Source: Oscillospiraceae bacterium (GTDB lineage: Bacteria; Bacillota; Clostridia; Oscillospirales; UBA929). From it: DNA of 64,000 nt. A program made the position numbers and the translations under genes. The notes under the pieces were generated by a model, which was given only the letters and a program-made list of their open reading frames with translations, ran no database searches and was not told the DNA's origin. Below are positions 1 through 64,000 of the stretch, in pieces. Where the stretch lies: assembly GCA_009782475.1 (NCBI GenBank), contig WRIZ01000007.1, positions 1-64,000 of the forward strand, read 5' to 3'. Numbering within the stretch: the stretch's first letter is position 1; every line of letters begins with the position of its first letter.

Positions 1-3
1 TTC

Positions 4-28
4 CCGCCCTTATTGGGGGCGGTTTTTC
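4..28 (+). terminator. Candidate intrinsic terminator
   Basis: CCGCCC-loop-GGGCGG followed by TTTTT at the window start. Confidence 0.5.
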
Positions 29-120
29 CATGCTATCACATTCGGACTCTTTTTTCTGCAAGTGGCGGATGTTTCAATTATATTGTCTGCTTCTTTTGGC
101 GGATTTTTAGATTATCATAA

Positions 121-1027
121 ACATTCCCTCACTGGCTCAAACTGTTCAAATCCCCGCCGACCAAGAAGGCCACCACATACACCGGGTATGTCAATACCTA
201 CGAGGTACACTTCCTTGAGTTTTTCGGCTCTTTACAGCTTCACGAGATCACGCGGGAGGTCGCACAGGCGTATTACAACAGCAAACAGCTCAACGGCTCC
301 CGGAAGGACGGGAAAGACGGCGCACTGTCTCCCAAGACCATCCGCAACCATCACATGATCCTGCGGAATTTCTTCGACTACGCGGCAGATAAGTACAAAC
401 TCCCGGCCAACCCCGCCCTCAAAACGGAACGGCCGGAGGTCATCCGCCCGCAGGTTCGCGTCCTTGACCCTGCAGATTCGCATTTTGAACTTCAACCCGG
501 ACAAGAAGACGCATTTGATCGTACAGGAATCGCCGAAAACAAGGAACTCCATACGCTGCATCCCGATGTCCGACAGCGTATTCACCTTGCTGGCGAAACG
601 TCTTTTCTATCTGGAGCAATCCGGGTGGCTCAATCCGCACAATCTCCTCTTTCCGTCTACCAATGGTTCGTACATTGAGCCGAAGAGTTTTGAACTGCGC
701 CTAAAGGCTGTTTCAAAGCGTTGTGAGATCAAGAAGGTCAGCGCACACGCCCTGCGGCATACGTTCGCCACCCGCCTTGTTGAAGAGAACGTGCCGTTGA
801 CGACGGTGCAGGGTTTGCTGGGACACGCTTCTGTTTCCACGACGCAGCGGTATGTCACGACCATGCCTGAGGAAATGCGGAAAGCCGTCAGCAATCTCTC
901 TTTGCGAATGGAACCGGAGACCCTGTTTGACGCGAAAAAGCTGAACGGAACCAAAGACTGGATGAAAGTCGCCGACGTGCGGTTGCCTACCTGGTTGCAG
1001 ACGGAGACGAAAACAGCTCAGAGTTAA
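121..1027 (+). pseudogene. Decayed tyrosine recombinase/integrase (frameshifted, internally deleted)
   Basis: Frame 1 from 121 reads FPHWLKLFKSPPTKKATTYTGYVNTYEVHFLEFFGSLQLHEITREVAQAYYNSKQLNG...SPKTIRNHHMILRNFFDYA (SAM-like core-binding domain). The C-terminal half is in frame 2 (464-1027) with HALRHTFATR and LLGHASVSTTQRYV. The segment expected to carry the first catalytic Arg is missing. No in-frame start precedes 355. Confidence 0.85.
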
Positions 1028-1179
1028 GAGTGTGAAAAGATATGGTAACCCGCTCAAAATCCCTAGATTTACAGCCCGGTCAACCTTAGGTCTAACTCTG
1101 CAACGGTCGGTTGCAAACAGCAAAAACGATTCTTCGCAATAATGAGAATCCCTCAAACCGTTACAGTTCAAGGGATTCG

Positions 1180-1256
<77 letters not shown>

Positions 1257-1280
1257 ATATGGAATGACGCCGGACGGAAG

Positions 1281-1368
1281 TGGTGCCGGAGACCGGGCTC
1301 GAACCGGTACGAACCAACGGTTCACGGGATTTTAAGTCCCGGGCGTCTGCCAGTTCCGCCACTCCGGC
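1281..1368 (-). tRNA. tRNA-Leu (TAA)
   Basis: Minus strand GCCGGAGTGGCGGAACTGGCAGACGCCCGGGACTTAAAATCCCG...long variable arm...GGTTCGAGCCCGGTCTCCGGCACCA. Confidence 0.94.
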
Positions 1369-1429
1369 AATGTTGAATCACCGTTTCTGTAGGTTACCAT
1401 ACCCCCCGGCATTTGTCAAGCGTTTTTTC

Positions 1430-2686
1430 TTATAAATCATCGACTTCATTGTCTTTATGCAGTTCCATGCTCCATTGCAGCGAATCGGCATACAATCCGG
1501 CCATATCTCCGCCGTTGACGCCCAACCCTTCGCTGATGCGCAAAACGTCTTCCCATTTCCCCTGTTCAAGCGCGATGATCAAATCAAGCGTGTTATGGGC
1601 GTCGTTGCTATTCCCCATTAAGGCGTCATGGGTGAGTTCAGGCAGCATGACGTCCTCTAGCAGAATTTTCTTATGGACGTCCAGCATGGCGTCGAGCAGG
1701 GAAAACAGTCCTGTTAGGAAATATGCGTCGCTGCACTCTTTTTTGTTTAGTCTGATGGCGACATTTTCGCAAAAATGGGCGCGGATCAAGCTCATTTCGA
1801 TCAACTCGGGCGGTTTGTTGTCGTTCATGTTAATCAACGCCGCAAAGGAAACCCACTTTTTCAATTCCACATGTCCAAGATAGACCACCGCTTTTTTGAT
1901 GTCGGTGATTTCCTTTGCCAACCCGAAATAGGCGGAATTGACAAGTTTCAGTATCTTTAATGTGAGTCCCATATCCTGCTTGATGATGGCGGCCACGGCG
2001 TCAAAGTCAACAGCGTTTTTGCTGACTTCCGCCAGCAGGCGCATGGCGTTGATCCGCATAACGCCAACCGTTTTCTCTGTGATATTGGACGGCTTGGCGA
2101 AGAAGTATCCTTGAAAAAGCTGACAGCCAAGATCGCGCGCTTTTTCGTATATTTTCTGATTCTCCACCCGTTCGGCCAAAAGTTTGCATTTGGCCAAATT
2201 GACATGAGAGCAAACGGCGTAAAAGTTCCGCATGGTAAACGAGCCGTCAAGAAAATCAATTTTAACAATATCGGCGAGTGCCAGCAGCGGGTTGAGCGCG
2301 GGCCGATAACGGAGGTCGTCAAGTGCCAGTGTGTAGCCCAGTTTTTTCAGGCGGCGCAGCTCCTCAATGACCTCATCCGACGGGTCTACGTCCTCTAAAA
2401 CCTCAACAACCATCGTATTCGGAGGGAAATAGGTGGGCACACCGTCGAGGAGGAGTTTTTGCGTAAAATTGACGAACGCCATTTTCCCGCCGGTGATATT
2501 CTCGATCCCGCGCACTTGAAACCCTTCGATCACGGCGGCGGTCGCCCTCTCCCCGTCAATAGGGTTGCCCGAATTATCGGCATGAGGGCCGCCCCGGTAC
2601 AGCAATTCATAGCCGTAGAGGCGCATATTCTGATCTAATATCGGCTGCCGGGCAAAATATGTCTGCACAGCGTTTCCACCACCCAA
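1430..2686 (-). CDS. EAL + HDOD domain signalling protein (YuxH-like)
   Basis: N-terminal AVQTYFARQPILDQNMRLYGYELLYRGG (EAL type), C-terminal HDOD-like KILKLVNSAYFGLAKEI. Confidence 0.85.
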   Translation of the reverse strand: MGGGNAVQTYFARQPILDQNMRLYGYELLYRGGPHADNSGNPIDGERATAAVIEGFQVRGIENITGGKMAFVNFTQKLLLDGVPTYFPPNTMVVEVLEDVDPSDEVIEELRRLKKLGYTLALDDLRYRPALNPLLALADIVKIDFLDGSFTMRNFYAVCSHVNLAKCKLLAERVENQKIYEKARDLGCQLFQGYFFAKPSNITEKTVGVMRINAMRLLAEVSKNAVDFDAVAAIIKQDMGLTLKILKLVNSAYFGLAKEITDIKKAVVYLGHVELKKWVSFAALINMNDNKPPELIEMSLIRAHFCENVAIRLNKKECSDAYFLTGLFSLLDAMLDVHKKILLEDVMLPELTHDALMGNSNDAHNTLDLIIALEQGKWEDVLRISEGLGVNGGDMAGLYADSLQWSMELHKDNEVDDL

Positions 2687-2709
2687 TCATTATCTTAATA
2701 TTTACAGCG

Positions 2710-2907
2710 TTACGGTTTATCCTTCTTTTTGATAAACAGCCAATAGAGCATCAGGGTGAACACCGCGAACAGCAGCACCATGCCGAGTACCTGTTTCAGT
2801 TCGTAGGCCGCCGTCACCGCTATATACGCCGATATGGCGGACAGACCGAACAGGATCCCCATCACCGCCAGGCAAAGCCAAAAAAACCGGTTGCGTTTCT
2901 TTTTCAC
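2710..2907 (-). CDS. Small membrane protein
   Basis: 65 aa with two hydrophobic segments and basic termini. Confidence 0.55.
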   Translation of the reverse strand: MKKKRNRFFWLCLAVMGILFGLSAISAYIAVTAAYELKQVLGMVLLFAVFTLMLYWLFIKKKDKP

Positions 2908-2989
2908 GTAAATCCCCCCTTTACAATTCCATTATATATCAGTCCGCTGGGAAATACAAGGTTTAGCGGGAAAAGGTTTGTTTCAACAC

Positions 2990-3449
2990 CGCGGCAAACA
3001 GTGAAGAATCGCGCCCATATTGCGGCAAATGCTTTGCCGAACTCCTCAACGCGGGTATCCTGCCGAACAACATACATATCTACGACATGGACGGCACCAT
3101 GACGTTTGAACAGGCTATGCAATATGACGCGCTTTACGTTACGGGCGGGAATACGGCTTATCTATTACGACGCATGAAAGAAACCGGGTTTGACGGTATT
3201 GTGAAAAAGATGGTCAATGCGAACAAGGTCTATGTGGGCGTGAGCGCGGGCAGCCTGATCGCCGCACCAAACATAGGCGATCCTTATGATAAGGATACGG
3301 CAGGACTGTGTTTGATTCACGCGTATCTTTCATGCCATTGCCCCAAGGGGACAGAAGCACGGAAGGATTTGCCGCTGCCGCATATCCCGCTGTGTGCCGG
3401 ACAAGCGTTGGCGGTCAGTTGGCAGGGATATGAGCTGATCGAAGGGTAA
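2990..3449 (+). pseudogene. 5'-truncated peptidase S51 / type 1 GATase-like protein
   Basis: The frame of ORF 3087-3449 continues upstream without a start (AELLNAGILPNNIHIYDMDG). It contains YDALYVTGGNTAYLLRRM and YVGVSAGSLIAA. The usual N-terminal ~60 residues are absent. Confidence 0.7.
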
Positions 3450-3454
3450 TATAA

Positions 3455-3483
3455 TTGACGCGTTGAGGTTTTTGTGGTATCTT
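3455..3483 (+). promoter_or_regulatory. Sigma-A-type promoter for the small ORF at 3563
   Basis: TTGACG (3455-3460), 17 nt, TATCTT (3478-3483). Confidence 0.6.
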
Positions 3484-3562
3484 GGAGAAGCATGGGCGGT
3501 GTGTCGGCGGTCTTTGTCCTCCTACGCCAAGCGTAAGCTAGGCGTGAAGGAGGTGATGCCAT

Positions 3563-3637
3563 TTGAGGTACATAGTCGAGGTTAGAAAACTCTTGCAAGC
3601 CTTGACGTCCTTGATCCGCATTATTAAAACAAAGTAA
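3563..3637 (+). CDS. 24-aa candidate type I toxin-like peptide (TTG start)
   Basis: (M)RYIVEVRKLLQALTSLIRIIKTK, preceded by AAGGAGGTGATGCCAT (near-perfect Shine-Dalgarno); the stop lies inside a 13-bp perfect inverted repeat. Confidence 0.5.
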   Translation: MRYIVEVRKLLQALTSLIRIIKTK

Positions 3638-3716
3638 CCGCCTCCCTAGCCAAGAGCAACGGTTACTTTGTTAACCTATTAACTTGAGGCGAAGACCGTT
3701 GAGGTGCCGCCCCTCT
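3621..3716 (-). ncRNA. Predicted antisense RNA (RatA/SR-type antitoxin candidate)
   Basis: Minus-strand consensus promoter at 3723-3751. Transcript would end at hairpin AACAAAGTAACCG...CGGTTACTTTGTT (3628-3672) followed by TTTTAAT on the minus strand. Overlaps the 3' end of the 3563-3637 ORF. Confidence 0.6.
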
Positions 3717-3722
3717 GCAATG

Positions 3723-3751
3723 ATTATAGCAGAGCGTTTAAGCATTGTCAA
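3723..3751 (-). promoter_or_regulatory. Perfect consensus sigma-A promoter (antisense)
   Basis: Minus strand TTGACA (3746-3751), 17 nt, TATAAT (3723-3728). Confidence 0.85.
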
Positions 3752-3771
3752 GACATATAGGGAGGAGCAAT

Positions 3772-4284
3772 ATGAAAGAATCGGAAATGACCGCCGAAAA
3801 CGCTGTGGAAATCATCAAGCTGTTAGAGCAAAACGGGATCGAAGTCTATGTTGACGGCGGTTGGGGCGTTGACGCTCTGCTCGGCGAACAGACACGCAGA
3901 CACGACGACCTTGACATTGCTCTGCCCCACAGATTTGTGCCTAAACTGCGCGAGCTTTTTGAAGCCCGAGGGTATACAGATGTGCCCTGTGACGACACGC
4001 GGGATTGTAATTTCGTACTGGGCGATGATAAGGGACGCTTGATTGACGTTCATTCCTATACCTTTGACGAAAGCGGACAAAACATATTCGGCGTTGCTTA
4101 TGAGCCGCATCATCTAACCGGAACAGGCGTCATAAACGGCTATCCGATCAAATGTATCCCGCCGGACGTCATGGTCGAGTTTCATACCGGATACGAAGTG
4201 GATGAAAATGATTATCTCGACGTAAAAGCCTTATGCGAACGTTTTGAGCTTCCTTTGCCGGGTATTTACGAAACATTTGAATAA
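3772..4284 (+). CDS. Nucleotidyltransferase, lincosamide/aminoglycoside adenylyltransferase-like
   Basis: YVDGGWGVDALLGEQTRRHDDLDIALP motif; GGAGGAGCAATATG start at 3772. Confidence 0.8.
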   Translation: MKESEMTAENAVEIIKLLEQNGIEVYVDGGWGVDALLGEQTRRHDDLDIALPHRFVPKLRELFEARGYTDVPCDDTRDCNFVLGDDKGRLIDVHSYTFDESGQNIFGVAYEPHHLTGTGVINGYPIKCIPPDVMVEFHTGYEVDENDYLDVKALCERFELPLPGIYETFE

Positions 4285-4303
4285 ATATATATGGAGGTGC
4301 GAT

Positions 4304-4492
4304 ATGAAAAAGTTCGAGTACAAAGTATTATCAATCAAAAAGGGTACATTCACTTCAACCGATAAGTATATGGCGCAATTCTCAACCGAGCTGAACGCGC
4401 TCGGAGCCGAGGGATGGGAGCTGATTGAAATTACGGGAAACGCTTCCATAGATGGGTTTATCATTCAGGTCTTCAAACGGGAGATGGATTAA
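4304..4492 (+). CDS. DUF4177-like protein
   Basis: KFEYKVLSI...FSTELNALGAEGWELIEI pattern. Confidence 0.75.
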   Translation: MKKFEYKVLSIKKGTFTSTDKYMAQFSTELNALGAEGWELIEITGNASIDGFIIQVFKREMD

Positions 4493-4590
4493 GCGTGATC
4501 CCGGCATGACTTCACTCTCTCCGCTAAGATCAGTTTACGCTTTACAAATACCGACTAATACCGTATAATAATATAGGGAGGGATGAACTC

Positions 4591-4857
4591 ATGCCTATTA
4601 TTTCATCGTTTTATGGTATTGTCATCAGAATGTATTTCAAAGACAACGAACGTCATCATTTACCGCATTTTCACGCAAAATACGGAAGTACGGCGGCTTC
4701 TTTTGACTTAGACGGCAATATGCTGGCAGGGGAGTTCCCGAATAAGCAAATGAAATATGTTGTCGCATGGGCGGATATTCACAAAGACGAACTAACCGCT
4801 TTATGGGATATTATGCAGACGGACGAGGAATATTTTAAGATAAAGGGGCTGGAATAA
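4591..4857 (+). CDS. DUF4160 domain protein
   Basis: MPIISSFYGIVIRMYFKDNERHHLPHFHAKYG. Confidence 0.85.
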   Translation: MPIISSFYGIVIRMYFKDNERHHLPHFHAKYGSTAASFDLDGNMLAGEFPNKQMKYVVAWADIHKDELTALWDIMQTDEEYFKIKGLE

Positions 4858-5103
4858 ATGACGAATTATCCTGTCTTATCAGAAGTGGTTCCTCTTGATA
4901 ATTATAAACTTGCGCTTACATTTGGCAGGGATGAACGGCGTATATATGATTTTACCCCGAACTTAAATCATAAATTTTATTGTTCTTTGTCAGATATAAA
5001 ACTTTTTGAGAACGTTTCGGTGGTGGATGGGGATTTAATTTGGATTACAGGTCAAGATTTTTGCCCTCACACTTTATATGAAAAGAGCATTCCTATTCCG
5101 TAA
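4858..5103 (+). CDS. DUF2442 domain protein
   Basis: Directly follows the DUF4160 ORF; PLDNYKLALTFGRDERRIYDFTPNL...LFENVSVVDGDLIWITGQDFCPHTLYE. Confidence 0.82.
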   Translation: MTNYPVLSEVVPLDNYKLALTFGRDERRIYDFTPNLNHKFYCSLSDIKLFENVSVVDGDLIWITGQDFCPHTLYEKSIPIP

Positions 5104-5116
5104 AAACAAACAAGAA

Positions 5117-5151
5117 ACGGGCGGCTGTCGCATTACAGCCGCCCGTTTTTT
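5117..5151 (+). terminator. Intrinsic terminator
   Basis: CGGGCGGCTGT-cgcatt-ACAGCCGCCCG-TTTTTT. Confidence 0.85.
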
Positions 5152-5170
5152 AGTGCTTATAGCTCGTGGA

Positions 5171-6805
<1,635 letters not shown>

Positions 6806-6816
6806 CTATGTTCCTC

Positions 6817-7122
<306 letters not shown>

Positions 7123-7149
7123 TTAGCACTCAGCTCGTGAGAGTGCTAA
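7123..7149 (-). promoter_or_regulatory. CIRCE element (HrcA operator)
   Basis: TTAGCACTC-agctcgtga-GAGTGCTAA, exact consensus with 9-nt spacer. Confidence 0.97.
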
Positions 7150-7283
7150 CATGCCTATTCATCATAATCGCGCCGCCTGCGAGACGCAAACGGCGCAATT
7201 CGGGTATATTGGAGGTTCATGGGTTATTTTCTAATGTTTTCTTCTGTTTTCTCTCAAATGCTCATGGTTACAGTTTTTTACGG

Positions 7284-8528
7284 TCAGACATTCATTACCG
7301 TTCCGATAAAGATCGGCAGATTGGTGGCGTTGTCGATGATGACGTAGACAAACGGCCTGTCGAGCCGAACCGTTTTGGGTTGAGACGGAGCCGCGCCCGC
7401 GTCTGACATAGCCACCAACGTCGCCGCTCCGGCTTTGGTGCCGAGTTCGTCCACCGAAATAAACGTCTTGTGGATGACCCTGTCAATGAAGATATTGCCG
7501 CGTGACGAAACCGCCATTTTCTCAAATTCCGCTTCATCCATGTCAAAGGCGTCGGGCATCCCAAGAGCGATCAATATGTCGTTCATGTTGACGTCATACT
7601 CATATTCAAATTTGGGCAGCGCGGCGTACACTTCAACGTTCTGCGCGTTTTGAAGGGTTTCCAAGAATCCCGCGCCGTTCAATGACGCGATATACTCCCC
7701 GATGGAAATACCCTCGTTGGGCAGCAGGGCGGCGAAGCTGTATCCGTTTTCATACGGTTTGATAAACCCCGCTGCCAGCCCGTCTTCGAGGTATGTATAC
7801 TCTGAAGAGTGCATGAAATCAGCTTTTTTCTTTGTGCCGCTAATGTCGGTAAAGTCACCTTTACGCACGTTTTCCAAATAATATACATTCTTCCATTCGG
7901 CGTCGAACACAATGGCGTTGATGAGGTATAAGACGTCATCATCGAGAATCTCTTCGAGAATTTCTTTGATCATGCCGTCGGTGTTGTCTTTGACCCAGTT
8001 GTTGACGTCTTTCAGCGTTTGGGTGTCAAAGGCCGCTTTATAAGCCGCCGCTTTGTAGTAGTCGGCGTTTGCTTGCAGGAAACCGGGCTGCACCTGCAAA
8101 CGGTCTTCGTCGTCACGGAACCAAATGGAGTTGGCGATGCTCAATTTCGACTTCGCCGTACTCGGGAGGCCTTTTGTGTAACTGTACAGGGTTTCATTCA
8201 GGCTATCAATCGATAACCCGCCGCCGAGCAGGGCTTCCATTTGACGCAGAGTCTCCCCGCCCGCCCCGTTGGCCGTCATGGCCAGCGCGAGCTGCACCGA
8301 GAGCGGCGAAATCAGCGCGTTTTGATCGGCGGAAACGCTCTTCTTGAAGAGTTCGACCGCGAAATCGGCCGCGCTTCCGATGAAAGCGTCGTCAACGGGC
8401 TTGCCGTTCACTTTGTTTGAAGAGACGCCTTTCATCAAGTCGTCCGCGGCGGCTTGCACCGACGCGCAGCCCACCGCCCCGGCGAGCAGCAACGCGGCCA
8501 GTATAAGGGGAATGATCCGTTGTTTCAT
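7284..8528 (-). CDS. Secreted serpin-family lipoprotein
   Basis: Lipobox LAGAVGC; NALISPLSVQLALAMTANGA; hinge DELGTKAGAAT; DRPFVYVIIDNATNLPIFIGTV. Confidence 0.93.
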   Translation of the reverse strand: MKQRIIPLILAALLLAGAVGCASVQAAADDLMKGVSSNKVNGKPVDDAFIGSAADFAVELFKKSVSADQNALISPLSVQLALAMTANGAGGETLRQMEALLGGGLSIDSLNETLYSYTKGLPSTAKSKLSIANSIWFRDDEDRLQVQPGFLQANADYYKAAAYKAAFDTQTLKDVNNWVKDNTDGMIKEILEEILDDDVLYLINAIVFDAEWKNVYYLENVRKGDFTDISGTKKKADFMHSSEYTYLEDGLAAGFIKPYENGYSFAALLPNEGISIGEYIASLNGAGFLETLQNAQNVEVYAALPKFEYEYDVNMNDILIALGMPDAFDMDEAEFEKMAVSSRGNIFIDRVIHKTFISVDELGTKAGAATLVAMSDAGAAPSQPKTVRLDRPFVYVIIDNATNLPIFIGTVMNV

Positions 8529-8583
8529 AGTGACAACCCTCCTATGGAAGGGTTAGACGATAAACCCACTGGAAAGTTCCCGG

Positions 8584-9978
8584 TTACATTTTCTCCGACG
8601 ACACCAGGATAAAATCGCCGCCGTTGAAGGAGAAGAGCCTGGTTTTCATCAAACCGCTGTCGGTGCTGGCGATGGCGTCTATATAAACATGGCCGTTGGC
8701 AGCAAATACATTTCTCGCGTATCCGCCGTGAGCGTCGCCGAACTCTTTGATCAATTCCGCGCCGGCATATATATCGGAAGTATTGATTCTGTAAACACTA
8801 TGCGCCCCATGTTTGCCTGTCCACGGAGCGACGTAATACATATAGTCACCGTCTATGGAAGGGACGCCGCCGCCGACGTTGTCGTACACGATCCCGTAGC
8901 TGTTTTTGAGCTGCACATTGCTCTCACTGTACGCGGCGATTTGCGAAGATTCACCGGAAGGCAATGAGAACCTGTTTGTCACGTAATTGTTGTTGGCCGG
9001 ATTCTTATACCCGGAGAGATAAAACATCGTGCCGTTATGGTTCTCTTCTATTTGGATAATGTTTACTCTGCTGCAAGCCCCGTCGTGAATGTTTTCCGCT
9101 TCTGTTCTCCTGTTTTTACCGTCCAAATCCATGGAGCATAGGATGCTGTCTTTGTACTGATCGTCTTCCAAAACCGCGTATATCCTGCCGTTGTAGATAA
9201 CCGGGGATTTAAGGGATCGCTGTATCCAATCAACCTCGTTCCGATTGTTGCGGAAATCGTCTGTTTGATTCAGCCGCGTGACCGTCCGATCGGCCAGCGA
9301 CACGGCATACAGCGCGTTCCATTTAATTGTAAGGTTGTCAATGTAATTGGACTCCTCAAACGAAAGAAACAAGGTATCTTCATAGATAACAGCGTGTTTG
9401 AACGAAAAACTCTTTGAATATACCGTATCAATCAGATTAAACGAGAACAACAAATCCCGGCTGCCGCTTTCGTAATCAAGTGAATACAGTGAAATGACGG
9501 TATCGCTGACATTCGCGCCGAGAAGGTTATAGCCGTTTGCGGCGAGAACGTGATCGGTATACGTGTTCAGCGTCTCGCCCGATTCGTTGATGCGGAGCTT
9601 CCGGTCGATGACAAAGGTTCCGTCGGCCAGCTCGATGATGGCGTTGTTTTTCGCCATCTCGGCGACAGAGCCGCTCAATTCGCCTTTCCCCAGCGCGAAG
9701 AAAGCCAAATCATCGGGGTGGGTATACGGCGGAAGCGGCGGAATCTCCGAGGGCGGGGTTTCCGATGGCGGAGCCTCGGAGGGGGTGATCACCGGGGAAG
9801 GCTCGGGCAGCTTAGAAGGTTCGGACGACGGGGTGCTCAAATCAGGCGTTTCTCTTTTCCACCATCCGTTCGGGCTTTCATTCGGGTCGGAGGAATCGCA
9901 CGCGGCAGACAAGAGCGCAAGCAAACAAGCCAGTGATACGGCAAACAGTCTTTTCATCTTCACAACTCTCTTTTTCAA
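8584..9978 (-). CDS. Lipoprotein with Pro/Ser/Glu-rich linker and C-terminal beta-propeller-like region (DUF5050-like)
   Basis: Signal LLALLSAACDSS; linker PSSEPSKLPEPSPVITPSEAPPSETPPSEIPP. Confidence 0.6.
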   Translation of the reverse strand: MKKRVVKMKRLFAVSLACLLALLSAACDSSDPNESPNGWWKRETPDLSTPSSEPSKLPEPSPVITPSEAPPSETPPSEIPPLPPYTHPDDLAFFALGKGELSGSVAEMAKNNAIIELADGTFVIDRKLRINESGETLNTYTDHVLAANGYNLLGANVSDTVISLYSLDYESGSRDLLFSFNLIDTVYSKSFSFKHAVIYEDTLFLSFEESNYIDNLTIKWNALYAVSLADRTVTRLNQTDDFRNNRNEVDWIQRSLKSPVIYNGRIYAVLEDDQYKDSILCSMDLDGKNRRTEAENIHDGACSRVNIIQIEENHNGTMFYLSGYKNPANNNYVTNRFSLPSGESSQIAAYSESNVQLKNSYGIVYDNVGGGVPSIDGDYMYYVAPWTGKHGAHSVYRINTSDIYAGAELIKEFGDAHGGYARNVFAANGHVYIDAIASTDSGLMKTRLFSFNGGDFILVSSEKM

Positions 9979-10946
9979 TATAACTTCGGCAGTTTGTCCA
10001 GCGTCACGGCATACTCATGCCGGTAGGAATCCCGCAGGACGTCGCGGTCGGTCTGCTCCCGGCAGACGCTTTTGCTCCATGTCATAAACCATGTCCACGG
10101 GATGCGTGTTTCGGCCAGCCGCTCCATACTGGGCAGCGGGCCGGTTTCACCCAGCGCGGCTATTTTATCGGTTGGGGTGACGGCTTTCAGCTCGGCGTAA
10201 TGCTCTGCGTAATCGCTGTGGACGGGCGGCTTTAAGTAGACGTCGCGCGAGATGACGTCGCAGAAATCATCCCCCACATACCCCTCTTTTAGCGGTGAGT
10301 TCCAAACCCAAATCAGGTTATGCAGGGCGTGGCGTTGTGTAAACCGCTCAAACATAGCTTGGTACAGCCCGCGCGCCGTTTCCGCCCCTTTGCTGCCCCA
10401 CCAAAACCAGCTGCCTTCGGCCTCGTGGAAAGGCCGCCACAGAATGGGGACACCTTTCTCCGCAAACGGTTTTAGCAATTCGGCCATCACGTCGAGGTCG
10501 GAAATAAACGCCGCTTGTTCCGGCGTGCCGTCGGTTAAGGCCAGCCGCGCGTCGAAGGGGGTTTTCTCCTGATAAAAGGCTTTACCCGCGCCGCCGAGCG
10601 GCGAAAACCAATGCCATGTAAACGTGATCAATCCTTTGCGTTCCGCCCATTCCCACGCTTTTTCAAGGGTGCGCTTATTTGCTTCCACCTCGTCGAGGCA
10701 TTCCCGGTCGCTGTCTTTCGTATTGATGTTGGGCGAGTAGGCCAGCAGTTCAAACCCGCACAGGGCGGGCTCCAGCCCCCCGGTCACTTCACGGATGTAA
10801 GCAAGCTCTTCCTGCGCCATCGTTTGGGTGTGCTGACCCATGATGATGCCCTTTCCGCGCAAACCGGAAAGGAATTGCAATATGGCTTTCGATTCATCCG
10901 ACGCTTGCGGATTGCAGGGGTTGTATGGTATACTCATAAAATCCAT
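9975..10946 (-). CDS. Glycoside hydrolase family 26 (beta-mannanase-like)
   Basis: IIMGQHTQTM; FTWHWFSPLGG; VPILWRPFHEAEGSWFWWG; ALGETGPLPSME. Confidence 0.9.
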   Translation of the reverse strand: MDFMSIPYNPCNPQASDESKAILQFLSGLRGKGIIMGQHTQTMAQEELAYIREVTGGLEPALCGFELLAYSPNINTKDSDRECLDEVEANKRTLEKAWEWAERKGLITFTWHWFSPLGGAGKAFYQEKTPFDARLALTDGTPEQAAFISDLDVMAELLKPFAEKGVPILWRPFHEAEGSWFWWGSKGAETARGLYQAMFERFTQRHALHNLIWVWNSPLKEGYVGDDFCDVISRDVYLKPPVHSDYAEHYAELKAVTPTDKIAALGETGPLPSMERLAETRIPWTWFMTWSKSVCREQTDRDVLRDSYRHEYAVTLDKLPKLY

Positions 10947-10999
10947 CCTCCGTTAAGAGGATACTATATCATGTAAACCACGAAGAGGCAAGGTGTCGC

Positions 11000-11800
11000 A
11001 TGGCTTATTCATTCCGGCTGTATTCCATGATCGTCTCCAAAGAAGCGCGGCGTTTCTTTACATACCGGGCCAACATCCTCGCGGGATGCCTGACGGCCTT
11101 TTTTACGCTGGCCGCGCGCTACGCGCTGTGGTCGGCTTTGTTCGCCACGGGGAACGCGCAGGGGTCTTCTTTTACGGAGACAATGACCTATTTTGTCCTC
11201 TACGATATTTTAATGATTTGGGCGGAATCACGGTACAATTCCATGATCGGCGCGGATATACGCTCCGGGGACATCGTGCAAAAGCTGACCAAACCCTGTC
11301 CGTATCATTTACAGCTTGTGGCCGCTTTCCACGCCACCTCGCTGACGTCAACGCTGACGCGCGCGCTGCCGATGCTGGCCGCCGCGCTGGCGTTTATCGG
11401 GCTTCTGCCGCCGGTATCGGTGACCGCCCTGTTTGCTTTTATCCTTGCCGCGGTACTCGGGATGGTCATCTATTCCTTGGTGGACTTCATCGTCAGTTAT
11501 ACCGCCTTTTGGCTGACCGACTACTGGTATCTCGGCTGGCTTATGGTCGCCATCTTCCTGCTGTTTGGCGGCATTGCCCTGCCATTGTGGTTTTACCCCG
11601 ATTGGCTGCGCGTGATTTGCGATTATCTGCCGTTTCAATACGCGGTTTTCAAGCCGGTGGCGATTTACCTCGGGCGCGTCGCTGCCGGGGAGATCGCTTT
11701 TACCATCGCCATGCAGCTGTTTTGGATTGCCGTGCTGTTTGTGATCGAACGGCTTGTTTGGCGGCTGGCGCAGCGTAAATTGACGGTTCAAGGGGGTTGA
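11000..11800 (+). CDS. ABC-2 type permease (DUF990-like)
   Basis: Polytopic membrane protein preceding a second permease and an ATPase. Confidence 0.8.
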   Translation: MAYSFRLYSMIVSKEARRFFTYRANILAGCLTAFFTLAARYALWSALFATGNAQGSSFTETMTYFVLYDILMIWAESRYNSMIGADIRSGDIVQKLTKPCPYHLQLVAAFHATSLTSTLTRALPMLAAALAFIGLLPPVSVTALFAFILAAVLGMVIYSLVDFIVSYTAFWLTDYWYLGWLMVAIFLLFGGIALPLWFYPDWLRVICDYLPFQYAVFKPVAIYLGRVAAGEIAFTIAMQLFWIAVLFVIERLVWRLAQRKLTVQGG

Positions 11801-11804
11801 TGCT

Positions 11805-12605
11805 GTGAAGACGGTGAAAATGTTTGCCAAAATCGTGCGTTACCGTTTCAGCGCGCTGGTCGAATATCCCGGTTCGTTTTTGGCCGGGGTGGTGGCGCAA
11901 TGGCTCAACTACGGGATACAAATGCTGATGACATTCCTGATGGTTTGGAATTTCGGAACACTGGCCGGCTTTCTGCCCGAAGAGGTCATCTTTGTCTATG
12001 CGATATGGCTTCTCTCTTACGCCATCGGCGCGTCGTTCACATTCAACGTATGCAGGTCTTTCCCGCAAATGGCCATCGACGGCACATTGGACGAAGCGTT
12101 TGTGCGCCCGATGCCGCCGTTCGCCTATCTGCTGGCCACCAACTACAACCTCGCTTATATCTCCCATGTGACCATCACGCTCGCCGCGCTGATCGTCAGC
12201 ATCAGCCGTTTGGGCATCACATGGACGGCTCTCCAGTGGGTATGGCTGGTCATCCTCGTCATCGCTGGCGCGGTCATCCAGGGTTGTATGATGCTGATTT
12301 GCGACATGCCCGCCCTGCGCACCCGCTCCCAGTCTCCGACCGGCATGTTTTATTGGGAGATCAACTGGCATTTTATGAGATACCCGATCAATATATATCC
12401 CAGGCCGTTTCAGCTGATTTTCACGTCCATTCTGCCGTTCGGGTTTATCAGCTTCTACCCTGTGCAGGCTCTTTTAGGCAAACAGGAAGGGATCCTGCCC
12501 GTCGTCATGGTTTGGATGTCGCCTGTCGCGGCGGGTTTGCTGATATTGATCACAGCGGTCTGCTGGCATAGGGTAACGAACAGATACGAAAGCGCGGGCA
12601 CATGA
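11805..12605 (+). CDS. ABC-2 type permease (DUF990-like)
   Basis: Polytopic membrane protein; paralogous neighbour; operon context. Confidence 0.8.
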   Translation: MKTVKMFAKIVRYRFSALVEYPGSFLAGVVAQWLNYGIQMLMTFLMVWNFGTLAGFLPEEVIFVYAIWLLSYAIGASFTFNVCRSFPQMAIDGTLDEAFVRPMPPFAYLLATNYNLAYISHVTITLAALIVSISRLGITWTALQWVWLVILVIAGAVIQGCMMLICDMPALRTRSQSPTGMFYWEINWHFMRYPINIYPRPFQLIFTSILPFGFISFYPVQALLGKQEGILPVVMVWMSPVAAGLLILITAVCWHRVTNRYESAGT

Positions 12606-12620
12606 AGGGGGGAACTAACG

Positions 12621-13595
12621 TTGGCGCAGATAGAGCTTACAGAAGTGGTCAAAGAGTATAAAATCCGCAAACGGGATGAAAAACGCTCCAAGTTCATGGA
12701 GCTTGTCAGGCCGCGCTATGAGTTCAAGCGCGCGGTGGATCATATCAGTTTTTCCATAGAGCCGGGGGATATGGTGGGCTATATCGGGCCGAACGGCGCG
12801 GGGAAATCCACAACCATCAAGATGCTGACCGGCATCCTCACACCGACGTCGGGGCAGGTAAGCGTTTTTGGGCGCGACCCCTGCAAAAACCGCCGAAAAA
12901 ACGCCTTGAAAATAGGTGTTGTATTCGGCCAGCGTTCGCAGCTGCTGTGGGATTTGCCGGTGCGCGATACCTTTGAACTGTTCAAAACCATGTACCGAAT
13001 CGGGCAGACAGACTTTCTGCGCCAGCGCGACCGGCTGATCGACATGCTGGATATGAATGATTTCCTCAACCAAGCGGTTCGTCAGCTCAGCCTCGGCCAG
13101 CGGATGCGCGCCAACCTTGCCCTCTGCTTTCTGCATCAGCCGGAGGTCGTCTATCTGGACGAACCCACCATCGGGCTGGACGTATTGGTGAAAGACCGAA
13201 TCAGGAGCTTCTTAAAGCACATCAATCAGGAGCAGGGAACGACCATCCTGCTGACCACCCACGACACACAGGATATAGAGCAGGTCACGCAGAGGCTGAT
13301 GCTGATCGACGGCGGGCGGCTCCTATTTGACGGAAGCCAAGACGCTTTCCGCAGCCGGTATCAGGGAACGGAGTTTATGATCGAAGCCGAGTTTACCCAG
13401 CCCGCGGAGCCAATCGGCCATGAGCATTTCCGCCCGCATCAGATCGAGCCAACCCGGCATTCCTATTGGGTTCCATACGCGCAAATGGGGCGCGGGGAAG
13501 CCATCAGTTATATCGCCGCCCGGTATCCGGTGGCGGATATAAAGGTGCGCGAGCTGGGGCTGGAGGATATTCTGAAAGGCATTTATGCAGAATAG
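12621..13595 (+). CDS. ABC transporter ATP-binding protein
   Basis: GYIGPNGAGKSTTIKMLTGIL; LSLGQRMRANLALCFLHQPEVVYLDEPTIGLD. Confidence 0.95.
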   Translation: MAQIELTEVVKEYKIRKRDEKRSKFMELVRPRYEFKRAVDHISFSIEPGDMVGYIGPNGAGKSTTIKMLTGILTPTSGQVSVFGRDPCKNRRKNALKIGVVFGQRSQLLWDLPVRDTFELFKTMYRIGQTDFLRQRDRLIDMLDMNDFLNQAVRQLSLGQRMRANLALCFLHQPEVVYLDEPTIGLDVLVKDRIRSFLKHINQEQGTTILLTTHDTQDIEQVTQRLMLIDGGRLLFDGSQDAFRSRYQGTEFMIEAEFTQPAEPIGHEHFRPHQIEPTRHSYWVPYAQMGRGEAISYIAARYPVADIKVRELGLEDILKGIYAE

Positions 13596-13601
13596 ATAAA
13601 A

Positions 13602-13838
13602 CTATCTCCGCTCTACCAAGATCAGGTCGTCCCCGATCCGTTTGATGCAAGCCCAGGGAATCACGATGTCGTCCCCCCGCCCGAATAGTCCGAAGTATTT
13701 GCAGGGGCCAGGTACCACGATGGCGACAAGATGCCCGTTGTCAACATTGACTTCCACGTCGATCGGAAAACCAAGCCGGATGCCGGTGCAAATGTCAATG
13801 ACCTCTTTTCCTCGCAAATCGACGATACGGCAGTGCAT
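13602..13838 (-). CDS. YlmC/YmxH-family PRC-barrel sporulation protein
   Basis: MHCRIVDLRGKEVIDICTGIRLGFPIDVEVNVDNGHLVAIVVPG...DDIVIPWACIKRIGDDLILVE. Confidence 0.82.
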   Translation of the reverse strand: MHCRIVDLRGKEVIDICTGIRLGFPIDVEVNVDNGHLVAIVVPGPCKYFGLFGRGDDIVIPWACIKRIGDDLILVERR

Positions 13839-13886
13839 AAAACCATCCCCTCTCCCCTTAAAACCTATGCGGTAAGGAAGTGTCTT

Positions 13887-15374
13887 ATGTTTGACATTCA
13901 AGGGGCAAGTTGTCCCATTTACGACGTAAAAAAGGTACGCAAAGCCACCATGGCAGCCCCGATGTGGGTGCATTTCGGCGCGGGCAACATTTTTCGCGGG
14001 TATATCGCCGTATTGCAGGATGAATTGCTCAACAAAGGGTTGAGCGATAAAGGGATCATCGCCGCCGAATCATTTGACCCGGACATCATCGAAGCGGTTT
14101 ACCGCCCGTATGACAACCACGCCCTTTTGGTCACCCTTCGCGCCGACGGTTCTATGCCGATGACCGTCTCAGCGTCGGTCACCGAAGCGTTGGCCGCCGT
14201 GCCGGGGACGCCGGATTATGAACGGCTGGCTGCCGTCATGGAAGCCGCTAGTTTGCAAATGGTCAGCTTCACCATCACCGAAAAGGGCTACCGCGGCCCG
14301 GCAATGGAGCTTTTGACCGGATTGCTCTATACGCGGTATCAGGCCGGAGCCGCGCCGCTGGCGTTGGTCAGCATGGATAATTGCAGCGCGAACGGCGATT
14401 TGCTAAAATCGGCTGTATCGGAAGAGGCTAAGGGTTTTAACGATGAAGGATTTATCGCCTATTTGTCCGACCCGGGCAAAATCTCCTTCCCGTGGAGCAT
14501 GATCGACAAGATCACACCCGCCCCTTCGGAAGCGGTGCGGCAGAAACTGCCGGAAGGGATGGACTGGTCGCCGGTCAAAACGGCCAAAGGGACGATGATC
14601 GCGCCCTTTGTCAACGCCGAAGCCCCGCAGGTTCTCGTGATCGAGGACGCCTTCCCCAACGGGCGTCCGCCGCTGGAGAAAGCGGGGGTTTACTTTACAG
14701 ACCGCGAAACGGTGCGCAAGGCCGAGCGGATGAAAGTGACCGCCTGCCTCAACCCGCTCCACACGGCTCTTGCCGTCTTCGGCAGCCTTCTCCGGGTGGA
14801 GACCATCGCCGACTGCATGAAGGACGGTGACCTTGCCGCGCTGGTGCGGCGTTTGGGATATGATGAAGGTCTCCCCGCCGTGGAGCATCCCCGTATCTTT
14901 GAGCCGAAGGATTTCCTTGACGAAGTGATCAACGAACGTCTCGTAAACCCCTTCCTGCCCGATACGCCCAAGCGGATTGCCGCCGACACCAGCCAAAAGC
15001 TAAAGTTCCGCTTCGGCGAAACCATCCATGCGTATGTTGAAAGAGACGACCTATCGCTTGATAACCTGATTGCCATTCCGCTCATTTTGGCGGGTTGGGT
15101 AAGGGTTCTGCTCGGGGTGGGCGACGACGGGGAACCGATGGAGATCAGCCCCGACGTCATGCTGCCGCAGCTCAAAGAAGCGGTCAAAGACATTGCGTTC
15201 GGCGACCCGTCCACAGCGGCAAAAGCCCGCGCCGTATTCTCCGGCGCGGACTGGTTCGGTTGTGATCTATATGCGGTCGGATTAGGCGAACGCTGTGAAA
15301 ACTATCTCGCCGCCATGCTGAAAGGCTCGGGAGCCGTGCGGAAAAGCCTGCAAAACGTCATTCGCAACCTGTAG
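13887..15374 (+). CDS. Mannitol dehydrogenase-family oxidoreductase (fructuronate/tagaturonate reductase-like)
   Basis: WVHFGAGNIFRGYIAVLQDELL; FTITEKGY; VSMDNCSANGDLLK. Confidence 0.82.
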   Translation: MFDIQGASCPIYDVKKVRKATMAAPMWVHFGAGNIFRGYIAVLQDELLNKGLSDKGIIAAESFDPDIIEAVYRPYDNHALLVTLRADGSMPMTVSASVTEALAAVPGTPDYERLAAVMEAASLQMVSFTITEKGYRGPAMELLTGLLYTRYQAGAAPLALVSMDNCSANGDLLKSAVSEEAKGFNDEGFIAYLSDPGKISFPWSMIDKITPAPSEAVRQKLPEGMDWSPVKTAKGTMIAPFVNAEAPQVLVIEDAFPNGRPPLEKAGVYFTDRETVRKAERMKVTACLNPLHTALAVFGSLLRVETIADCMKDGDLAALVRRLGYDEGLPAVEHPRIFEPKDFLDEVINERLVNPFLPDTPKRIAADTSQKLKFRFGETIHAYVERDDLSLDNLIAIPLILAGWVRVLLGVGDDGEPMEISPDVMLPQLKEAVKDIAFGDPSTAAKARAVFSGADWFGCDLYAVGLGERCENYLAAMLKGSGAVRKSLQNVIRNL

Positions 15375-15426
15375 TTGACAAATCGCAAGCGGCGGTTGGT
15401 GGCATTTGGCGGGTAAAAAAGGGATC

Positions 15427-15455
15427 ATCATATCAGAGCACTGCTCTAATATGAT
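15427..15455. promoter_or_regulatory. 29-bp near-perfect palindrome, candidate operator of the XRE gene
   Basis: ATCATATcAGAGC-act-GCTCTaATATGAT, one mismatch in 13-bp arms, just upstream of the 15471 start. Confidence 0.65.
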
Positions 15456-15470
15456 GGGGGGAACCGAAAC

Positions 15471-16253
15471 ATGAATTTTCATGACAAACTGCAAAAACTG
15501 CGAAAGGAAAAGGGACTGTCGCAGGAGATGCTGGCCGAAATGCTGGGCGTCTCGCGCCAAGCCGTCTCCAAATGGGAAAGCGGACAATCCTATCCCGAAA
15601 CGGAAACACTGATCGAACTCAGCGGGATTCTCGAAGTCACGCTGGACAGCCTTCTAAAAGACGGAGAGCCGCAGCCGGGCGGAAACAATGCCAATCAATA
15701 TCCCCCGTATTGGTTACCGGGGAGGCGTGTCTATGAATACAAAAGCAAAAGAACGCTTTGGGGGCTGCCTCTTGTCCATATCCATTTTGGATTCGGGAGA
15801 AGGGTTCGCGCAAAAGGGGTCGTTGCGGTCGGCAACATTGCCGCAGGATTCATTTCGTTCGGGCTGATCGCCCGCGGGCTGCTGTCTTTCGGGCTGTTAA
15901 GCCTCGGATTACTCGCTTTCGGGACGTTTTCGCTGGGGCTATTGCTGGCGGTCGGTGCCATCGCGGTCGGGACATTTGCCGTAGGGGCTGTCGCGGCCGG
16001 GGTATTCGCGCTGGGCGCCGTGGCCATCGGTATGTTTGCGAAGGGCGCGGTGGCGGTCGCTTCCCGCGTTGCCGTTGGCGATCACGCATACGGGCATATC
16101 GCCGTCGGGCGGGTCGCGGAGGGCGTCAGGGTCTTTATAACCGATTCCGATTTTGCCGCGATCAGCAAGACGGAGGTCAGGCAAGCCATTCTCGAGGAGT
16201 TCCCCGGATTGTGGAACTGGATCGTCCGGCTGATGACCTCATTTCTAGGATAA
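15471..16253 (+). CDS. XRE-family HTH regulator with long Gly/Ala period-5 repeat domain
   Basis: HTH FHDKLQKLRKEKGLSQEMLAEMLGVSRQAVSKWESGQSYPE; C-terminal AVGAIAVGTFAVGAVAAGVFALGAVAIG. Confidence 0.85.
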   Translation: MNFHDKLQKLRKEKGLSQEMLAEMLGVSRQAVSKWESGQSYPETETLIELSGILEVTLDSLLKDGEPQPGGNNANQYPPYWLPGRRVYEYKSKRTLWGLPLVHIHFGFGRRVRAKGVVAVGNIAAGFISFGLIARGLLSFGLLSLGLLAFGTFSLGLLLAVGAIAVGTFAVGAVAAGVFALGAVAIGMFAKGAVAVASRVAVGDHAYGHIAVGRVAEGVRVFITDSDFAAISKTEVRQAILEEFPGLWNWIVRLMTSFLG

Positions 16254-17087
16254 TCAGCTCAGCATCCTGCGGAAGTAAGCCATCACCTGATCGGAAATGT
16301 TTTGGGGGTAGTCAATCCCCTTAAACGCGCAAATGGCTTTTGCGTCCTGTTCAAACAAGTCTATCCCTTTTTCAACGGCGGCTTGCAGGGAAGCAAAATC
16401 CGCCGGGGCGAAATAAGCCAAGCAATGACGCTGCATCTCTTCGGGGACGCAGCGTTTGATTTTGGGTTCCCATCCGCCCCAGTCCAGCGTGTCATACCGG
16501 CTTAACAGCAGATCGACATGGGTGCGGAAGAGAAATTCATAAATGTTCTTGATCAGTTTGAAAATATCTCCGCGCTTGAAATACTTGACCAGCATTTGAA
16601 CATGAAACCAGTAAGTGTCGATGGCGCGCATGGTATCGGGGATGTAGTTTTCCGTCGTATAGCCCATCTTCAAAAAGGCGGCGGTCTCCCCTGCCCGGTC
16701 AAAGATGATATTGCTTTCATCACAGCCCTTGCAATGAATCCTGCACATCCAATCATCAGGACGATCTGCGTTGAGGATAAAGGAATCGAACTGGTGCAGG
16801 TTCTCCCCCAGCCGGACGATGGAGCAAAAGGTTCTGAAGCAATCATTGTTATAATTCTCCGGCCAATGGATGAGCAATTCATCGCTAGAGTCGGTCAAAA
16901 CCTTTGGTATATCGGCTGTAAAGGCTTCATAATCATCGCTGCCCACCAAGAAAACAAGGTCATAGTCAGACCATTCGTCGGTCTCGCCGCGCCCGGCCGA
17001 ACCGTAATGCCATCCGCCTTTACAGCGAGGATCGGTTTTCATCGCGGTGACGACTTTTTCAAACATTGCGATTAAATCGGGGTTCAT
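16254..17087 (-). CDS. Nucleotidyltransferase, aminoglycoside 6-adenylyltransferase-like
   Basis: HYGSAGRGETDEWSDYDLVFLV; RIHCKGCDESNIIFDRAGE; YWFHVQMLVKYFKRGDIFKLI; 4-bp overlap with argF. Confidence 0.7.
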   Translation of the reverse strand: MNPDLIAMFEKVVTAMKTDPRCKGGWHYGSAGRGETDEWSDYDLVFLVGSDDYEAFTADIPKVLTDSSDELLIHWPENYNNDCFRTFCSIVRLGENLHQFDSFILNADRPDDWMCRIHCKGCDESNIIFDRAGETAAFLKMGYTTENYIPDTMRAIDTYWFHVQMLVKYFKRGDIFKLIKNIYEFLFRTHVDLLLSRYDTLDWGGWEPKIKRCVPEEMQRHCLAYFAPADFASLQAAVEKGIDLFEQDAKAICAFKGIDYPQNISDQVMAYFRRMLS

Positions 17088-18000
17088 AAATCCTCCCCGC
17101 CCATCAGCAGAACCATGACCGCTTTTTGCGCGTGCAGGCGGTTTTCGGCTTCGTCATAAATCTCTTTTGCGTGGGCGGCGAAGGCTTCGGCGGTGATCTC
17201 CTCGCCCCGGTGGGCGGGAAGGCAGTGCTGCACCATGACATTCTTGGCGCAGAGGGAGAGCAACTCCGTATTGACCTGATACCCCTCAAAATCTTTGAGG
17301 CGTTTTGGCATTTCATCCTCCTGACCCATGCTGGTGAAAACGTCGGTAAAGACAACATGGGCATCTTCCGCCGCTTCGCGCGGGTCGCGCAGCAACGCGA
17401 AATCGGGATTCTTTTGCGCCCACCCCAGCACTTCCGCGCTTGGCTCATACCCTTTGGGGCAAGCCACACGCATCTTCATGCCGCAGGTCAGCGCGCCGGA
17501 GATCAAGCTGGCGCAGACGTTGTTGCCGTCGCCCAGCCAGCAGACGGTCAGCCCGGCCAGCGTGGCCAAATGTTCGCGGATGGTCATCAGGTCGGCAAGG
17601 ATTTGGCAGGGGTGCTCGTCGTCGGTCAGGCCGTTGATGACCGGGACGGAGCCGAATTTGGCGAAATCTTCAACATCCTTTTGGGCGAAGGTGCGGATCA
17701 TGATCCCATCGACATAGCGGCTGAGCACATTGGCGGTGTCCTCGATCGGTTCGCCCCGTCCAAACTGCGCGTCGGCGGGGGTGAGATTGACGGCATGGCC
17801 GCCCAGCTGGAAGACGCCTGTTTCAAACGAAACGCGCGTCCGCGTGGAGGCTTTGCTGAAAATCATACCCAGCGTTTTGCCCTCCAGCAAGCGGTGCGGG
17901 ATCCCGTTCTGCCGGTTGTATTTCATTTGATCGGCTAGAGCCAGTATTTCCAGTATATCGGCTTGATCCAAATCGGACATTTTCAACAGGTGTTTTGCCT

Positions 18001-18004
<4 letters not shown>
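17084..18004 (-). CDS. argF: Ornithine carbamoyltransferase
   Basis: FSKASTRTRVSFETGVFQLGGHAV; DDEHPCQILADLMTIRE; VMVQHCLPAHRGEEI. Confidence 0.96.
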
Positions 18005-19161
<1,157 letters not shown>

Positions 19162-19183
19162 CGTGATTTCTCCTTTCATATTA

Positions 19184-19212
19184 TTGACAATGTAAATAAT
19201 TATTGATATATT
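19184..19212 (+). promoter_or_regulatory. Candidate promoter of the DinJ-like antitoxin gene, spacer containing an ARG-box-like sequence
   Basis: TTGACA (19184-19189), 17 nt, TATATT (19207-19212); TAAATAATTATTGA at 19193-19206. Confidence 0.55.
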
Positions 19213-19240
19213 GTATATAGTATTATAGGAGGTGAAAGTT

Positions 19241-19516
19241 ATGCCGCAGACCAATATCAATATCCGTATGGATGAAGACTTAAAAAATCAGTTCAACGCA
19301 TTGTGTGTAGACTTAGGGCTGACAATGACCGCCGCGTTCGGAGTGTTTGCCAAAGCCGCAGTCCGCCAGCGAAAAATCCCCTTTGAGATCAGTGCGGAAA
19401 GCGACCACCCGTTTTACAGTGAGAGCAATCAGGCGTATTTACGCGAAGCCGTTGCCGCCCTCAATGCCGGAAAAGGAATCATCCGTGAAATCATAGAGGT
19501 CGAAGATGATGAATAA
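19241..19516 (+). CDS. RelB/DinJ-family antitoxin
   Basis: TNINIRMDEDLKNQFNALCVDLGLTMTAAFGVFAKAAVRQRKIPFEI. Confidence 0.9.
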   Translation: MPQTNINIRMDEDLKNQFNALCVDLGLTMTAAFGVFAKAAVRQRKIPFEISAESDHPFYSESNQAYLREAVAALNAGKGIIREIIEVEDDE

Positions 19517-19769
19517 AGTCTGGTTTGACCGGGCGTGGAGCGATTACGAAATATGGCAGCAGAGGGATAAGAAAATCATTAATAAGTTAAATAAGCTCCT
19601 CAAAGACATCGAGCGGAACGGCTATAAGGGGATCGGCAAGCCGGAACCTTTGAAACACAATTTACAAGGATTTTGGAGCCGGGAAATTGACGAAAAACAC
19701 CGTCTTGTATATCGTGTTGAGCGCGGACAAATTGAGATTGCCCAGTGCATGGGGCATTATGATGACTGA
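19506..19769 (+). CDS. Txe/YoeB-family mRNA interferase toxin
   Basis: VWFDRAWSDYEIWQQRDKKIINKLNKLLKDIERNGYKGIGKPEPLKHNLQGFWSREIDEKHRLVYRV...IAQCMGHYDD. Confidence 0.93.
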   Translation: MMNKVWFDRAWSDYEIWQQRDKKIINKLNKLLKDIERNGYKGIGKPEPLKHNLQGFWSREIDEKHRLVYRVERGQIEIAQCMGHYDD

Positions 19770-19774
19770 GCGGT

Positions 19775-20629
19775 TCAGCCATTTATGATCTGCGTGCCGC
19801 AGCCTTCGTCGGTCAGCATTTCCACCAAAAGCGAATGCGGGGCGCGGCCGTCGAGGATGACGGCACTCTTAACGCCCCTTCGCAAAGCGTCCACACAGCA
19901 GTCCACTTTGGGGATCATGCCTTTGCTGACGGCTCCGCCGCGTTTTAAGGCGGGAATCTCGCTCAGTTTGACTTCGGGGATGAGCGTCGCCGGATCGTCT
20001 TTATCGCGCAGCAGCCCCGGTACGTCGGTCAGCAGGATCAGCTTTTCCGCGCCCAGCGACGCCGAGAGTTCGGCCGCCGCCGTGTCGGCGTTGATGTTGT
20101 ACGACGTTTCGGCGTCAATGCCGCGTCCAACGGTCGAGATGACCGGGATATAGCCTTTTTCCAGCAGCAGTTCCACCAGTTCGGGGTTGGGCTTTTTAAT
20201 GTCACCCACCAAACCGTAATCGTTCGCACCTATCAATCGTTCGGCAGGAAAAAGGTTGCCGTCTATCCCTGACAAGCCGACTGCCTTGCCGCCCCGTCCG
20301 GCGATTTGGGAGACAAGGTTTTTGTTCACAAGGCCGCACAGTGTCATCTGTACGACGTCCATCGTCTCCTCGTCGGTGACCCGCAACCCATCCGCAAACC
20401 GGGACTCGATCCCCAAACGGTCAAGCAGGGCGTTGATCTCCGGGCCGCCGCCGTGAACCAACACAAGGCGGATGCCCACCAGCGAAAGCAAAACAATATC
20501 GCCGATGACGGCTTCGCGCAGCTCGGTTTTGTCCATCGCCGCGCCGCCATACTTCACAACCACCGTCTTGCCGCTATATCGCTGGATATACGGCAGGGCT
20601 TCGGTTAGGACTGTTATTTTGCTTGTCAT
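19775..20629 (-). CDS. argB: Acetylglutamate kinase
   Basis: VVKYGGAAM; LVLVHGGGPEINALLDRLGI; NINADTAAAELSASLGAEKLILLTDVPG. Confidence 0.96.
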   Translation of the reverse strand: MTSKITVLTEALPYIQRYSGKTVVVKYGGAAMDKTELREAVIGDIVLLSLVGIRLVLVHGGGPEINALLDRLGIESRFADGLRVTDEETMDVVQMTLCGLVNKNLVSQIAGRGGKAVGLSGIDGNLFPAERLIGANDYGLVGDIKKPNPELVELLLEKGYIPVISTVGRGIDAETSYNINADTAAAELSASLGAEKLILLTDVPGLLRDKDDPATLIPEVKLSEIPALKRGGAVSKGMIPKVDCCVDALRRGVKSAVILDGRAPHSLLVEMLTDEGCGTQIING

Positions 20630-20638
20630 ATGTCCTCC

Positions 20639-20718
20639 TGTCGCGCTCCATGCGCGCTTCGCGGGCAGTGCCGGAAGTGAATTCCTTCACTTACGAAGCG
20701 ATGGAGCAGCTCTTTTCT
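20639..20718 (-). ncRNA. Structured intergenic element, copy 1 (unknown family)
   Basis: Minus strand AGAAAAGAGCTGCTC-CAT-CGCTTCG-T-AAGTGAAggaaTTCACTT-CCGGCACTGCCCG-CGAAGCG-CGC-ATG-GAGCGCGACA; nested perfect stems; ends and bulge shared with 56163-56280. Confidence 0.7.
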
Positions 20719-20719
20719 A

Positions 20720-21934
20720 TCATGTCCTGTAAGCCCCGTTGATTTCCACGTATCGTTCGGTCAGGTCGCAGCCGAACGCTTCGGCTTCAAAGCCTCCGTC
20801 GTGCAGGTCGATCAAAATCTGCACCTCGTCGCGGCTGAGGATGCTCTTGGCCAATTCCTCATTGAACGGCAGCCCCAAGCCGTCTTTGCAGACGTCGATG
20901 GTTTCGCCGGAGGAGCGGAAGGATATGTCCACATTTTCGGGCTTAAACGGAGCCTTGCTGTACCCCATCGCACAAAGGATACGGCCGAAATTGGCGTCGG
21001 CTCCGTACATCGTCGCTTTGACGAGGTTGGAGGAGATGACGCTCATGGCCAGTTTTTCGGCGCAGGCTTCCGAGCTCGCGCTTTTGACAAGGCAGCTGAT
21101 CAGCCTGCTCGCGCCTTCGCCGTCCCGGGCGATCATCCGCGCCAATTTGCCGTTGACAAAGTTGACAGCCTCTAAAAACGTCCGATATTCGGGGCCTTTC
21201 CACTCGATCTGCGGATTGCCCGACAGACCGCTGGCCAGCACCGCCACCATATCGTTGGTGGATGTATCACCGTCCACACTGATGCGGTTGTAGGTGATGC
21301 GATTGCTGTCACTCAGCGCGGCGTGCAGCATCTCCGAGGTGATGGCGGCGTCGGTGGTGATGAACGCCAGCATGGTGGCCATATTGGGGTGGATCATGCC
21401 GCTCCCTTTGGCGATGCCGCCGACGGTGACGGTTTTCCCCGCGATTTGGACTTGGACGGCCGCTTGTTTATCGCAGGTATCGGTCGTCATAATGGCCGCC
21501 GCCGCGTCGTCCGAACCGTAACGGGACAGCTCTTTGACCAGCGCGGGGATGGCATTAACGATGGCTTCGGCTTTCAGCGGTACGCCGATGACGCCGGTGG
21601 AGTTGACGATGATCTCATCGGGGCGTATGGAGAGCTCTTTGGCCAACGCTTCGCAGGTCGCCCACGCGTTTGCCTCCCCGTCCGGGGCGCAGGCGTTGGC
21701 GTTGCCGCTGTTGGCGATGATGGCGCGCGCCGTGCCGCGCATGAGATTGCGCTTGGTCACCTGAAGGGGGGCGGCCTGCACTTTGTTGGTGGTGTAGAGG
21801 GCGGCGACGGTACAGTCGCAGTCGGCGTAAATCAGCGCGAGGTCTTTCTTCGCGGCGTTTTTGCGAATCCCGGCATGGACGCCGGAGGCGGAAAACCCTT
21901 TTGCGGCGCAGCAGCCGCCTTGTATTTCATTCAT
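20720..21934 (-). CDS. argJ: Glutamate N-acetyltransferase / amino-acid acetyltransferase
   Basis: GGCCAAKGFSASGVHAGIRKNAAKKDLALIYAD; AKGSGMIHPNMATMLAFITTDA; DGDTSTNDMV. Confidence 0.96.
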   Translation of the reverse strand: MNEIQGGCCAAKGFSASGVHAGIRKNAAKKDLALIYADCDCTVAALYTTNKVQAAPLQVTKRNLMRGTARAIIANSGNANACAPDGEANAWATCEALAKELSIRPDEIIVNSTGVIGVPLKAEAIVNAIPALVKELSRYGSDDAAAAIMTTDTCDKQAAVQVQIAGKTVTVGGIAKGSGMIHPNMATMLAFITTDAAITSEMLHAALSDSNRITYNRISVDGDTSTNDMVAVLASGLSGNPQIEWKGPEYRTFLEAVNFVNGKLARMIARDGEGASRLISCLVKSASSEACAEKLAMSVISSNLVKATMYGADANFGRILCAMGYSKAPFKPENVDISFRSSGETIDVCKDGLGLPFNEELAKSILSRDEVQILIDLHDGGFEAEAFGCDLTERYVEINGAYRT

Positions 21935-21947
21935 GATCGACGTCTCC

Positions 21948-22838
21948 TTATAAACCAAACTTCAATTTGAAACATTGAACGGCTCCGCCGGACGCGCCTT
22001 TGCCGAGATTATCAAACCTTGCGGCGGCAACCGTTTGGAGTTTCTGCCCGAAGACGAAAATCTCTAGGTCGTCCGTCCCGTTACAGGCTTCCATATCCAG
22101 CCGCCCGTTTTCCAGAGATTCTTCCCCGCCGAACGGCATGACCTTGACGTGTTCGGCTCCGTGATACCATTCCTCCAGCGTTGCGTGGACGCCGGGCGCG
22201 TACAACGGGAGGGGGATGGAAACCAGCATCCCCTGTTTCACCGGTGCGAGAACGGGCATAAAGATGGGCGGCGTATCCATTCCCGATACCGCCTGCATCT
22301 CCGGCAGGTGTTTATGCTGAAGGCTTAACGCGTATGGGCGGGCTCCGCGCGGCGGGTTTTCGCCTTCGTACTCGGCGATCATGGCTTTGCCGCCTCCGCT
22401 GTAGCCGGTCAGGGAGAAACAGGACAGCACTTTATAAGGAGCCACCCATTTCTGACGGACAAGGGGATAAATGACGGCGCAAAACCCGGTTGCGTGGCAG
22501 CCGGGGACGGCGATGCGGTTGGAGGATTTGACCATATCCCGGTGCTCCCTTGACAGTTCGGGGAAGCCGTACGCCCAGCCGGGATGGGTGCGGTGGGCTG
22601 TCGAGGCGTCAAAAATGACCGTTTTGGGGTTGGTGACAAGGGAGACGGCTTCACGGGCAGCTTCATCCGGCAGGCAGAGGAAGGCCGCGTCGGCCGCGTT
22701 GAGCCGCTCAGCCCGGGCGGCGGGGTTTTTACGCTCCCCTTCCCCGATTTCCAGCAGTTCCACTTCCGATATGGCGCGCAGTTTCTCCTCGATCTGCAAT
22801 CCTGTTGCCCCTTCACGCCCGTCGATGAATACTTTCAC
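21948..22838 (-). CDS. argC: N-acetyl-gamma-glutamyl-phosphate reductase (GTG start)
   Basis: VFIDGREGATGLQIEEKL; VPGCHATGFCAVIYPLV; GYSGGGKAMIAEYE; GTGA overlap with the argH stop. Confidence 0.94.
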   Translation of the reverse strand: MKVFIDGREGATGLQIEEKLRAISEVELLEIGEGERKNPAARAERLNAADAAFLCLPDEAAREAVSLVTNPKTVIFDASTAHRTHPGWAYGFPELSREHRDMVKSSNRIAVPGCHATGFCAVIYPLVRQKWVAPYKVLSCFSLTGYSGGGKAMIAEYEGENPPRGARPYALSLQHKHLPEMQAVSGMDTPPIFMPVLAPVKQGMLVSIPLPLYAPGVHATLEEWYHGAEHVKVMPFGGEESLENGRLDMEACNGTDDLEIFVFGQKLQTVAAARFDNLGKGASGGAVQCFKLKFGL

Positions 22839-24141
22839 GATAATCCTCTCCTTTTTACGCAATGTTCGAGTTTCAACACATCGTATATATCTTCGTCGAA
22901 TAATACAGACCGTTGTCGGTATTTGTCTATTGGTAAGGTTTCTAATGTTTCGCCGTTTTCGGCGCAATCCCTGACCAACGCCCCGGCGACGCCGTAGGCT
23001 TGGCGGAACGGCATCCCCTTGCCAACCAAGTAATCGGCGCAGTCGGTGGCGTTGAGGAACCCTTCGGCTGCCGCCGCCCGCATTCGGGATTTGTTAAACG
23101 CAATGGCTTCCATCATCGGGGTGAAGGCTTCCAAACAGGCTTCAACAGTGTCCAGCGCGCCGAACAGGGCTTCCTTATCCTCCTGCATATCCTTGTTATA
23201 CGCCAGCGGCAGCCCCTTCATCACCGTTAATAGCCCCATCAAATGCCCGAAGACGCGCCCCGATTTGCCGCGGATCAACTCGCATATATCAGGGTTTTTC
23301 TTCTGCGGCATTATCGACGAGCCGGTGGAGAAAGCGTCGGGCAGGGTTGCGAACCCGAACTCTGAGGAACACCACAGGATGACCTCCTCGGCCATACGGG
23401 AGAGATGCACCATCAGGATGGAGAGGGCGGACAATGCTTCTAGCACGAAATCCCGGTCGCTCACCGCGTCCATCGGATTGGCACAGGGGCGTGTAAAGCC
23501 TAACGCCTTTGCTGGGATAGAACGGTCGATAGAGTAGGTCGTTCCAGCCAGCGCGCCCGCGCCCAGCGGGCATTCGTCCATACGAACGATAGCATCTGTC
23601 AATCGGGCGTTATCGCGCGATAGCATTTCGACCCACGCGCCGAGATGGAGTGTCAGCGTCACCGGCTGCGCCCGCTGGAGGTGGGTATATCCGGGCATGA
23701 CGGTTGCTTGATGCTCGTTGATCCGCGAATCCAGTGTTTCCAACAGTTTGCCGATCTGCTCCTGTAACTTTGCTAACGCCGATTTAGTGTAAAGGCGCAA
23801 GTCTGCCGCCACCTGATCGTTGCGGCTCCGCCCGGTGTGCAGGCGTTTTCCGGCGTCGCCGACGCGTTTGGTCAGTTCGGCTTCGACGAAGGTGTGGATG
23901 TCCTCGGCGGCCGGGTCGATGTCCAGCCCGCCGCTTTCAAGGTCGGCCGCAATGCCCTTTAGTCCGGCGTCAATGGCGGCGGCGTCTTCCTTGCTGATGA
24001 CGCCGCATTCACCCAGCATGGCGGCGTGGGCGATTGAGCCTTGAATATCCTCCCGCCACATCCGCGCGTCAAACCCGACCGAGCGGTTGAATGCCTCGAG
24101 CGCGGGGTTGACGTCACCACTTGTCCTCCCTGACCACAGTT

Positions 24142-24145
<4 letters not shown>
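22835..24145 (-). CDS. argH: Argininosuccinate lyase
   Basis: [61 protein letters not shown]. Confidence 0.97.
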
Positions 24146-25347
<1,202 letters not shown>

Positions 25348-25379
25348 CAGAATAGCTCCTCCCTTTGCTTGTGTTTATA

Positions 25380-25408
25380 TTTATAACACATGATGAATAA
25401 TAATGCAA
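25380..25408 (-). promoter_or_regulatory. argG promoter with overlapping ARG box
   Basis: Minus strand TTGCAT, 17 nt, TATAAA; plus-strand TGAATAATAATGCA (25394-25407) matches TGAATWWWWATTCA at 13 of 14 positions. Confidence 0.7.
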
Positions 25409-25428
25409 TACCCTCTTTGAACTTTTCC

Positions 25429-25457
25429 TTGAAATTTTTGAACGCTTGGGTTATAAT
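25429..25457 (+). promoter_or_regulatory. Sigma-A promoter upstream of cheR
   Basis: TTGAAA, 17 nt, TATAAT. Confidence 0.75.
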
Positions 25458-25485
25458 GTTTCCAATGCTCTGCAAAGGGGGAACG

Positions 25486-26307
25486 ATGCAGTTGGACGGG
25501 GCGCATATAACCCATAAGGAATTCATCACCTTGGTCAGGTATATCAAGGAAAATTACGGCGTCAACCTCGAACAGAAGCTCACCCTTGTCGAAGGCCGCC
25601 TTTGGAATGTAATCAAGCAAAAAGGTTTTTCATCGCTGGAGGAGTTTTTCAATTACGCCATTACCGACAAGTCGGGCACCGAGATCAAAACGCTGCTCAC
25701 CCGCCTGACGACCAATTATACATATTTCATGCGGGAAGACGTGCATTACACCTTCCTGACAGGAACCTTCCTGCCCGAATTGGTTTCCAAACTGAAAACC
25801 AAAGACCTGCGCATATGGAGTGCCGGAAGTTCTTCCGGCGAGGAGGCTTACACCGCCGCCATGGTGCTCGACGACTATTTCGGCGCGGCGAAAAGCCAAT
25901 GGGACGCCAAAATACTGGCGACAGACATCTCGCCGCAGGTGCTGCAAATGGCCGAAGAAGCCGTTTATCCCGAAGACCGCTTGAAAAATCTGCCCGCCGC
26001 TTGGAAAACAAAATACTTCACCAAAGAACCGGGCGATCAATTCCGTGTGAAACCCGAAATCAAGAAGGAAGTTATCTTCCGCCCGTTTAACCTGATGGAG
26101 CCTTTCCCCTTCAAAAAACCATTTCATGTCATCTTTTGCCGCAATGTTATGATCTATTTCGATAAACCCACCCGGGACGGCCTGATCGAACGGTATTACG
26201 ACGCGCTGGAACCGGGGGGGTACCTTTTTATCGGTCTCTCGGAGACGGTGGATAAAACGGTGACGCGATTCGAGTTTGTCAAACCTTCCATATATCGGAA
26301 AGCATAA
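25486..26307 (+). CDS. cheR: Chemotaxis protein methyltransferase CheR
   Basis: LTTNYTYFMREDVHYTFL; IWSAGSSSGEEAYTAAMVL; FHVIFCRNVMIYFDK. Confidence 0.94.
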   Translation: MQLDGAHITHKEFITLVRYIKENYGVNLEQKLTLVEGRLWNVIKQKGFSSLEEFFNYAITDKSGTEIKTLLTRLTTNYTYFMREDVHYTFLTGTFLPELVSKLKTKDLRIWSAGSSSGEEAYTAAMVLDDYFGAAKSQWDAKILATDISPQVLQMAEEAVYPEDRLKNLPAAWKTKYFTKEPGDQFRVKPEIKKEVIFRPFNLMEPFPFKKPFHVIFCRNVMIYFDKPTRDGLIERYYDALEPGGYLFIGLSETVDKTVTRFEFVKPSIYRKA

Positions 26308-26330
26308 CCATACGGAGAGGGGCGGAGCCT

Positions 26331-27347
26331 ATGCCGCGCGGTAAAATCAGGGTTCTGGTAGTAGATGATTCTCTCTTTTTCCGCAGTATGCTGGTGAAGG
26401 GCTTATCGGCGGCGGACGGCATCGAAGTCGTGGGCGAGGCCTTTGACCCGTATGACGCCCGTGACCGTCTGCTCGGTTTAGAGCCGGACATCATGACGCT
26501 GGACATCGAAATGCCAAACATGAACGGCGTTGAGTTTCTCAAAATCCTGCTTCCGCAATGGAATATTCCGGTGGTGGTCATTTCGAGCCGGGGTGACCTT
26601 GCCGACGCCGCGAAACGCGCCGGCGCGGCCGATTTCTTTCAAAAACCGGACGCCAACAGCAAATCCGCTGTCGCCAACTTTCTCAAGGATTTGCCGGATC
26701 GAGTCCGCGCGGCCGCCCGCAAGAGCAAAACGGCTTCCGCCCTTCCGGCGGAAACAGCCGGTTCGGCAAGCTGCGTGGTCGCGCTGGGCGCGTCGACCGG
26801 CGGGACACAGGCCACAGCCCGGATCGTACAGGCTCTTCCGGCGGATTTTCCGGGAATGGTGGTCGTGCAGCACATGCCGCCCGACTTCACCAAAATGTAC
26901 GCGACAAACCTCGACCGCGACTGCCGGATGCGGGTGGCCGAAGCGCGGGACGGCGACAAGATCGAGCACGGCAAAGTCCTGATCGCGCCCGGCGGCGATT
27001 CACACCTGGAAGTACAGCGGCGCGCCGACGGGAATTTCGTGCGGCTGGCCAGAGGCGAAAAGGTCAACGGTCACTGCCCCTCGGTCGACACCCTCTTTTA
27101 CTCGGCGGCTAAGTACCTGCCGGGGAAAAACACCGTTGGTGTTATCCTGACCGGTATGGGGGCGGACGGCGCGCGCGGTCTGATGGCCATGCGGAACGCC
27201 GGATCGTATACCGTCGGGCAGGACGAGAAAAGCTCGGTTGTATACGGGATGCCGCGCGAAGCCTTCGAGATGGGTGCCGTGACCCGGCAGGCTCCGCTGG
27301 AAGCCATCGCGGAGCTATTGATCAGGTATGTAAAGAATCTAAAATAA
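26331..27347 (+). CDS. cheB: Protein-glutamate methylesterase CheB
   Basis: IRVLVVDDSLFFRSML; VALGASTGGTQA; VVVQHMPPDFTKMYA; GVILTGMGADGARGL. Confidence 0.96.
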   Translation: MPRGKIRVLVVDDSLFFRSMLVKGLSAADGIEVVGEAFDPYDARDRLLGLEPDIMTLDIEMPNMNGVEFLKILLPQWNIPVVVISSRGDLADAAKRAGAADFFQKPDANSKSAVANFLKDLPDRVRAAARKSKTASALPAETAGSASCVVALGASTGGTQATARIVQALPADFPGMVVVQHMPPDFTKMYATNLDRDCRMRVAEARDGDKIEHGKVLIAPGGDSHLEVQRRADGNFVRLARGEKVNGHCPSVDTLFYSAAKYLPGKNTVGVILTGMGADGARGLMAMRNAGSYTVGQDEKSSVVYGMPREAFEMGAVTRQAPLEAIAELLIRYVKNLK

Positions 27348-27363
27348 CAACATAGGTGGAAAT

Positions 27364-27963
27364 ATGGAACATGTGGTTGGTATCGGGGGATACGCCGTTT
27401 CAGGAAGCCCCGATGACGTCATAAAGACCTTCGCGCTGTCCACCTGCGTCGGGCTGGTGTACTACAGTATGCGCAAGCGCGCCATGGCGATGGCGCACAT
27501 CCAGCTCCCGGTCTGCCGTTCGATGAGCGCGGGCGACAAACCCAGCCGCTTTGCCGACCTCGCGGCGGAGTTTTTACTCAAAGAGATGCAGCAGAAACAC
27601 GGCATCACGCCGCGCGAAGTGCTGATCAGCCTCTACGGCGGCATTGACGGACGGGGGGCGGGCGACTGCTTCCGCATCGGGGAAAAAAACCTCCAAACGG
27701 TCAAGGACGCCCTGCGAAAGCTCGGGCTGCCGTATAACGAAGTCGATACCGGCGGGCAAGAAAGCCGGACATTGGTGGCGTACACCTCCACAGGCATTGT
27801 GGAAGTCATCAAACGCCCGATGGCATTCAGCGGCCTCGGAGCCGCCCCAAGACCGGGGCCGCAGGGGCCGGCGGGAGCCGCCGCGAGGACGGGGCCTTTG
27901 GGGCCGGCCGCGAGAACCGGGCCGCAAGGGCCGGCGGGACGGGGGCTGGGTTTCCTCAGATAA
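27364..27963 (+). CDS. cheD: Chemoreceptor glutamine deamidase CheD with collagen-like C-terminal tail
   Basis: STCVGLVYYSMRKRAMAMAHIQLP; tail APRPGPQGPAGAAARTGPLGPAARTGPQGPAGRG. Confidence 0.9.
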   Translation: MEHVVGIGGYAVSGSPDDVIKTFALSTCVGLVYYSMRKRAMAMAHIQLPVCRSMSAGDKPSRFADLAAEFLLKEMQQKHGITPREVLISLYGGIDGRGAGDCFRIGEKNLQTVKDALRKLGLPYNEVDTGGQESRTLVAYTSTGIVEVIKRPMAFSGLGAAPRPGPQGPAGAAARTGPLGPAARTGPQGPAGRGLGFLR

Positions 27964-28038
27964 GCCTTGACTGACGCATAATTTTGTGATAAACTGCAAA
28001 ATATGCACTATTGGTAGTGGTGAAGGGGGTGTACGCGC

Positions 28039-28743
28039 ATGAACGGGATCGGCAGCCTTGCGGATACCAAGGTCAGAGAGGTCATGCAGGGCGTACAGCT
28101 CCGTTTAGCCGAAATCGAAAACCGCACGGGATTGACCTTCGGAGCTTACTTAACGCGCGCCCAGGTTTGGGAAGAGGCGGGGGTAGACAGTGTCGCCTTT
28201 GCCCAAAGCCTTGCCGAAACACAAAAGGATACGGCCGGACAGATTGATTTGAACAAATACAGCCCCGCCGTGAAAACCGGCGCCTTTTCCCGTTTGGCCG
28301 AGAGCGAATACGACGGACTGTTCGCCGAAGCCGCCGACCGCTACGGCATAAACGCCGCTTTGATCAAGGCGGTCGCATTCGCCGAAAGCAATTTCCGCCC
28401 CGGTGCCGTTTCCAAATCGGGCGCGATGGGGCTGATGCAGCTCATGCCGTTCACCGCCGAAGCCTTGGGGGTGGACGACCCGTTTGACCCGGCGCAGAAC
28501 GTAGACGGCGGGGCGCGGCTCATTTCACAGCACCTCGACCGCTTCAACGGCGACGCGCTGCTGGCTTTAGCCGCCTACAACGCCGGCCCCAACGGCGTGA
28601 CCTCGCGTGGGATCACCGACCTGACCGACCCGGAACAGCGAAACTGGCTTCCTTCGGAGACAAAAGGCTATTTGGAGCGGATCGAACGGTATCTCGACGC
28701 GGCGCAGGCACTCTATGTGCTGGACGCTCCTTACGCGGTTTGA
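28039..28743 (+). CDS. Lytic transglycosylase (SLT domain)
   Basis: INAALIKAVAFAESNFRPGAVSKSGAMGLMQLMPFTAEALGV...LLALAAYNAGPNGV. Confidence 0.92.
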   Translation: MNGIGSLADTKVREVMQGVQLRLAEIENRTGLTFGAYLTRAQVWEEAGVDSVAFAQSLAETQKDTAGQIDLNKYSPAVKTGAFSRLAESEYDGLFAEAADRYGINAALIKAVAFAESNFRPGAVSKSGAMGLMQLMPFTAEALGVDDPFDPAQNVDGGARLISQHLDRFNGDALLALAAYNAGPNGVTSRGITDLTDPEQRNWLPSETKGYLERIERYLDAAQALYVLDAPYAV

Positions 28744-28842
28744 GGAAAATTGCCGGAAATTGCCGATTGTGGCTTAGTATGCAAACTACCATAACGATAA
28801 ACAATACATACAGGCATTTCCAAAAGGGATGTGAATTGATTT

Positions 28843-29256
28843 ATGTTCAATAAAATGTTCCGCCAAATCGACCTGATGCAGCGGGGCATGGACGCCGCTT
28901 GGATGAGGCAGGAAGTCATCTCCCATAACATCGCCAATGTCGATACGCCGGGGTATAAAGCCCAGCACGTCGAATTTGAGGTCGTCCTCAGAGCGGCTTT
29001 GGCCGGTGAAGGAACATTGGAAGCCGCCGTGACCCACCCCAAACACATCCGCATGGGCGGCGTACCCGACCCGACCCGGGCGCAGCCGGTCACCGTAACG
29101 GACAACCACTATGTCATCCGCATGGACGGCAACAACGTGGACATCGATCACGAGATGAACGCGATGGCCTCCAACTATATCCGCTACAGCACCATGCAGC
29201 AGCAGCTCAACGGAGAGTTCGGCAGATTGAAAATGGTGATCAGGGAGGGTAAATAA
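28843..29256 (+). CDS. flgB: Flagellar basal-body rod protein FlgB
   Basis: RQEVISHNIANVDTPGYKAQHVEFE. Confidence 0.95.
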   Translation: MFNKMFRQIDLMQRGMDAAWMRQEVISHNIANVDTPGYKAQHVEFEVVLRAALAGEGTLEAAVTHPKHIRMGGVPDPTRAQPVTVTDNHYVIRMDGNNVDIDHEMNAMASNYIRYSTMQQQLNGEFGRLKMVIREGK

Positions 29257-29699
29257 TGTCCATCTTCCGCAGCATGGAGATCAGTTCTTCCGGCATGAGT
29301 GCCCAGCGTTTCCGCATGGACGTCATTGCCCAAAACATCTCCAACGAAGACAACACCCGTACCGCCGACGGCAGCCCGTACCGCCGCAGGATGGTTGTTT
29401 TTCAGGAGAAAAACAACCCCTATCTCTTTTCCAATTATCTTCAGGCCGTGCAGCAGCGCACAGTCGGAATGGGCGTTAAAGCCACACATGTGGCGGAAGA
29501 CCGAAAGACCGATTTCAAGATCATCTACGACCCGGCTCACCCGGACGCCGACGAAGAGGGCTATGTGCGCTACCCCAATGTGGATCGGGAGCAGGAACTG
29601 GTGGATATGCTCTCGGCGTTGCGTTCGTATGAAGCAAACGTCACCGCGCTGAACAATTTCAAGAACATGGCGATGAAGGCTTTGGAAATCGGCAGATAA
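29256..29699 (+). CDS. flgC: Flagellar basal-body rod protein FlgC
   Basis: RMDVIAQNISNEDNTRTADGSPYRRRMVVFQE...PDADEEGYVRYPNV. Confidence 0.95.
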   Translation: MSIFRSMEISSSGMSAQRFRMDVIAQNISNEDNTRTADGSPYRRRMVVFQEKNNPYLFSNYLQAVQQRTVGMGVKATHVAEDRKTDFKIIYDPAHPDADEEGYVRYPNVDREQELVDMLSALRSYEANVTALNNFKNMAMKALEIGR

Positions 29700-29723
29700 T
29701 TTCTATTTTAGGAGTGTGGTTCC

Positions 29724-30056
29724 GTGGCTATCGAGTCGATCAACTTCAACAACAATCAAGTTTTGCTTCCTTCCCTGATGACCGCCGGGCGTGTGCAGGA
29801 CGCCCAGCCGCCCATTTTGCCGGGCGCGGCTCCGATGGTGTCCTTCTCCGACTTTCTCAACGAATCGATGAACAACACCGTGGCGGCCGACGCCGGAAGC
29901 AAAGCCGCCGGGATCGATATGCTTTTGGGCGGCGAACAGGATCTGCACAGCATCCTGATCGCCGGGCAGAAAGCCGACGTTTTGCTCAACCTCACCGTCC
30001 AAATCCGCAACAAGATGGTTGAGTCTTATCAAGAAATCATGAGAATGCAGGTGTAA
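29724..30056 (+). CDS. fliE: Flagellar hook-basal body protein FliE
   Basis: FSDFLNESMNNT...DLHSILIAGQKADVLLNLTVQIRNKMVESYQEIMRMQV; operon position. Confidence 0.92.
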   Translation: MAIESINFNNNQVLLPSLMTAGRVQDAQPPILPGAAPMVSFSDFLNESMNNTVAADAGSKAAGIDMLLGGEQDLHSILIAGQKADVLLNLTVQIRNKMVESYQEIMRMQV

Positions 30057-30059
30057 GCA

Positions 30060-31652
30060 TTGGAATTCCTGCGTGGTATCTTCGGTCGCATACGCGGCTG
30101 GTTCTCGGGAATATGGGAAAAGACGGAAAAGCGCGACCGCACGCGCTTTCTTGTCATTTCATCCATCGCGCTTGTGCTGATCATCGCGGCCTGGATGATG
30201 CTCAACAACAGCAGATACACCGAACTGACCACCATCAGCGATCCCGCGTCGTTTCGCGCCGCAACCGGCGTTCTCACGGATAACAAGATCAGTTATAAGA
30301 CCTCGGGGAACACTATACTGGTAAACAAAAAGTATGAAATTGACGCCGCAATGTTTTTGGCGCAGTCGGATGATGTGTTTGACGGGGTAGACATCTCCAT
30401 TTATGAAGCCGCAATGGGTTTAACATCAACCGACGCTGATCGGAGAATGCTTAGTAAGGTTCAAGTGGAATCCAATATAAACAAAATGCTTATGAAAACA
30501 GCATTTATCGCCCATGCTGATATTCAGCTCAATTACCCGGATAATAAAAATGTATATCACGGTGACGAAGAGCCCCGGACAGCGGCGGCTATGCTTGTTA
30601 CGACACAAGATATAACCAGAGACCAGGTTAATACGGTCGAGAGCGTGATCAGCAGAGCCGCAGGCGTACTGCCGGAGAACATAGAGATCATGGATCAATA
30701 TATGCGCAACCTCAATAAAAAAGATGAGGACAGCTTCTTTGTCAACATGGGAAAGGGTTATGAATATAAACTGAGGTATGAGCAGGATTTGGAAAAAGGG
30801 TTTGCGCAGATGCTCACACCGCTGTATGGCTCTAATAATTTCAGGGTCAGTGTCGCAGCCAAATTCAATCATGATTCGGTTACCGAGCATAAGGTCGTTT
30901 TTGAACCCGTTGTTGACGAAGACGGCATCCCCCGTTCCACTATGGAAATTTTGGAGCACGCTAGGGGGCTCGGTCTTCCGGGCGGGTTCCCGGGAACCGA
31001 CCCAAACGGGTTGGGGATGGACGCCGACGAGTATGTGGAGATGTTGGATCAAACGATGAGCGAATACGACAAACAGCACAGAAGCACCAACTATGAGATC
31101 AATGAGACCAATACGACCACCATACGAGACCCCGTTGTTTTAGAAAGAATAAACGCTTCGGTGGTCATCAACTCCAACGGTCTTGAAGCGAATGAAATGA
31201 ACGCGGCCGCCATACAATCGCTGCTTGGCGCGATTTTACTGCTGCCGCCCAGTGAATACAGGAACATTTCGGTAGAGTTCATGCCGATGAAGGGTCTCGA
31301 AGCACGCGAAGCGGAGCTCGAAAAATTGGAAGAGGAGCAGAAACGCCAGGAAACCTATACCCTCATCCAGACGTTGGTTCTCTACGGCATCATCGGTATC
31401 TGCATCATCCTCATCATCCTGAGAACCTTCGCTTTCCTCAAACCGCCTGTGGTGGAAGTTCCGATGGATCTGTACGCCGGCGACGCCGGCGAATACACCG
31501 ACCTTTTGGAAGCCGCTCAAATGACAAGCGAGCTCGAAGTCACCAAAACACCGTCGCGCGAGCGCATTGAGGAGTTTATCAACAGCAACCCCGAAGCCGT
31601 GGCCACCATGCTTCGCGCATGGCTTCAGGATGAAGAAGACCGCAGCTGGTAA
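30060..31652 (+). CDS. fliF: Flagellar MS-ring protein FliF (TTG start)
   Basis: YTELTTISDPASFRAATGVLTDNKISYKTSGNTILV; two terminal TM segments; operon position. Confidence 0.95.
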   Translation: MEFLRGIFGRIRGWFSGIWEKTEKRDRTRFLVISSIALVLIIAAWMMLNNSRYTELTTISDPASFRAATGVLTDNKISYKTSGNTILVNKKYEIDAAMFLAQSDDVFDGVDISIYEAAMGLTSTDADRRMLSKVQVESNINKMLMKTAFIAHADIQLNYPDNKNVYHGDEEPRTAAAMLVTTQDITRDQVNTVESVISRAAGVLPENIEIMDQYMRNLNKKDEDSFFVNMGKGYEYKLRYEQDLEKGFAQMLTPLYGSNNFRVSVAAKFNHDSVTEHKVVFEPVVDEDGIPRSTMEILEHARGLGLPGGFPGTDPNGLGMDADEYVEMLDQTMSEYDKQHRSTNYEINETNTTTIRDPVVLERINASVVINSNGLEANEMNAAAIQSLLGAILLLPPSEYRNISVEFMPMKGLEAREAELEKLEEEQKRQETYTLIQTLVLYGIIGICIILIILRTFAFLKPPVVEVPMDLYAGDAGEYTDLLEAAQMTSELEVTKTPSRERIEEFINSNPEAVATMLRAWLQDEEDRSW

Positions 31653-31674
31653 ATATGAAAGGTGGTGAACCGTC

Positions 31675-32688
31675 TTGGCGGTAAAAACGGAAAAACTAAG
31701 CGGACGCGAAAAGGCGGCCATCCTTCTGATCGCGCTCGGAAAAGATTACTCTTCAAAAATATTCCAGCATCTCAAAGATGAGGAGATCGAGCAGCTTACG
31801 CTCGACATCACCAATGTGCGCCGGATCGACGCCGAAACGAAAGACGAAATCATCAATGAGTTTTATGAGGAATGCCTGACGCAGAACTATATTTCCGAAG
31901 GCGGCATCGACTACGCCCGCGAGCTCTTAGAGCAATCGATCGGGTCGACGCGCGCCCTTGAGTTGATTTCCCGCCTGACCTCTTCCCTTCAGGTGCGCCC
32001 CTTTGATTTTGCGCGGAAGACCGACCCCAATCAAATTCTGAACTTCATCTCAAATGAGCATCCGCAGACCATCGCCTTGATTTTATCCTATCTCGAACCG
32101 TCCACGGCGGCGGCGATATTGAGCAAACTGCCCAACGAAAAGCAGACCCAAGTCGTTGTGCGCATCTCCACGATGGATCGCACCAGCCCCGAGTATGTGC
32201 GCGAAGTGGAGCGTATCCTAGACCGTAAATTGAGCAGCATGGGCGTCGACGACTTCACCGTTGTAGGCGGCATCCAGTCCATTGTCGACATCCTCAACGC
32301 CGCCGACCGCGGCACAGAGCGCAGGGTTTTGGAAGAGTTGGAAGTCGACAACTCCGATCTTGTCGACGAGATCAGACGCAAGATGTTCGTGTTCGAAGAC
32401 ATCATCCGCCTCGACAAACGCGCCATCCAGCGCGTTCTCAAAGACGTCGAGAATGCCGATCTTACGGTTGCCCTCAAAAACGCCACCGAGGAACTGCGCA
32501 GCCTCATCTTTGAGAATATGTCCAAGCGTTTGTCTGAGATGATCCGGGAAGACATGGAATATATGGGGCCTGTGCGTGTGCGGGACGTTGAAGACGCGCA
32601 GCAAAAGATCGTAAACGTCATACGGAAACTCCAGGATGCGGGCGAGATCGTCATCTCGCGCGGCTCGGAGGATGAGCTCATTGTCTAG
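31675..32688 (+). CDS. fliG: Flagellar motor switch protein FliG (TTG start)
   Basis: NEHPQTIALILSYLEPSTAAAILSKLPNEKQTQVVVRISTMDRTSPEYVREVERIL. Confidence 0.96.
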   Translation: MAVKTEKLSGREKAAILLIALGKDYSSKIFQHLKDEEIEQLTLDITNVRRIDAETKDEIINEFYEECLTQNYISEGGIDYARELLEQSIGSTRALELISRLTSSLQVRPFDFARKTDPNQILNFISNEHPQTIALILSYLEPSTAAAILSKLPNEKQTQVVVRISTMDRTSPEYVREVERILDRKLSSMGVDDFTVVGGIQSIVDILNAADRGTERRVLEELEVDNSDLVDEIRRKMFVFEDIIRLDKRAIQRVLKDVENADLTVALKNATEELRSLIFENMSKRLSEMIREDMEYMGPVRVRDVEDAQQKIVNVIRKLQDAGEIVISRGSEDELIV

Positions 32689-33484
32689 TCATACCGTTAT
32701 AAACAATACCATTATCAAGAAAGACCGAACCCGTCTCCTGCCGCCGGAGAAAAGGCGGCCGGTGAATGTTGAAGAAGAAACCGAAGAGACCGCCATCGCG
32801 CGGGAAAGTGACTGGGAATCCGAACGCGACGCTTCTTATCAAGCCGCCTATGACGAAGTGATTGAAGCGGCACAGCAGGAAGTTTCTCTGATCTTGAAAG
32901 ACGCACGGCATCAAGCCCGCGAACTTGTGGAACAAGCCGAGGCCGGAGCCGACAAAGTGCGGGAAACGGCGTATACCGAAGGGTACAATAAGGGGTTTGA
33001 AACAGGGGTTTCCGAAGGCGCCGGCAGGGCGGAAAACGCGCTGGAAGGCCTTTTACGGGAAGGTCAGGATGAAGTTGACCGTGTTTTGGCCGCCGCGTTT
33101 GCCGAGCGGGACAAACTTCTCGATGATATGGAACCCAAAATCCTCCGCCTATCGCTTGATATAGCGCAGAAAATCATCCAACTGGAGCTGGATCAAAACG
33201 ATCAAGCCTTCCTCTCCCTCGTCGCGGCAGCCCTTGACGTCATCAAATGCGAATCACGGGTGACATTACGGATCAACGCCGAACAGCATACAGGAACATT
33301 CCGTTCCAGAGCCGCGGCGCAGATCAAAACGGCGCAGGGGAGCATAGAAGCCGATATTGTCACCGATTTGGGCATTGAGCCGAACGGATGCCTGATTGAG
33401 AACGGGAACGGAACGGTGGATGCGTCTGTCGGCGCGCAGTTGGAGCAGATTGGAAGAAATTTAGGGTTAGAGCAATATGATTGA
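32681..33484 (+). CDS. fliH: Flagellar assembly protein FliH (TTG start, overlaps fliG)
   Basis: Position; AREL...EGYNKGFETGVSEG; ILRLSLDIAQKIIQLELDQN. Confidence 0.85.
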   Translation: MSSHTVINNTIIKKDRTRLLPPEKRRPVNVEEETEETAIARESDWESERDASYQAAYDEVIEAAQQEVSLILKDARHQARELVEQAEAGADKVRETAYTEGYNKGFETGVSEGAGRAENALEGLLREGQDEVDRVLAAAFAERDKLLDDMEPKILRLSLDIAQKIIQLELDQNDQAFLSLVAAALDVIKCESRVTLRINAEQHTGTFRSRAAAQIKTAQGSIEADIVTDLGIEPNGCLIENGNGTVDASVGAQLEQIGRNLGLEQYD

Positions 33485-34778
33485 TTTTGAAAAGGTGACC
33501 AATGCCGTCAATCAAGGCAACTCGTTGAAATACTCCGGCAGCGTACAGGTGATTTCAGGTCTGACGGTGGAAGCCGGGGGTCCGGCCGTACAGATCGGCG
33601 AAATGTGCCGTATATATACGCTTGCGGGTGACCGCTTTATGCCGGCCGAGGTGGTCGGCTTTCGTGACGGACGAGTCCTTTTAATGCCATACGGTGACCT
33701 CAACGGCGTCGGGCCGGGGAGCCGGGTGGTCTCCACCAACCGCACCTTGACCGTCCCGGTCAGCGAATCCTTAAAAGGCCGGGTTTTGAACGGGCTGGGG
33801 CATCCGCTGGACGGCGGGACGGCCATTGTGCCGGAGACGCATGTCCCGGTGGAAAACTCACCGCCCAACCCTCTCAGCCGCCCGATGATCGAAGAAGCCA
33901 TGCCGATGGGGGTACGCGCCATCGACGGGATGCTGACCTGCGGGCGCGGTCAGCGCATCGGTATCTTTGCCGGTTCGGGTGTTGGAAAAAGCACCTTGCT
34001 GGGTATGATCGCCCGCAACGCGAAAAGCGACATCAACGTCATCACCCTAATTGGGGAGCGCGGCCGCGAGGTCAACGGTTTTTTGAAAAACGACTTGGGT
34101 GAGGAAGGATTGAAACGCTCCATCGTCGTGGTGGCGTCAAGCGACCAGCCCGCCCTCATCCGCGCCAAATCGGCCATGGTCGGCACCTGCATCGCCGAAT
34201 ATTTCCGCGACAAGGGTTTGAATGTCTTGCTGATGATGGACAGCCTGACCCGTTACGCGATGGCACAGCGCGAGGTCGGGATGGCGGCGGGTGAACCGCC
34301 TGTCTCCCGCGGCTACACGCCTTCTGTTTACACCGTTATGCCCAAACTGCTGGAGCGGGCGGGCAACGCCCCGGCCGGTTCGATCACGGCTCTCTATACC
34401 GTTTTGGTGGAAGGCGACGACCTCAACGAACCGATCACCGATACGGCGCGCGGCATCCTCGACGGGCATATCGTCCTGTCGCGCCGTATGGCCAACCGCA
34501 ACCACTACCCGCCTATCGACGTGCTGGCGTCCATCTCCCGGCTGATGCCCGACGTGGCGTCAAAGGAGCATTATAAACAGGCCGGACGGCTCAAAAGCAT
34601 GATGGCTGTTTACGACGACGTGCAGGACTTGATCAATATCGGAGCCTATAAAACGGGGAGCAATCCCGACATCGACGCGGCCATTAAGCTGGTCAAGCCC
34701 ATCAATGAATTTTTACAGCAGGAAGTGGCCGACCCCAGCCCGTTTGAATTGACGCTTGAAAAGCTGATGGCGATATGA
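33477..34778 (+). CDS. fliI: Flagellar protein export ATPase FliI
   Basis: GIFAGSGVGKSTLLGMIARN; MMDSLTRYAMAQREVGMAAGEPPVSRGYTPSVY. Confidence 0.96.
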   Translation: MIDFEKVTNAVNQGNSLKYSGSVQVISGLTVEAGGPAVQIGEMCRIYTLAGDRFMPAEVVGFRDGRVLLMPYGDLNGVGPGSRVVSTNRTLTVPVSESLKGRVLNGLGHPLDGGTAIVPETHVPVENSPPNPLSRPMIEEAMPMGVRAIDGMLTCGRGQRIGIFAGSGVGKSTLLGMIARNAKSDINVITLIGERGREVNGFLKNDLGEEGLKRSIVVVASSDQPALIRAKSAMVGTCIAEYFRDKGLNVLLMMDSLTRYAMAQREVGMAAGEPPVSRGYTPSVYTVMPKLLERAGNAPAGSITALYTVLVEGDDLNEPITDTARGILDGHIVLSRRMANRNHYPPIDVLASISRLMPDVASKEHYKQAGRLKSMMAVYDDVQDLINIGAYKTGSNPDIDAAIKLVKPINEFLQQEVADPSPFELTLEKLMAI

Positions 34779-35224
34779 AACGGTTTCGGTTCACCCTGCA
34801 ATCGGTGCTGAACGTCAAGCGGGCTCTTGAAAAACAGCAGATGGGCGAATTGAGCGTTGTCAACGCCCGTATCCGAACCATCGAGCAGAAACGGCAGGAA
34901 TTGATCGGAATCGAGATGAGCCAGCATGAGGGATTCCGGCGGCAAATGACCGAAGGGATGACGTCGGCCGACTTGAAACTGTGGGGTGGAGCCAACCGCG
35001 CCGCCCGAGAGCGGGTCGAGTATCAGGACAAGGTGCTGGAACAGGCGGAAGGCGAACGGATGCGCATCGAGAAAAAGCTGATTGCCGCCATGCAGGAGAG
35101 AAAGATTTTGGAAAAACTGCGCGAAAAGCAATGGGAACAGTACCGCGCCGAACAGCAGCGCGAAGCGGCCGCCGAGATGGCGGAGTTTATCGGCCACGAG
35201 GTTTTTGAAAATCAGGAGGGATAG
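34775..35224 (+). CDS. fliJ: Flagellar export protein FliJ
   Basis: MKRFRFTLQSVLNVKRALEKQQMGEL; coiled coil; ATGA overlap with fliI. Confidence 0.85.
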   Translation: MKRFRFTLQSVLNVKRALEKQQMGELSVVNARIRTIEQKRQELIGIEMSQHEGFRRQMTEGMTSADLKLWGGANRAARERVEYQDKVLEQAEGERMRIEKKLIAAMQERKILEKLREKQWEQYRAEQQREAAAEMAEFIGHEVFENQEG

Positions 35225-35228
35225 GGAT

Positions 35229-35972
35229 ATGGCAGCAGCGGTTAAAGGGACGGACGCGCAAAAGGTGCCGTCGATCGAAGAGCTGGAAAAGGAACTGCTG
35301 GGACCTAAAGGTCCTCAGGAGGAAAAACAGAAAAAGGTCAAAGAAAAAAAGGAAGGCAAAGACGCCGGGAAATTCGGCGTGGCTTTTTTAGCGTCGCTCT
35401 TTTGGGTGACCCTCTTCGGTGCTTTCATCCTCCTCGTTTTGTTCGACCCGACCGAAGGCAATGCCATACGCGGCAAAGTGCTGTTGCTGCTCAACCCGGA
35501 CGCGGAAACAAGGGAAGAATATTATGCCGCCGATTTATATGACATTCAGGAGGCGTGGAAGGATATTCATCAGGAAGAGGACAGATTGCTGCACGAATGG
35601 GACGATTTATATTTATTTGAAGAAGAACTGGATGATTTGGAAAGCGAGTTGGAGAATAAACAGACCGAGCTTGACGATAAATTGGAAAGATTGGATGAGA
35701 TTTTAGCGAAAAACGGCGGGAGCATGACGATCACAGCAGACTTAACCAAGACGGCGAAAGACCTCGAAAACACAACTCCGGCCGCGGCCGCGCGGGCACT
35801 GGAGATGATGGAGATGGAGAACGTTGTGCGGTTATGCTCGATCATCGGTTCAAAGAAAATGGGGCTTATTTTATCCCAAATGGAACCGGAGTTTTTCGCC
35901 GATCTTCTTACAGAGCTAACTGCCTTGGATGATGACGAGTGGGACGACTGGGACGACGACGAGGATTGGTGA
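35229..35972 (+). CDS. MotE/MgtE-N-like flagellar-locus membrane protein
   Basis: Single TM, coiled coil, AARALEMMEMENVVRLCSIIGSKKMGLILSQMEPEFFADLLTELT; tail DDDEWDDWDDDEDW. Confidence 0.7.
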   Translation: MAAAVKGTDAQKVPSIEELEKELLGPKGPQEEKQKKVKEKKEGKDAGKFGVAFLASLFWVTLFGAFILLVLFDPTEGNAIRGKVLLLLNPDAETREEYYAADLYDIQEAWKDIHQEEDRLLHEWDDLYLFEEELDDLESELENKQTELDDKLERLDEILAKNGGSMTITADLTKTAKDLENTTPAAAARALEMMEMENVVRLCSIIGSKKMGLILSQMEPEFFADLLTELTALDDDEWDDWDDDEDW

Positions 35973-35973
35973 T

Positions 35974-37779
35974 ATGCACAAAGATTTTCTTAGGGCGGCG
36001 GCTGTAACGCCGCCTGTCACCCCGGCAAACCCGCGAAAAAACGCTGAGGAAGCTCTGCGCCTGATTGCACGGACAGACGGCGCGGGGCTGATCGTTTTGC
36101 CCGAGCTATCCGTCACAGGCTACACCTGCGGCGACTTGTTCCTCCACGCCGCGCTGCTGGACGCCGCCGAAGAAGCTCTAAGCTGGCTAATACAGAAAAC
36201 AAAAGCCTCCGGCGCGTTGATCGCGGCCGGGCTGCCCGTCCGCCGGGGCGGGGTGCTTTATAATTGCGCCGCTGTTTTTCAAAACGGGCGGCTGTTGGGC
36301 GTTGTGCCGGGAAATCGGGTCGATCTCCGCACTTTCCGTCCAGGCGCGGGATTATCCGGGTCGGTTTCTCTCTGCGGGGAGGACATCCCGTTCGGGGCAG
36401 ACCTGCTTTTTGACGGGGGCGGGGACTTTTCCGTTTCCTTTGAAATCGGAAATGACGTATCGGGAGGCTCGGGCGCGGCTGTCATCGGGAACTTGGCGGC
36501 TTTGGAGGAAGACGCGGGGCAGCGCGGGGCTTGGAGCGATTTGCTGAGAGTCCAGTCGGCGCGTCTAGCCGCGGGCATTGTGTCGGCTTCGGCCGGTAAC
36601 GGCGAATCGACGGGAGACGCCGTTTACTCGGGTGTGAGGATGATTGCCGAAAACGGAACCATCCTTGCTCAAAGCGGCATTGAGGAGAACGAGGGCGTCA
36701 CGGCGATTGAGATCGACCTCGGTCTGCTCGCCTATGAGCGGCGTAAAACAGGATATTGCACATTTACCGAAACGCGTGGTATACCGATCAAATGCGGCGG
36801 AACAGCTGATAAACTAACGCGGGTTTATTCACCTGAGCCCTTTATCCCTGAGGAAAACGACGCCCTCGCCGCTCGCTGTCATGACGTCATGTCGGTTCAA
36901 ATACGCGGATTGCGCACGAGACTTTCCCGCTTGCCGGAAACCGGATTGGTGGTGGCTGTTTCCGGTGGTTTGGATTCCACCCTCGCTTTATTGGCGGCGC
37001 GTCAGGCGGCGAAGCAAGAGCAACGAACCCTGCTCGCCGTGACCATGCCCGGCCCCGGCACAACGGAGCGTACCCGCTCGAACGCCGAGGCTCTTTGCAA
37101 CGCCTTGAACGTCCCCTTACAGACGGTTCCCATCGGGGAGGCGATCACCACACATTTAACCGACATCGGGCATGACGGGCAGCCGGACGTGGTTTTTGAA
37201 AACGCGCAGTCACGGGAGCGCACACAGATCATCATGGACATTGCCAATGCCCATAACAGCATTGTCGCCGGGTCGGGCGACCTCTCCGAAATAGCTTTGG
37301 GGTTCTGCACCTACGGCGGCGACCAAATGAGCATGTACAACGTCAACGCGGGCGTTCCCAAAACGCTGATGCGCCGCATCATCCGCTTTGTCGCCGGAAA
37401 ATCCCCCAAGATTTTGCGCGCGGTGCTTTATGACATTGTTGACACTCCTGTAAGCCCCGAATTGCTCCCGGTCGGCTCGGACGGAACACAGGATCAGCGG
37501 AGCGAAGACATTTTGGGTGATTATCTTGTCCATGATTTTTATCTTTATTGGTTCATCCGTCACGGCTACCCGCGTGATAAACTGCTGATGGCGGCCAACA
37601 GAGCGTTTGAGGGGCGGTATACGCCCGAATCCCTTGCGTCGGTATTGGATGTTTTCGTGACCCGGTTTGCCCGCTCGCAATTCAAACGCAACGCCATGCC
37701 CGACGGCGCGCGCATCGGCAGCGTCTCACTCTCCCGCGGCGACTGGCGGATGCCGGCCGACTTGGAAGGGTTGCTGTAG
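35974..37779 (+). CDS. nadE: Glutamine-dependent NAD(+) synthase
   Basis: LIVLPELSVTGYTCGDLF; LVVAVSGGLDSTLALLAA; AGSGDLSEIALGFCTYGGDQMSMYNVNAGVPKTL. Confidence 0.95.
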   Translation: MHKDFLRAAAVTPPVTPANPRKNAEEALRLIARTDGAGLIVLPELSVTGYTCGDLFLHAALLDAAEEALSWLIQKTKASGALIAAGLPVRRGGVLYNCAAVFQNGRLLGVVPGNRVDLRTFRPGAGLSGSVSLCGEDIPFGADLLFDGGGDFSVSFEIGNDVSGGSGAAVIGNLAALEEDAGQRGAWSDLLRVQSARLAAGIVSASAGNGESTGDAVYSGVRMIAENGTILAQSGIEENEGVTAIEIDLGLLAYERRKTGYCTFTETRGIPIKCGGTADKLTRVYSPEPFIPEENDALAARCHDVMSVQIRGLRTRLSRLPETGLVVAVSGGLDSTLALLAARQAAKQEQRTLLAVTMPGPGTTERTRSNAEALCNALNVPLQTVPIGEAITTHLTDIGHDGQPDVVFENAQSRERTQIIMDIANAHNSIVAGSGDLSEIALGFCTYGGDQMSMYNVNAGVPKTLMRRIIRFVAGKSPKILRAVLYDIVDTPVSPELLPVGSDGTQDQRSEDILGDYLVHDFYLYWFIRHGYPRDKLLMAANRAFEGRYTPESLASVLDVFVTRFARSQFKRNAMPDGARIGSVSLSRGDWRMPADLEGLL

Positions 37780-37798
37780 AAGTTACTTTATTTTCTTG

Positions 37799-37840
37799 TT
37801 GATTAACTTCTGTATATACTGTATAATAGTATATACAGAA
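37799..37840 (+). promoter_or_regulatory. mazEF promoter with perfect 13-bp inverted-repeat operator
   Basis: TTGATT (37799-37804), 17 nt, TATAAT (37822-37827); TTCTGTATATACT-gtataat-AGTATATACAGAA (37808-37840). Confidence 0.9.
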
Positions 37841-37848
37841 GGGAGGCG

Positions 37849-38100
37849 TTGGCTTTGACAGCAACGATCAAACGATGGGGTAATTCGGCCGCGGTTAGAA
37901 TCCCGCGCCATGTTCTCACCCAAGCCAATCTTGAAGAAGGAACCGACGTCGAGATTGTGATAACCAAAGACGGCGAGATCATGCTGCGTGCGATCCGCAA
38001 ACGAAAAAGCATACAAGAACTCTTTGAAGGTTATGACGAAGGCTTTTACAAAACAGAGGAAATGGACTGGGGCAAACCGCAGGGGCATGAAGTATGGTAA
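37849..38100 (+). CDS. mazE: MazE/AbrB-type antitoxin
   Basis: TATIKRWGNSAAVRIPRHVLTQANLEEGTDVEI. Confidence 0.92.
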   Translation: MALTATIKRWGNSAAVRIPRHVLTQANLEEGTDVEIVITKDGEIMLRAIRKRKSIQELFEGYDEGFYKTEEMDWGKPQGHEVW

Positions 38101-38420
38101 AACAGGGAGATATTATAAAGCTCAATCTTTCGCCGACACTTGGTCATGAACAGAGCGGTTATCGGCCTGCCGTTGTCGTCTCCAGCAATTTTGCTATCTC
38201 AAAAACAAATGTGGTTTATGCCGCACCCATCACAAACACGGTGCGGCATTTCCCTCTTCATGTCGCATTGGATGAACGGACGAAAACAACAGGCGAGATT
38301 CTCTGCGAACAAGTGAAGGCTGTTGATTTGACCGCTCGGCAGCATACACTGATCGAACATCTGCCGGACGACATCCTCCAAAGGGTTTTGACTTGCATTA
38401 TTGGTTGTTTCGACGCATAA
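38094..38420 (+). CDS. mazF: MazF/PemK-family toxin
   Basis: KQGDIIKLNLSPTLGHEQSGYRPAVVVSSNF...GEILCEQVKAVDLTAR. Confidence 0.94.
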   Translation: MVKQGDIIKLNLSPTLGHEQSGYRPAVVVSSNFAISKTNVVYAAPITNTVRHFPLHVALDERTKTTGEILCEQVKAVDLTARQHTLIEHLPDDILQRVLTCIIGCFDA

Positions 38421-38448
38421 CAGAGCTCATAGAAGGAGAATTAACCAT

Positions 38449-39303
38449 ATGAAAGCAACAGATTTATATCAAACATTGGCGAAAGATTTCGAGAAACCGG
38501 GGATCGTTGAAACATGGTATAACGAGGATTGGGAGAATAAAGAGCTTATTTGCGGTAATTTCAAAGAGCGCAGCATGGGGTTGCTGTGTGATTTCGCCGA
38601 AAATATACAGAGAGTATATACCGCTGTTTTCCCTTCCGATAAAGTCTTGGCAAAAGTAGTAGAAGACGGCGCAACCGACGCCATGCTCTTCCTGCATCAT
38701 CCGCTGGCGTGGGATTCAAGCAGGGAGCCCGGCGTATTGAATGTTCAGATCAACTCCGGGCTGCTGGAGAAACTGAAAGCCAACCGCGTCTCGCTGTTCA
38801 ATTACCATTTGCCGCTCGATCATATCGGCGAATATTCGGTGAACAGAATGCTGGCCAACGAGCTTGGCATAACGATAGAAAAGCCATTCGGCGAGTTCGG
38901 CGGCGCGGTTTGCGGCATCCTCGGGACGATCGACTGCGACAACGTCCATGAATTGCAGCGCAGGTTTTCAAAGGTCATCGGGCATGAAGCCAAACTGTAT
39001 CTTTACGGCGACGAAAAGATCAAAGACAACAGGGTGGGCATGTGCGGAGGATGCGGGAACGACCGGGGCATTGTGAACCAGTTTTTGGAAACCGGGATCA
39101 ATACCTACATAACCGGGGTGTCCATCAACGGCCTGTATTGGGGCGACGTTCATGAACTGCAAAAGGCAAAGGGCGTAAACGTGCTGGGCGGGACGCATTA
39201 TTCCACCGAGAAATTCGCCTGTATGGCCATGTGCGAGTATTTTCAAAAGCTGGGGCTGCCGTCCGATTATGTGGCGGATGTCCCGTGTTTGGGGGATTTG
39301 TAG
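38449..39303 (+). CDS. Nif3-like dinuclear metal centre protein
   Basis: LFLHHPLAW; LFNYHLPLDHIGEYSVNRMLANELGI; CGGCGNDRG; VLGGTHYSTEKFACMAMCEYF. Confidence 0.85.
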   Translation: MKATDLYQTLAKDFEKPGIVETWYNEDWENKELICGNFKERSMGLLCDFAENIQRVYTAVFPSDKVLAKVVEDGATDAMLFLHHPLAWDSSREPGVLNVQINSGLLEKLKANRVSLFNYHLPLDHIGEYSVNRMLANELGITIEKPFGEFGGAVCGILGTIDCDNVHELQRRFSKVIGHEAKLYLYGDEKIKDNRVGMCGGCGNDRGIVNQFLETGINTYITGVSINGLYWGDVHELQKAKGVNVLGGTHYSTEKFACMAMCEYFQKLGLPSDYVADVPCLGDL

Positions 39304-39321
39304 AAAGGGGGTAATTCTTCT

Positions 39322-39798
39322 ATGAGGGTTCAGAAAATTTATCTCGAAACAACTGTTTTCAATTTCTGCTTTGCAGACGATGCACCCGACAAGAAGTTAG
39401 ATACCCTGCGCCTGTTTGAAGAAATCGCTCAAGGAAAGTATGAACCGTATACATCCGCTGTTGTCATACGTGAAATTGAACAGGACGCCACATCCAAACG
39501 AGATAAAATGCTCGACCTAGTGGAGCATTTTAATATAGCCGTTTTACCGGCTGATGAAGAAACCCGGCGGCTTGCCGCCATTTATGTTGCGGAAAAAATC
39601 ATTCCAGAGAAATACGCGGCCGACGCGCTCCATATTGCGTCCACCACGATTAACGATTTGGACTTTATTGTCAGCTATAACTTCCAGCATATCGTAAAGA
39701 TGAAAACGATAACAATGACTGAAAGCGTAAACCTGCGGGAACGCTATCGCAGAATTGGTATTTACTCACCAACGGAGGTGATCGAGCATGACGAATGA
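39322..39798 (+). CDS. PIN-domain protein (candidate VapC-like toxin)
   Basis: KIYLETTVFNFCFADD; EIEQDATSKRDKMLDLV; ADALHIASTTINDLDFIVSYNFQHIV. Confidence 0.8.
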   Translation: MRVQKIYLETTVFNFCFADDAPDKKLDTLRLFEEIAQGKYEPYTSAVVIREIEQDATSKRDKMLDLVEHFNIAVLPADEETRRLAAIYVAEKIIPEKYAADALHIASTTINDLDFIVSYNFQHIVKMKTITMTESVNLRERYRRIGIYSPTEVIEHDE

Positions 39799-39973
39799 AC
39801 CAAAAGCAGTCAGAGAAGTGCATGAGATACGTCTAAAACTCCAAGAACAAACAAAAAACATGACAATTTTGGAAGAAATCGCATTCTATAACAATGCCGT
39901 AACAGAAAGCGAAAAACGACGGGGCAGGATGTTCAAACGCCCTGATAGCAAGCAAATACGCAAGGTAATATGA
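39788..39973 (+). CDS. Small basic protein overlapping the PIN gene (candidate antitoxin)
   Basis: 61 aa TNEPKAVREVHEIRLKLQEQTKNMTILEEIAFYNNAVTESEKRRGRMF; 11-nt overlap. Confidence 0.6.
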   Translation: MTNEPKAVREVHEIRLKLQEQTKNMTILEEIAFYNNAVTESEKRRGRMFKRPDSKQIRKVI

Positions 39974-39979
39974 ATAACT

Positions 39980-40028
39980 ACTGCCCGTTAGAATTGGATC
40001 ATTTACTAACGGGCAGTCTATATTTTTA
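39980..40028 (+). terminator. Intrinsic terminator
   Basis: ACTGCCCGTTAG...CTAACGGGCAGT then ctatattttta. Confidence 0.8.
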
Positions 40029-40058
40029 TCATGTAAAATGGCACAAGGAGGATGGAAA

Positions 40059-40886
40059 ATGGACTGGACAAACCGGATCAACGCGGTGGTGGATTATGTC
40101 GAGGCGAATCTGCGCGGGGAGATCGACCCCGGGGAGATCAGCCGTATCATGGCTTGCCCGTACAACGTGTTTCAGCGTTCGTTCGTACAGATCACAGGCA
40201 TCACGCTGGGCGAATATGTGCGGCGCAGAAAGCTCACTTGCGCCGCTGTCGATGTCAAGAACACCGAAGACAAGCTCATAGACATCGCCATGAAATACGG
40301 CTATGAGTCGTCGGACGCGTTCACGGTTGCCTTTAAGCGGCTGCACGACGCCGCCCCGGCGGCGGTCAGGAAAGGCACGGCCGAGCTGAAATTCCATGCC
40401 CGTCTTCACTTTACGTTAACGGTCAAAGGAGTGTCGGAAATGAACTACCATGTGGTGGAAAGAGAACCCTTCACGGTCATCGGGCGGCGGAGAACGACGC
40501 CGGACGGCGGCGGTACATGGGGCGTTGCCCGCGAAGACGGCAGCATTGAGCAAATGACGAAGATGGAAACAGGCAATCCCTTCCTAGGCCTTTGTTTCGG
40601 GTTCGGTGAGGACGGCAGCAACGACTATATGGTCGGCATTGAGTACGGCGGGGATGCGGTTGAAGGGCTGGAAAGCTACACCTATCCCGCGTCGAAATGG
40701 CTGGTCTTTGCCGATGAGGGGGCATTGGATCAAAATGTACTCGGCAGGACATGGGACAGAATTTACGGGGAATTTCTGCCGCAAAGCGAATACAAGCAGG
40801 CCGACCTGCCGACCATCGAAAGTTATCTTGTTTGGGATAACGAAAAGAAGTTCTGTAAAATAGAAGTCAGGATCCCGGTGGAATAA
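40059..40886 (+). CDS. AraC-family regulator with GyrI-like effector domain
   Basis: NRINAVVDYVEANLRGEIDPGEISRIMACPYNVFQRSFVQITGITLGEYVRRRKL; NYHVVEREPFTVIGRR. Confidence 0.88.
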   Translation: MDWTNRINAVVDYVEANLRGEIDPGEISRIMACPYNVFQRSFVQITGITLGEYVRRRKLTCAAVDVKNTEDKLIDIAMKYGYESSDAFTVAFKRLHDAAPAAVRKGTAELKFHARLHFTLTVKGVSEMNYHVVEREPFTVIGRRRTTPDGGGTWGVAREDGSIEQMTKMETGNPFLGLCFGFGEDGSNDYMVGIEYGGDAVEGLESYTYPASKWLVFADEGALDQNVLGRTWDRIYGEFLPQSEYKQADLPTIESYLVWDNEKKFCKIEVRIPVE

Positions 40887-41456
40887 TCACGTAAACAACT
40901 CCGGGAACTGTTGACGCAGCCCGGCGGAGAAAAAGTCGGCCATCATCATGGCTTCCTGCTCCACCATATCGAATGCCTTTATATCAGCCGGATAGTCGCC
41001 CGCAAGCCGCAGGGCGGCTTCCTGTTTTGTCAGGTCAAGATGTTTATACAGCATGGCGCGCAAGGCTTCATAATCGTAATGCGGATTGATGCCGCTGAAC
41101 GCTTTGGCCATCTCGTCGGCGTTTTTGTACCACTCGGTGTTTTTCGCCTCAGCTTGCGCCGTTTGCCCGTCCCGCAGGGCTGTCACCAGCTCGGCGGCGA
41201 TTTGGAGATGCTCGGTCAGCAATTTGACGATGACCGCGACGGTTTCCGGCGGGTAGTAATCGGCGAAAACCTTCCCGATGTCGGCGGGGTTTTGCATCAG
41301 CCGCGCTTGCGTGGCGGCCAGATCGCTCCGCTTTTCGATCAAACTGAGCAAAAACATCCGCGTCCAGTAGACATGCTGGCTCCACGCGAGGCGCATCTTG
41401 TCGTTGAGAATGACCTGCTTTTCAATGAAATACGGCTGTGCCTGAGGATAAAACAT
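40887..41456 (-). CDS. Conserved hypothetical helical protein
   Basis: 189-aa ORF, all-helical character, no recognised motif. Confidence 0.5.
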   Translation of the reverse strand: MFYPQAQPYFIEKQVILNDKMRLAWSQHVYWTRMFLLSLIEKRSDLAATQARLMQNPADIGKVFADYYPPETVAVIVKLLTEHLQIAAELVTALRDGQTAQAEAKNTEWYKNADEMAKAFSGINPHYDYEALRAMLYKHLDLTKQEAALRLAGDYPADIKAFDMVEQEAMMMADFFSAGLRQQFPELFT

Positions 41457-41503
41457 GAGGAACCGCTCCTTTATCGTTTTGCCCTCAGCCTATGCCGCCG
41501 CTT

Positions 41504-42916
41504 TCAGGATGGTTCAATTTCTCTAAGGCGTTCCAGCGGCTTCTGCGCGGGGCCGCTGATCACGCTGCCTTCGGCGTCGAACCGTGAGCCGTGGCAGGAA
41601 CAATCCCATGTCTCTTCCTCCCCGTTCCATTCAACGGCGCAGCCCATGTGTGTGCAGACCGGTTTGACCGGCGGGAGCATATGGGATAAAAACCCCCCGG
41701 CGATGCCGGCCGCGTTCTTGAAAAAACTCCCGGCTTGGAGGCCAATGTCGCCGCGGCCGAGGGAAAAGGCGTCTTCCGCCGCACTGCGCCCTGTTGTGAT
41801 CAAATCGGCGATGATCTCCGCCGCCGCCATGCTGGCTGTCATGCCCCATTTGTTGAAACCTGTTGCGATATAGATGTTCTCCCCCGCGCTGTTATAACGG
41901 CCGATATACGGAATCCGGTCGTGGGTCATGCAGTCCTGCGCCGACCACATATATTGCACATTTGCCGTTGGATAAAGGCGGCGCGCCTCTTTCTCCAAGC
42001 CTTGATAATGATCTTCCTTCCTGTCCTGCCCTGTTTTATGGTCATAGCCGCCAAACAGAATCATTCCGTCCCATCCGCGGAAGGTCAATCCCCCGTCTTC
42101 GCAATCGACATACATATCCTTGAGCGTCCCCGCGCCTTGAAGCAGGGACAGATAGGAACGGCTTTGATAGATTTGGGTGAATAGAAGAGAATGTTTGTCG
42201 ATAAACGGGTAATGCGAGGCGGATATGATGTGTTTGCAGCGGATGTTCCCCTTTTCGGTGTACACAATCCCCGCTTTTGCCGCCGTTGCTTTGGTATGTG
42301 TGTAAATTTTACAACCCGCGCCGGTCAGAATCTCACTGATATGCAGCGCAAATTTAAGGGGATGGAAAGAGGCTTGATGCGGAAAGCGCACCGCCCCCAA
42401 AATGTCAAACGGCAGCTCGGTCTTTCGGTCAAATGCCGCGTCCATACCGAGTTTTTGAACGGCAGATACTTCCTCCTCCATAGAGGGCAGGTTTTGCTCA
42501 TCCGTCGTGTATACCCATGAATTGCAAGGGGTAAAGCCGCAATCGATCCGCTCGCGCCGGATGATCTCCCCGAAATGCTGAATGGCGTTTTGGTTCGCGG
42601 CCAAAACCTTTTGCGCGCCCTCCAACCCCAATCCTTTGAGCAGCTTGTGGTACAGGAGGCCGTGCTGTGACGTGATCTTCGCGGTCGTTCCGGCGGTCAC
42701 GCCGCCGCACAACTCCCCGGCGTCGATCAGGATGATGTTCTCAACGCCTTTGCGGTAGAGAAAGTACGCGCACAAAAGACCGCACATCCCCCCGCCGACG
42801 ATGACCGCGTCGGCTTGCGTGTCGCCCCGCAAGGGGTTATGACGGGGCATCTCTTCCTGCTGCCAAACCGACTGACGAATTTTTTCCAAAACCAAAGGAA
42901 AGCCCTCCCTGTTCAT
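41504..42916 (-). CDS. FAD-dependent oxidoreductase with C-terminal Rieske [2Fe-2S] domain
   Basis: ADAVIVGGGMCGLLCAYFLYRKG; VCTHMGCAVEWNGEEETWDCSCHGSRFDAEG. Confidence 0.94.
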   Translation of the reverse strand: MNREGFPLVLEKIRQSVWQQEEMPRHNPLRGDTQADAVIVGGGMCGLLCAYFLYRKGVENIILIDAGELCGGVTAGTTAKITSQHGLLYHKLLKGLGLEGAQKVLAANQNAIQHFGEIIRRERIDCGFTPCNSWVYTTDEQNLPSMEEEVSAVQKLGMDAAFDRKTELPFDILGAVRFPHQASFHPLKFALHISEILTGAGCKIYTHTKATAAKAGIVYTEKGNIRCKHIISASHYPFIDKHSLLFTQIYQSRSYLSLLQGAGTLKDMYVDCEDGGLTFRGWDGMILFGGYDHKTGQDRKEDHYQGLEKEARRLYPTANVQYMWSAQDCMTHDRIPYIGRYNSAGENIYIATGFNKWGMTASMAAAEIIADLITTGRSAAEDAFSLGRGDIGLQAGSFFKNAAGIAGGFLSHMLPPVKPVCTHMGCAVEWNGEEETWDCSCHGSRFDAEGSVISGPAQKPLERLREIEPS

Positions 42917-42991
42917 CCATTTCTTCTATATCCTTTGCCGATGAACGCATTGTTATACCGCCGCATACACTGCCTAGGAGGGGATGAGGCT

Positions 42992-43534
42992 ATGGCGGGG
43001 GTACTGGAAGGCTTGGTTTTGGCGTTCGTTTGCTCGATCGACGCATTTGCGGCCGCTTTTGCTTACGGCGGCAAACGGATACGGATACCGCTGCTTTCCG
43101 CCGCGCTCATTACGGCGATCTGCACCGCCTTTTTAAGCGGAGCCCTCTTATTGGGCGTGTGGGCACGGCCGTTGTTGCCCGATTGGCTGATCATTTCCAT
43201 CGGTTCCGGCATCTTATTCATTCTAGGCATATGGAAACTCCTTGACAAGGGGCATATCAAAGACGGCGACAAAAACGGGGATATGATCATATCCCCGTTT
43301 GAAGCGGTTGCGTTATCATTGGCGGTGGGCATAGACGGTCTTGCCGCCGGGGTGAGCGCTGGCGTCGGCAACGTGGATTTCACCGCCGCAACCGCCGGAT
43401 CGGCTGTTTTGGGACTGGCGGCGATATTGGGAGGCAGCCGCCTGGGCAGGAAGGTATCCGGCGCGCTGCCGTTCAACCCGTCTTGGCTCGGCGGCGTGAT
43501 TTTAATTGGTTTAGCGGTGTATAGAATCTTCTAG
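42992..43534 (+). CDS. YtaF-like sporulation membrane protein (MntP family)
   Basis: LVLAFVCSIDAFAAAFAYGGKRIRIP; AVALSLAVGIDGLAAGVSAGVG. Confidence 0.82.
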   Translation: MAGVLEGLVLAFVCSIDAFAAAFAYGGKRIRIPLLSAALITAICTAFLSGALLLGVWARPLLPDWLIISIGSGILFILGIWKLLDKGHIKDGDKNGDMIISPFEAVALSLAVGIDGLAAGVSAGVGNVDFTAATAGSAVLGLAAILGGSRLGRKVSGALPFNPSWLGGVILIGLAVYRIF

Positions 43535-43535
43535 G

Positions 43536-45422
43536 CTATTTTCTTTTGTTGTAATAAAGCACAAGAGCCACCCCTGCCGCCATAACCGCGGCGGAGACAA
43601 TGATCACAAGCATATAGCTGTCTTTATCGTCCGCGTCCTCGTCATCCCCGCCGGTCGGCGGGGGTGTTTCCGTTTGCCCGCCGGACGATTTATCGGGTGC
43701 GGAGATGGGTGTCATAGAGGCTTGGCCGCCGCTTTTCACATCGTCATACGCCCCGGCGAGATAGCCTTCGGGGTCCATGACGGCGTAGTAGGCGAGTTTG
43801 GGGCTGGTGCTTTCGTCAAACAGAAGGGGGCTTCCCCCGCTGCGCCAGCTGGTGGGGTCGTCGATCCCCCAAATGGAGACGCGAACGATATGGTCGGAAT
43901 ATTTTTTGAAGATTTGAAAGAGTTCGGCATAGAGTTTAGCTTGCTTTTGCTCCTCCTCCTCGGTCAGTTCCTTATATCCCGTCCAGCTTCCCATCGGGAT
44001 GTCCAGTTCGGCAATGCTGAGCTCACATCCTGTTTGAATCCACCGTATGATGGTTTCTTCCACATTGGCCGGGTTGAGATGGTTTGTCCAGTAATGCGCC
44101 TGCAACCCCAACCCTTCGATCAGGAGCCTATTGGGTTCGGTGTTGCGCGGGTCGGTTCTCCATTGTTCGTTGAGTTCTTCCGTCATTAGGGCAATGACTT
44201 CGCGCTTGTGGGCGTATTCTTCGTTATAATCAAGATAATAGAGGATGGCATTAGGGTCGGCCTGACGGGCAAAAACAAAGGCGTCGTAGATATAATCAGC
44301 TCCGCTTTCCCCGGTACTTGTGTCGGCACCGTTTTCATACGCTCCATACCATGGAGAATCTTCGTTGGTAGTGCCGTTCTTGCGCAGCTCGTCGTGCCAA
44401 TAACCGTCGCCGGTGCTGGGAGTGAACGCTTCGTTCACAACGTCCCAGGAGATGACGCGTCCGGCGTAATGCCCCGCCACGGTGGTGATGTAGTCCTCCA
44501 AGTTGGCGCGCGCCTCCGCGCGGGTCAGCACCGACCCGTTGGGGTGTTGATTCAGCCAATCGGCCGACTGGGCGTGCCATACCAAAGTGTGCCCATGTAC
44601 GGGGAAACCTGCGCCGGAGAGGATTTGCAGCATGGCGTCGGCGGCGTCAAAGATATATTCACCCTTGCTTGCTCCGCCCAGGGCGTCGGGTTTCATGGCA
44701 TTGCCCAACGTCATCACATTGAAATGGCGTTTGACCAGCTCAAACCGCTGCCCGTTGAGGTCGGAGCGGACAACCGCGCTGCCCAGCAGAAAATGTTCGG
44801 CGTAGATTTCCTTCAATGACGGCAGGTTCAAACTTGGGGTGATCCCCCCGCCCTGCGGCGGATAAAACAGCATATCATCTATGTAGAACTCCGCGTCGGG
44901 CACATCACATTCGATGTAGATGGTCACAAACTCCGCGTTGGGATAGGAAGCCGTTCCAGTCAGTTCTGTCCAGCCCCCGGCGCGGGAAACCGTTTTCTCG
45001 TCAAGGCTGTAGTATTGCGCGCCGTCGCCCTGCCCGATTTGGGTACACAACCTGAATGTCACGCTCTCCGGCGTCTTGGGCAAGACCCAAATTGAGACGT
45101 CGTAGTGCAGACCCGGTTCGATATGCGCCGATACGTTCCTTGAAGGACCGTGCCATGCTGCGCTTCGGTTGGTGACCAACAGGGATTTCGTCCCGCCGCG
45201 AGCCTCTTCATCGGTCACGGTGAGAACCTCACTTCCGGCGTGGCCGCTAAAGCCCTGCCTGTTGTTGCTCTCAAAATCGATAAACGGCATCTCCACAGCC
45301 GCTTCAGCAAAAAAGGCGGACGGCGCGGAAAGGAGCAGTAACGTGACCGCCAGCAAACAAGCAAAACAGCGGCGGGCTCGGTTTTTTCCAAACATATCGT
45401 TTTCCCTTTCTATCTTCTTCAC
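43536..45422 (-). CDS. Secreted, membrane-anchored GH10 endo-1,4-beta-xylanase with N-terminal CBM-like domain
   Basis: GHTLVWHAQSADWLNQ; VISWDVVNEAF; ELSIAELDIPMG; C-terminal TM SYMLVIIVSAAVMAAGVALVLYYNKRK. Confidence 0.93.
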   Translation of the reverse strand: MKKIERENDMFGKNRARRCFACLLAVTLLLLSAPSAFFAEAAVEMPFIDFESNNRQGFSGHAGSEVLTVTDEEARGGTKSLLVTNRSAAWHGPSRNVSAHIEPGLHYDVSIWVLPKTPESVTFRLCTQIGQGDGAQYYSLDEKTVSRAGGWTELTGTASYPNAEFVTIYIECDVPDAEFYIDDMLFYPPQGGGITPSLNLPSLKEIYAEHFLLGSAVVRSDLNGQRFELVKRHFNVMTLGNAMKPDALGGASKGEYIFDAADAMLQILSGAGFPVHGHTLVWHAQSADWLNQHPNGSVLTRAEARANLEDYITTVAGHYAGRVISWDVVNEAFTPSTGDGYWHDELRKNGTTNEDSPWYGAYENGADTSTGESGADYIYDAFVFARQADPNAILYYLDYNEEYAHKREVIALMTEELNEQWRTDPRNTEPNRLLIEGLGLQAHYWTNHLNPANVEETIIRWIQTGCELSIAELDIPMGSWTGYKELTEEEEQKQAKLYAELFQIFKKYSDHIVRVSIWGIDDPTSWRSGGSPLLFDESTSPKLAYYAVMDPEGYLAGAYDDVKSGGQASMTPISAPDKSSGGQTETPPPTGGDDEDADDKDSYMLVIIVSAAVMAAGVALVLYYNKRK

Positions 45423-45841
45423 GAATGAACGGTCAACTCGGTTAAAGCCAAACGGACATAAATATTCCCAATCGCTTCATAGGTTTCCAAAACGCCGGTT
45501 ATGTCAATGGTTTGCTCCTCTTCCGGGTAGCCGCCCTTCCAAATAAACTCCAATCCTTGCTGGCAGCAGCTGGCTTCATCCCCGACCATCACAAAATGGT
45601 GGATAAGCCCTGTTTGCTCAAAATACGTGGAATAATACTGCCCTTTGATCTTAATGGTTTTTCCCAAATAGTCATCAGAGTTTTGCAATATTGTAACAAG
45701 CTGAGAATACGCCACCACACTGCCGAGGATGCTTAAATCCAAATCAACACCGCCGGCAGGCTTTTTGCCTTGACCCGAACAGCCCGAAAGCAATGATCCC
45801 GCAAGGCAGATGGCAACCAAAACGGACAAAATTCTCTTCAA
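45419..45841 (-). CDS. Small lipoprotein linked to a metal ABC transporter
   Basis: Lipobox LAGSLLSGC; OB-fold-like YLGKTIKIKGQYYSTYFEQTGLIHHFVMVGDEASCCQQGLEF; 4-bp overlap with the permease. Confidence 0.65.
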   Translation of the reverse strand: MKRILSVLVAICLAGSLLSGCSGQGKKPAGGVDLDLSILGSVVAYSQLVTILQNSDDYLGKTIKIKGQYYSTYFEQTGLIHHFVMVGDEASCCQQGLEFIWKGGYPEEEQTIDITGVLETYEAIGNIYVRLALTELTVHS

Positions 45842-46692
45842 CCCGCAACCCTCCTTGTGAATAAACCGGCCGCGCTGAACAGGAAAAACCCGGCAATGTC
45901 AACGGCAACAATGGTGGCACCCACAGGCGTATCGGCAACGATGGAGATAAGGATGCCAAAAGCGGCGCAAACAACCGATATGATAACGGAGGATATGGTG
46001 ACCGCCTTAAAGTTTTTGAAAACGCGCATGGCCGACAGAGCCGGAAACACCACCAACGCGGAGACCAGGAGCGAACCGACCAAATTCATCGCCAGCACAA
46101 TGATGACGGCGATCACAACGGCCAAAATCAGATTGTACAGTTTGGCTCTTGTTCCGGTCGCCGTGGCGAAATCCTCGTCGAAGGTAACGGCGAATATCTT
46201 ATGGTAAAACAACAGGAAGACCGCAACCACCAAAACCGATAACCCAATGCACAGCCAAACATCGGTGGTGGATAACGTCAGAATGGACACCGAACCGAAC
46301 AATGTGGCGCAGACGTCCCCGGCCAGGTTGGAGGCTTTGGAGAAGATGTTCATCACAAGATAGCCGATGGCAAGGGCTCCCACCGAGATCATGGCGATGG
46401 CCGCGTCGCCTTTGATTTTGGCGTTCTGCCCTGTGCGCAATAACAGGATGGCGCACAGGATGGTGATCGGGAGGACAAGAAAAACATTGTTTGACAGCTT
46501 CACCGCCGTAGCAATGGCCGTTGCGCCGAAAGCGACATGCGCCAGGCCGTCCCCGATAAACGAGAACCGCTTTAACACCAGCGTCACACCCAGCAGCGAT
46601 GAACAGAGGGCTGTCAGAACGCCGACAGCCATGGCATATCGAACGATCGGAAACTGAAAGGATGCCGCCAGCTTATCCAGCATCTCGGTCAT
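45838..46692 (-). CDS. Zn/Mn-type ABC transporter permease
   Basis: ABC-3 family signature: VTLVLKRFSFIGDGLAHVAFGATAIA. Confidence 0.93.
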   Translation of the reverse strand: MTEMLDKLAASFQFPIVRYAMAVGVLTALCSSLLGVTLVLKRFSFIGDGLAHVAFGATAIATAVKLSNNVFLVLPITILCAILLLRTGQNAKIKGDAAIAMISVGALAIGYLVMNIFSKASNLAGDVCATLFGSVSILTLSTTDVWLCIGLSVLVVAVFLLFYHKIFAVTFDEDFATATGTRAKLYNLILAVVIAVIIVLAMNLVGSLLVSALVVFPALSAMRVFKNFKAVTISSVIISVVCAAFGILISIVADTPVGATIVAVDIAGFFLFSAAGLFTRRVAG

Positions 46693-47402
46693 GTTTGCTC
46701 ACCTTCCGATCTGATGTATCTTCGACCCGCCTCACTCTCTGTATAGCCCCCGGCTGTGCCGAAATACAGAGGGTTTTGCTCCCCTATGTGCAGGATGTGG
46801 GAGGCATGTTTCATAGAAGCGGTAATGTCGTGCGAAATCATGATGACGGTTGTGCCGCCGTCATTCAAATCCTTGATCAGCGCGTATAAATCGGCCGAAG
46901 CGTTGGGGTCAAGCCCCGCCACCGGCTCGTCCAGCAACAGGAGCTTCCGGGTGGCGCACAACGCCCGCGCCAACAGCACCCGCTGCTGCTGCCCGCCGGA
47001 CAGCTCCCGGTAACACCGTTTTGCGAGGTTGGAGATACCCAGCCTCTCCATGTTTTCATCCGCCGCCCGCTTTTCGGCCTTGTTGAAATACGGGCGGATG
47101 CCGCAGCGGTTTAAGCAGCCCGAACGCACAACCTCCCGGACAGACGCCGGAAAATCTTTTTGAACCACCGTCTGCTGGGGCAGATAGCCGATTTCTTCGG
47201 GCAGCAGCCCGTCCCCCATTTGAATTTCGCCCGACATCGGCGTTTTCAGATGAAGCAGGGTTTTCATCAGCGTGCTTTTGCCCGAACCGTTATCCCCGAC
47301 GATGCACAGATAATCCCCCGCATTTACGGTGAAGGAGAGATTGGAAACAACCGTCTTCCCGTCGTACCCGAGGATCAGGTTTTGGCATGACAACAGCGGC
47401 AT
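46689..47402 (-). CDS. Zn/Mn-type ABC transporter ATPase
   Basis: CIVGDNGSGKSTLMKTLLHL; LSGGQQQRVLLARALCATRKLLLLDEPVAGLD. Confidence 0.94.
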   Translation of the reverse strand: MPLLSCQNLILGYDGKTVVSNLSFTVNAGDYLCIVGDNGSGKSTLMKTLLHLKTPMSGEIQMGDGLLPEEIGYLPQQTVVQKDFPASVREVVRSGCLNRCGIRPYFNKAEKRAADENMERLGISNLAKRCYRELSGGQQQRVLLARALCATRKLLLLDEPVAGLDPNASADLYALIKDLNDGGTTVIMISHDITASMKHASHILHIGEQNPLYFGTAGGYTESEAGRRYIRSEGEQT

Positions 47403-47417
47403 ATGTCTTCTCCTTTG

Positions 47418-48398
47418 TTACTGTAAAGCCTCTTTCAATACATTCAAATTGCTCCCCATGATGGCAAGATAGGCCGCCCCGCTTGCCGCGCCGCCCGATG
47501 TGACCGACTGCATCGAATCCAGCACGAGGATTCCCCGGTTTGGATCGTTGGAATTGCTGATGATGGTTTTGGCGATGGATTGGTTTGACCCTTCGGTCAC
47601 CATCACATGGTTCAAATTCAGCTCGTCCAGTTTTTCCACCAAAAAAGTCATGGTTTGAAAGCTGGCTTCGGTTTCCGCCGAGCAGCCGGGGAAGGCCGCA
47701 TACGCCTTTAACCCGTAGTCGTCCATCAGGTAACGGAAGGGGTAACGGTCACCGAACAATAATGTATCAACAGGAGCGGCATCCACCGCCTCCTTGTAGG
47801 CCGCGTCCAAGAACGATAACGCCGCCCGGTAGTCCGTCAGGTTGGCGTTGTATTGTTCAGCGTAGTCCGCATCCAGCGACGAGAGGATTTCGGCGATGGC
47901 GGCGCAGAAAATCTCCGCGTTTCGCAAAGAGAGCCACACATGCTCGTCAAACTCATCCTCATCGTCGTGATCGTCCTCATCGTGATCATCATCGTCCTGC
48001 ATACCCTCGAAGAGTTCTTCTATCTTTGCCGCATCCCCGAGCGTTTCCAGCAAGTTTAAGACAATCATGTCCGGGTTTACCGCCTGCCGGAGCGCGGCGT
48101 CCGCCCAATGGTCGGATTCGCCTCCCACATAGATGAACAAATCGCAGGCGGATATGGTGATCATATCGTCGACGGAAGGCTGATAGTTGTGCAGGTCGGC
48201 CAAACTCCTCTGAAGCAGGGTCAGCTCTATATCTCCTACCCTGTCCCCTAGGATTTGACGCACCCAGTCGTATTGCGGGAAGACGGTGCAAACGATCTTT
48301 AAGGAATCCCCCGCATCCGATTTGGTGCTTTCGTTTGGGGCTGAACAGCCGGCAAACACCAAGGCTGTTATGACAACAAATACAATGAATTTTTTCAA
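47418..48398 (-). CDS. Zn/Mn-type ABC transporter substrate-binding lipoprotein with acidic His-containing loop
   Basis: FPQYDWVRQILGD; loop DDDDHDEDDHDDEDEFDEHVWLS; ZnuA/AdcA family. Confidence 0.94.
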   Translation of the reverse strand: MKKFIVFVVITALVFAGCSAPNESTKSDAGDSLKIVCTVFPQYDWVRQILGDRVGDIELTLLQRSLADLHNYQPSVDDMITISACDLFIYVGGESDHWADAALRQAVNPDMIVLNLLETLGDAAKIEELFEGMQDDDDHDEDDHDDEDEFDEHVWLSLRNAEIFCAAIAEILSSLDADYAEQYNANLTDYRAALSFLDAAYKEAVDAAPVDTLLFGDRYPFRYLMDDYGLKAYAAFPGCSAETEASFQTMTFLVEKLDELNLNHVMVTEGSNQSIAKTIISNSNDPNRGILVLDSMQSVTSGGAASGAAYLAIMGSNLNVLKEALQ

Positions 48399-48480
48399 TG
48401 GAATTGACTCCTCCTATGTACTGTATTTATAAACAGTGGCTGCATTTCCCATACAAATCGGTTTTCGCGGGGGCTAACAG

Positions 48481-48509
48481 GTTAAAAAACAGCCTTATTT
48501 AGCTGTTAC
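48481..48509 (-). terminator. Intrinsic terminator downstream of the lipase-like gene
   Basis: Minus strand AACAGC-taaataag-GCTGTTTTTTAA. Confidence 0.75.
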
Positions 48510-48534
48510 AGTTTAGCATTCCCGCTTATAGAAG

Positions 48535-49233
48535 TCAATGAAAATATATCCTCTTGATCAGCCCCGCGTAATATCGGTGCGGGTAATGATCCAACGCCCG
48601 GGCGATCAGCGGCAGGCGGGGCGAGCCGACATGCAGTTTGGCTCCCACATGGCGGAACCCCCACAGCGCGGGCGGGACTTTTGTGATGACGTCGTTGCTG
48701 TTTTCGATCCGCACCGTTTTGCTGACCCGTTTGTTGTATGACTTCATAAACGCCTTATTGCCTACGCGGGGACATCCGAAAACGATGGCTTCTATATCGC
48801 GGTCGGGGTAATTATATTCAATATCAACAGCGCAGAGAACGGCCAAAGCCGCGCCAAGCGAATGCCCGGTGATTTTCACCGCGCGGATTTCGGGTGTGAT
48901 TTTGCTCAGGATACGGTCGCGTACGCCGGACAGTTTATAAAGGTTGATGAATCCTGTATGCACGCGGATTTTCGATGATGTGTTGTTATACGGGACGGTT
49001 TTTTTCCAAAAGGTGAGGTCGGCTTTCCAGTCGTTCCATGAATCCGTCCCCCGGAAGGTGATCCAAAGGGTATCGCCTTCCCTGCATAAAAAATAATGCA
49101 CGTCTGCCCGCCCGTATACATTGACGGCCTGACAGCCATGAGACGTATAGGGCTGCACATCGCGGTAGGCCGCCGCCGAATATTCCATCGCCTTGATCAT
49201 ATCTGAACTGTTCATCGTACCACCTCCAGCCAT
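48535..49233 (-). CDS. Class 3 lipase-like alpha/beta hydrolase
   Basis: WITFRGTDSWNDWKADLTFW; VKITGHSLGAALAVLCAVDI; VFGCPRVGNKAF. Confidence 0.9.
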   Translation of the reverse strand: MAGGGTMNSSDMIKAMEYSAAAYRDVQPYTSHGCQAVNVYGRADVHYFLCREGDTLWITFRGTDSWNDWKADLTFWKKTVPYNNTSSKIRVHTGFINLYKLSGVRDRILSKITPEIRAVKITGHSLGAALAVLCAVDIEYNYPDRDIEAIVFGCPRVGNKAFMKSYNKRVSKTVRIENSNDVITKVPPALWGFRHVGAKLHVGSPRLPLIARALDHYPHRYYAGLIKRIYFH

Positions 49234-49264
49234 CCTATGCCGGAGATGATGAACTGTTCGACAT

Positions 49265-49921
49265 TTATCGCTCCGCGCACCACCGAAGGGCGTTTTCCAG
49301 CAGACGTTGAACCTGTTGGTTCTGCCAGACAGCCGGATGATGCCCCGGCGTGAGGACGCAAACCCGTCCTTTGCCCTGCGTCCGCACCAAACCTGCCGGG
49401 CATATCCACGCGGGAGAATTGTGATACGGATTTTCCCGGTATAAGTGTTCCTCGCCCTGCGGCGGGGAATAGGAGGCCATCAGAATGTCGCTATCATTTG
49501 ATAGAATTTCCAATCGGTAGTGTTCGTCTACCTCGCAAAACGCTTCTACACCCTCTGTCACCGGATGCGGTTTGAGCGGTTGCACCATAACCGGGCAATC
49601 ACAGGGATGATAGGAAAAACGGCAGCCCAGCAACCGCCCCAGTGCAAGATTGGCGTCGGTTGTGACCGTTCCGTTATGTACGGCCAAAAGGCCTCCGCCG
49701 TTTTCTGCATATCGGATAAACGCGTTCTCCGTTTCCTCTGTCATCCACCCCTCGCCTTTGCAAAGAACGACGACGGGATAGTTGCTTAGGCATTCGGGAG
49801 AAAAAGTACCGGCATCGGTGACAACGTCAAAACTGAACCCTTTTGCTTCGAGCGGTTTGACGCCGTCGGACGGCACAACTCCCGGGTGCCAATGATCGTC
49901 ACAAATCAGCAAGCACTTCAT
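49265..49921 (-). CDS. ThuA-like domain protein
   Basis: YPVVVLCKGEGWMTEETENAFIRYAENGGGLLAVHNGT; GRVCVLTPGHHPAVWQ. Confidence 0.85.
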   Translation of the reverse strand: MKCLLICDDHWHPGVVPSDGVKPLEAKGFSFDVVTDAGTFSPECLSNYPVVVLCKGEGWMTEETENAFIRYAENGGGLLAVHNGTVTTDANLALGRLLGCRFSYHPCDCPVMVQPLKPHPVTEGVEAFCEVDEHYRLEILSNDSDILMASYSPPQGEEHLYRENPYHNSPAWICPAGLVRTQGKGRVCVLTPGHHPAVWQNQQVQRLLENALRWCAER

Positions 49922-51111
49922 ATATGGAACTCCATTTGACCGCCGCTGTATTCGGCGACATAGCCGCCGCGGAAACCGCTGACTTCGGCGTACCCGTTTT
50001 CATCGGTGAAGCATTTGGTTTCCGGGGTGCGCCATTCCTTCTGTATCAACTGATATAGAGCATCATACGCCGGTTTGACGCGGGCGTCGCGGGTCATCAG
50101 CCCGGCCGGGGCGTTGAGCCATCCGCCGTCGCTGAAGCTCCAGTAGGTGACGGCTTCCACCAGCGGGCAGTTGAACAGCAGCTTGTAGAACGCGGAAAGT
50201 TCCTCAGCCTGCCGCGCTTCGCCTTCTTCCGTTGTAGGCCATTCCTCAGGAGCGAAATCGTTTAAGTCGATGATTTCCGGCGGCATCAGCTCGCCCGAGA
50301 CCAAGTTGACTTCGGTGAAGTGCAGAGGAAGCCCGAACTTTTCAAAACGCGCCAAGACGGTCTCGGTTTTTTCAAGATTCCAGCAGCCTTGGTGCATATG
50401 CGATTGCAAGCCGATGGCGTTGAACTGGACGCCTGCGTCCAGCAATTCCCCGATCAGGTTGCTGTACTCCTCGCTCATGTTAAAGTCGTTGATGAGCAGG
50501 GTCGCGCTCGGGTTGGCCTGCTTCGCCTCGTCGAAGACCTTTTTCACAAGGCCGGTACGCCCCTCCTGCTTGCAGATGCGGGTGACGCCGTTGTCGTAAC
50601 GGTCGAAAACAGGCATGATGACCACTTCGTTGATGACGTCCCACATGTCGATCGCGCCCTCAAACTCCGAGACGTCGCGTTTGATGCGTTCCAGCTGCGC
50701 CGACAAAATCTCGGCGTTGGACAGATCGAGCAGCCACGGAGCGGTGACGGTGTGCCAGCATAGAGGATGCCCCTTGACGGCAATACCCTTTTGGCGCAGC
50801 CATTGGGCGGTGTTCAGCAGGCGCGCCGTATCCGGTTTGCCGCGTTCCGGCTCAAAACGCCCCCAGTAAAAGGGCAAGGTGATGAAATTGAAGAGTTCCA
50901 GCATCTTCCCCACCCGCGCCTCAGCCCGGGCTTTCTCCTCGCCCTCCAGCTCGCCGTTGACGACCTGCACCGACTCAAACCCGGCGCAGCCGAATTGTTC
51001 CCTGCTTGTCAGCTGCCGCACGGTGATCTCGCTGTTGGCCAGCGGCATCCCGTCCGTTCCGATGACCTGAATGGCTTCCGATCCCATTCTGTGCGCAACC
51101 ATACTGCTCAT
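49918..51111 (-). CDS. GH10 xylanase-like protein without signal peptide
   Basis: GHPLCWHTVTAPWLLD; DMWDVINEVVI; LHFTEVNLVSG; AVTYWSFSDGGWLN. Confidence 0.92.
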   Translation of the reverse strand: MSSMVAHRMGSEAIQVIGTDGMPLANSEITVRQLTSREQFGCAGFESVQVVNGELEGEEKARAEARVGKMLELFNFITLPFYWGRFEPERGKPDTARLLNTAQWLRQKGIAVKGHPLCWHTVTAPWLLDLSNAEILSAQLERIKRDVSEFEGAIDMWDVINEVVIMPVFDRYDNGVTRICKQEGRTGLVKKVFDEAKQANPSATLLINDFNMSEEYSNLIGELLDAGVQFNAIGLQSHMHQGCWNLEKTETVLARFEKFGLPLHFTEVNLVSGELMPPEIIDLNDFAPEEWPTTEEGEARQAEELSAFYKLLFNCPLVEAVTYWSFSDGGWLNAPAGLMTRDARVKPAYDALYQLIQKEWRTPETKCFTDENGYAEVSGFRGGYVAEYSGGQMEFHI

Positions 51112-51800
51112 GGGGTACCCTCCTTTTTCATTTGGCGCGCGGCTGCCGCGCAAATCATAACATCCTCCGCTCCGGCGGAGAGGAGTAAGCTCCGGCATTC
51201 CCCCGCTGTCGCGCCCGATGTATAAATGTCGTCGATCAGTAAAACGTGCTTCCCTTCCGGGTTTCGCAGCACTTGAAACACATCCCGCACATTCTCCCGC
51301 CGTGCCTTATCGTCAGCCATTTTTGTTTGAGATTTGACTCGGCGTTTTTTCCTGAGCAGCCGTTCAACCGGAAGGGAGAGCCGCTTGCCCACGACGCGCG
51401 CCAGCCGTTCGCTCTGGTCGTATCCCCGCGTCCACCGCCGGAAAAAGTTGCACGGAACCCATGTGACAATGTCGATTTCCCGGCTGCCGACAGCCTCCGC
51501 CATCAGCAAACCGAAAACCTCCGCGCATCCCGAAAACCCCTTGAACTTATATCTATGCAACGCCAGCCGCACCGTATCACGGTAAATCAACGGCGCGATC
51601 ACGCCATCTGAATCCGGCGGTTCCCGCCACGGTAATGTGTCTTGGCAATCCCCGCACAGCCCGTCTTTACAGGATTTACGGCAGAAAACGCAGCGTTTGG
51701 GGAAGAGGAAGGATAAAAAGTCAAACACCCGCCGTATCAACAGCGTTGCCGCAACATTTCTCCACGCAAATGCCGCACCCGGTGCATATATCGTAGTCAA
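51108..51800 (-). CDS. ComF-family phosphoribosyltransferase-like protein
   Basis: CVFCRKSCKDGLCGDCQDTLPW; RRWTRGYDQSERLARVVGKRL; VLLIDDIYTSGATAGEC. Confidence 0.9.
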   Translation of the reverse strand: MTTIYAPGAAFAWRNVAATLLIRRVFDFLSFLFPKRCVFCRKSCKDGLCGDCQDTLPWREPPDSDGVIAPLIYRDTVRLALHRYKFKGFSGCAEVFGLLMAEAVGSREIDIVTWVPCNFFRRWTRGYDQSERLARVVGKRLSLPVERLLRKKRRVKSQTKMADDKARRENVRDVFQVLRNPEGKHVLLIDDIYTSGATAGECRSLLLSAGAEDVMICAAAARQMKKEGTP

Positions 51801-52017
51801 TCACAATTCTGCCGTAGGGGTTTGGCTCGCACTTGCCGATATTGACGCCGCAATCACAGCCGCAGCCGCACCCTGATGACACAACGCACTCAACCCGCTT
51901 ATCCATAATGGGTTCATCAACCTCAATGTAACTGATTGCATCCACGGGGCAGATGTTGATGATGGTACACGCTTTTTCATTTGCGCCGCATTTTTGATCG
52001 TTGATGATAGGTTTCAT
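51721..52017 (-). CDS. 4Fe-4S ferredoxin-like protein with extra Cys cluster
   Basis: KACTIINICPVDAISYI; SSGCGCGCDCGVNIGKCEP; CTGCGICVEKCCGNAV. Confidence 0.85.
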   Translation of the reverse strand: MKPIINDQKCGANEKACTIINICPVDAISYIEVDEPIMDKRVECVVSSGCGCGCDCGVNIGKCEPNPYGRIVIDYDICTGCGICVEKCCGNAVDTAGV

Positions 52018-52036
52018 CGCCGCACCTCTATTCATA

Positions 52037-54154
52037 TTATTCTGCCGCCAGCAGCCCTTTTAACCCGCTGTAGCGTTTCAACCGCTTATCGTTCTGCGTC
52101 ATGGCGGCGACCGTATCCTCCTGTCCGACCATGATGAGCCACTCCCGCGCCCTCGTGACGGCGGTGTACAGCACACGCCGGGTCATCAGTTTCCGCGGCC
52201 CCGGCATAACGGCCAGCACAACGGCTTTATATTCGCTCCCCTGCGCTTTGTGAACCGTCAGCGCGTAGGCCGGTTCCAGCTCGCCTAGGTTGTCGAACGC
52301 GTAGTCGGCCAAACGGTCGTCGTATCGGACAGTCAATGACGACGCTTTGAGGTCGATTTGTACAATAACGCCGATCTCGCCGTTGAATATCCCTGTGCCA
52401 GCCTGCGGGCTGTCTTCCTGTTTCCACAGTATATCATAATTGTTGCGGATTTGCATGACGCGGTCGCCCTCGCGGTATAAAAACTCACCGAACCGCTTTT
52501 CCAGCTTGTGTTCGGCCGCCGGGTTCAACGCCTCCTGCAAGACCTTGTTGAGGCTGACGGTGCCGCACGGCCCCCGCCGTGTGGCTGTGAGGACTTGGAT
52601 ATTCTCCGGCTCGATGCCAAGCTTGTCCGGCAGGCGGGCGGCGCAGAGTTCTGTGATGGTCTCCACAGCCGACAGCATGTCGCGGCGGCGCAGGAAAAAG
52701 AGGTTTTTATCGTTGCGGAACTCCGGCAGTTCCCCCCGGTTGACGCTGTGCGCCCCGGTGACGATCAGGCTCTCGGCGGCCTGGCGGAAAATCTCGGTCA
52801 GGCGGACAGAGGGGGTTTCCCCGCCATTCAGGATGTCTTCCAACACCGTTCCCGGCCCCACCGCCGGGAGCTGGTCGGGGTCGCCCACCAGCACCAGCCT
52901 TGTTTCCTCCGGCATCGAACGGGCGACGCAATCCATCAAAAGAACGTCCAGCATCGACACTTCGTCCAACACCACAACGTCGGCGTTCAGCGGGTTTTCC
53001 TCGTCCCGCAGGAAGCGCATGACGCCCCGTTCCGGGTCATAGCCGAATTCCAGCAGGCGATGGACGGTCGATGCCTCCCGCCCGCACAGTTCGCTCAGCC
53101 GTTTGGCGGCGCGCCCGGTCGGGGCGGCCAGCAGCACCTTCAGCCCCATCCAGTCAAACAGCCGCAGGAGTCCGCGCACCGTCGTTGTCTTGCCCGTCCC
53201 CGGCCCCCCGGTCAACACCGTCAGGCTGCACCCGGCCGCCGTCATCAACGCTTCCCGCTGCAAATCGGCGTATTGGATCGATAACTCCTGCTCGATCCGC
53301 CCGATGACGCCGCTTATATCGCGGGGGAGAGAGAAGGCTTGCGCCGATCGTTGACGGATGAAACGGGCGACGTTCCGCTCAGCGTCGTATAAGTGCTTGA
53401 GGTACACCGAGCCGTCGTCACAGGCGACGATCGTGCCTTCGCAATACAGCTCCTGAAGAGCGTCCTCCAGCGGGTCTTCTTCGGCGGCCAGCAGCTCGGC
53501 CGTGGCCGGAATGAGTTTTTCACGCGGGAGATAGACGTGTCCTTGGTCGAGGTTGTAATACAATTCGTATAATAACCCGGCTTTCAGCCTGACGGGTTCC
53601 GCTTCCCCAATGCCCAGCGAACCAGCCAGCTTGTCCACATGGTCGAAAGACGCCTCAAACGGCGGATACAGCAATACATACGGGTCTTCAGCAAGACGGT
53701 CGGAAGCCTCGGTTCCGTACCGTTTGGTCAGCTCTGCCGCGTAGGATGGGGAGAGATCGTTTTTGACCATTTGCTCCATCAGGCGGCGGAGAGCTGTTTG
53801 CTTTCCGAACAGTTCCCCGATGGATTGGGCGCGTTTAGGGGTGATGCCCCGCACCTCGCTCAAACGGTTTGGCTGGTGTTCCATCACATCGAGTGTTTCG
53901 GAGCCGAACCGCTCGACCAAAAGCCGCGCCGTCGCCTGCCCGACCCCCTGAATGATCCCCGAAGCGAGGTATTCCTGAATGGCCGAGGTCTCCGACGGGA
54001 GACACCGTTCGGCCGACTGCACGGTAAACTGCGGCCCGTGCGCCGGATGCTGCGTCCATCGTCCCCGCGCGGATATGTCCTCCCCCGGAGCGGGAGAGGG
54101 AATATGCCCCACGGCGGTTTGCAATGAACCATCCGGGCAGGCTACGCGCAGCAC
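52037..54154 (-). CDS. recD2: RecD2-type SF1B helicase (true N-terminus probably further upstream)
   Basis: LTGGPGTGKTTTVRGLLRLFD; VVLDEVSMLDVLLMD; LVGDPDQLPAVGPGTVLEDIL; YALTVHKAQGSEYKAVVL. Confidence 0.95.
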   Translation of the reverse strand: MLRVACPDGSLQTAVGHIPSPAPGEDISARGRWTQHPAHGPQFTVQSAERCLPSETSAIQEYLASGIIQGVGQATARLLVERFGSETLDVMEHQPNRLSEVRGITPKRAQSIGELFGKQTALRRLMEQMVKNDLSPSYAAELTKRYGTEASDRLAEDPYVLLYPPFEASFDHVDKLAGSLGIGEAEPVRLKAGLLYELYYNLDQGHVYLPREKLIPATAELLAAEEDPLEDALQELYCEGTIVACDDGSVYLKHLYDAERNVARFIRQRSAQAFSLPRDISGVIGRIEQELSIQYADLQREALMTAAGCSLTVLTGGPGTGKTTTVRGLLRLFDWMGLKVLLAAPTGRAAKRLSELCGREASTVHRLLEFGYDPERGVMRFLRDEENPLNADVVVLDEVSMLDVLLMDCVARSMPEETRLVLVGDPDQLPAVGPGTVLEDILNGGETPSVRLTEIFRQAAESLIVTGAHSVNRGELPEFRNDKNLFFLRRRDMLSAVETITELCAARLPDKLGIEPENIQVLTATRRGPCGTVSLNKVLQEALNPAAEHKLEKRFGEFLYREGDRVMQIRNNYDILWKQEDSPQAGTGIFNGEIGVIVQIDLKASSLTVRYDDRLADYAFDNLGELEPAYALTVHKAQGSEYKAVVLAVMPGPRKLMTRRVLYTAVTRAREWLIMVGQEDTVAAMTQNDKRLKRYSGLKGLLAAE

Positions 54155-54170
54155 CGCCCAGCCCGTCTCC

Positions 54171-54374
54171 TCATTCGCGTAGACGACCGCCTGTATGACG
54201 CCCTCTAATATCTCGTCCGTCGTCCGACACCCCTTTGTAAACCTGTCCCAGCCAATCGGGTTTTGCGGCGGTCAGCGGGAATCCCAGCCATCTGCCGAAG
54301 ACAGCCCACCCGGCCATGACCGCGCCGTATGCGCACAATACCGCCAAGAACCATGTCAGCAACATCGTCTCCAC
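54171..54374 (-). CDS. Small membrane protein
   Basis: One hydrophobic N-terminal segment; between recD2 and a DUF368 gene. Confidence 0.45.
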   Translation of the reverse strand: METMLLTWFLAVLCAYGAVMAGWAVFGRWLGFPLTAAKPDWLGQVYKGVSDDGRDIRGRHTGGRLRE

Positions 54375-54412
54375 CCCTTACGGGGTATCCTATGCCGTCC
54401 GCCCGCCAAGCG

Positions 54413-55294
54413 TCACAAAAACCGCTTCCTTCCCAAGACGAACGAAAGCAGCCCGCCCAAAAGAAAGGTCACAATGCCCGCGGTGACGAGAGAGACCGAA
54501 AAGTCGCTCTGATATACGCCCGGCTCATTGAAAAGGGCGTAAACAGAACCTAAGAGCAATCCCAGTAAGACCAGATTAACCTGCCTATAATAACTTTTTA
54601 AGAGTATCCCAATCATTTTGGACATGGTGATACAGCCGATGATGATACCCGCGCCGAGAGGCAATAGAACCTTGCCAATATCCGGCAGCAGCCCGATGTT
54701 TGTGAAAACGGCCGATACATCTTTGACCGAATCCATCACCGGCTGATAAACCCCCAGCAGGAGTAAAAAGAAGGAGCCGCTTACGCCCGGTAAAACCATA
54801 GCCGCCGCCGCCAAAATCCCGGCGAAGAAGAGAAACACCATAAACGGCACGCTTATATCCGCCGCCGCGTCAACCGGATTTACGGCATAAACACGCTTCA
54901 AATGGGACATGACCGGTAAGGCCAAAGCGGGGATCAGGATCAAAACGGTTTCAAAAGGCCTGTATCCGCGTCCGCGCTCTTTGCCGTTCCGGTACATATA
55001 AGGGATGATCCCAACAACCAATCCGATAAAGAACAGTATCATGGGGAAGGAGTAATGATCCAGCAGATAACTCATGACCCTGCTGAAAGCCAGTAAGCCG
55101 CAAGCCGCGCCAATGAAAAAGAGAAGTAAAAACCGCAGGTGCTTCCGAATGTTTTTTTGAAAGCTGCCTATCGCTTCGATCAAATCGTCATAAAACCCCA
55201 AAATAACGGCAATGGTTCCCCCGCTCACACCGGGAACGGTTTCCGTGATCCCGAATGCCAGCCCGTTTATAACCGTCCGTATTGCTTTGAGCAT
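54413..55294 (-). CDS. DUF368 membrane protein (polyprenyl-phosphate transporter-like family)
   Basis: GLAFGITETVPGVSGGTIAVILGFYDDLIEAI; AAMVLPGVSGSFFLLLLGVY. Confidence 0.92.
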   Translation of the reverse strand: MLKAIRTVINGLAFGITETVPGVSGGTIAVILGFYDDLIEAIGSFQKNIRKHLRFLLLFFIGAACGLLAFSRVMSYLLDHYSFPMILFFIGLVVGIIPYMYRNGKERGRGYRPFETVLILIPALALPVMSHLKRVYAVNPVDAAADISVPFMVFLFFAGILAAAAMVLPGVSGSFFLLLLGVYQPVMDSVKDVSAVFTNIGLLPDIGKVLLPLGAGIIIGCITMSKMIGILLKSYYRQVNLVLLGLLLGSVYALFNEPGVYQSDFSVSLVTAGIVTFLLGGLLSFVLGRKRFL

Positions 55295-55350
55295 CTTACC
55301 ACCCGCAATTTTGGATTTATTATGTCAACCGATATTATATCACGCCAAGC

Positions 55351-55380
55351 AAAAAGACGCAAGCGAAATGCGTCTTTTTT
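55351..55380. terminator. Bidirectional intrinsic terminator
   Basis: AAAAAGACGCa-agcgaaa-tGCGTCTTTTTT. Confidence 0.85.
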
Positions 55381-55397
55381 GCTTTTTTGATATACAC

Positions 55398-56009
55398 TTA
55401 ACTCTTTGCCGCCCTTCCGTGGATGAGCCAAGACAACCTTTTATAGGTCAGGAAGGTGATCAGGCCGATTGACACGCCTTTCAGCAGGTTGAACGGTGTG
55501 ATGGACAAGAGCACTACCTTCCACAGGCTGTCAACAGCGGGGATGATGGCGGCGCAAATGCCTATTAAAACTTCCTCGGGAACCATCACCCTTGTGAAAA
55601 ACGGAACGGTGATATAGTAATTCGCGAATATCCCCACAAACGCCATGGTAAACACGCCGATTCCCATCCCCAGCAACGCGCCGCCGCGTGTTTTCCGAAA
55701 TCGGTAAACCATCCCGGCCGGCAGCACCAACGCGGCACCCACGATGAAGTTGGCCAGTTCGCCAACCCCGCCGGTGGTGGTCACCGTAAGATGTATCGCG
55801 TTTTTCAGCAGTACGATGGTGACCCCGGCGACCGGGCCGAAAGAGAACGCCCCAATCAATGCCGGAAGCTCGGAAAAATCCATTTTCAAGAACTCCGGGA
55901 AAATCGGCAGCGGGAATTCCAGTATCATCAGAACGGAGGCCACCCCGGCCAGCATGGCTGTGACCGTCATCACGCGGAGGCTGCTTTTCATCGTTTTCAC
56001 CATTATCAT
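55398..56009 (-). CDS. ribU: Riboflavin ECF transporter S component
   Basis: FPEFLKMDFSELPALIGAFSFGPVAGVTIVLLKNAIHL; FMN riboswitch upstream. Confidence 0.93.
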   Translation of the reverse strand: MIMVKTMKSSLRVMTVTAMLAGVASVLMILEFPLPIFPEFLKMDFSELPALIGAFSFGPVAGVTIVLLKNAIHLTVTTTGGVGELANFIVGAALVLPAGMVYRFRKTRGGALLGMGIGVFTMAFVGIFANYYITVPFFTRVMVPEEVLIGICAAIIPAVDSLWKVVLLSITPFNLLKGVSIGLITFLTYKRLSWLIHGRAAKS

Positions 56010-56028
56010 CTCCTAAATCACAAGATAA

Positions 56029-56057
56029 ACGCCCTTAAACGGTTCGTTTAAGGGCGT
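56029..56057 (-). terminator. Riboswitch expression-platform terminator
   Basis: Minus strand ACGCCCTTAAAC-gaacc-GTTTAAGGGCGT-TTatctt. Confidence 0.85.
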
Positions 56058-56082
56058 GACAACGCATAAAACTATGCGGCTC

Positions 56083-56317
56083 ACCTTCTTCCATCCAGAC
56101 TGTAACTGTCGGCACCGGAATCACACCGGTTCAGCGGAAATATTCCGCTCGCGGGCTTTGAATGTCGCGCTCTGTGCGCGGTTCACGGGCGGTTGCGGAA
56201 ACCTCTCCGGTTACGTTCGCAGGCTCACTAGACCTGCGAGGTGTTCCGCTCCCTGTGACCCGACAGAGCAGCTCTCTTCTTACCGCCGGTGGGGACTTTC
56301 ACCCCGCCCTGAAGATG
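56083..56317 (-). ncRNA. FMN riboswitch (RFN element) with enlarged variable region
   Basis: Minus strand CTTCAGGGCGGGGTGAAAGTCCCCACCGGCGGTA ... AGCCCGCGAGC ... GATTCCGGTGCCGACAGTTACAGTCTGGATGGAAGAAGG. Confidence 0.95.
56163..56280 (-). ncRNA. Structured element, copy 2, inside the FMN riboswitch variable region
   Basis: Minus strand AGAAGAGAGCTGCTC-TGT-CGGGTCAC...GTGAACCG-CGC-ACA-GAGCGCGACA; same ends and CGC bulge as 20639-20718. Confidence 0.7.
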
Positions 56318-56335
56318 TATTTACTTTTGGACTGC

Positions 56336-57286
56336 TTACGCGATCTGCGGGATGTCGATCACAACGCCGCTGCCGATTTGGTTGAAGGTATAGTTCATGA
56401 TCATTTCCATGTCGACCGTTTCACCCATAACCGACATATCCATCTTCATGGCCATCCGCATGGATTTCAGGTTGCCGCTGTTGTCGGCAACGGCTTCGAT
56501 GATGACGTCGCCAATGTTCATGTCAACCGACGACATGCCGCCCAGTTCATCCATAGCGTCGCCCATCGAATCAAGCACAAAATCGGAAAGCATGGAACCG
56601 TCCACAATGATGGTGATCTTTTCGCCGCCGCTCACCGTTGTTGTTTCCACCGATTTGATGGCTTCTTCCTCAAAATCAGGCAAATTGACGGTGCTGTCCA
56701 TCTGCGTGTTGAGCTGATCCATCAGTTCATTCATATCAAACCCCATATCGGCCGCGCTTTCGCCTCTCACCGGGATTTCCTCGCCGTTCATGGCAAAATA
56801 CTCTATGAGGCCGTTGGTGTTGAGAATCATTTCAATCTCTTCACCCTGCATTTCCATGATGTAATACAGCTTTGCCCCGTCAAAGATCATCTCCATATAG
56901 ATGTCTTCCCCGTACATATCCATGTTCATCACCATGGCGAGTTTTTCTACGCCGTCTTCGATGACCATCTTCATATTGCCGTCCATACGCATGGATACAT
57001 TTTCAAACCCGGCTTTCATACGGATGTCCATATCGAAATCCACGTCAAATTGCGTGTCGTCTCCATCGCTGTTAAGCCCTTCCATCCAGTTTGTGTATGT
57101 GGTATGGGCTTTGCTCTTTGTCATACCCGACAGCAAAGCGTCTTCCTTTTTGCCGTCTTTCTCTTCCGGGCTGTTTTTGCCGCCGAAACCGCCTCCCGAA
57201 GAGCCGCCTCCCGACGTATCGTTTGCGCATGCTGCCATCAACAACGACAAAACAATGACGAGCGCGAGAATGGTTTTTCTTCTCAT
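56336..57286 (-). CDS. Met-rich lipoprotein of unknown function
   Basis: Lipobox LLMAACAND; many Met (NMKMVIEDGVEKLAMVMNMDMYGEDIYMEMI). Confidence 0.7.
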   Translation of the reverse strand: MRRKTILALVIVLSLLMAACANDTSGGGSSGGGFGGKNSPEEKDGKKEDALLSGMTKSKAHTTYTNWMEGLNSDGDDTQFDVDFDMDIRMKAGFENVSMRMDGNMKMVIEDGVEKLAMVMNMDMYGEDIYMEMIFDGAKLYYIMEMQGEEIEMILNTNGLIEYFAMNGEEIPVRGESAADMGFDMNELMDQLNTQMDSTVNLPDFEEEAIKSVETTTVSGGEKITIIVDGSMLSDFVLDSMGDAMDELGGMSSVDMNIGDVIIEAVADNSGNLKSMRMAMKMDMSVMGETVDMEMIMNYTFNQIGSGVVIDIPQIA

Positions 57287-57342
57287 AGCGATCCCTCTTT
57301 CCTCATATTTGAGTTTTCCCCTTAGGGATCATTATAACGGCA

Positions 57343-60183
57343 TCATTTCGTTTTGTCAAGGAGGGCTTCTTTCAAAAACTGCCCCGTATACGACACCTCA
57401 CAGGCCGCCACCTCTTCCGGCGTGCCTTGCGCGACGATTTCGCCGCCTCCCCCGCCGCCTTCGGGACCGAGGTCGATGACATGGTCGGCCGTTTTGATGA
57501 CCTCAAGGTTGTGCTCAATGACCAAAACGGTATTGCCGCCTTCCACCAGCCTCCCCAGCACCTCGATCAGGCGGTGGGTGTCGGCGATGTGCAGCCCGGT
57601 GGTCGGCTCATCAAGGATGTAGATGGTGCTTCCGGTGCCGCGTTTGGAAAGCTCGGTCGCCAGTTTCACCCGCTGCGCCTCGCCGCCCGACAGCGTCGTC
57701 GAGGGCTGACCCAGCTTGATATACCCCAGCCCCACCTCGCAGAGGGTTTGGATTTTGCGGTGTATCCGGGGGATGGGCGCGAAAAACTCCAACGCTTCGG
57801 CGCAGGTCATGTCGAGGACTTCGTGGATATTCTTGGTTTTATAACGCACTTCCAGCGTCTCGCGGTTGTAGCGTTTGCCTTTGCATACATCACAGGGGAT
57901 GTAGATGTCGGGCAGGAAGTGCATCTCAATTTTAATCAGCCCGTCGCCCGCGCAGGCTTCGCACCGCCCGCCGCGTGTGTTGAACGAAAACCGCCCTGGG
58001 CCGTAGCCGCGTATCTTTGCGTCCGGGGTGGCGGCGAACAGGTCGCGGATGTCGGAGAACAGCCCGGTATAGGTCGCCGGGTTGCTTCGGGGCGTCCGCC
58101 CGATGGGGGATTGGTCGATGTCGATGACTTTGTCGAGGTGTTCCAGCCCTTCGATGCGGTCGTGCGCGCCGGGGCGGGTACGGGCACGGTTAAGTGATCC
58201 GGCGAGGGCTTTATACAGAATGTGGTTGACCAGTGAGCTCTTGCCCGAGCCGGAAACGCCTGTGATACAGGTTTGGCAGCCGAGCGGAATGGAAACGTCA
58301 ATGTTTTTCAGGTTGTTCTCCCGCGCGCCGCGGACGGTCAGCGTTTTGCCGTTCCCTTTGTGCCGGACGGCAGGGACGGGGACGGACTGTTTGCCCGAGA
58401 GGTATTGCCCGGTGACCGAGCCGGGGCAGTCCATAATCTCCTGAAGTGTCCCGGCGGCGACGACTTCGCCGCCCTGAACGCCCGCGCCGGGGCCGACGTC
58501 AACGATGTAATCGGCTTCCAGCATGGTTTCCTCGTCATGCTCGACAACGAGGAGGGTGTTGCCGAGGTCGCGCAGGCGTTTGAGGGTGGCCAGCAGCTTT
58601 TTGTTGTCCCGCTGGTGAAGACCAATCGACGGCTCGTCGAGGATATACAAAACCCCCATCAGCGACGAACCGATTTGAGTCGCCAGCCTGATCCGCTGGC
58701 TCTCGCCGCCCGACAAACTGCCCGACTGGCGCGAGAGGGTAAGGTATTCCAGCCCGACCGAACGCAGGAATCCCAGCCGTTCGCGGATTTCTTTCAGGAT
58801 ACGGTCGGCAATCAGGCTCTCTTGGGTGGTAAACTCCACCGTATCCCAAAAGGCCAGCGCGTCGGTGACCGGCTTTAAGGCGTATTCGGAAATGTCCAGC
58901 CCCCCCACAGTGACGGCAAGGCTCTCTTTTTTCAGCCGTTTGCCTTTACACTCGGGGCAGGGAACGGGCGACATCATCTCCTCGATGTGCTGGCGTGAGC
59001 CGTCGGACTGGGTGTCGCGGTAGCGGCGTTCGAGGTTGTTGACCAGCCCCTCGAAAGCGTGGCGGTGGATGCCGGTCGAGCCGTTGGCCTTGATGTAAGG
59101 CAGGTCGAGCTTGACGCCTTTGGTGCCGTACATCAGCGCGTCGAAGGCTTCCTCCGGGATGTCGCACACCGGGGTGTCGAGCGAGAAATCATACCGTTTG
59201 GACAGGCCGCCGAAATACATGCGGGCGATAGAGTTGTCGTCGGCTCCGTTCCACCCGCCCGCGACGACGGCACCGCCGCTCAAGGACAGCGACATATCGG
59301 GGATGACCCGGTCGGGGTCGACCTTCAAATGCGCGCCCAGCCCCATACACTTGGGACAGGAGCCATAAGGGTTGTTGAACGAGAACATGCGCGGCGTCAG
59401 CTCTTCCATCGAGACGCCGCAGTCTTCGCAGGCGTAATTCTGCGAAAAGAGCAGCTCTTTCTCGCCCGGGCCGATGTCGATGATGATCAGCCCGCCCGAC
59501 AGCCCGGCCGCGATCTCGGTTGAGTCGGTCAACCGCTGCTGGATGTCGGACTTGATGACAAGGCGGTCGATGACGATCTCAATGTTATGCTTCTTGTTTT
59601 TATCCAGCGTGATCGTCTCGGTCAGGTCGTACATGCTCCCGTCGACGCGGACGCGGGTAAACCCGCTCTTTCTCGCGTCGGTGAACACCTTGGTATACTC
59701 GCCCTTGCGGGCGCGAACCACCGGCGCGAGGATTTGGATGCGCGACGATTCAGGCAACGCCATTACCTGATCGATGATCTGATCGATGGTCTGCTGATGG
59801 ATGACCTTCCCGCAGCGCGGGCAATGGGGGATGCCCACCCTTGCCCAAAGCAGGCGCAGGTAGTCGTATATCTCGGTGACCGTCCCCACCGTGGAGCGCG
59901 GGTTTTTGCTGGTGGTCTTTTGGTCGATGGAGATGGCCGGGCTGAGGCCGTCGATGTAGTCGACGTCGGGCTTCTCCATCTGCCCCAAAAACTGCCGGGC
60001 ATACGCCGACAGGCTCTCCACATACCGCCGCTGCCCTTCGGCGTAGATGGTATCGAACGCCAGCGAACTCTTCCCCGACCCGGACAGCCCGGTTAGAACG
60101 ACCAGCTTGTCCCGCGGGATCTCGACGTCGATGTTTTTCAGGTTATGCTCGCGCGCGCCTTTGACAAAGATTGAATTTCGCAT
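57343..60183 (-). CDS. uvrA: Excinuclease ABC subunit A
   Basis: [59 protein letters not shown]. Confidence 0.98.
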
Positions 60184-60213
60184 GTTTGACCCCTTGACTA
60201 TCATTTGAATTTT

Positions 60214-61095
60214 TTAGTGATGATAAACTCCCTCAATACGGGTGGCAGCCTTGCCGCCGAAACGTATGCAATCATTCATATATACCAGCTTCACGGTGTT
60301 GTAAATCCGATCGGCACCGCCTTGCTCGATCGTTATCGGGCTGCCGTCCCATACCTTGTTTTTGAGCATGTAATAGCCAAACGCGCTGTTCCCCGAACCG
60401 GTGGCAGGGTCTTCCAAATAACCAAATTTCGGTGCGAATACGCGTGTACGCGCTTTGTTTTGCGGATTTTCTGTTTCAAGCGAGAAAATCAATGTTATAT
60501 CAATTTGTTGATTTAAGCAAAAGGTTTTCAAGATTTGCTCATCCGGGAAAATGCTTATCTCATCTTTCAACGCGGTCATCGGAACGATCAGTGTTTTCAA
60601 TCCCGCATCGATGACGTCAACAGGATACGAATTGGAGATTTGATTCTTTTGAAGCGATAAAGCCTCCGACACCTCATCTATACTTAACTCCGTTCCGATA
60701 TGCCGAGGCTTGGGGGCGGATATATAAACCGCATCTTGTGTTTCAATCTCATTATACACCGTAAGGACGCCTTTTTTACCCGCGTAAATTGTGATTTCTT
60801 TCTTTTCCAGCAGAGCGGGATTCCCTTTGATGAGGTCATACATACACGCAACGGTGCCGTGCCCGCAAAAATCGACTTCACATTCGGAAGAATAGTATGT
60901 AAGCTCAAAAGAACGATCCGGTTTCGTCCGGCAATAAACAACCTCAGAAATAAAACCTTTATGCCGCTTTGCGATATGCAGCATGTCGGCTTCGCTCAAA
61001 GACTGCCCTTCTTTCAAATAGATACAAGCCGCCGGATTGCCCAATGATTCCCCGGAGGTAAAAGCATCTATTTTTTTATACCCGTATGGTTTCAT
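60214..61095 (-). CDS. PhzF-family isomerase-like protein
   Basis: KIDAFTSGESLGNPAACIYL; YSSECEVDFCGHGTVACMY; EDPATGSGNSAFGYYML. Confidence 0.93.
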   Translation of the reverse strand: MKPYGYKKIDAFTSGESLGNPAACIYLKEGQSLSEADMLHIAKRHKGFISEVVYCRTKPDRSFELTYYSSECEVDFCGHGTVACMYDLIKGNPALLEKKEITIYAGKKGVLTVYNEIETQDAVYISAPKPRHIGTELSIDEVSEALSLQKNQISNSYPVDVIDAGLKTLIVPMTALKDEISIFPDEQILKTFCLNQQIDITLIFSLETENPQNKARTRVFAPKFGYLEDPATGSGNSAFGYYMLKNKVWDGSPITIEQGGADRIYNTVKLVYMNDCIRFGGKAATRIEGVYHH

Positions 61096-61098
61096 CCT

Positions 61099-61551
61099 TT
61101 ATTCACCGTCGTAATACTCCACGCCGCTGTCCAGTCGGTAGTTGTCATATATCCCGTCGGCTCTTACGCCCAGCTTTTTAGAATGGGGATAATATACGAT
61201 TTCCGGTCTGATATGAGTATCCACATCTAGATAGATTAGATCCTCCGTCTCCGAAGTGTTTGTGATTTTGTGCGCGCCCTCCTTCACAGCCGGGCAGACG
61301 ATGACGTCTCCCGCCGCAATAGGGCGGCGTTCCTCAAAGGTTTCCAAAACCCCGCTCCCGGAAATCACATAAAAAACCTCTTCGTTGGCGGTGTGGTAAT
61401 GAAAAGGATAGTTCGATTTGCCGGGTGACAGCGTATAAAACGCCGTTTTCATTTGACTGTACGACACTTCATGCATGGTATATTCATACTGGTTGTGTTC
61501 GTGGTGTTTGGGCGTGATTGTCTCTCTGTTAGTGATGATGATCTCGTTCAT
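61099..61551 (-). CDS. Cupin domain protein
   Basis: FHYHTANEEVFYVISGSGVLETFEERRPIAAGDVIVCPA. Confidence 0.88.
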   Translation of the reverse strand: MNEIIITNRETITPKHHEHNQYEYTMHEVSYSQMKTAFYTLSPGKSNYPFHYHTANEEVFYVISGSGVLETFEERRPIAAGDVIVCPAVKEGAHKITNTSETEDLIYLDVDTHIRPEIVYYPHSKKLGVRADGIYDNYRLDSGVEYYDGE

Positions 61552-61569
61552 TGTTTCATTTCCTTTCTA

Positions 61570-62055
61570 TTATATATCATTATTTTTATGGATAATTAGC
61601 CCTTTCATATGTTCCAGCGTCGCCGCGTCAGGATCGCGGAGCCGGATGACGAAATGCCCGCAAGTATGATGATACTTTTCTCCGCAAATCACGACGCTGT
61701 GACCGTCGCCGTTGTTGCACATATGAACGCATTTGGTGCAGGGATGAATCCCCGCGATGACCTTTTCTTTGATGTTTTCGTCATTGATAAACTCATTAAG
61801 GTACTCGTCGCGCTGCCCGGAAGGCCAGATATACCAAGACCCGTTATATAATTTCAGATAGCAGACCCGGACTTTACGATAGGTCGCCGACCATGAGTTG
61901 GCCGAGCCCCATTGAGGGTTCATTTTATTTGCCCTTAACCATGAGACGAAATCAAGGGCGTTTTTTAGATTTTCGCCTTTGAGATACCCATTTAGTACAT
62001 CTTCTATTTTGGGACGCACTTTCTTTTGCTCGCGGTACAAGGATTCACTATCCAT
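61570..62055 (-). CDS. Hypothetical protein with Cys/His cluster
   Basis: CTKCVHMCNNGDGHSVVICGEKYHHTCGHF. Confidence 0.6.
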   Translation of the reverse strand: MDSESLYREQKKVRPKIEDVLNGYLKGENLKNALDFVSWLRANKMNPQWGSANSWSATYRKVRVCYLKLYNGSWYIWPSGQRDEYLNEFINDENIKEKVIAGIHPCTKCVHMCNNGDGHSVVICGEKYHHTCGHFVIRLRDPDAATLEHMKGLIIHKNNDI

Positions 62056-62070
62056 CTTACCTGTCCCCCT

Positions 62071-62892
62071 TCAGCTTGATGATTGTAGCTCCACTCTCCA
62101 AATCCAATCCATGATCAGCGCGGCGAAAAGCGGTTCGTTGTCTATCTGTAAGTTATGCCCCGCGCAGTCCACCGCCGCGTACGTTGCCCTCGGAAACATT
62201 TCAACGAGCTTGAACGCGTCCGAGTACCCGACGGCTTGATCCTGCCGTCCCGTGATGATACAGGACGGTTTATGGAACGGGGCTGCCTTCAAGGAATGAT
62301 ACAAAGGAGGGTCGCAATCCCCGTTGAAGTAGTTGGACAGAAATTCTGTATCAGAAATCTGTATCCCCGACAGAATATCAGATTTATATCTGCGGTATGT
62401 CTCCGGGGCCGCGATCACGGCATACTCCAAAAACGCGGCTAAATCCGGGTCGTCTTCCGGCGAGCCCAGTTCCGGCGACTTCCAAATGATCTGTTTCTCA
62501 GGAAGGTTTTGCCGGTCTTGCGTCACACCGGGACAAAGCAGCGCGATGCCGTTGATCCGATCCGGCATTTGGGCGGTCAGCCCCAATGTCAGATACCCGC
62601 CGAATGATTCGCCGATCACTAGGAATTGCCCTTCGGGGAGTACGGCTTGTATAAATCCTGTGAGTATTTCCAATGTATGACGCGCGTTTTGAATCCACCG
62701 GGCCGACGGGGTCTTCCCCATTCCCGGCAAGTCCACATAAATCCTGCGGTAGCTCTGTGTTTGGCTGAATATCGGCTCCAAACATCCCGACATCAGGCGG
62801 TGATCGACCCAATAGCCGTGAATGCACAATACAGGCGTCCCTTCCCCGTATTCTTCGTAGTAAACGGGAAGTTCACGAACGGTACAGTTCAT
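62071..62892 (-). CDS. Alpha/beta hydrolase
   Basis: PVLCIHGYWVDHRLM; FLVIGESFGGYLTLGLTAQMPDRINGIALLCPG. Confidence 0.92.
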   Translation of the reverse strand: MNCTVRELPVYYEEYGEGTPVLCIHGYWVDHRLMSGCLEPIFSQTQSYRRIYVDLPGMGKTPSARWIQNARHTLEILTGFIQAVLPEGQFLVIGESFGGYLTLGLTAQMPDRINGIALLCPGVTQDRQNLPEKQIIWKSPELGSPEDDPDLAAFLEYAVIAAPETYRRYKSDILSGIQISDTEFLSNYFNGDCDPPLYHSLKAAPFHKPSCIITGRQDQAVGYSDAFKLVEMFPRATYAAVDCAGHNLQIDNEPLFAALIMDWIWRVELQSSS

Positions 62893-62893
62893 A

Positions 62894-64000
62894 TTACCCG
62901 TCCCCCTTCAGTTTAATGATTTGGTCACGCAACAGCGCGGCGTACTCGAACTCCAGCATCTGCGAGGCTTTCTTCATCTCGGCCTCGAGTTTCCGCAACA
63001 GCTCCAACCGTTCTTTTTCGGTCATTTGCGTTCCGTCCGCCTTCTTTTGTGCGTCCGGCTTCTTTGACATCTCGGGCAGGTCGCCCACCTTTTTGATGAT
63101 GGTTTTCGGAACGATGCCGTGTTCCGCGTTATGCGCCATTTGTATACCCCGGCGGCGGTCGGTTTCGCCGATGGCGCGGCGCATCGAGGGGGTGATGCTG
63201 TCGGCGTAGAGGATGACCCGGCCTTCGCTGTTGCGCGCCGCCCGCCCGATGATTTGGATCAAAGACGTTTCGCTTCGTAAAAAGCCCTCTTTGTCGGCGT
63301 CGAGGATGGCGACGAGCGACACCTCGGGCAAGTCAATGCCTTCGCGCAGCAAATTGATGCCGATCAGCACGTCGAAGACGCCCAGCCGCAGGTCGCGGAT
63401 CAGCTCGACCCGCTCCAAGGTGTCGATGCTGTGGTGCAGATACCGCACCTTGACGCCCAGCCGCTGGAAGTGCGCCGTCAGGTCTTCGGCCATCTTTTTG
63501 GTTAGGGTGGTGACCAGCGTCCGCTCTTTGCGTTCGGCGCGCTCGTTGATTTCATGCAGCAGATCGTCGATCTGCCCTTTAACGGGGCGGATGACCACTT
63601 CGGGGTCGATCAGCCCGGTCGGGCGGATGACTTGCTCCACGATTTGCCCGCTCCGCTCGCGCTCGTACGGCCCGGGCGTTGCCGAAACGTAGATGATTTG
63701 ATTGAGTTTATCGTTAAACTCCTCAAAATCGAGCGGGCGGTTGTCAAATGCCGACGGCAAGCGGAACCCGTAGTCGATCAGCACCGCCTTGCGGGAACGG
63801 TCGCCCTTGAACATGCCGCGTACTTGCGGCACGGTGACGTGCGATTCGTCGATCACCAGCAGAAAGTCTTCGGGGAAATAATCGAGCAGGGTAAACGGCG
63901 TAGAGCCGCGCGGCCGCCGGGAGAGGGGGCCGGAATAGTTTTCGATGCCGGAGCAGAACCCCAGCTCGCGGATTGATTCTATGTCATACAATGTGCGCTG
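62894..64000 (-). CDS. uvrB: Excinuclease ABC subunit B (5' part beyond the window)
   Basis: [61 protein letters not shown]-terminal UVR motif. Confidence 0.98.

Follow-up and report, generated by a model that had tools for sequence, protein, structure and literature searches.

The argJ-argB gap and the FMN riboswitch

The window, a stretch of 64,000 nt from the 2.1 Mb draft genome of an Oscillospiraceae bacterium, carries two copies of a palindromic element on its minus strand, one between argJ and argB and the other within an FMN riboswitch. Bit scores of the element listed below refer to two covariance models, R1, built from 14 copies of this genome (hereafter the own genome, G000), and R2, a broader model built from 93 matches (89 distinct).

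19775-20629, minus strand: argB, acetylglutamate kinase, the downstream gene (TIGR00761, 260 bits)
20634-20638, minus strand: Shine-Dalgarno sequence of argB, GGAGG, directly 3' of copy 1 (sequence)
20639-20712, minus strand: element copy 1, between argJ and argB, 74 nt (77.9 bits with R1, 70.7 bits with R2; ends from a flank profile of 87 copies)
20639-20642, minus strand: unpaired 3' tag GACA of copy 1, TGTC on the other strand (flank profile, 87 copies)
20645-20651, minus strand: 3' strand of stem P1 of copy 1, ATGGAGC (sequence, fold, covariation)
20652-20654, minus strand: one-sided CGC bulge of copy 1 (fold; the family consensus leaves these three columns unpaired)
20701-20707, minus strand: 5' strand of stem P1 of copy 1, GCTCCAT (sequence, fold, covariation)
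20720-21958, minus strand: argJ, the upstream gene (NF003802, 468 bits)
55398-56009, minus strand: ECF transporter S component, downstream of the FMN riboswitch (NCBIfam ECF_S_folT_fam, 24.9 bits, cut-off 60)
56079-56320, minus strand: FMN riboswitch aptamer holding copy 2 (RF00050, 103.2 bits, alignment)
56163-56274, minus strand: element copy 2, with a longer apical insert, 112 nt (77.9 bits with R1, 76.9 bits with R2)

An earlier note, made from the letters of the window, had described copy 1 as spanning 20639-20718; the element proper occupies 20639-20712, and the remaining 20713-20718 belong to the A-rich flank. The similarity that it quoted is exact: the 38-nt block shared by 20639-20676 and 56163-56200 (plus-strand letters) is identical at 31 of 38 positions, and the opposite ends, GAGCAGCTCTTTTCT (20704-20718) and GAGCAGCTCTCTTCT (56266-56280), agree at 14 of 15. 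Its naming of the neighbours as argJ and argB is borne out by the profile matches, and copy 1 does adjoin the argB Shine-Dalgarno sequence, its terminal GACA being followed immediately by GGAGG, while the argJ stop codon lies 7 nt before the element. Minimum-energy folding turns both minus strands into stable hairpins (z = -2.2 and -2.6) that contain the closing stem proposed in the note; the CGC bulge, proposed for both, is present in the fold of copy 1, whereas copy 2 opens slightly differently at this place. A terminator-like or promoter-like signal was looked for at copy 1 and none was found, and an intrinsic terminator is rejected there.

The location of copy 2 inside the FMN riboswitch is a feature absent from that first reading. 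The copy sits in a loop treated as variable, and passed over, in the Rfam alignment, and the aptamer is intact with the copy in place, its score falling within the range of the riboswitch in congeners (97-118 bits). The product of the downstream gene is probably an S component of the riboflavin type, as judged from the riboswitch. In one congener (G006, locus L118, G006:C4:120-297) the same loop contains a version of the element of about 40 nt, whose stem is different but paired. In another (G005, locus L116, riboswitch at G005:C29:59171-59335) a different palindromic insert occupies the last hairpin loop of the orthologous riboswitch; since this is another loop, hairpins have entered the FMN riboswitch at two different loops within the genus.

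Copy number and distribution

The element had been taken to exist in two copies, and a covariance-model search of the host and its relatives had been proposed. With a limit of E<1, model R1 finds 42 matches in the own genome, of which 39 remain at E<0.001, and copy 1 used as a DNA query retrieves other full-length copies from the genome down to E = 1e-21, so that the resemblance is not a matter of chance, even though the E-values are rough. Among the congeners (G001-G006, which like the other genomes include drafts), R1 has 28-30 matches in two, 8 in a third and 0-2 in the others. The 52 genomes from outside the genus gave almost nothing, and the 39 order-level genomes beyond the family gave no match. 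With R2 the counts are 43 in the own genome, 33 in G005, 22 in G002, 11 in G006, 3 in G001, 1 in G003 and 0 in G004; of the 13 family members from other genera, 2 are positive (G015 with 3 matches, G008 with 1). A pattern of the exact ends, run against 85,488 species genomes from which the own genome was possibly left out, returned a single record, a metagenome-assembled genome of the Oscillospiraceae. A first search with 10-mers was uninformative, as its reversed control gave nearly as many matches.

The best identity between two copies of the own genome is 91%, which we count against the interpretation favoured below; the three copies of G015 are 97-98% identical to each other. None of nine copies searched with their flanks against Rfam exceeded a gathering threshold, the matches at E<1 being at chance level, in agreement with the earlier statement that the element cannot be assigned to a known family. 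A phage or plasmid origin was also considered, and no match was found.

Anatomy and conservation of pairing

The consensus of the element reads GAGC-T-GCTCCAT-CGGCTCGC-AGGGAG-(apical hairpin)-CGACCGNCC-GCGAGACG-CGC-ATGGAGC-GYGACA. It comprises an outer stem of 7 pairs plus two weaker ones, the CGC bulge on the 3' side and a second stem of 7-8 pairs. The internal loop is asymmetric and contains conserved letters, and the 3' end is an unpaired ACA. The first pairs are G-U, A-U or G-C, and then mostly C-G. The apex is variable: it may consist of a few bases or of longer nested hairpins common to several copies, and other palindromes are often contained in it. Most copies are 72-137 nt long, with a few eroded forms near 40 nt. 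A 21-nt palindrome (ACGCCWAGCRTACGCTWGGCG) was observed at 14 places among the fetched loci: at the apex of the copies in L147 (at about 2052) and L183 (at about 1353), in L204, L206, L208, L213 and L228, and in other hairpins.

The boundaries are sharp. In the flank profile of 87 copies the last four bases are G in 80, A in 87, C in 85 and A in 87, percentages that are slightly optimistic because the copies had been pre-selected for ACA or ATA endings. The element starts with GA, the flank upstream of it is merely A-rich, and there is no strong preference 3' of the ACA. For a target duplication in the same 87 copies, no length or offset stood clearly above shuffled pairings.

The proposal that the hairpin is maintained by compensatory change, and is not coding, is strongly supported. 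In the structure-fitted alignment of 89 distinct sequences 93.2% of the pair cells are paired, and 335 cells are doubly changed, where shuffles give 98.6 and slid controls 25-76. Because this alignment had been fitted to the structure, the outer stem was retested in a structure-blind manner, with letters counted from the ends: 91.8% of its cells are paired, with 116 double changes as against 31 (maximum 47) in shuffled data, although the related copies are not independent in such significance tests. G-U pairs outnumber C-A mismatches 47 to 16 overall when the two end pairs are excluded, yet in the outer stem alone the ratio is 23 to 19, so that the excess comes from the inner stems, which were aligned with the structure model; as a sign of RNA it is only suggestive. 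Coding sequence is rejected as an explanation: the copies lie between genes, even if some reach back into the upstream frame and contribute the stop codon that ends it. An ftsE-like gene is a case in point: in L048 (1501-1575) and L141 (2001-2075), which come from two species, its last codons and its stop are part of the element.

Filled and empty sites

Among the relatives, whose argJ-argB gaps the earlier note had suggested inspecting for empty sites, the element is missing from G005, G001 and G004, where the two genes overlap (ATGA) or abut. G003 has a short gap with a ribosome-binding site of its own, G006 another version of the element and G002 a diverged hairpin. The ribosomal-protein operon provides six further cases: the copies between rpsQ and rplN and between rplF and rplR are unique to G000, and those between rplB and rpsS, rpsS and rplV, rplX and rplE, and rpsM and rpsK are unique to G005. 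Each is placed precisely between the stop codon and the Shine-Dalgarno sequence, where all or most of the congeners (seven congeners) have a short spacer. Given such clean empty sites, the copies are insertions. Several insertions complete a TAG stop codon with their first G. These lineage-specific insertions in the ribosomal operon of close relatives constitute a natural experiment on the effect of an intercistronic hairpin on expression. Other short repeats, composed of units similar to TTGACAATTGACA, also fill ribosomal-protein gaps, namely rplW-rplB in L185 and L188 and rpmJ-rpsM in L189, in G000, G003 and G004.

Other sites are occupied in several species. Between infA and rpmJ the element is found in G000 and G006, while G005, G003 and G001 have what look like its eroded remains, mini-hairpins or fragments. 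The insertion between ftsE and ftsX (names read from translations) is common to G000 and G005, its outer stems differing by a double change from A-U to G-C. Different or eroded versions occur in several species in the infA-rpmJ and argJ-argB gaps, in the gap upstream of a yicC-like gene and in the FMN riboswitch loop. Some insertions are therefore old, and some gaps may represent hot spots or places where copies are exchanged.

Position and orientation

Analysis of the neighbouring genes, which were called with an ad hoc caller based on codon usage, reveals that between co-directional neighbours 70 copies are in sense and 13 in antisense orientation. The bias is concentrated in tight gaps: it is 30:0 where the remaining gap is at most 40 nt and 35:1 where it is at most 60 nt, while wide gaps have 28 sense and 10 antisense copies. 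Rescue of a stop codon cannot explain it, because the copies lying wholly outside both reading frames are also distributed 17:0. All 6 adjacent pairs of model matches are arranged head-to-tail, with spacers of 5-8 nt. One tRNA cluster (L193, G000:C2:136648-137113) has three copies among its genes, two of them antisense to the tRNAs, and a related antisense copy is present in a tRNA region of G002 (L169). We regard the strict sense orientation as the most interesting trait of the element.

Interpretation

The family is an uncatalogued, dispersed, inserted and genus-restricted one, with about 40 copies in the own genome. We consider it, with a probability of about 0.8, a non-autonomous mobile palindrome, similar to REPs and MITEs, that is carried in mRNA as an intercistronic hairpin, on the grounds of its repetition, sharp ends, empty sites, covarying structure, position and sense bias. 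According to this reading, a new copy would insert at A-rich places without duplicating the target, and copies would survive either between a stop codon and a Shine-Dalgarno sequence or where a structured RNA has a loop that tolerates them, as in the FMN riboswitch. Transcribed within the mRNA, as we infer, the element would place a stable hairpin, followed by the unpaired ACA, immediately ahead of the ribosome-binding site, and would be tolerated because both neighbouring translation signals are left intact. It would then act as an intercistronic spacer and probably also as a stability or processing element, with a possible influence on mRNA stability or on coupling.

It is unlikely that the element is of the REP type, mobilised in the form of single-stranded DNA by a transposase of the Y1 (RAYT/IS200-like) kind, with a sense bias that only mirrors a replication-strand preference. 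Such an origin would fit the missing target duplication, the conserved unpaired tetranucleotide at one end, and the conservation of structure rather than sequence, but the corresponding domain, PF01797, was not found in the copy-richest genomes G000, G005 and G002 (drafts 91-95% complete) and is present in G004, which has no copies. A reverse transcriptase was not found in G005 and G002, drafts of the same completeness; neither enzyme tracks the copy number, and both are rejected as the mobiliser. The GC skew is too weak to give the direction of replication directly. The copies take the orientation of the adjoining genes also in regions where the majority of genes within 20 kb is on the other strand, and no agreement with the regional majority is seen for copies outside tight gaps; this argues against an effect of the replication strand alone. 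Moreover, 35:1 exceeds the bias expected from a leading-strand share of 80% (p = 0.003, related copies being treated as independent).

The sense bias might instead have been set by movement and not by later selection, the element spreading via nascent mRNA or via single-stranded DNA exposed by transcription, with the aid of a machinery that recognises structure and is distinct from both Y1 transposases and resident reverse transcriptases. We hold this to be improbable; in any case, the bias makes it possible to test concretely whether RNA function or the mode of movement shapes such repeats.

A cis-regulatory RNA, i.e. a protein-binding leader or a riboswitch through which the downstream gene responds to some signal, would share the sense orientation, the place upstream of start codons, the conserved internal loop and bulge, and the covariation. 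It is nevertheless a very unlikely identity for the element, whose neighbours have no common pathway (argB, ribosomal proteins, the ftsE/ftsX-like pair, tRNAs, the interior of a riboswitch), whose copies are present or absent at one and the same gene depending on the congener and in several cases form head-to-tail arrays, and whose copy 1 has no expression platform such as a terminator. That the copies are ancestral intergenic hairpins, never mobile and lost in some congeners, is hardly credible: the ftsE-ftsX, infA-rpmJ and argJ-argB sites are indeed common to two or more species, but in most congeners an empty site is an intact, compact junction of two genes, the filled copies at unrelated loci are related to each other and have identical ends, and G015 has its three nearly identical copies.

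Comparison with described repeats

The nearest described kind is the super-family of CGTC-tagged REPs (Di Nocera et al. 2013, PMC3733652), which includes RPE-4 and RPE-6 of Rickettsia and dRS3 of Neisseria. Its members have an unpaired CGTC, TGTC or CCTC at one end of the palindrome, TGTC being a reported variant; they are 20-40 bp long with a stem of 8-9 bp and a loop of 4-5, have A-T at the first and second stem positions and a CCA tail at the other end, and form mostly head-to-head dimers, head-to-tail ones being negligible, with no dedicated transposase found (PMC3733652). Our element is likewise an imperfect palindrome with an unpaired TGTC tag (on the strand opposite to its sense), intergenic and near or overlapping coding regions, with alternative complementary stem letters and no dedicated transposase identified. 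In contrast to these REPs it is 40-140 nt long, with two stems, an internal loop and a three-base bulge; its first two pairs are not A-T, its other end is GA instead of CCA, and its arrays are head-to-tail (6 of 6 adjacent pairs). Its host, a genus of Oscillospiraceae, belongs to a group for which PMC3733652 lists none of these repeats, and the element adds a well-delimited family there; for the strict sense orientation we found no counterpart in that survey. From the GTAG REPs associated with RAYT it differs by the GACA/TGTC end and by the lack of detectable PF01797 in G000, G005 and G002.

The transcribed bacterial MITEs, NEMIS, ERIC, YPAL, RUP and Bcr1, form hairpins for which an effect on mRNA stability or cleavage by RNase III has been proposed (PMC2229807, PMC3733652). 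With them the element shares the non-coding nature (70-300 bp), many copies, hairpins beside genes, and filled and empty sites; unlike them it has no target duplication or TA ends, its inverted repeats do not match perfectly as far as the ends, no insertion sequence corresponding to it was identified, it is GC-rich, and pairing is conserved rather than the end sequence. Compared with a classical MITE, it has the filled and empty sites (argJ-argB and six ribosomal-protein gaps) but not the target site duplication. Since the tag agrees with the CGTC-tagged REPs but the size, stem, tail and dimers do not, and the empty sites agree with MITEs but the duplication does not, the element is REP/MITE-like and is filed under neither described family. 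The earlier note had envisaged a described REP or MITE as the outcome that would refute it; the element is one in kind, yet outside any described family.

The palindromic elements of Rickettsia insert in genes and RNA genes and are characteristically read in frame inside proteins (PMC2229807). They resemble our element in that a palindrome is tolerated inside a functional structured RNA, but the host RNA is a riboswitch here and in-frame reading is not the rule. Three traits of the element are uncommon: the near-absolute sense orientation in operon gaps, the compensatory pairing, and the residence in a riboswitch loop with the aptamer kept. Double-hairpin elements and GC clusters of algal, sponge and fungal mitochondria are also repeated mobile palindromes that spread through the intergenic spaces of compact genomes; the present element differs from them by its bacterial chromosome, its conserved ACA end and bulge, and its strand bias, and the resemblance may serve as a lead only.
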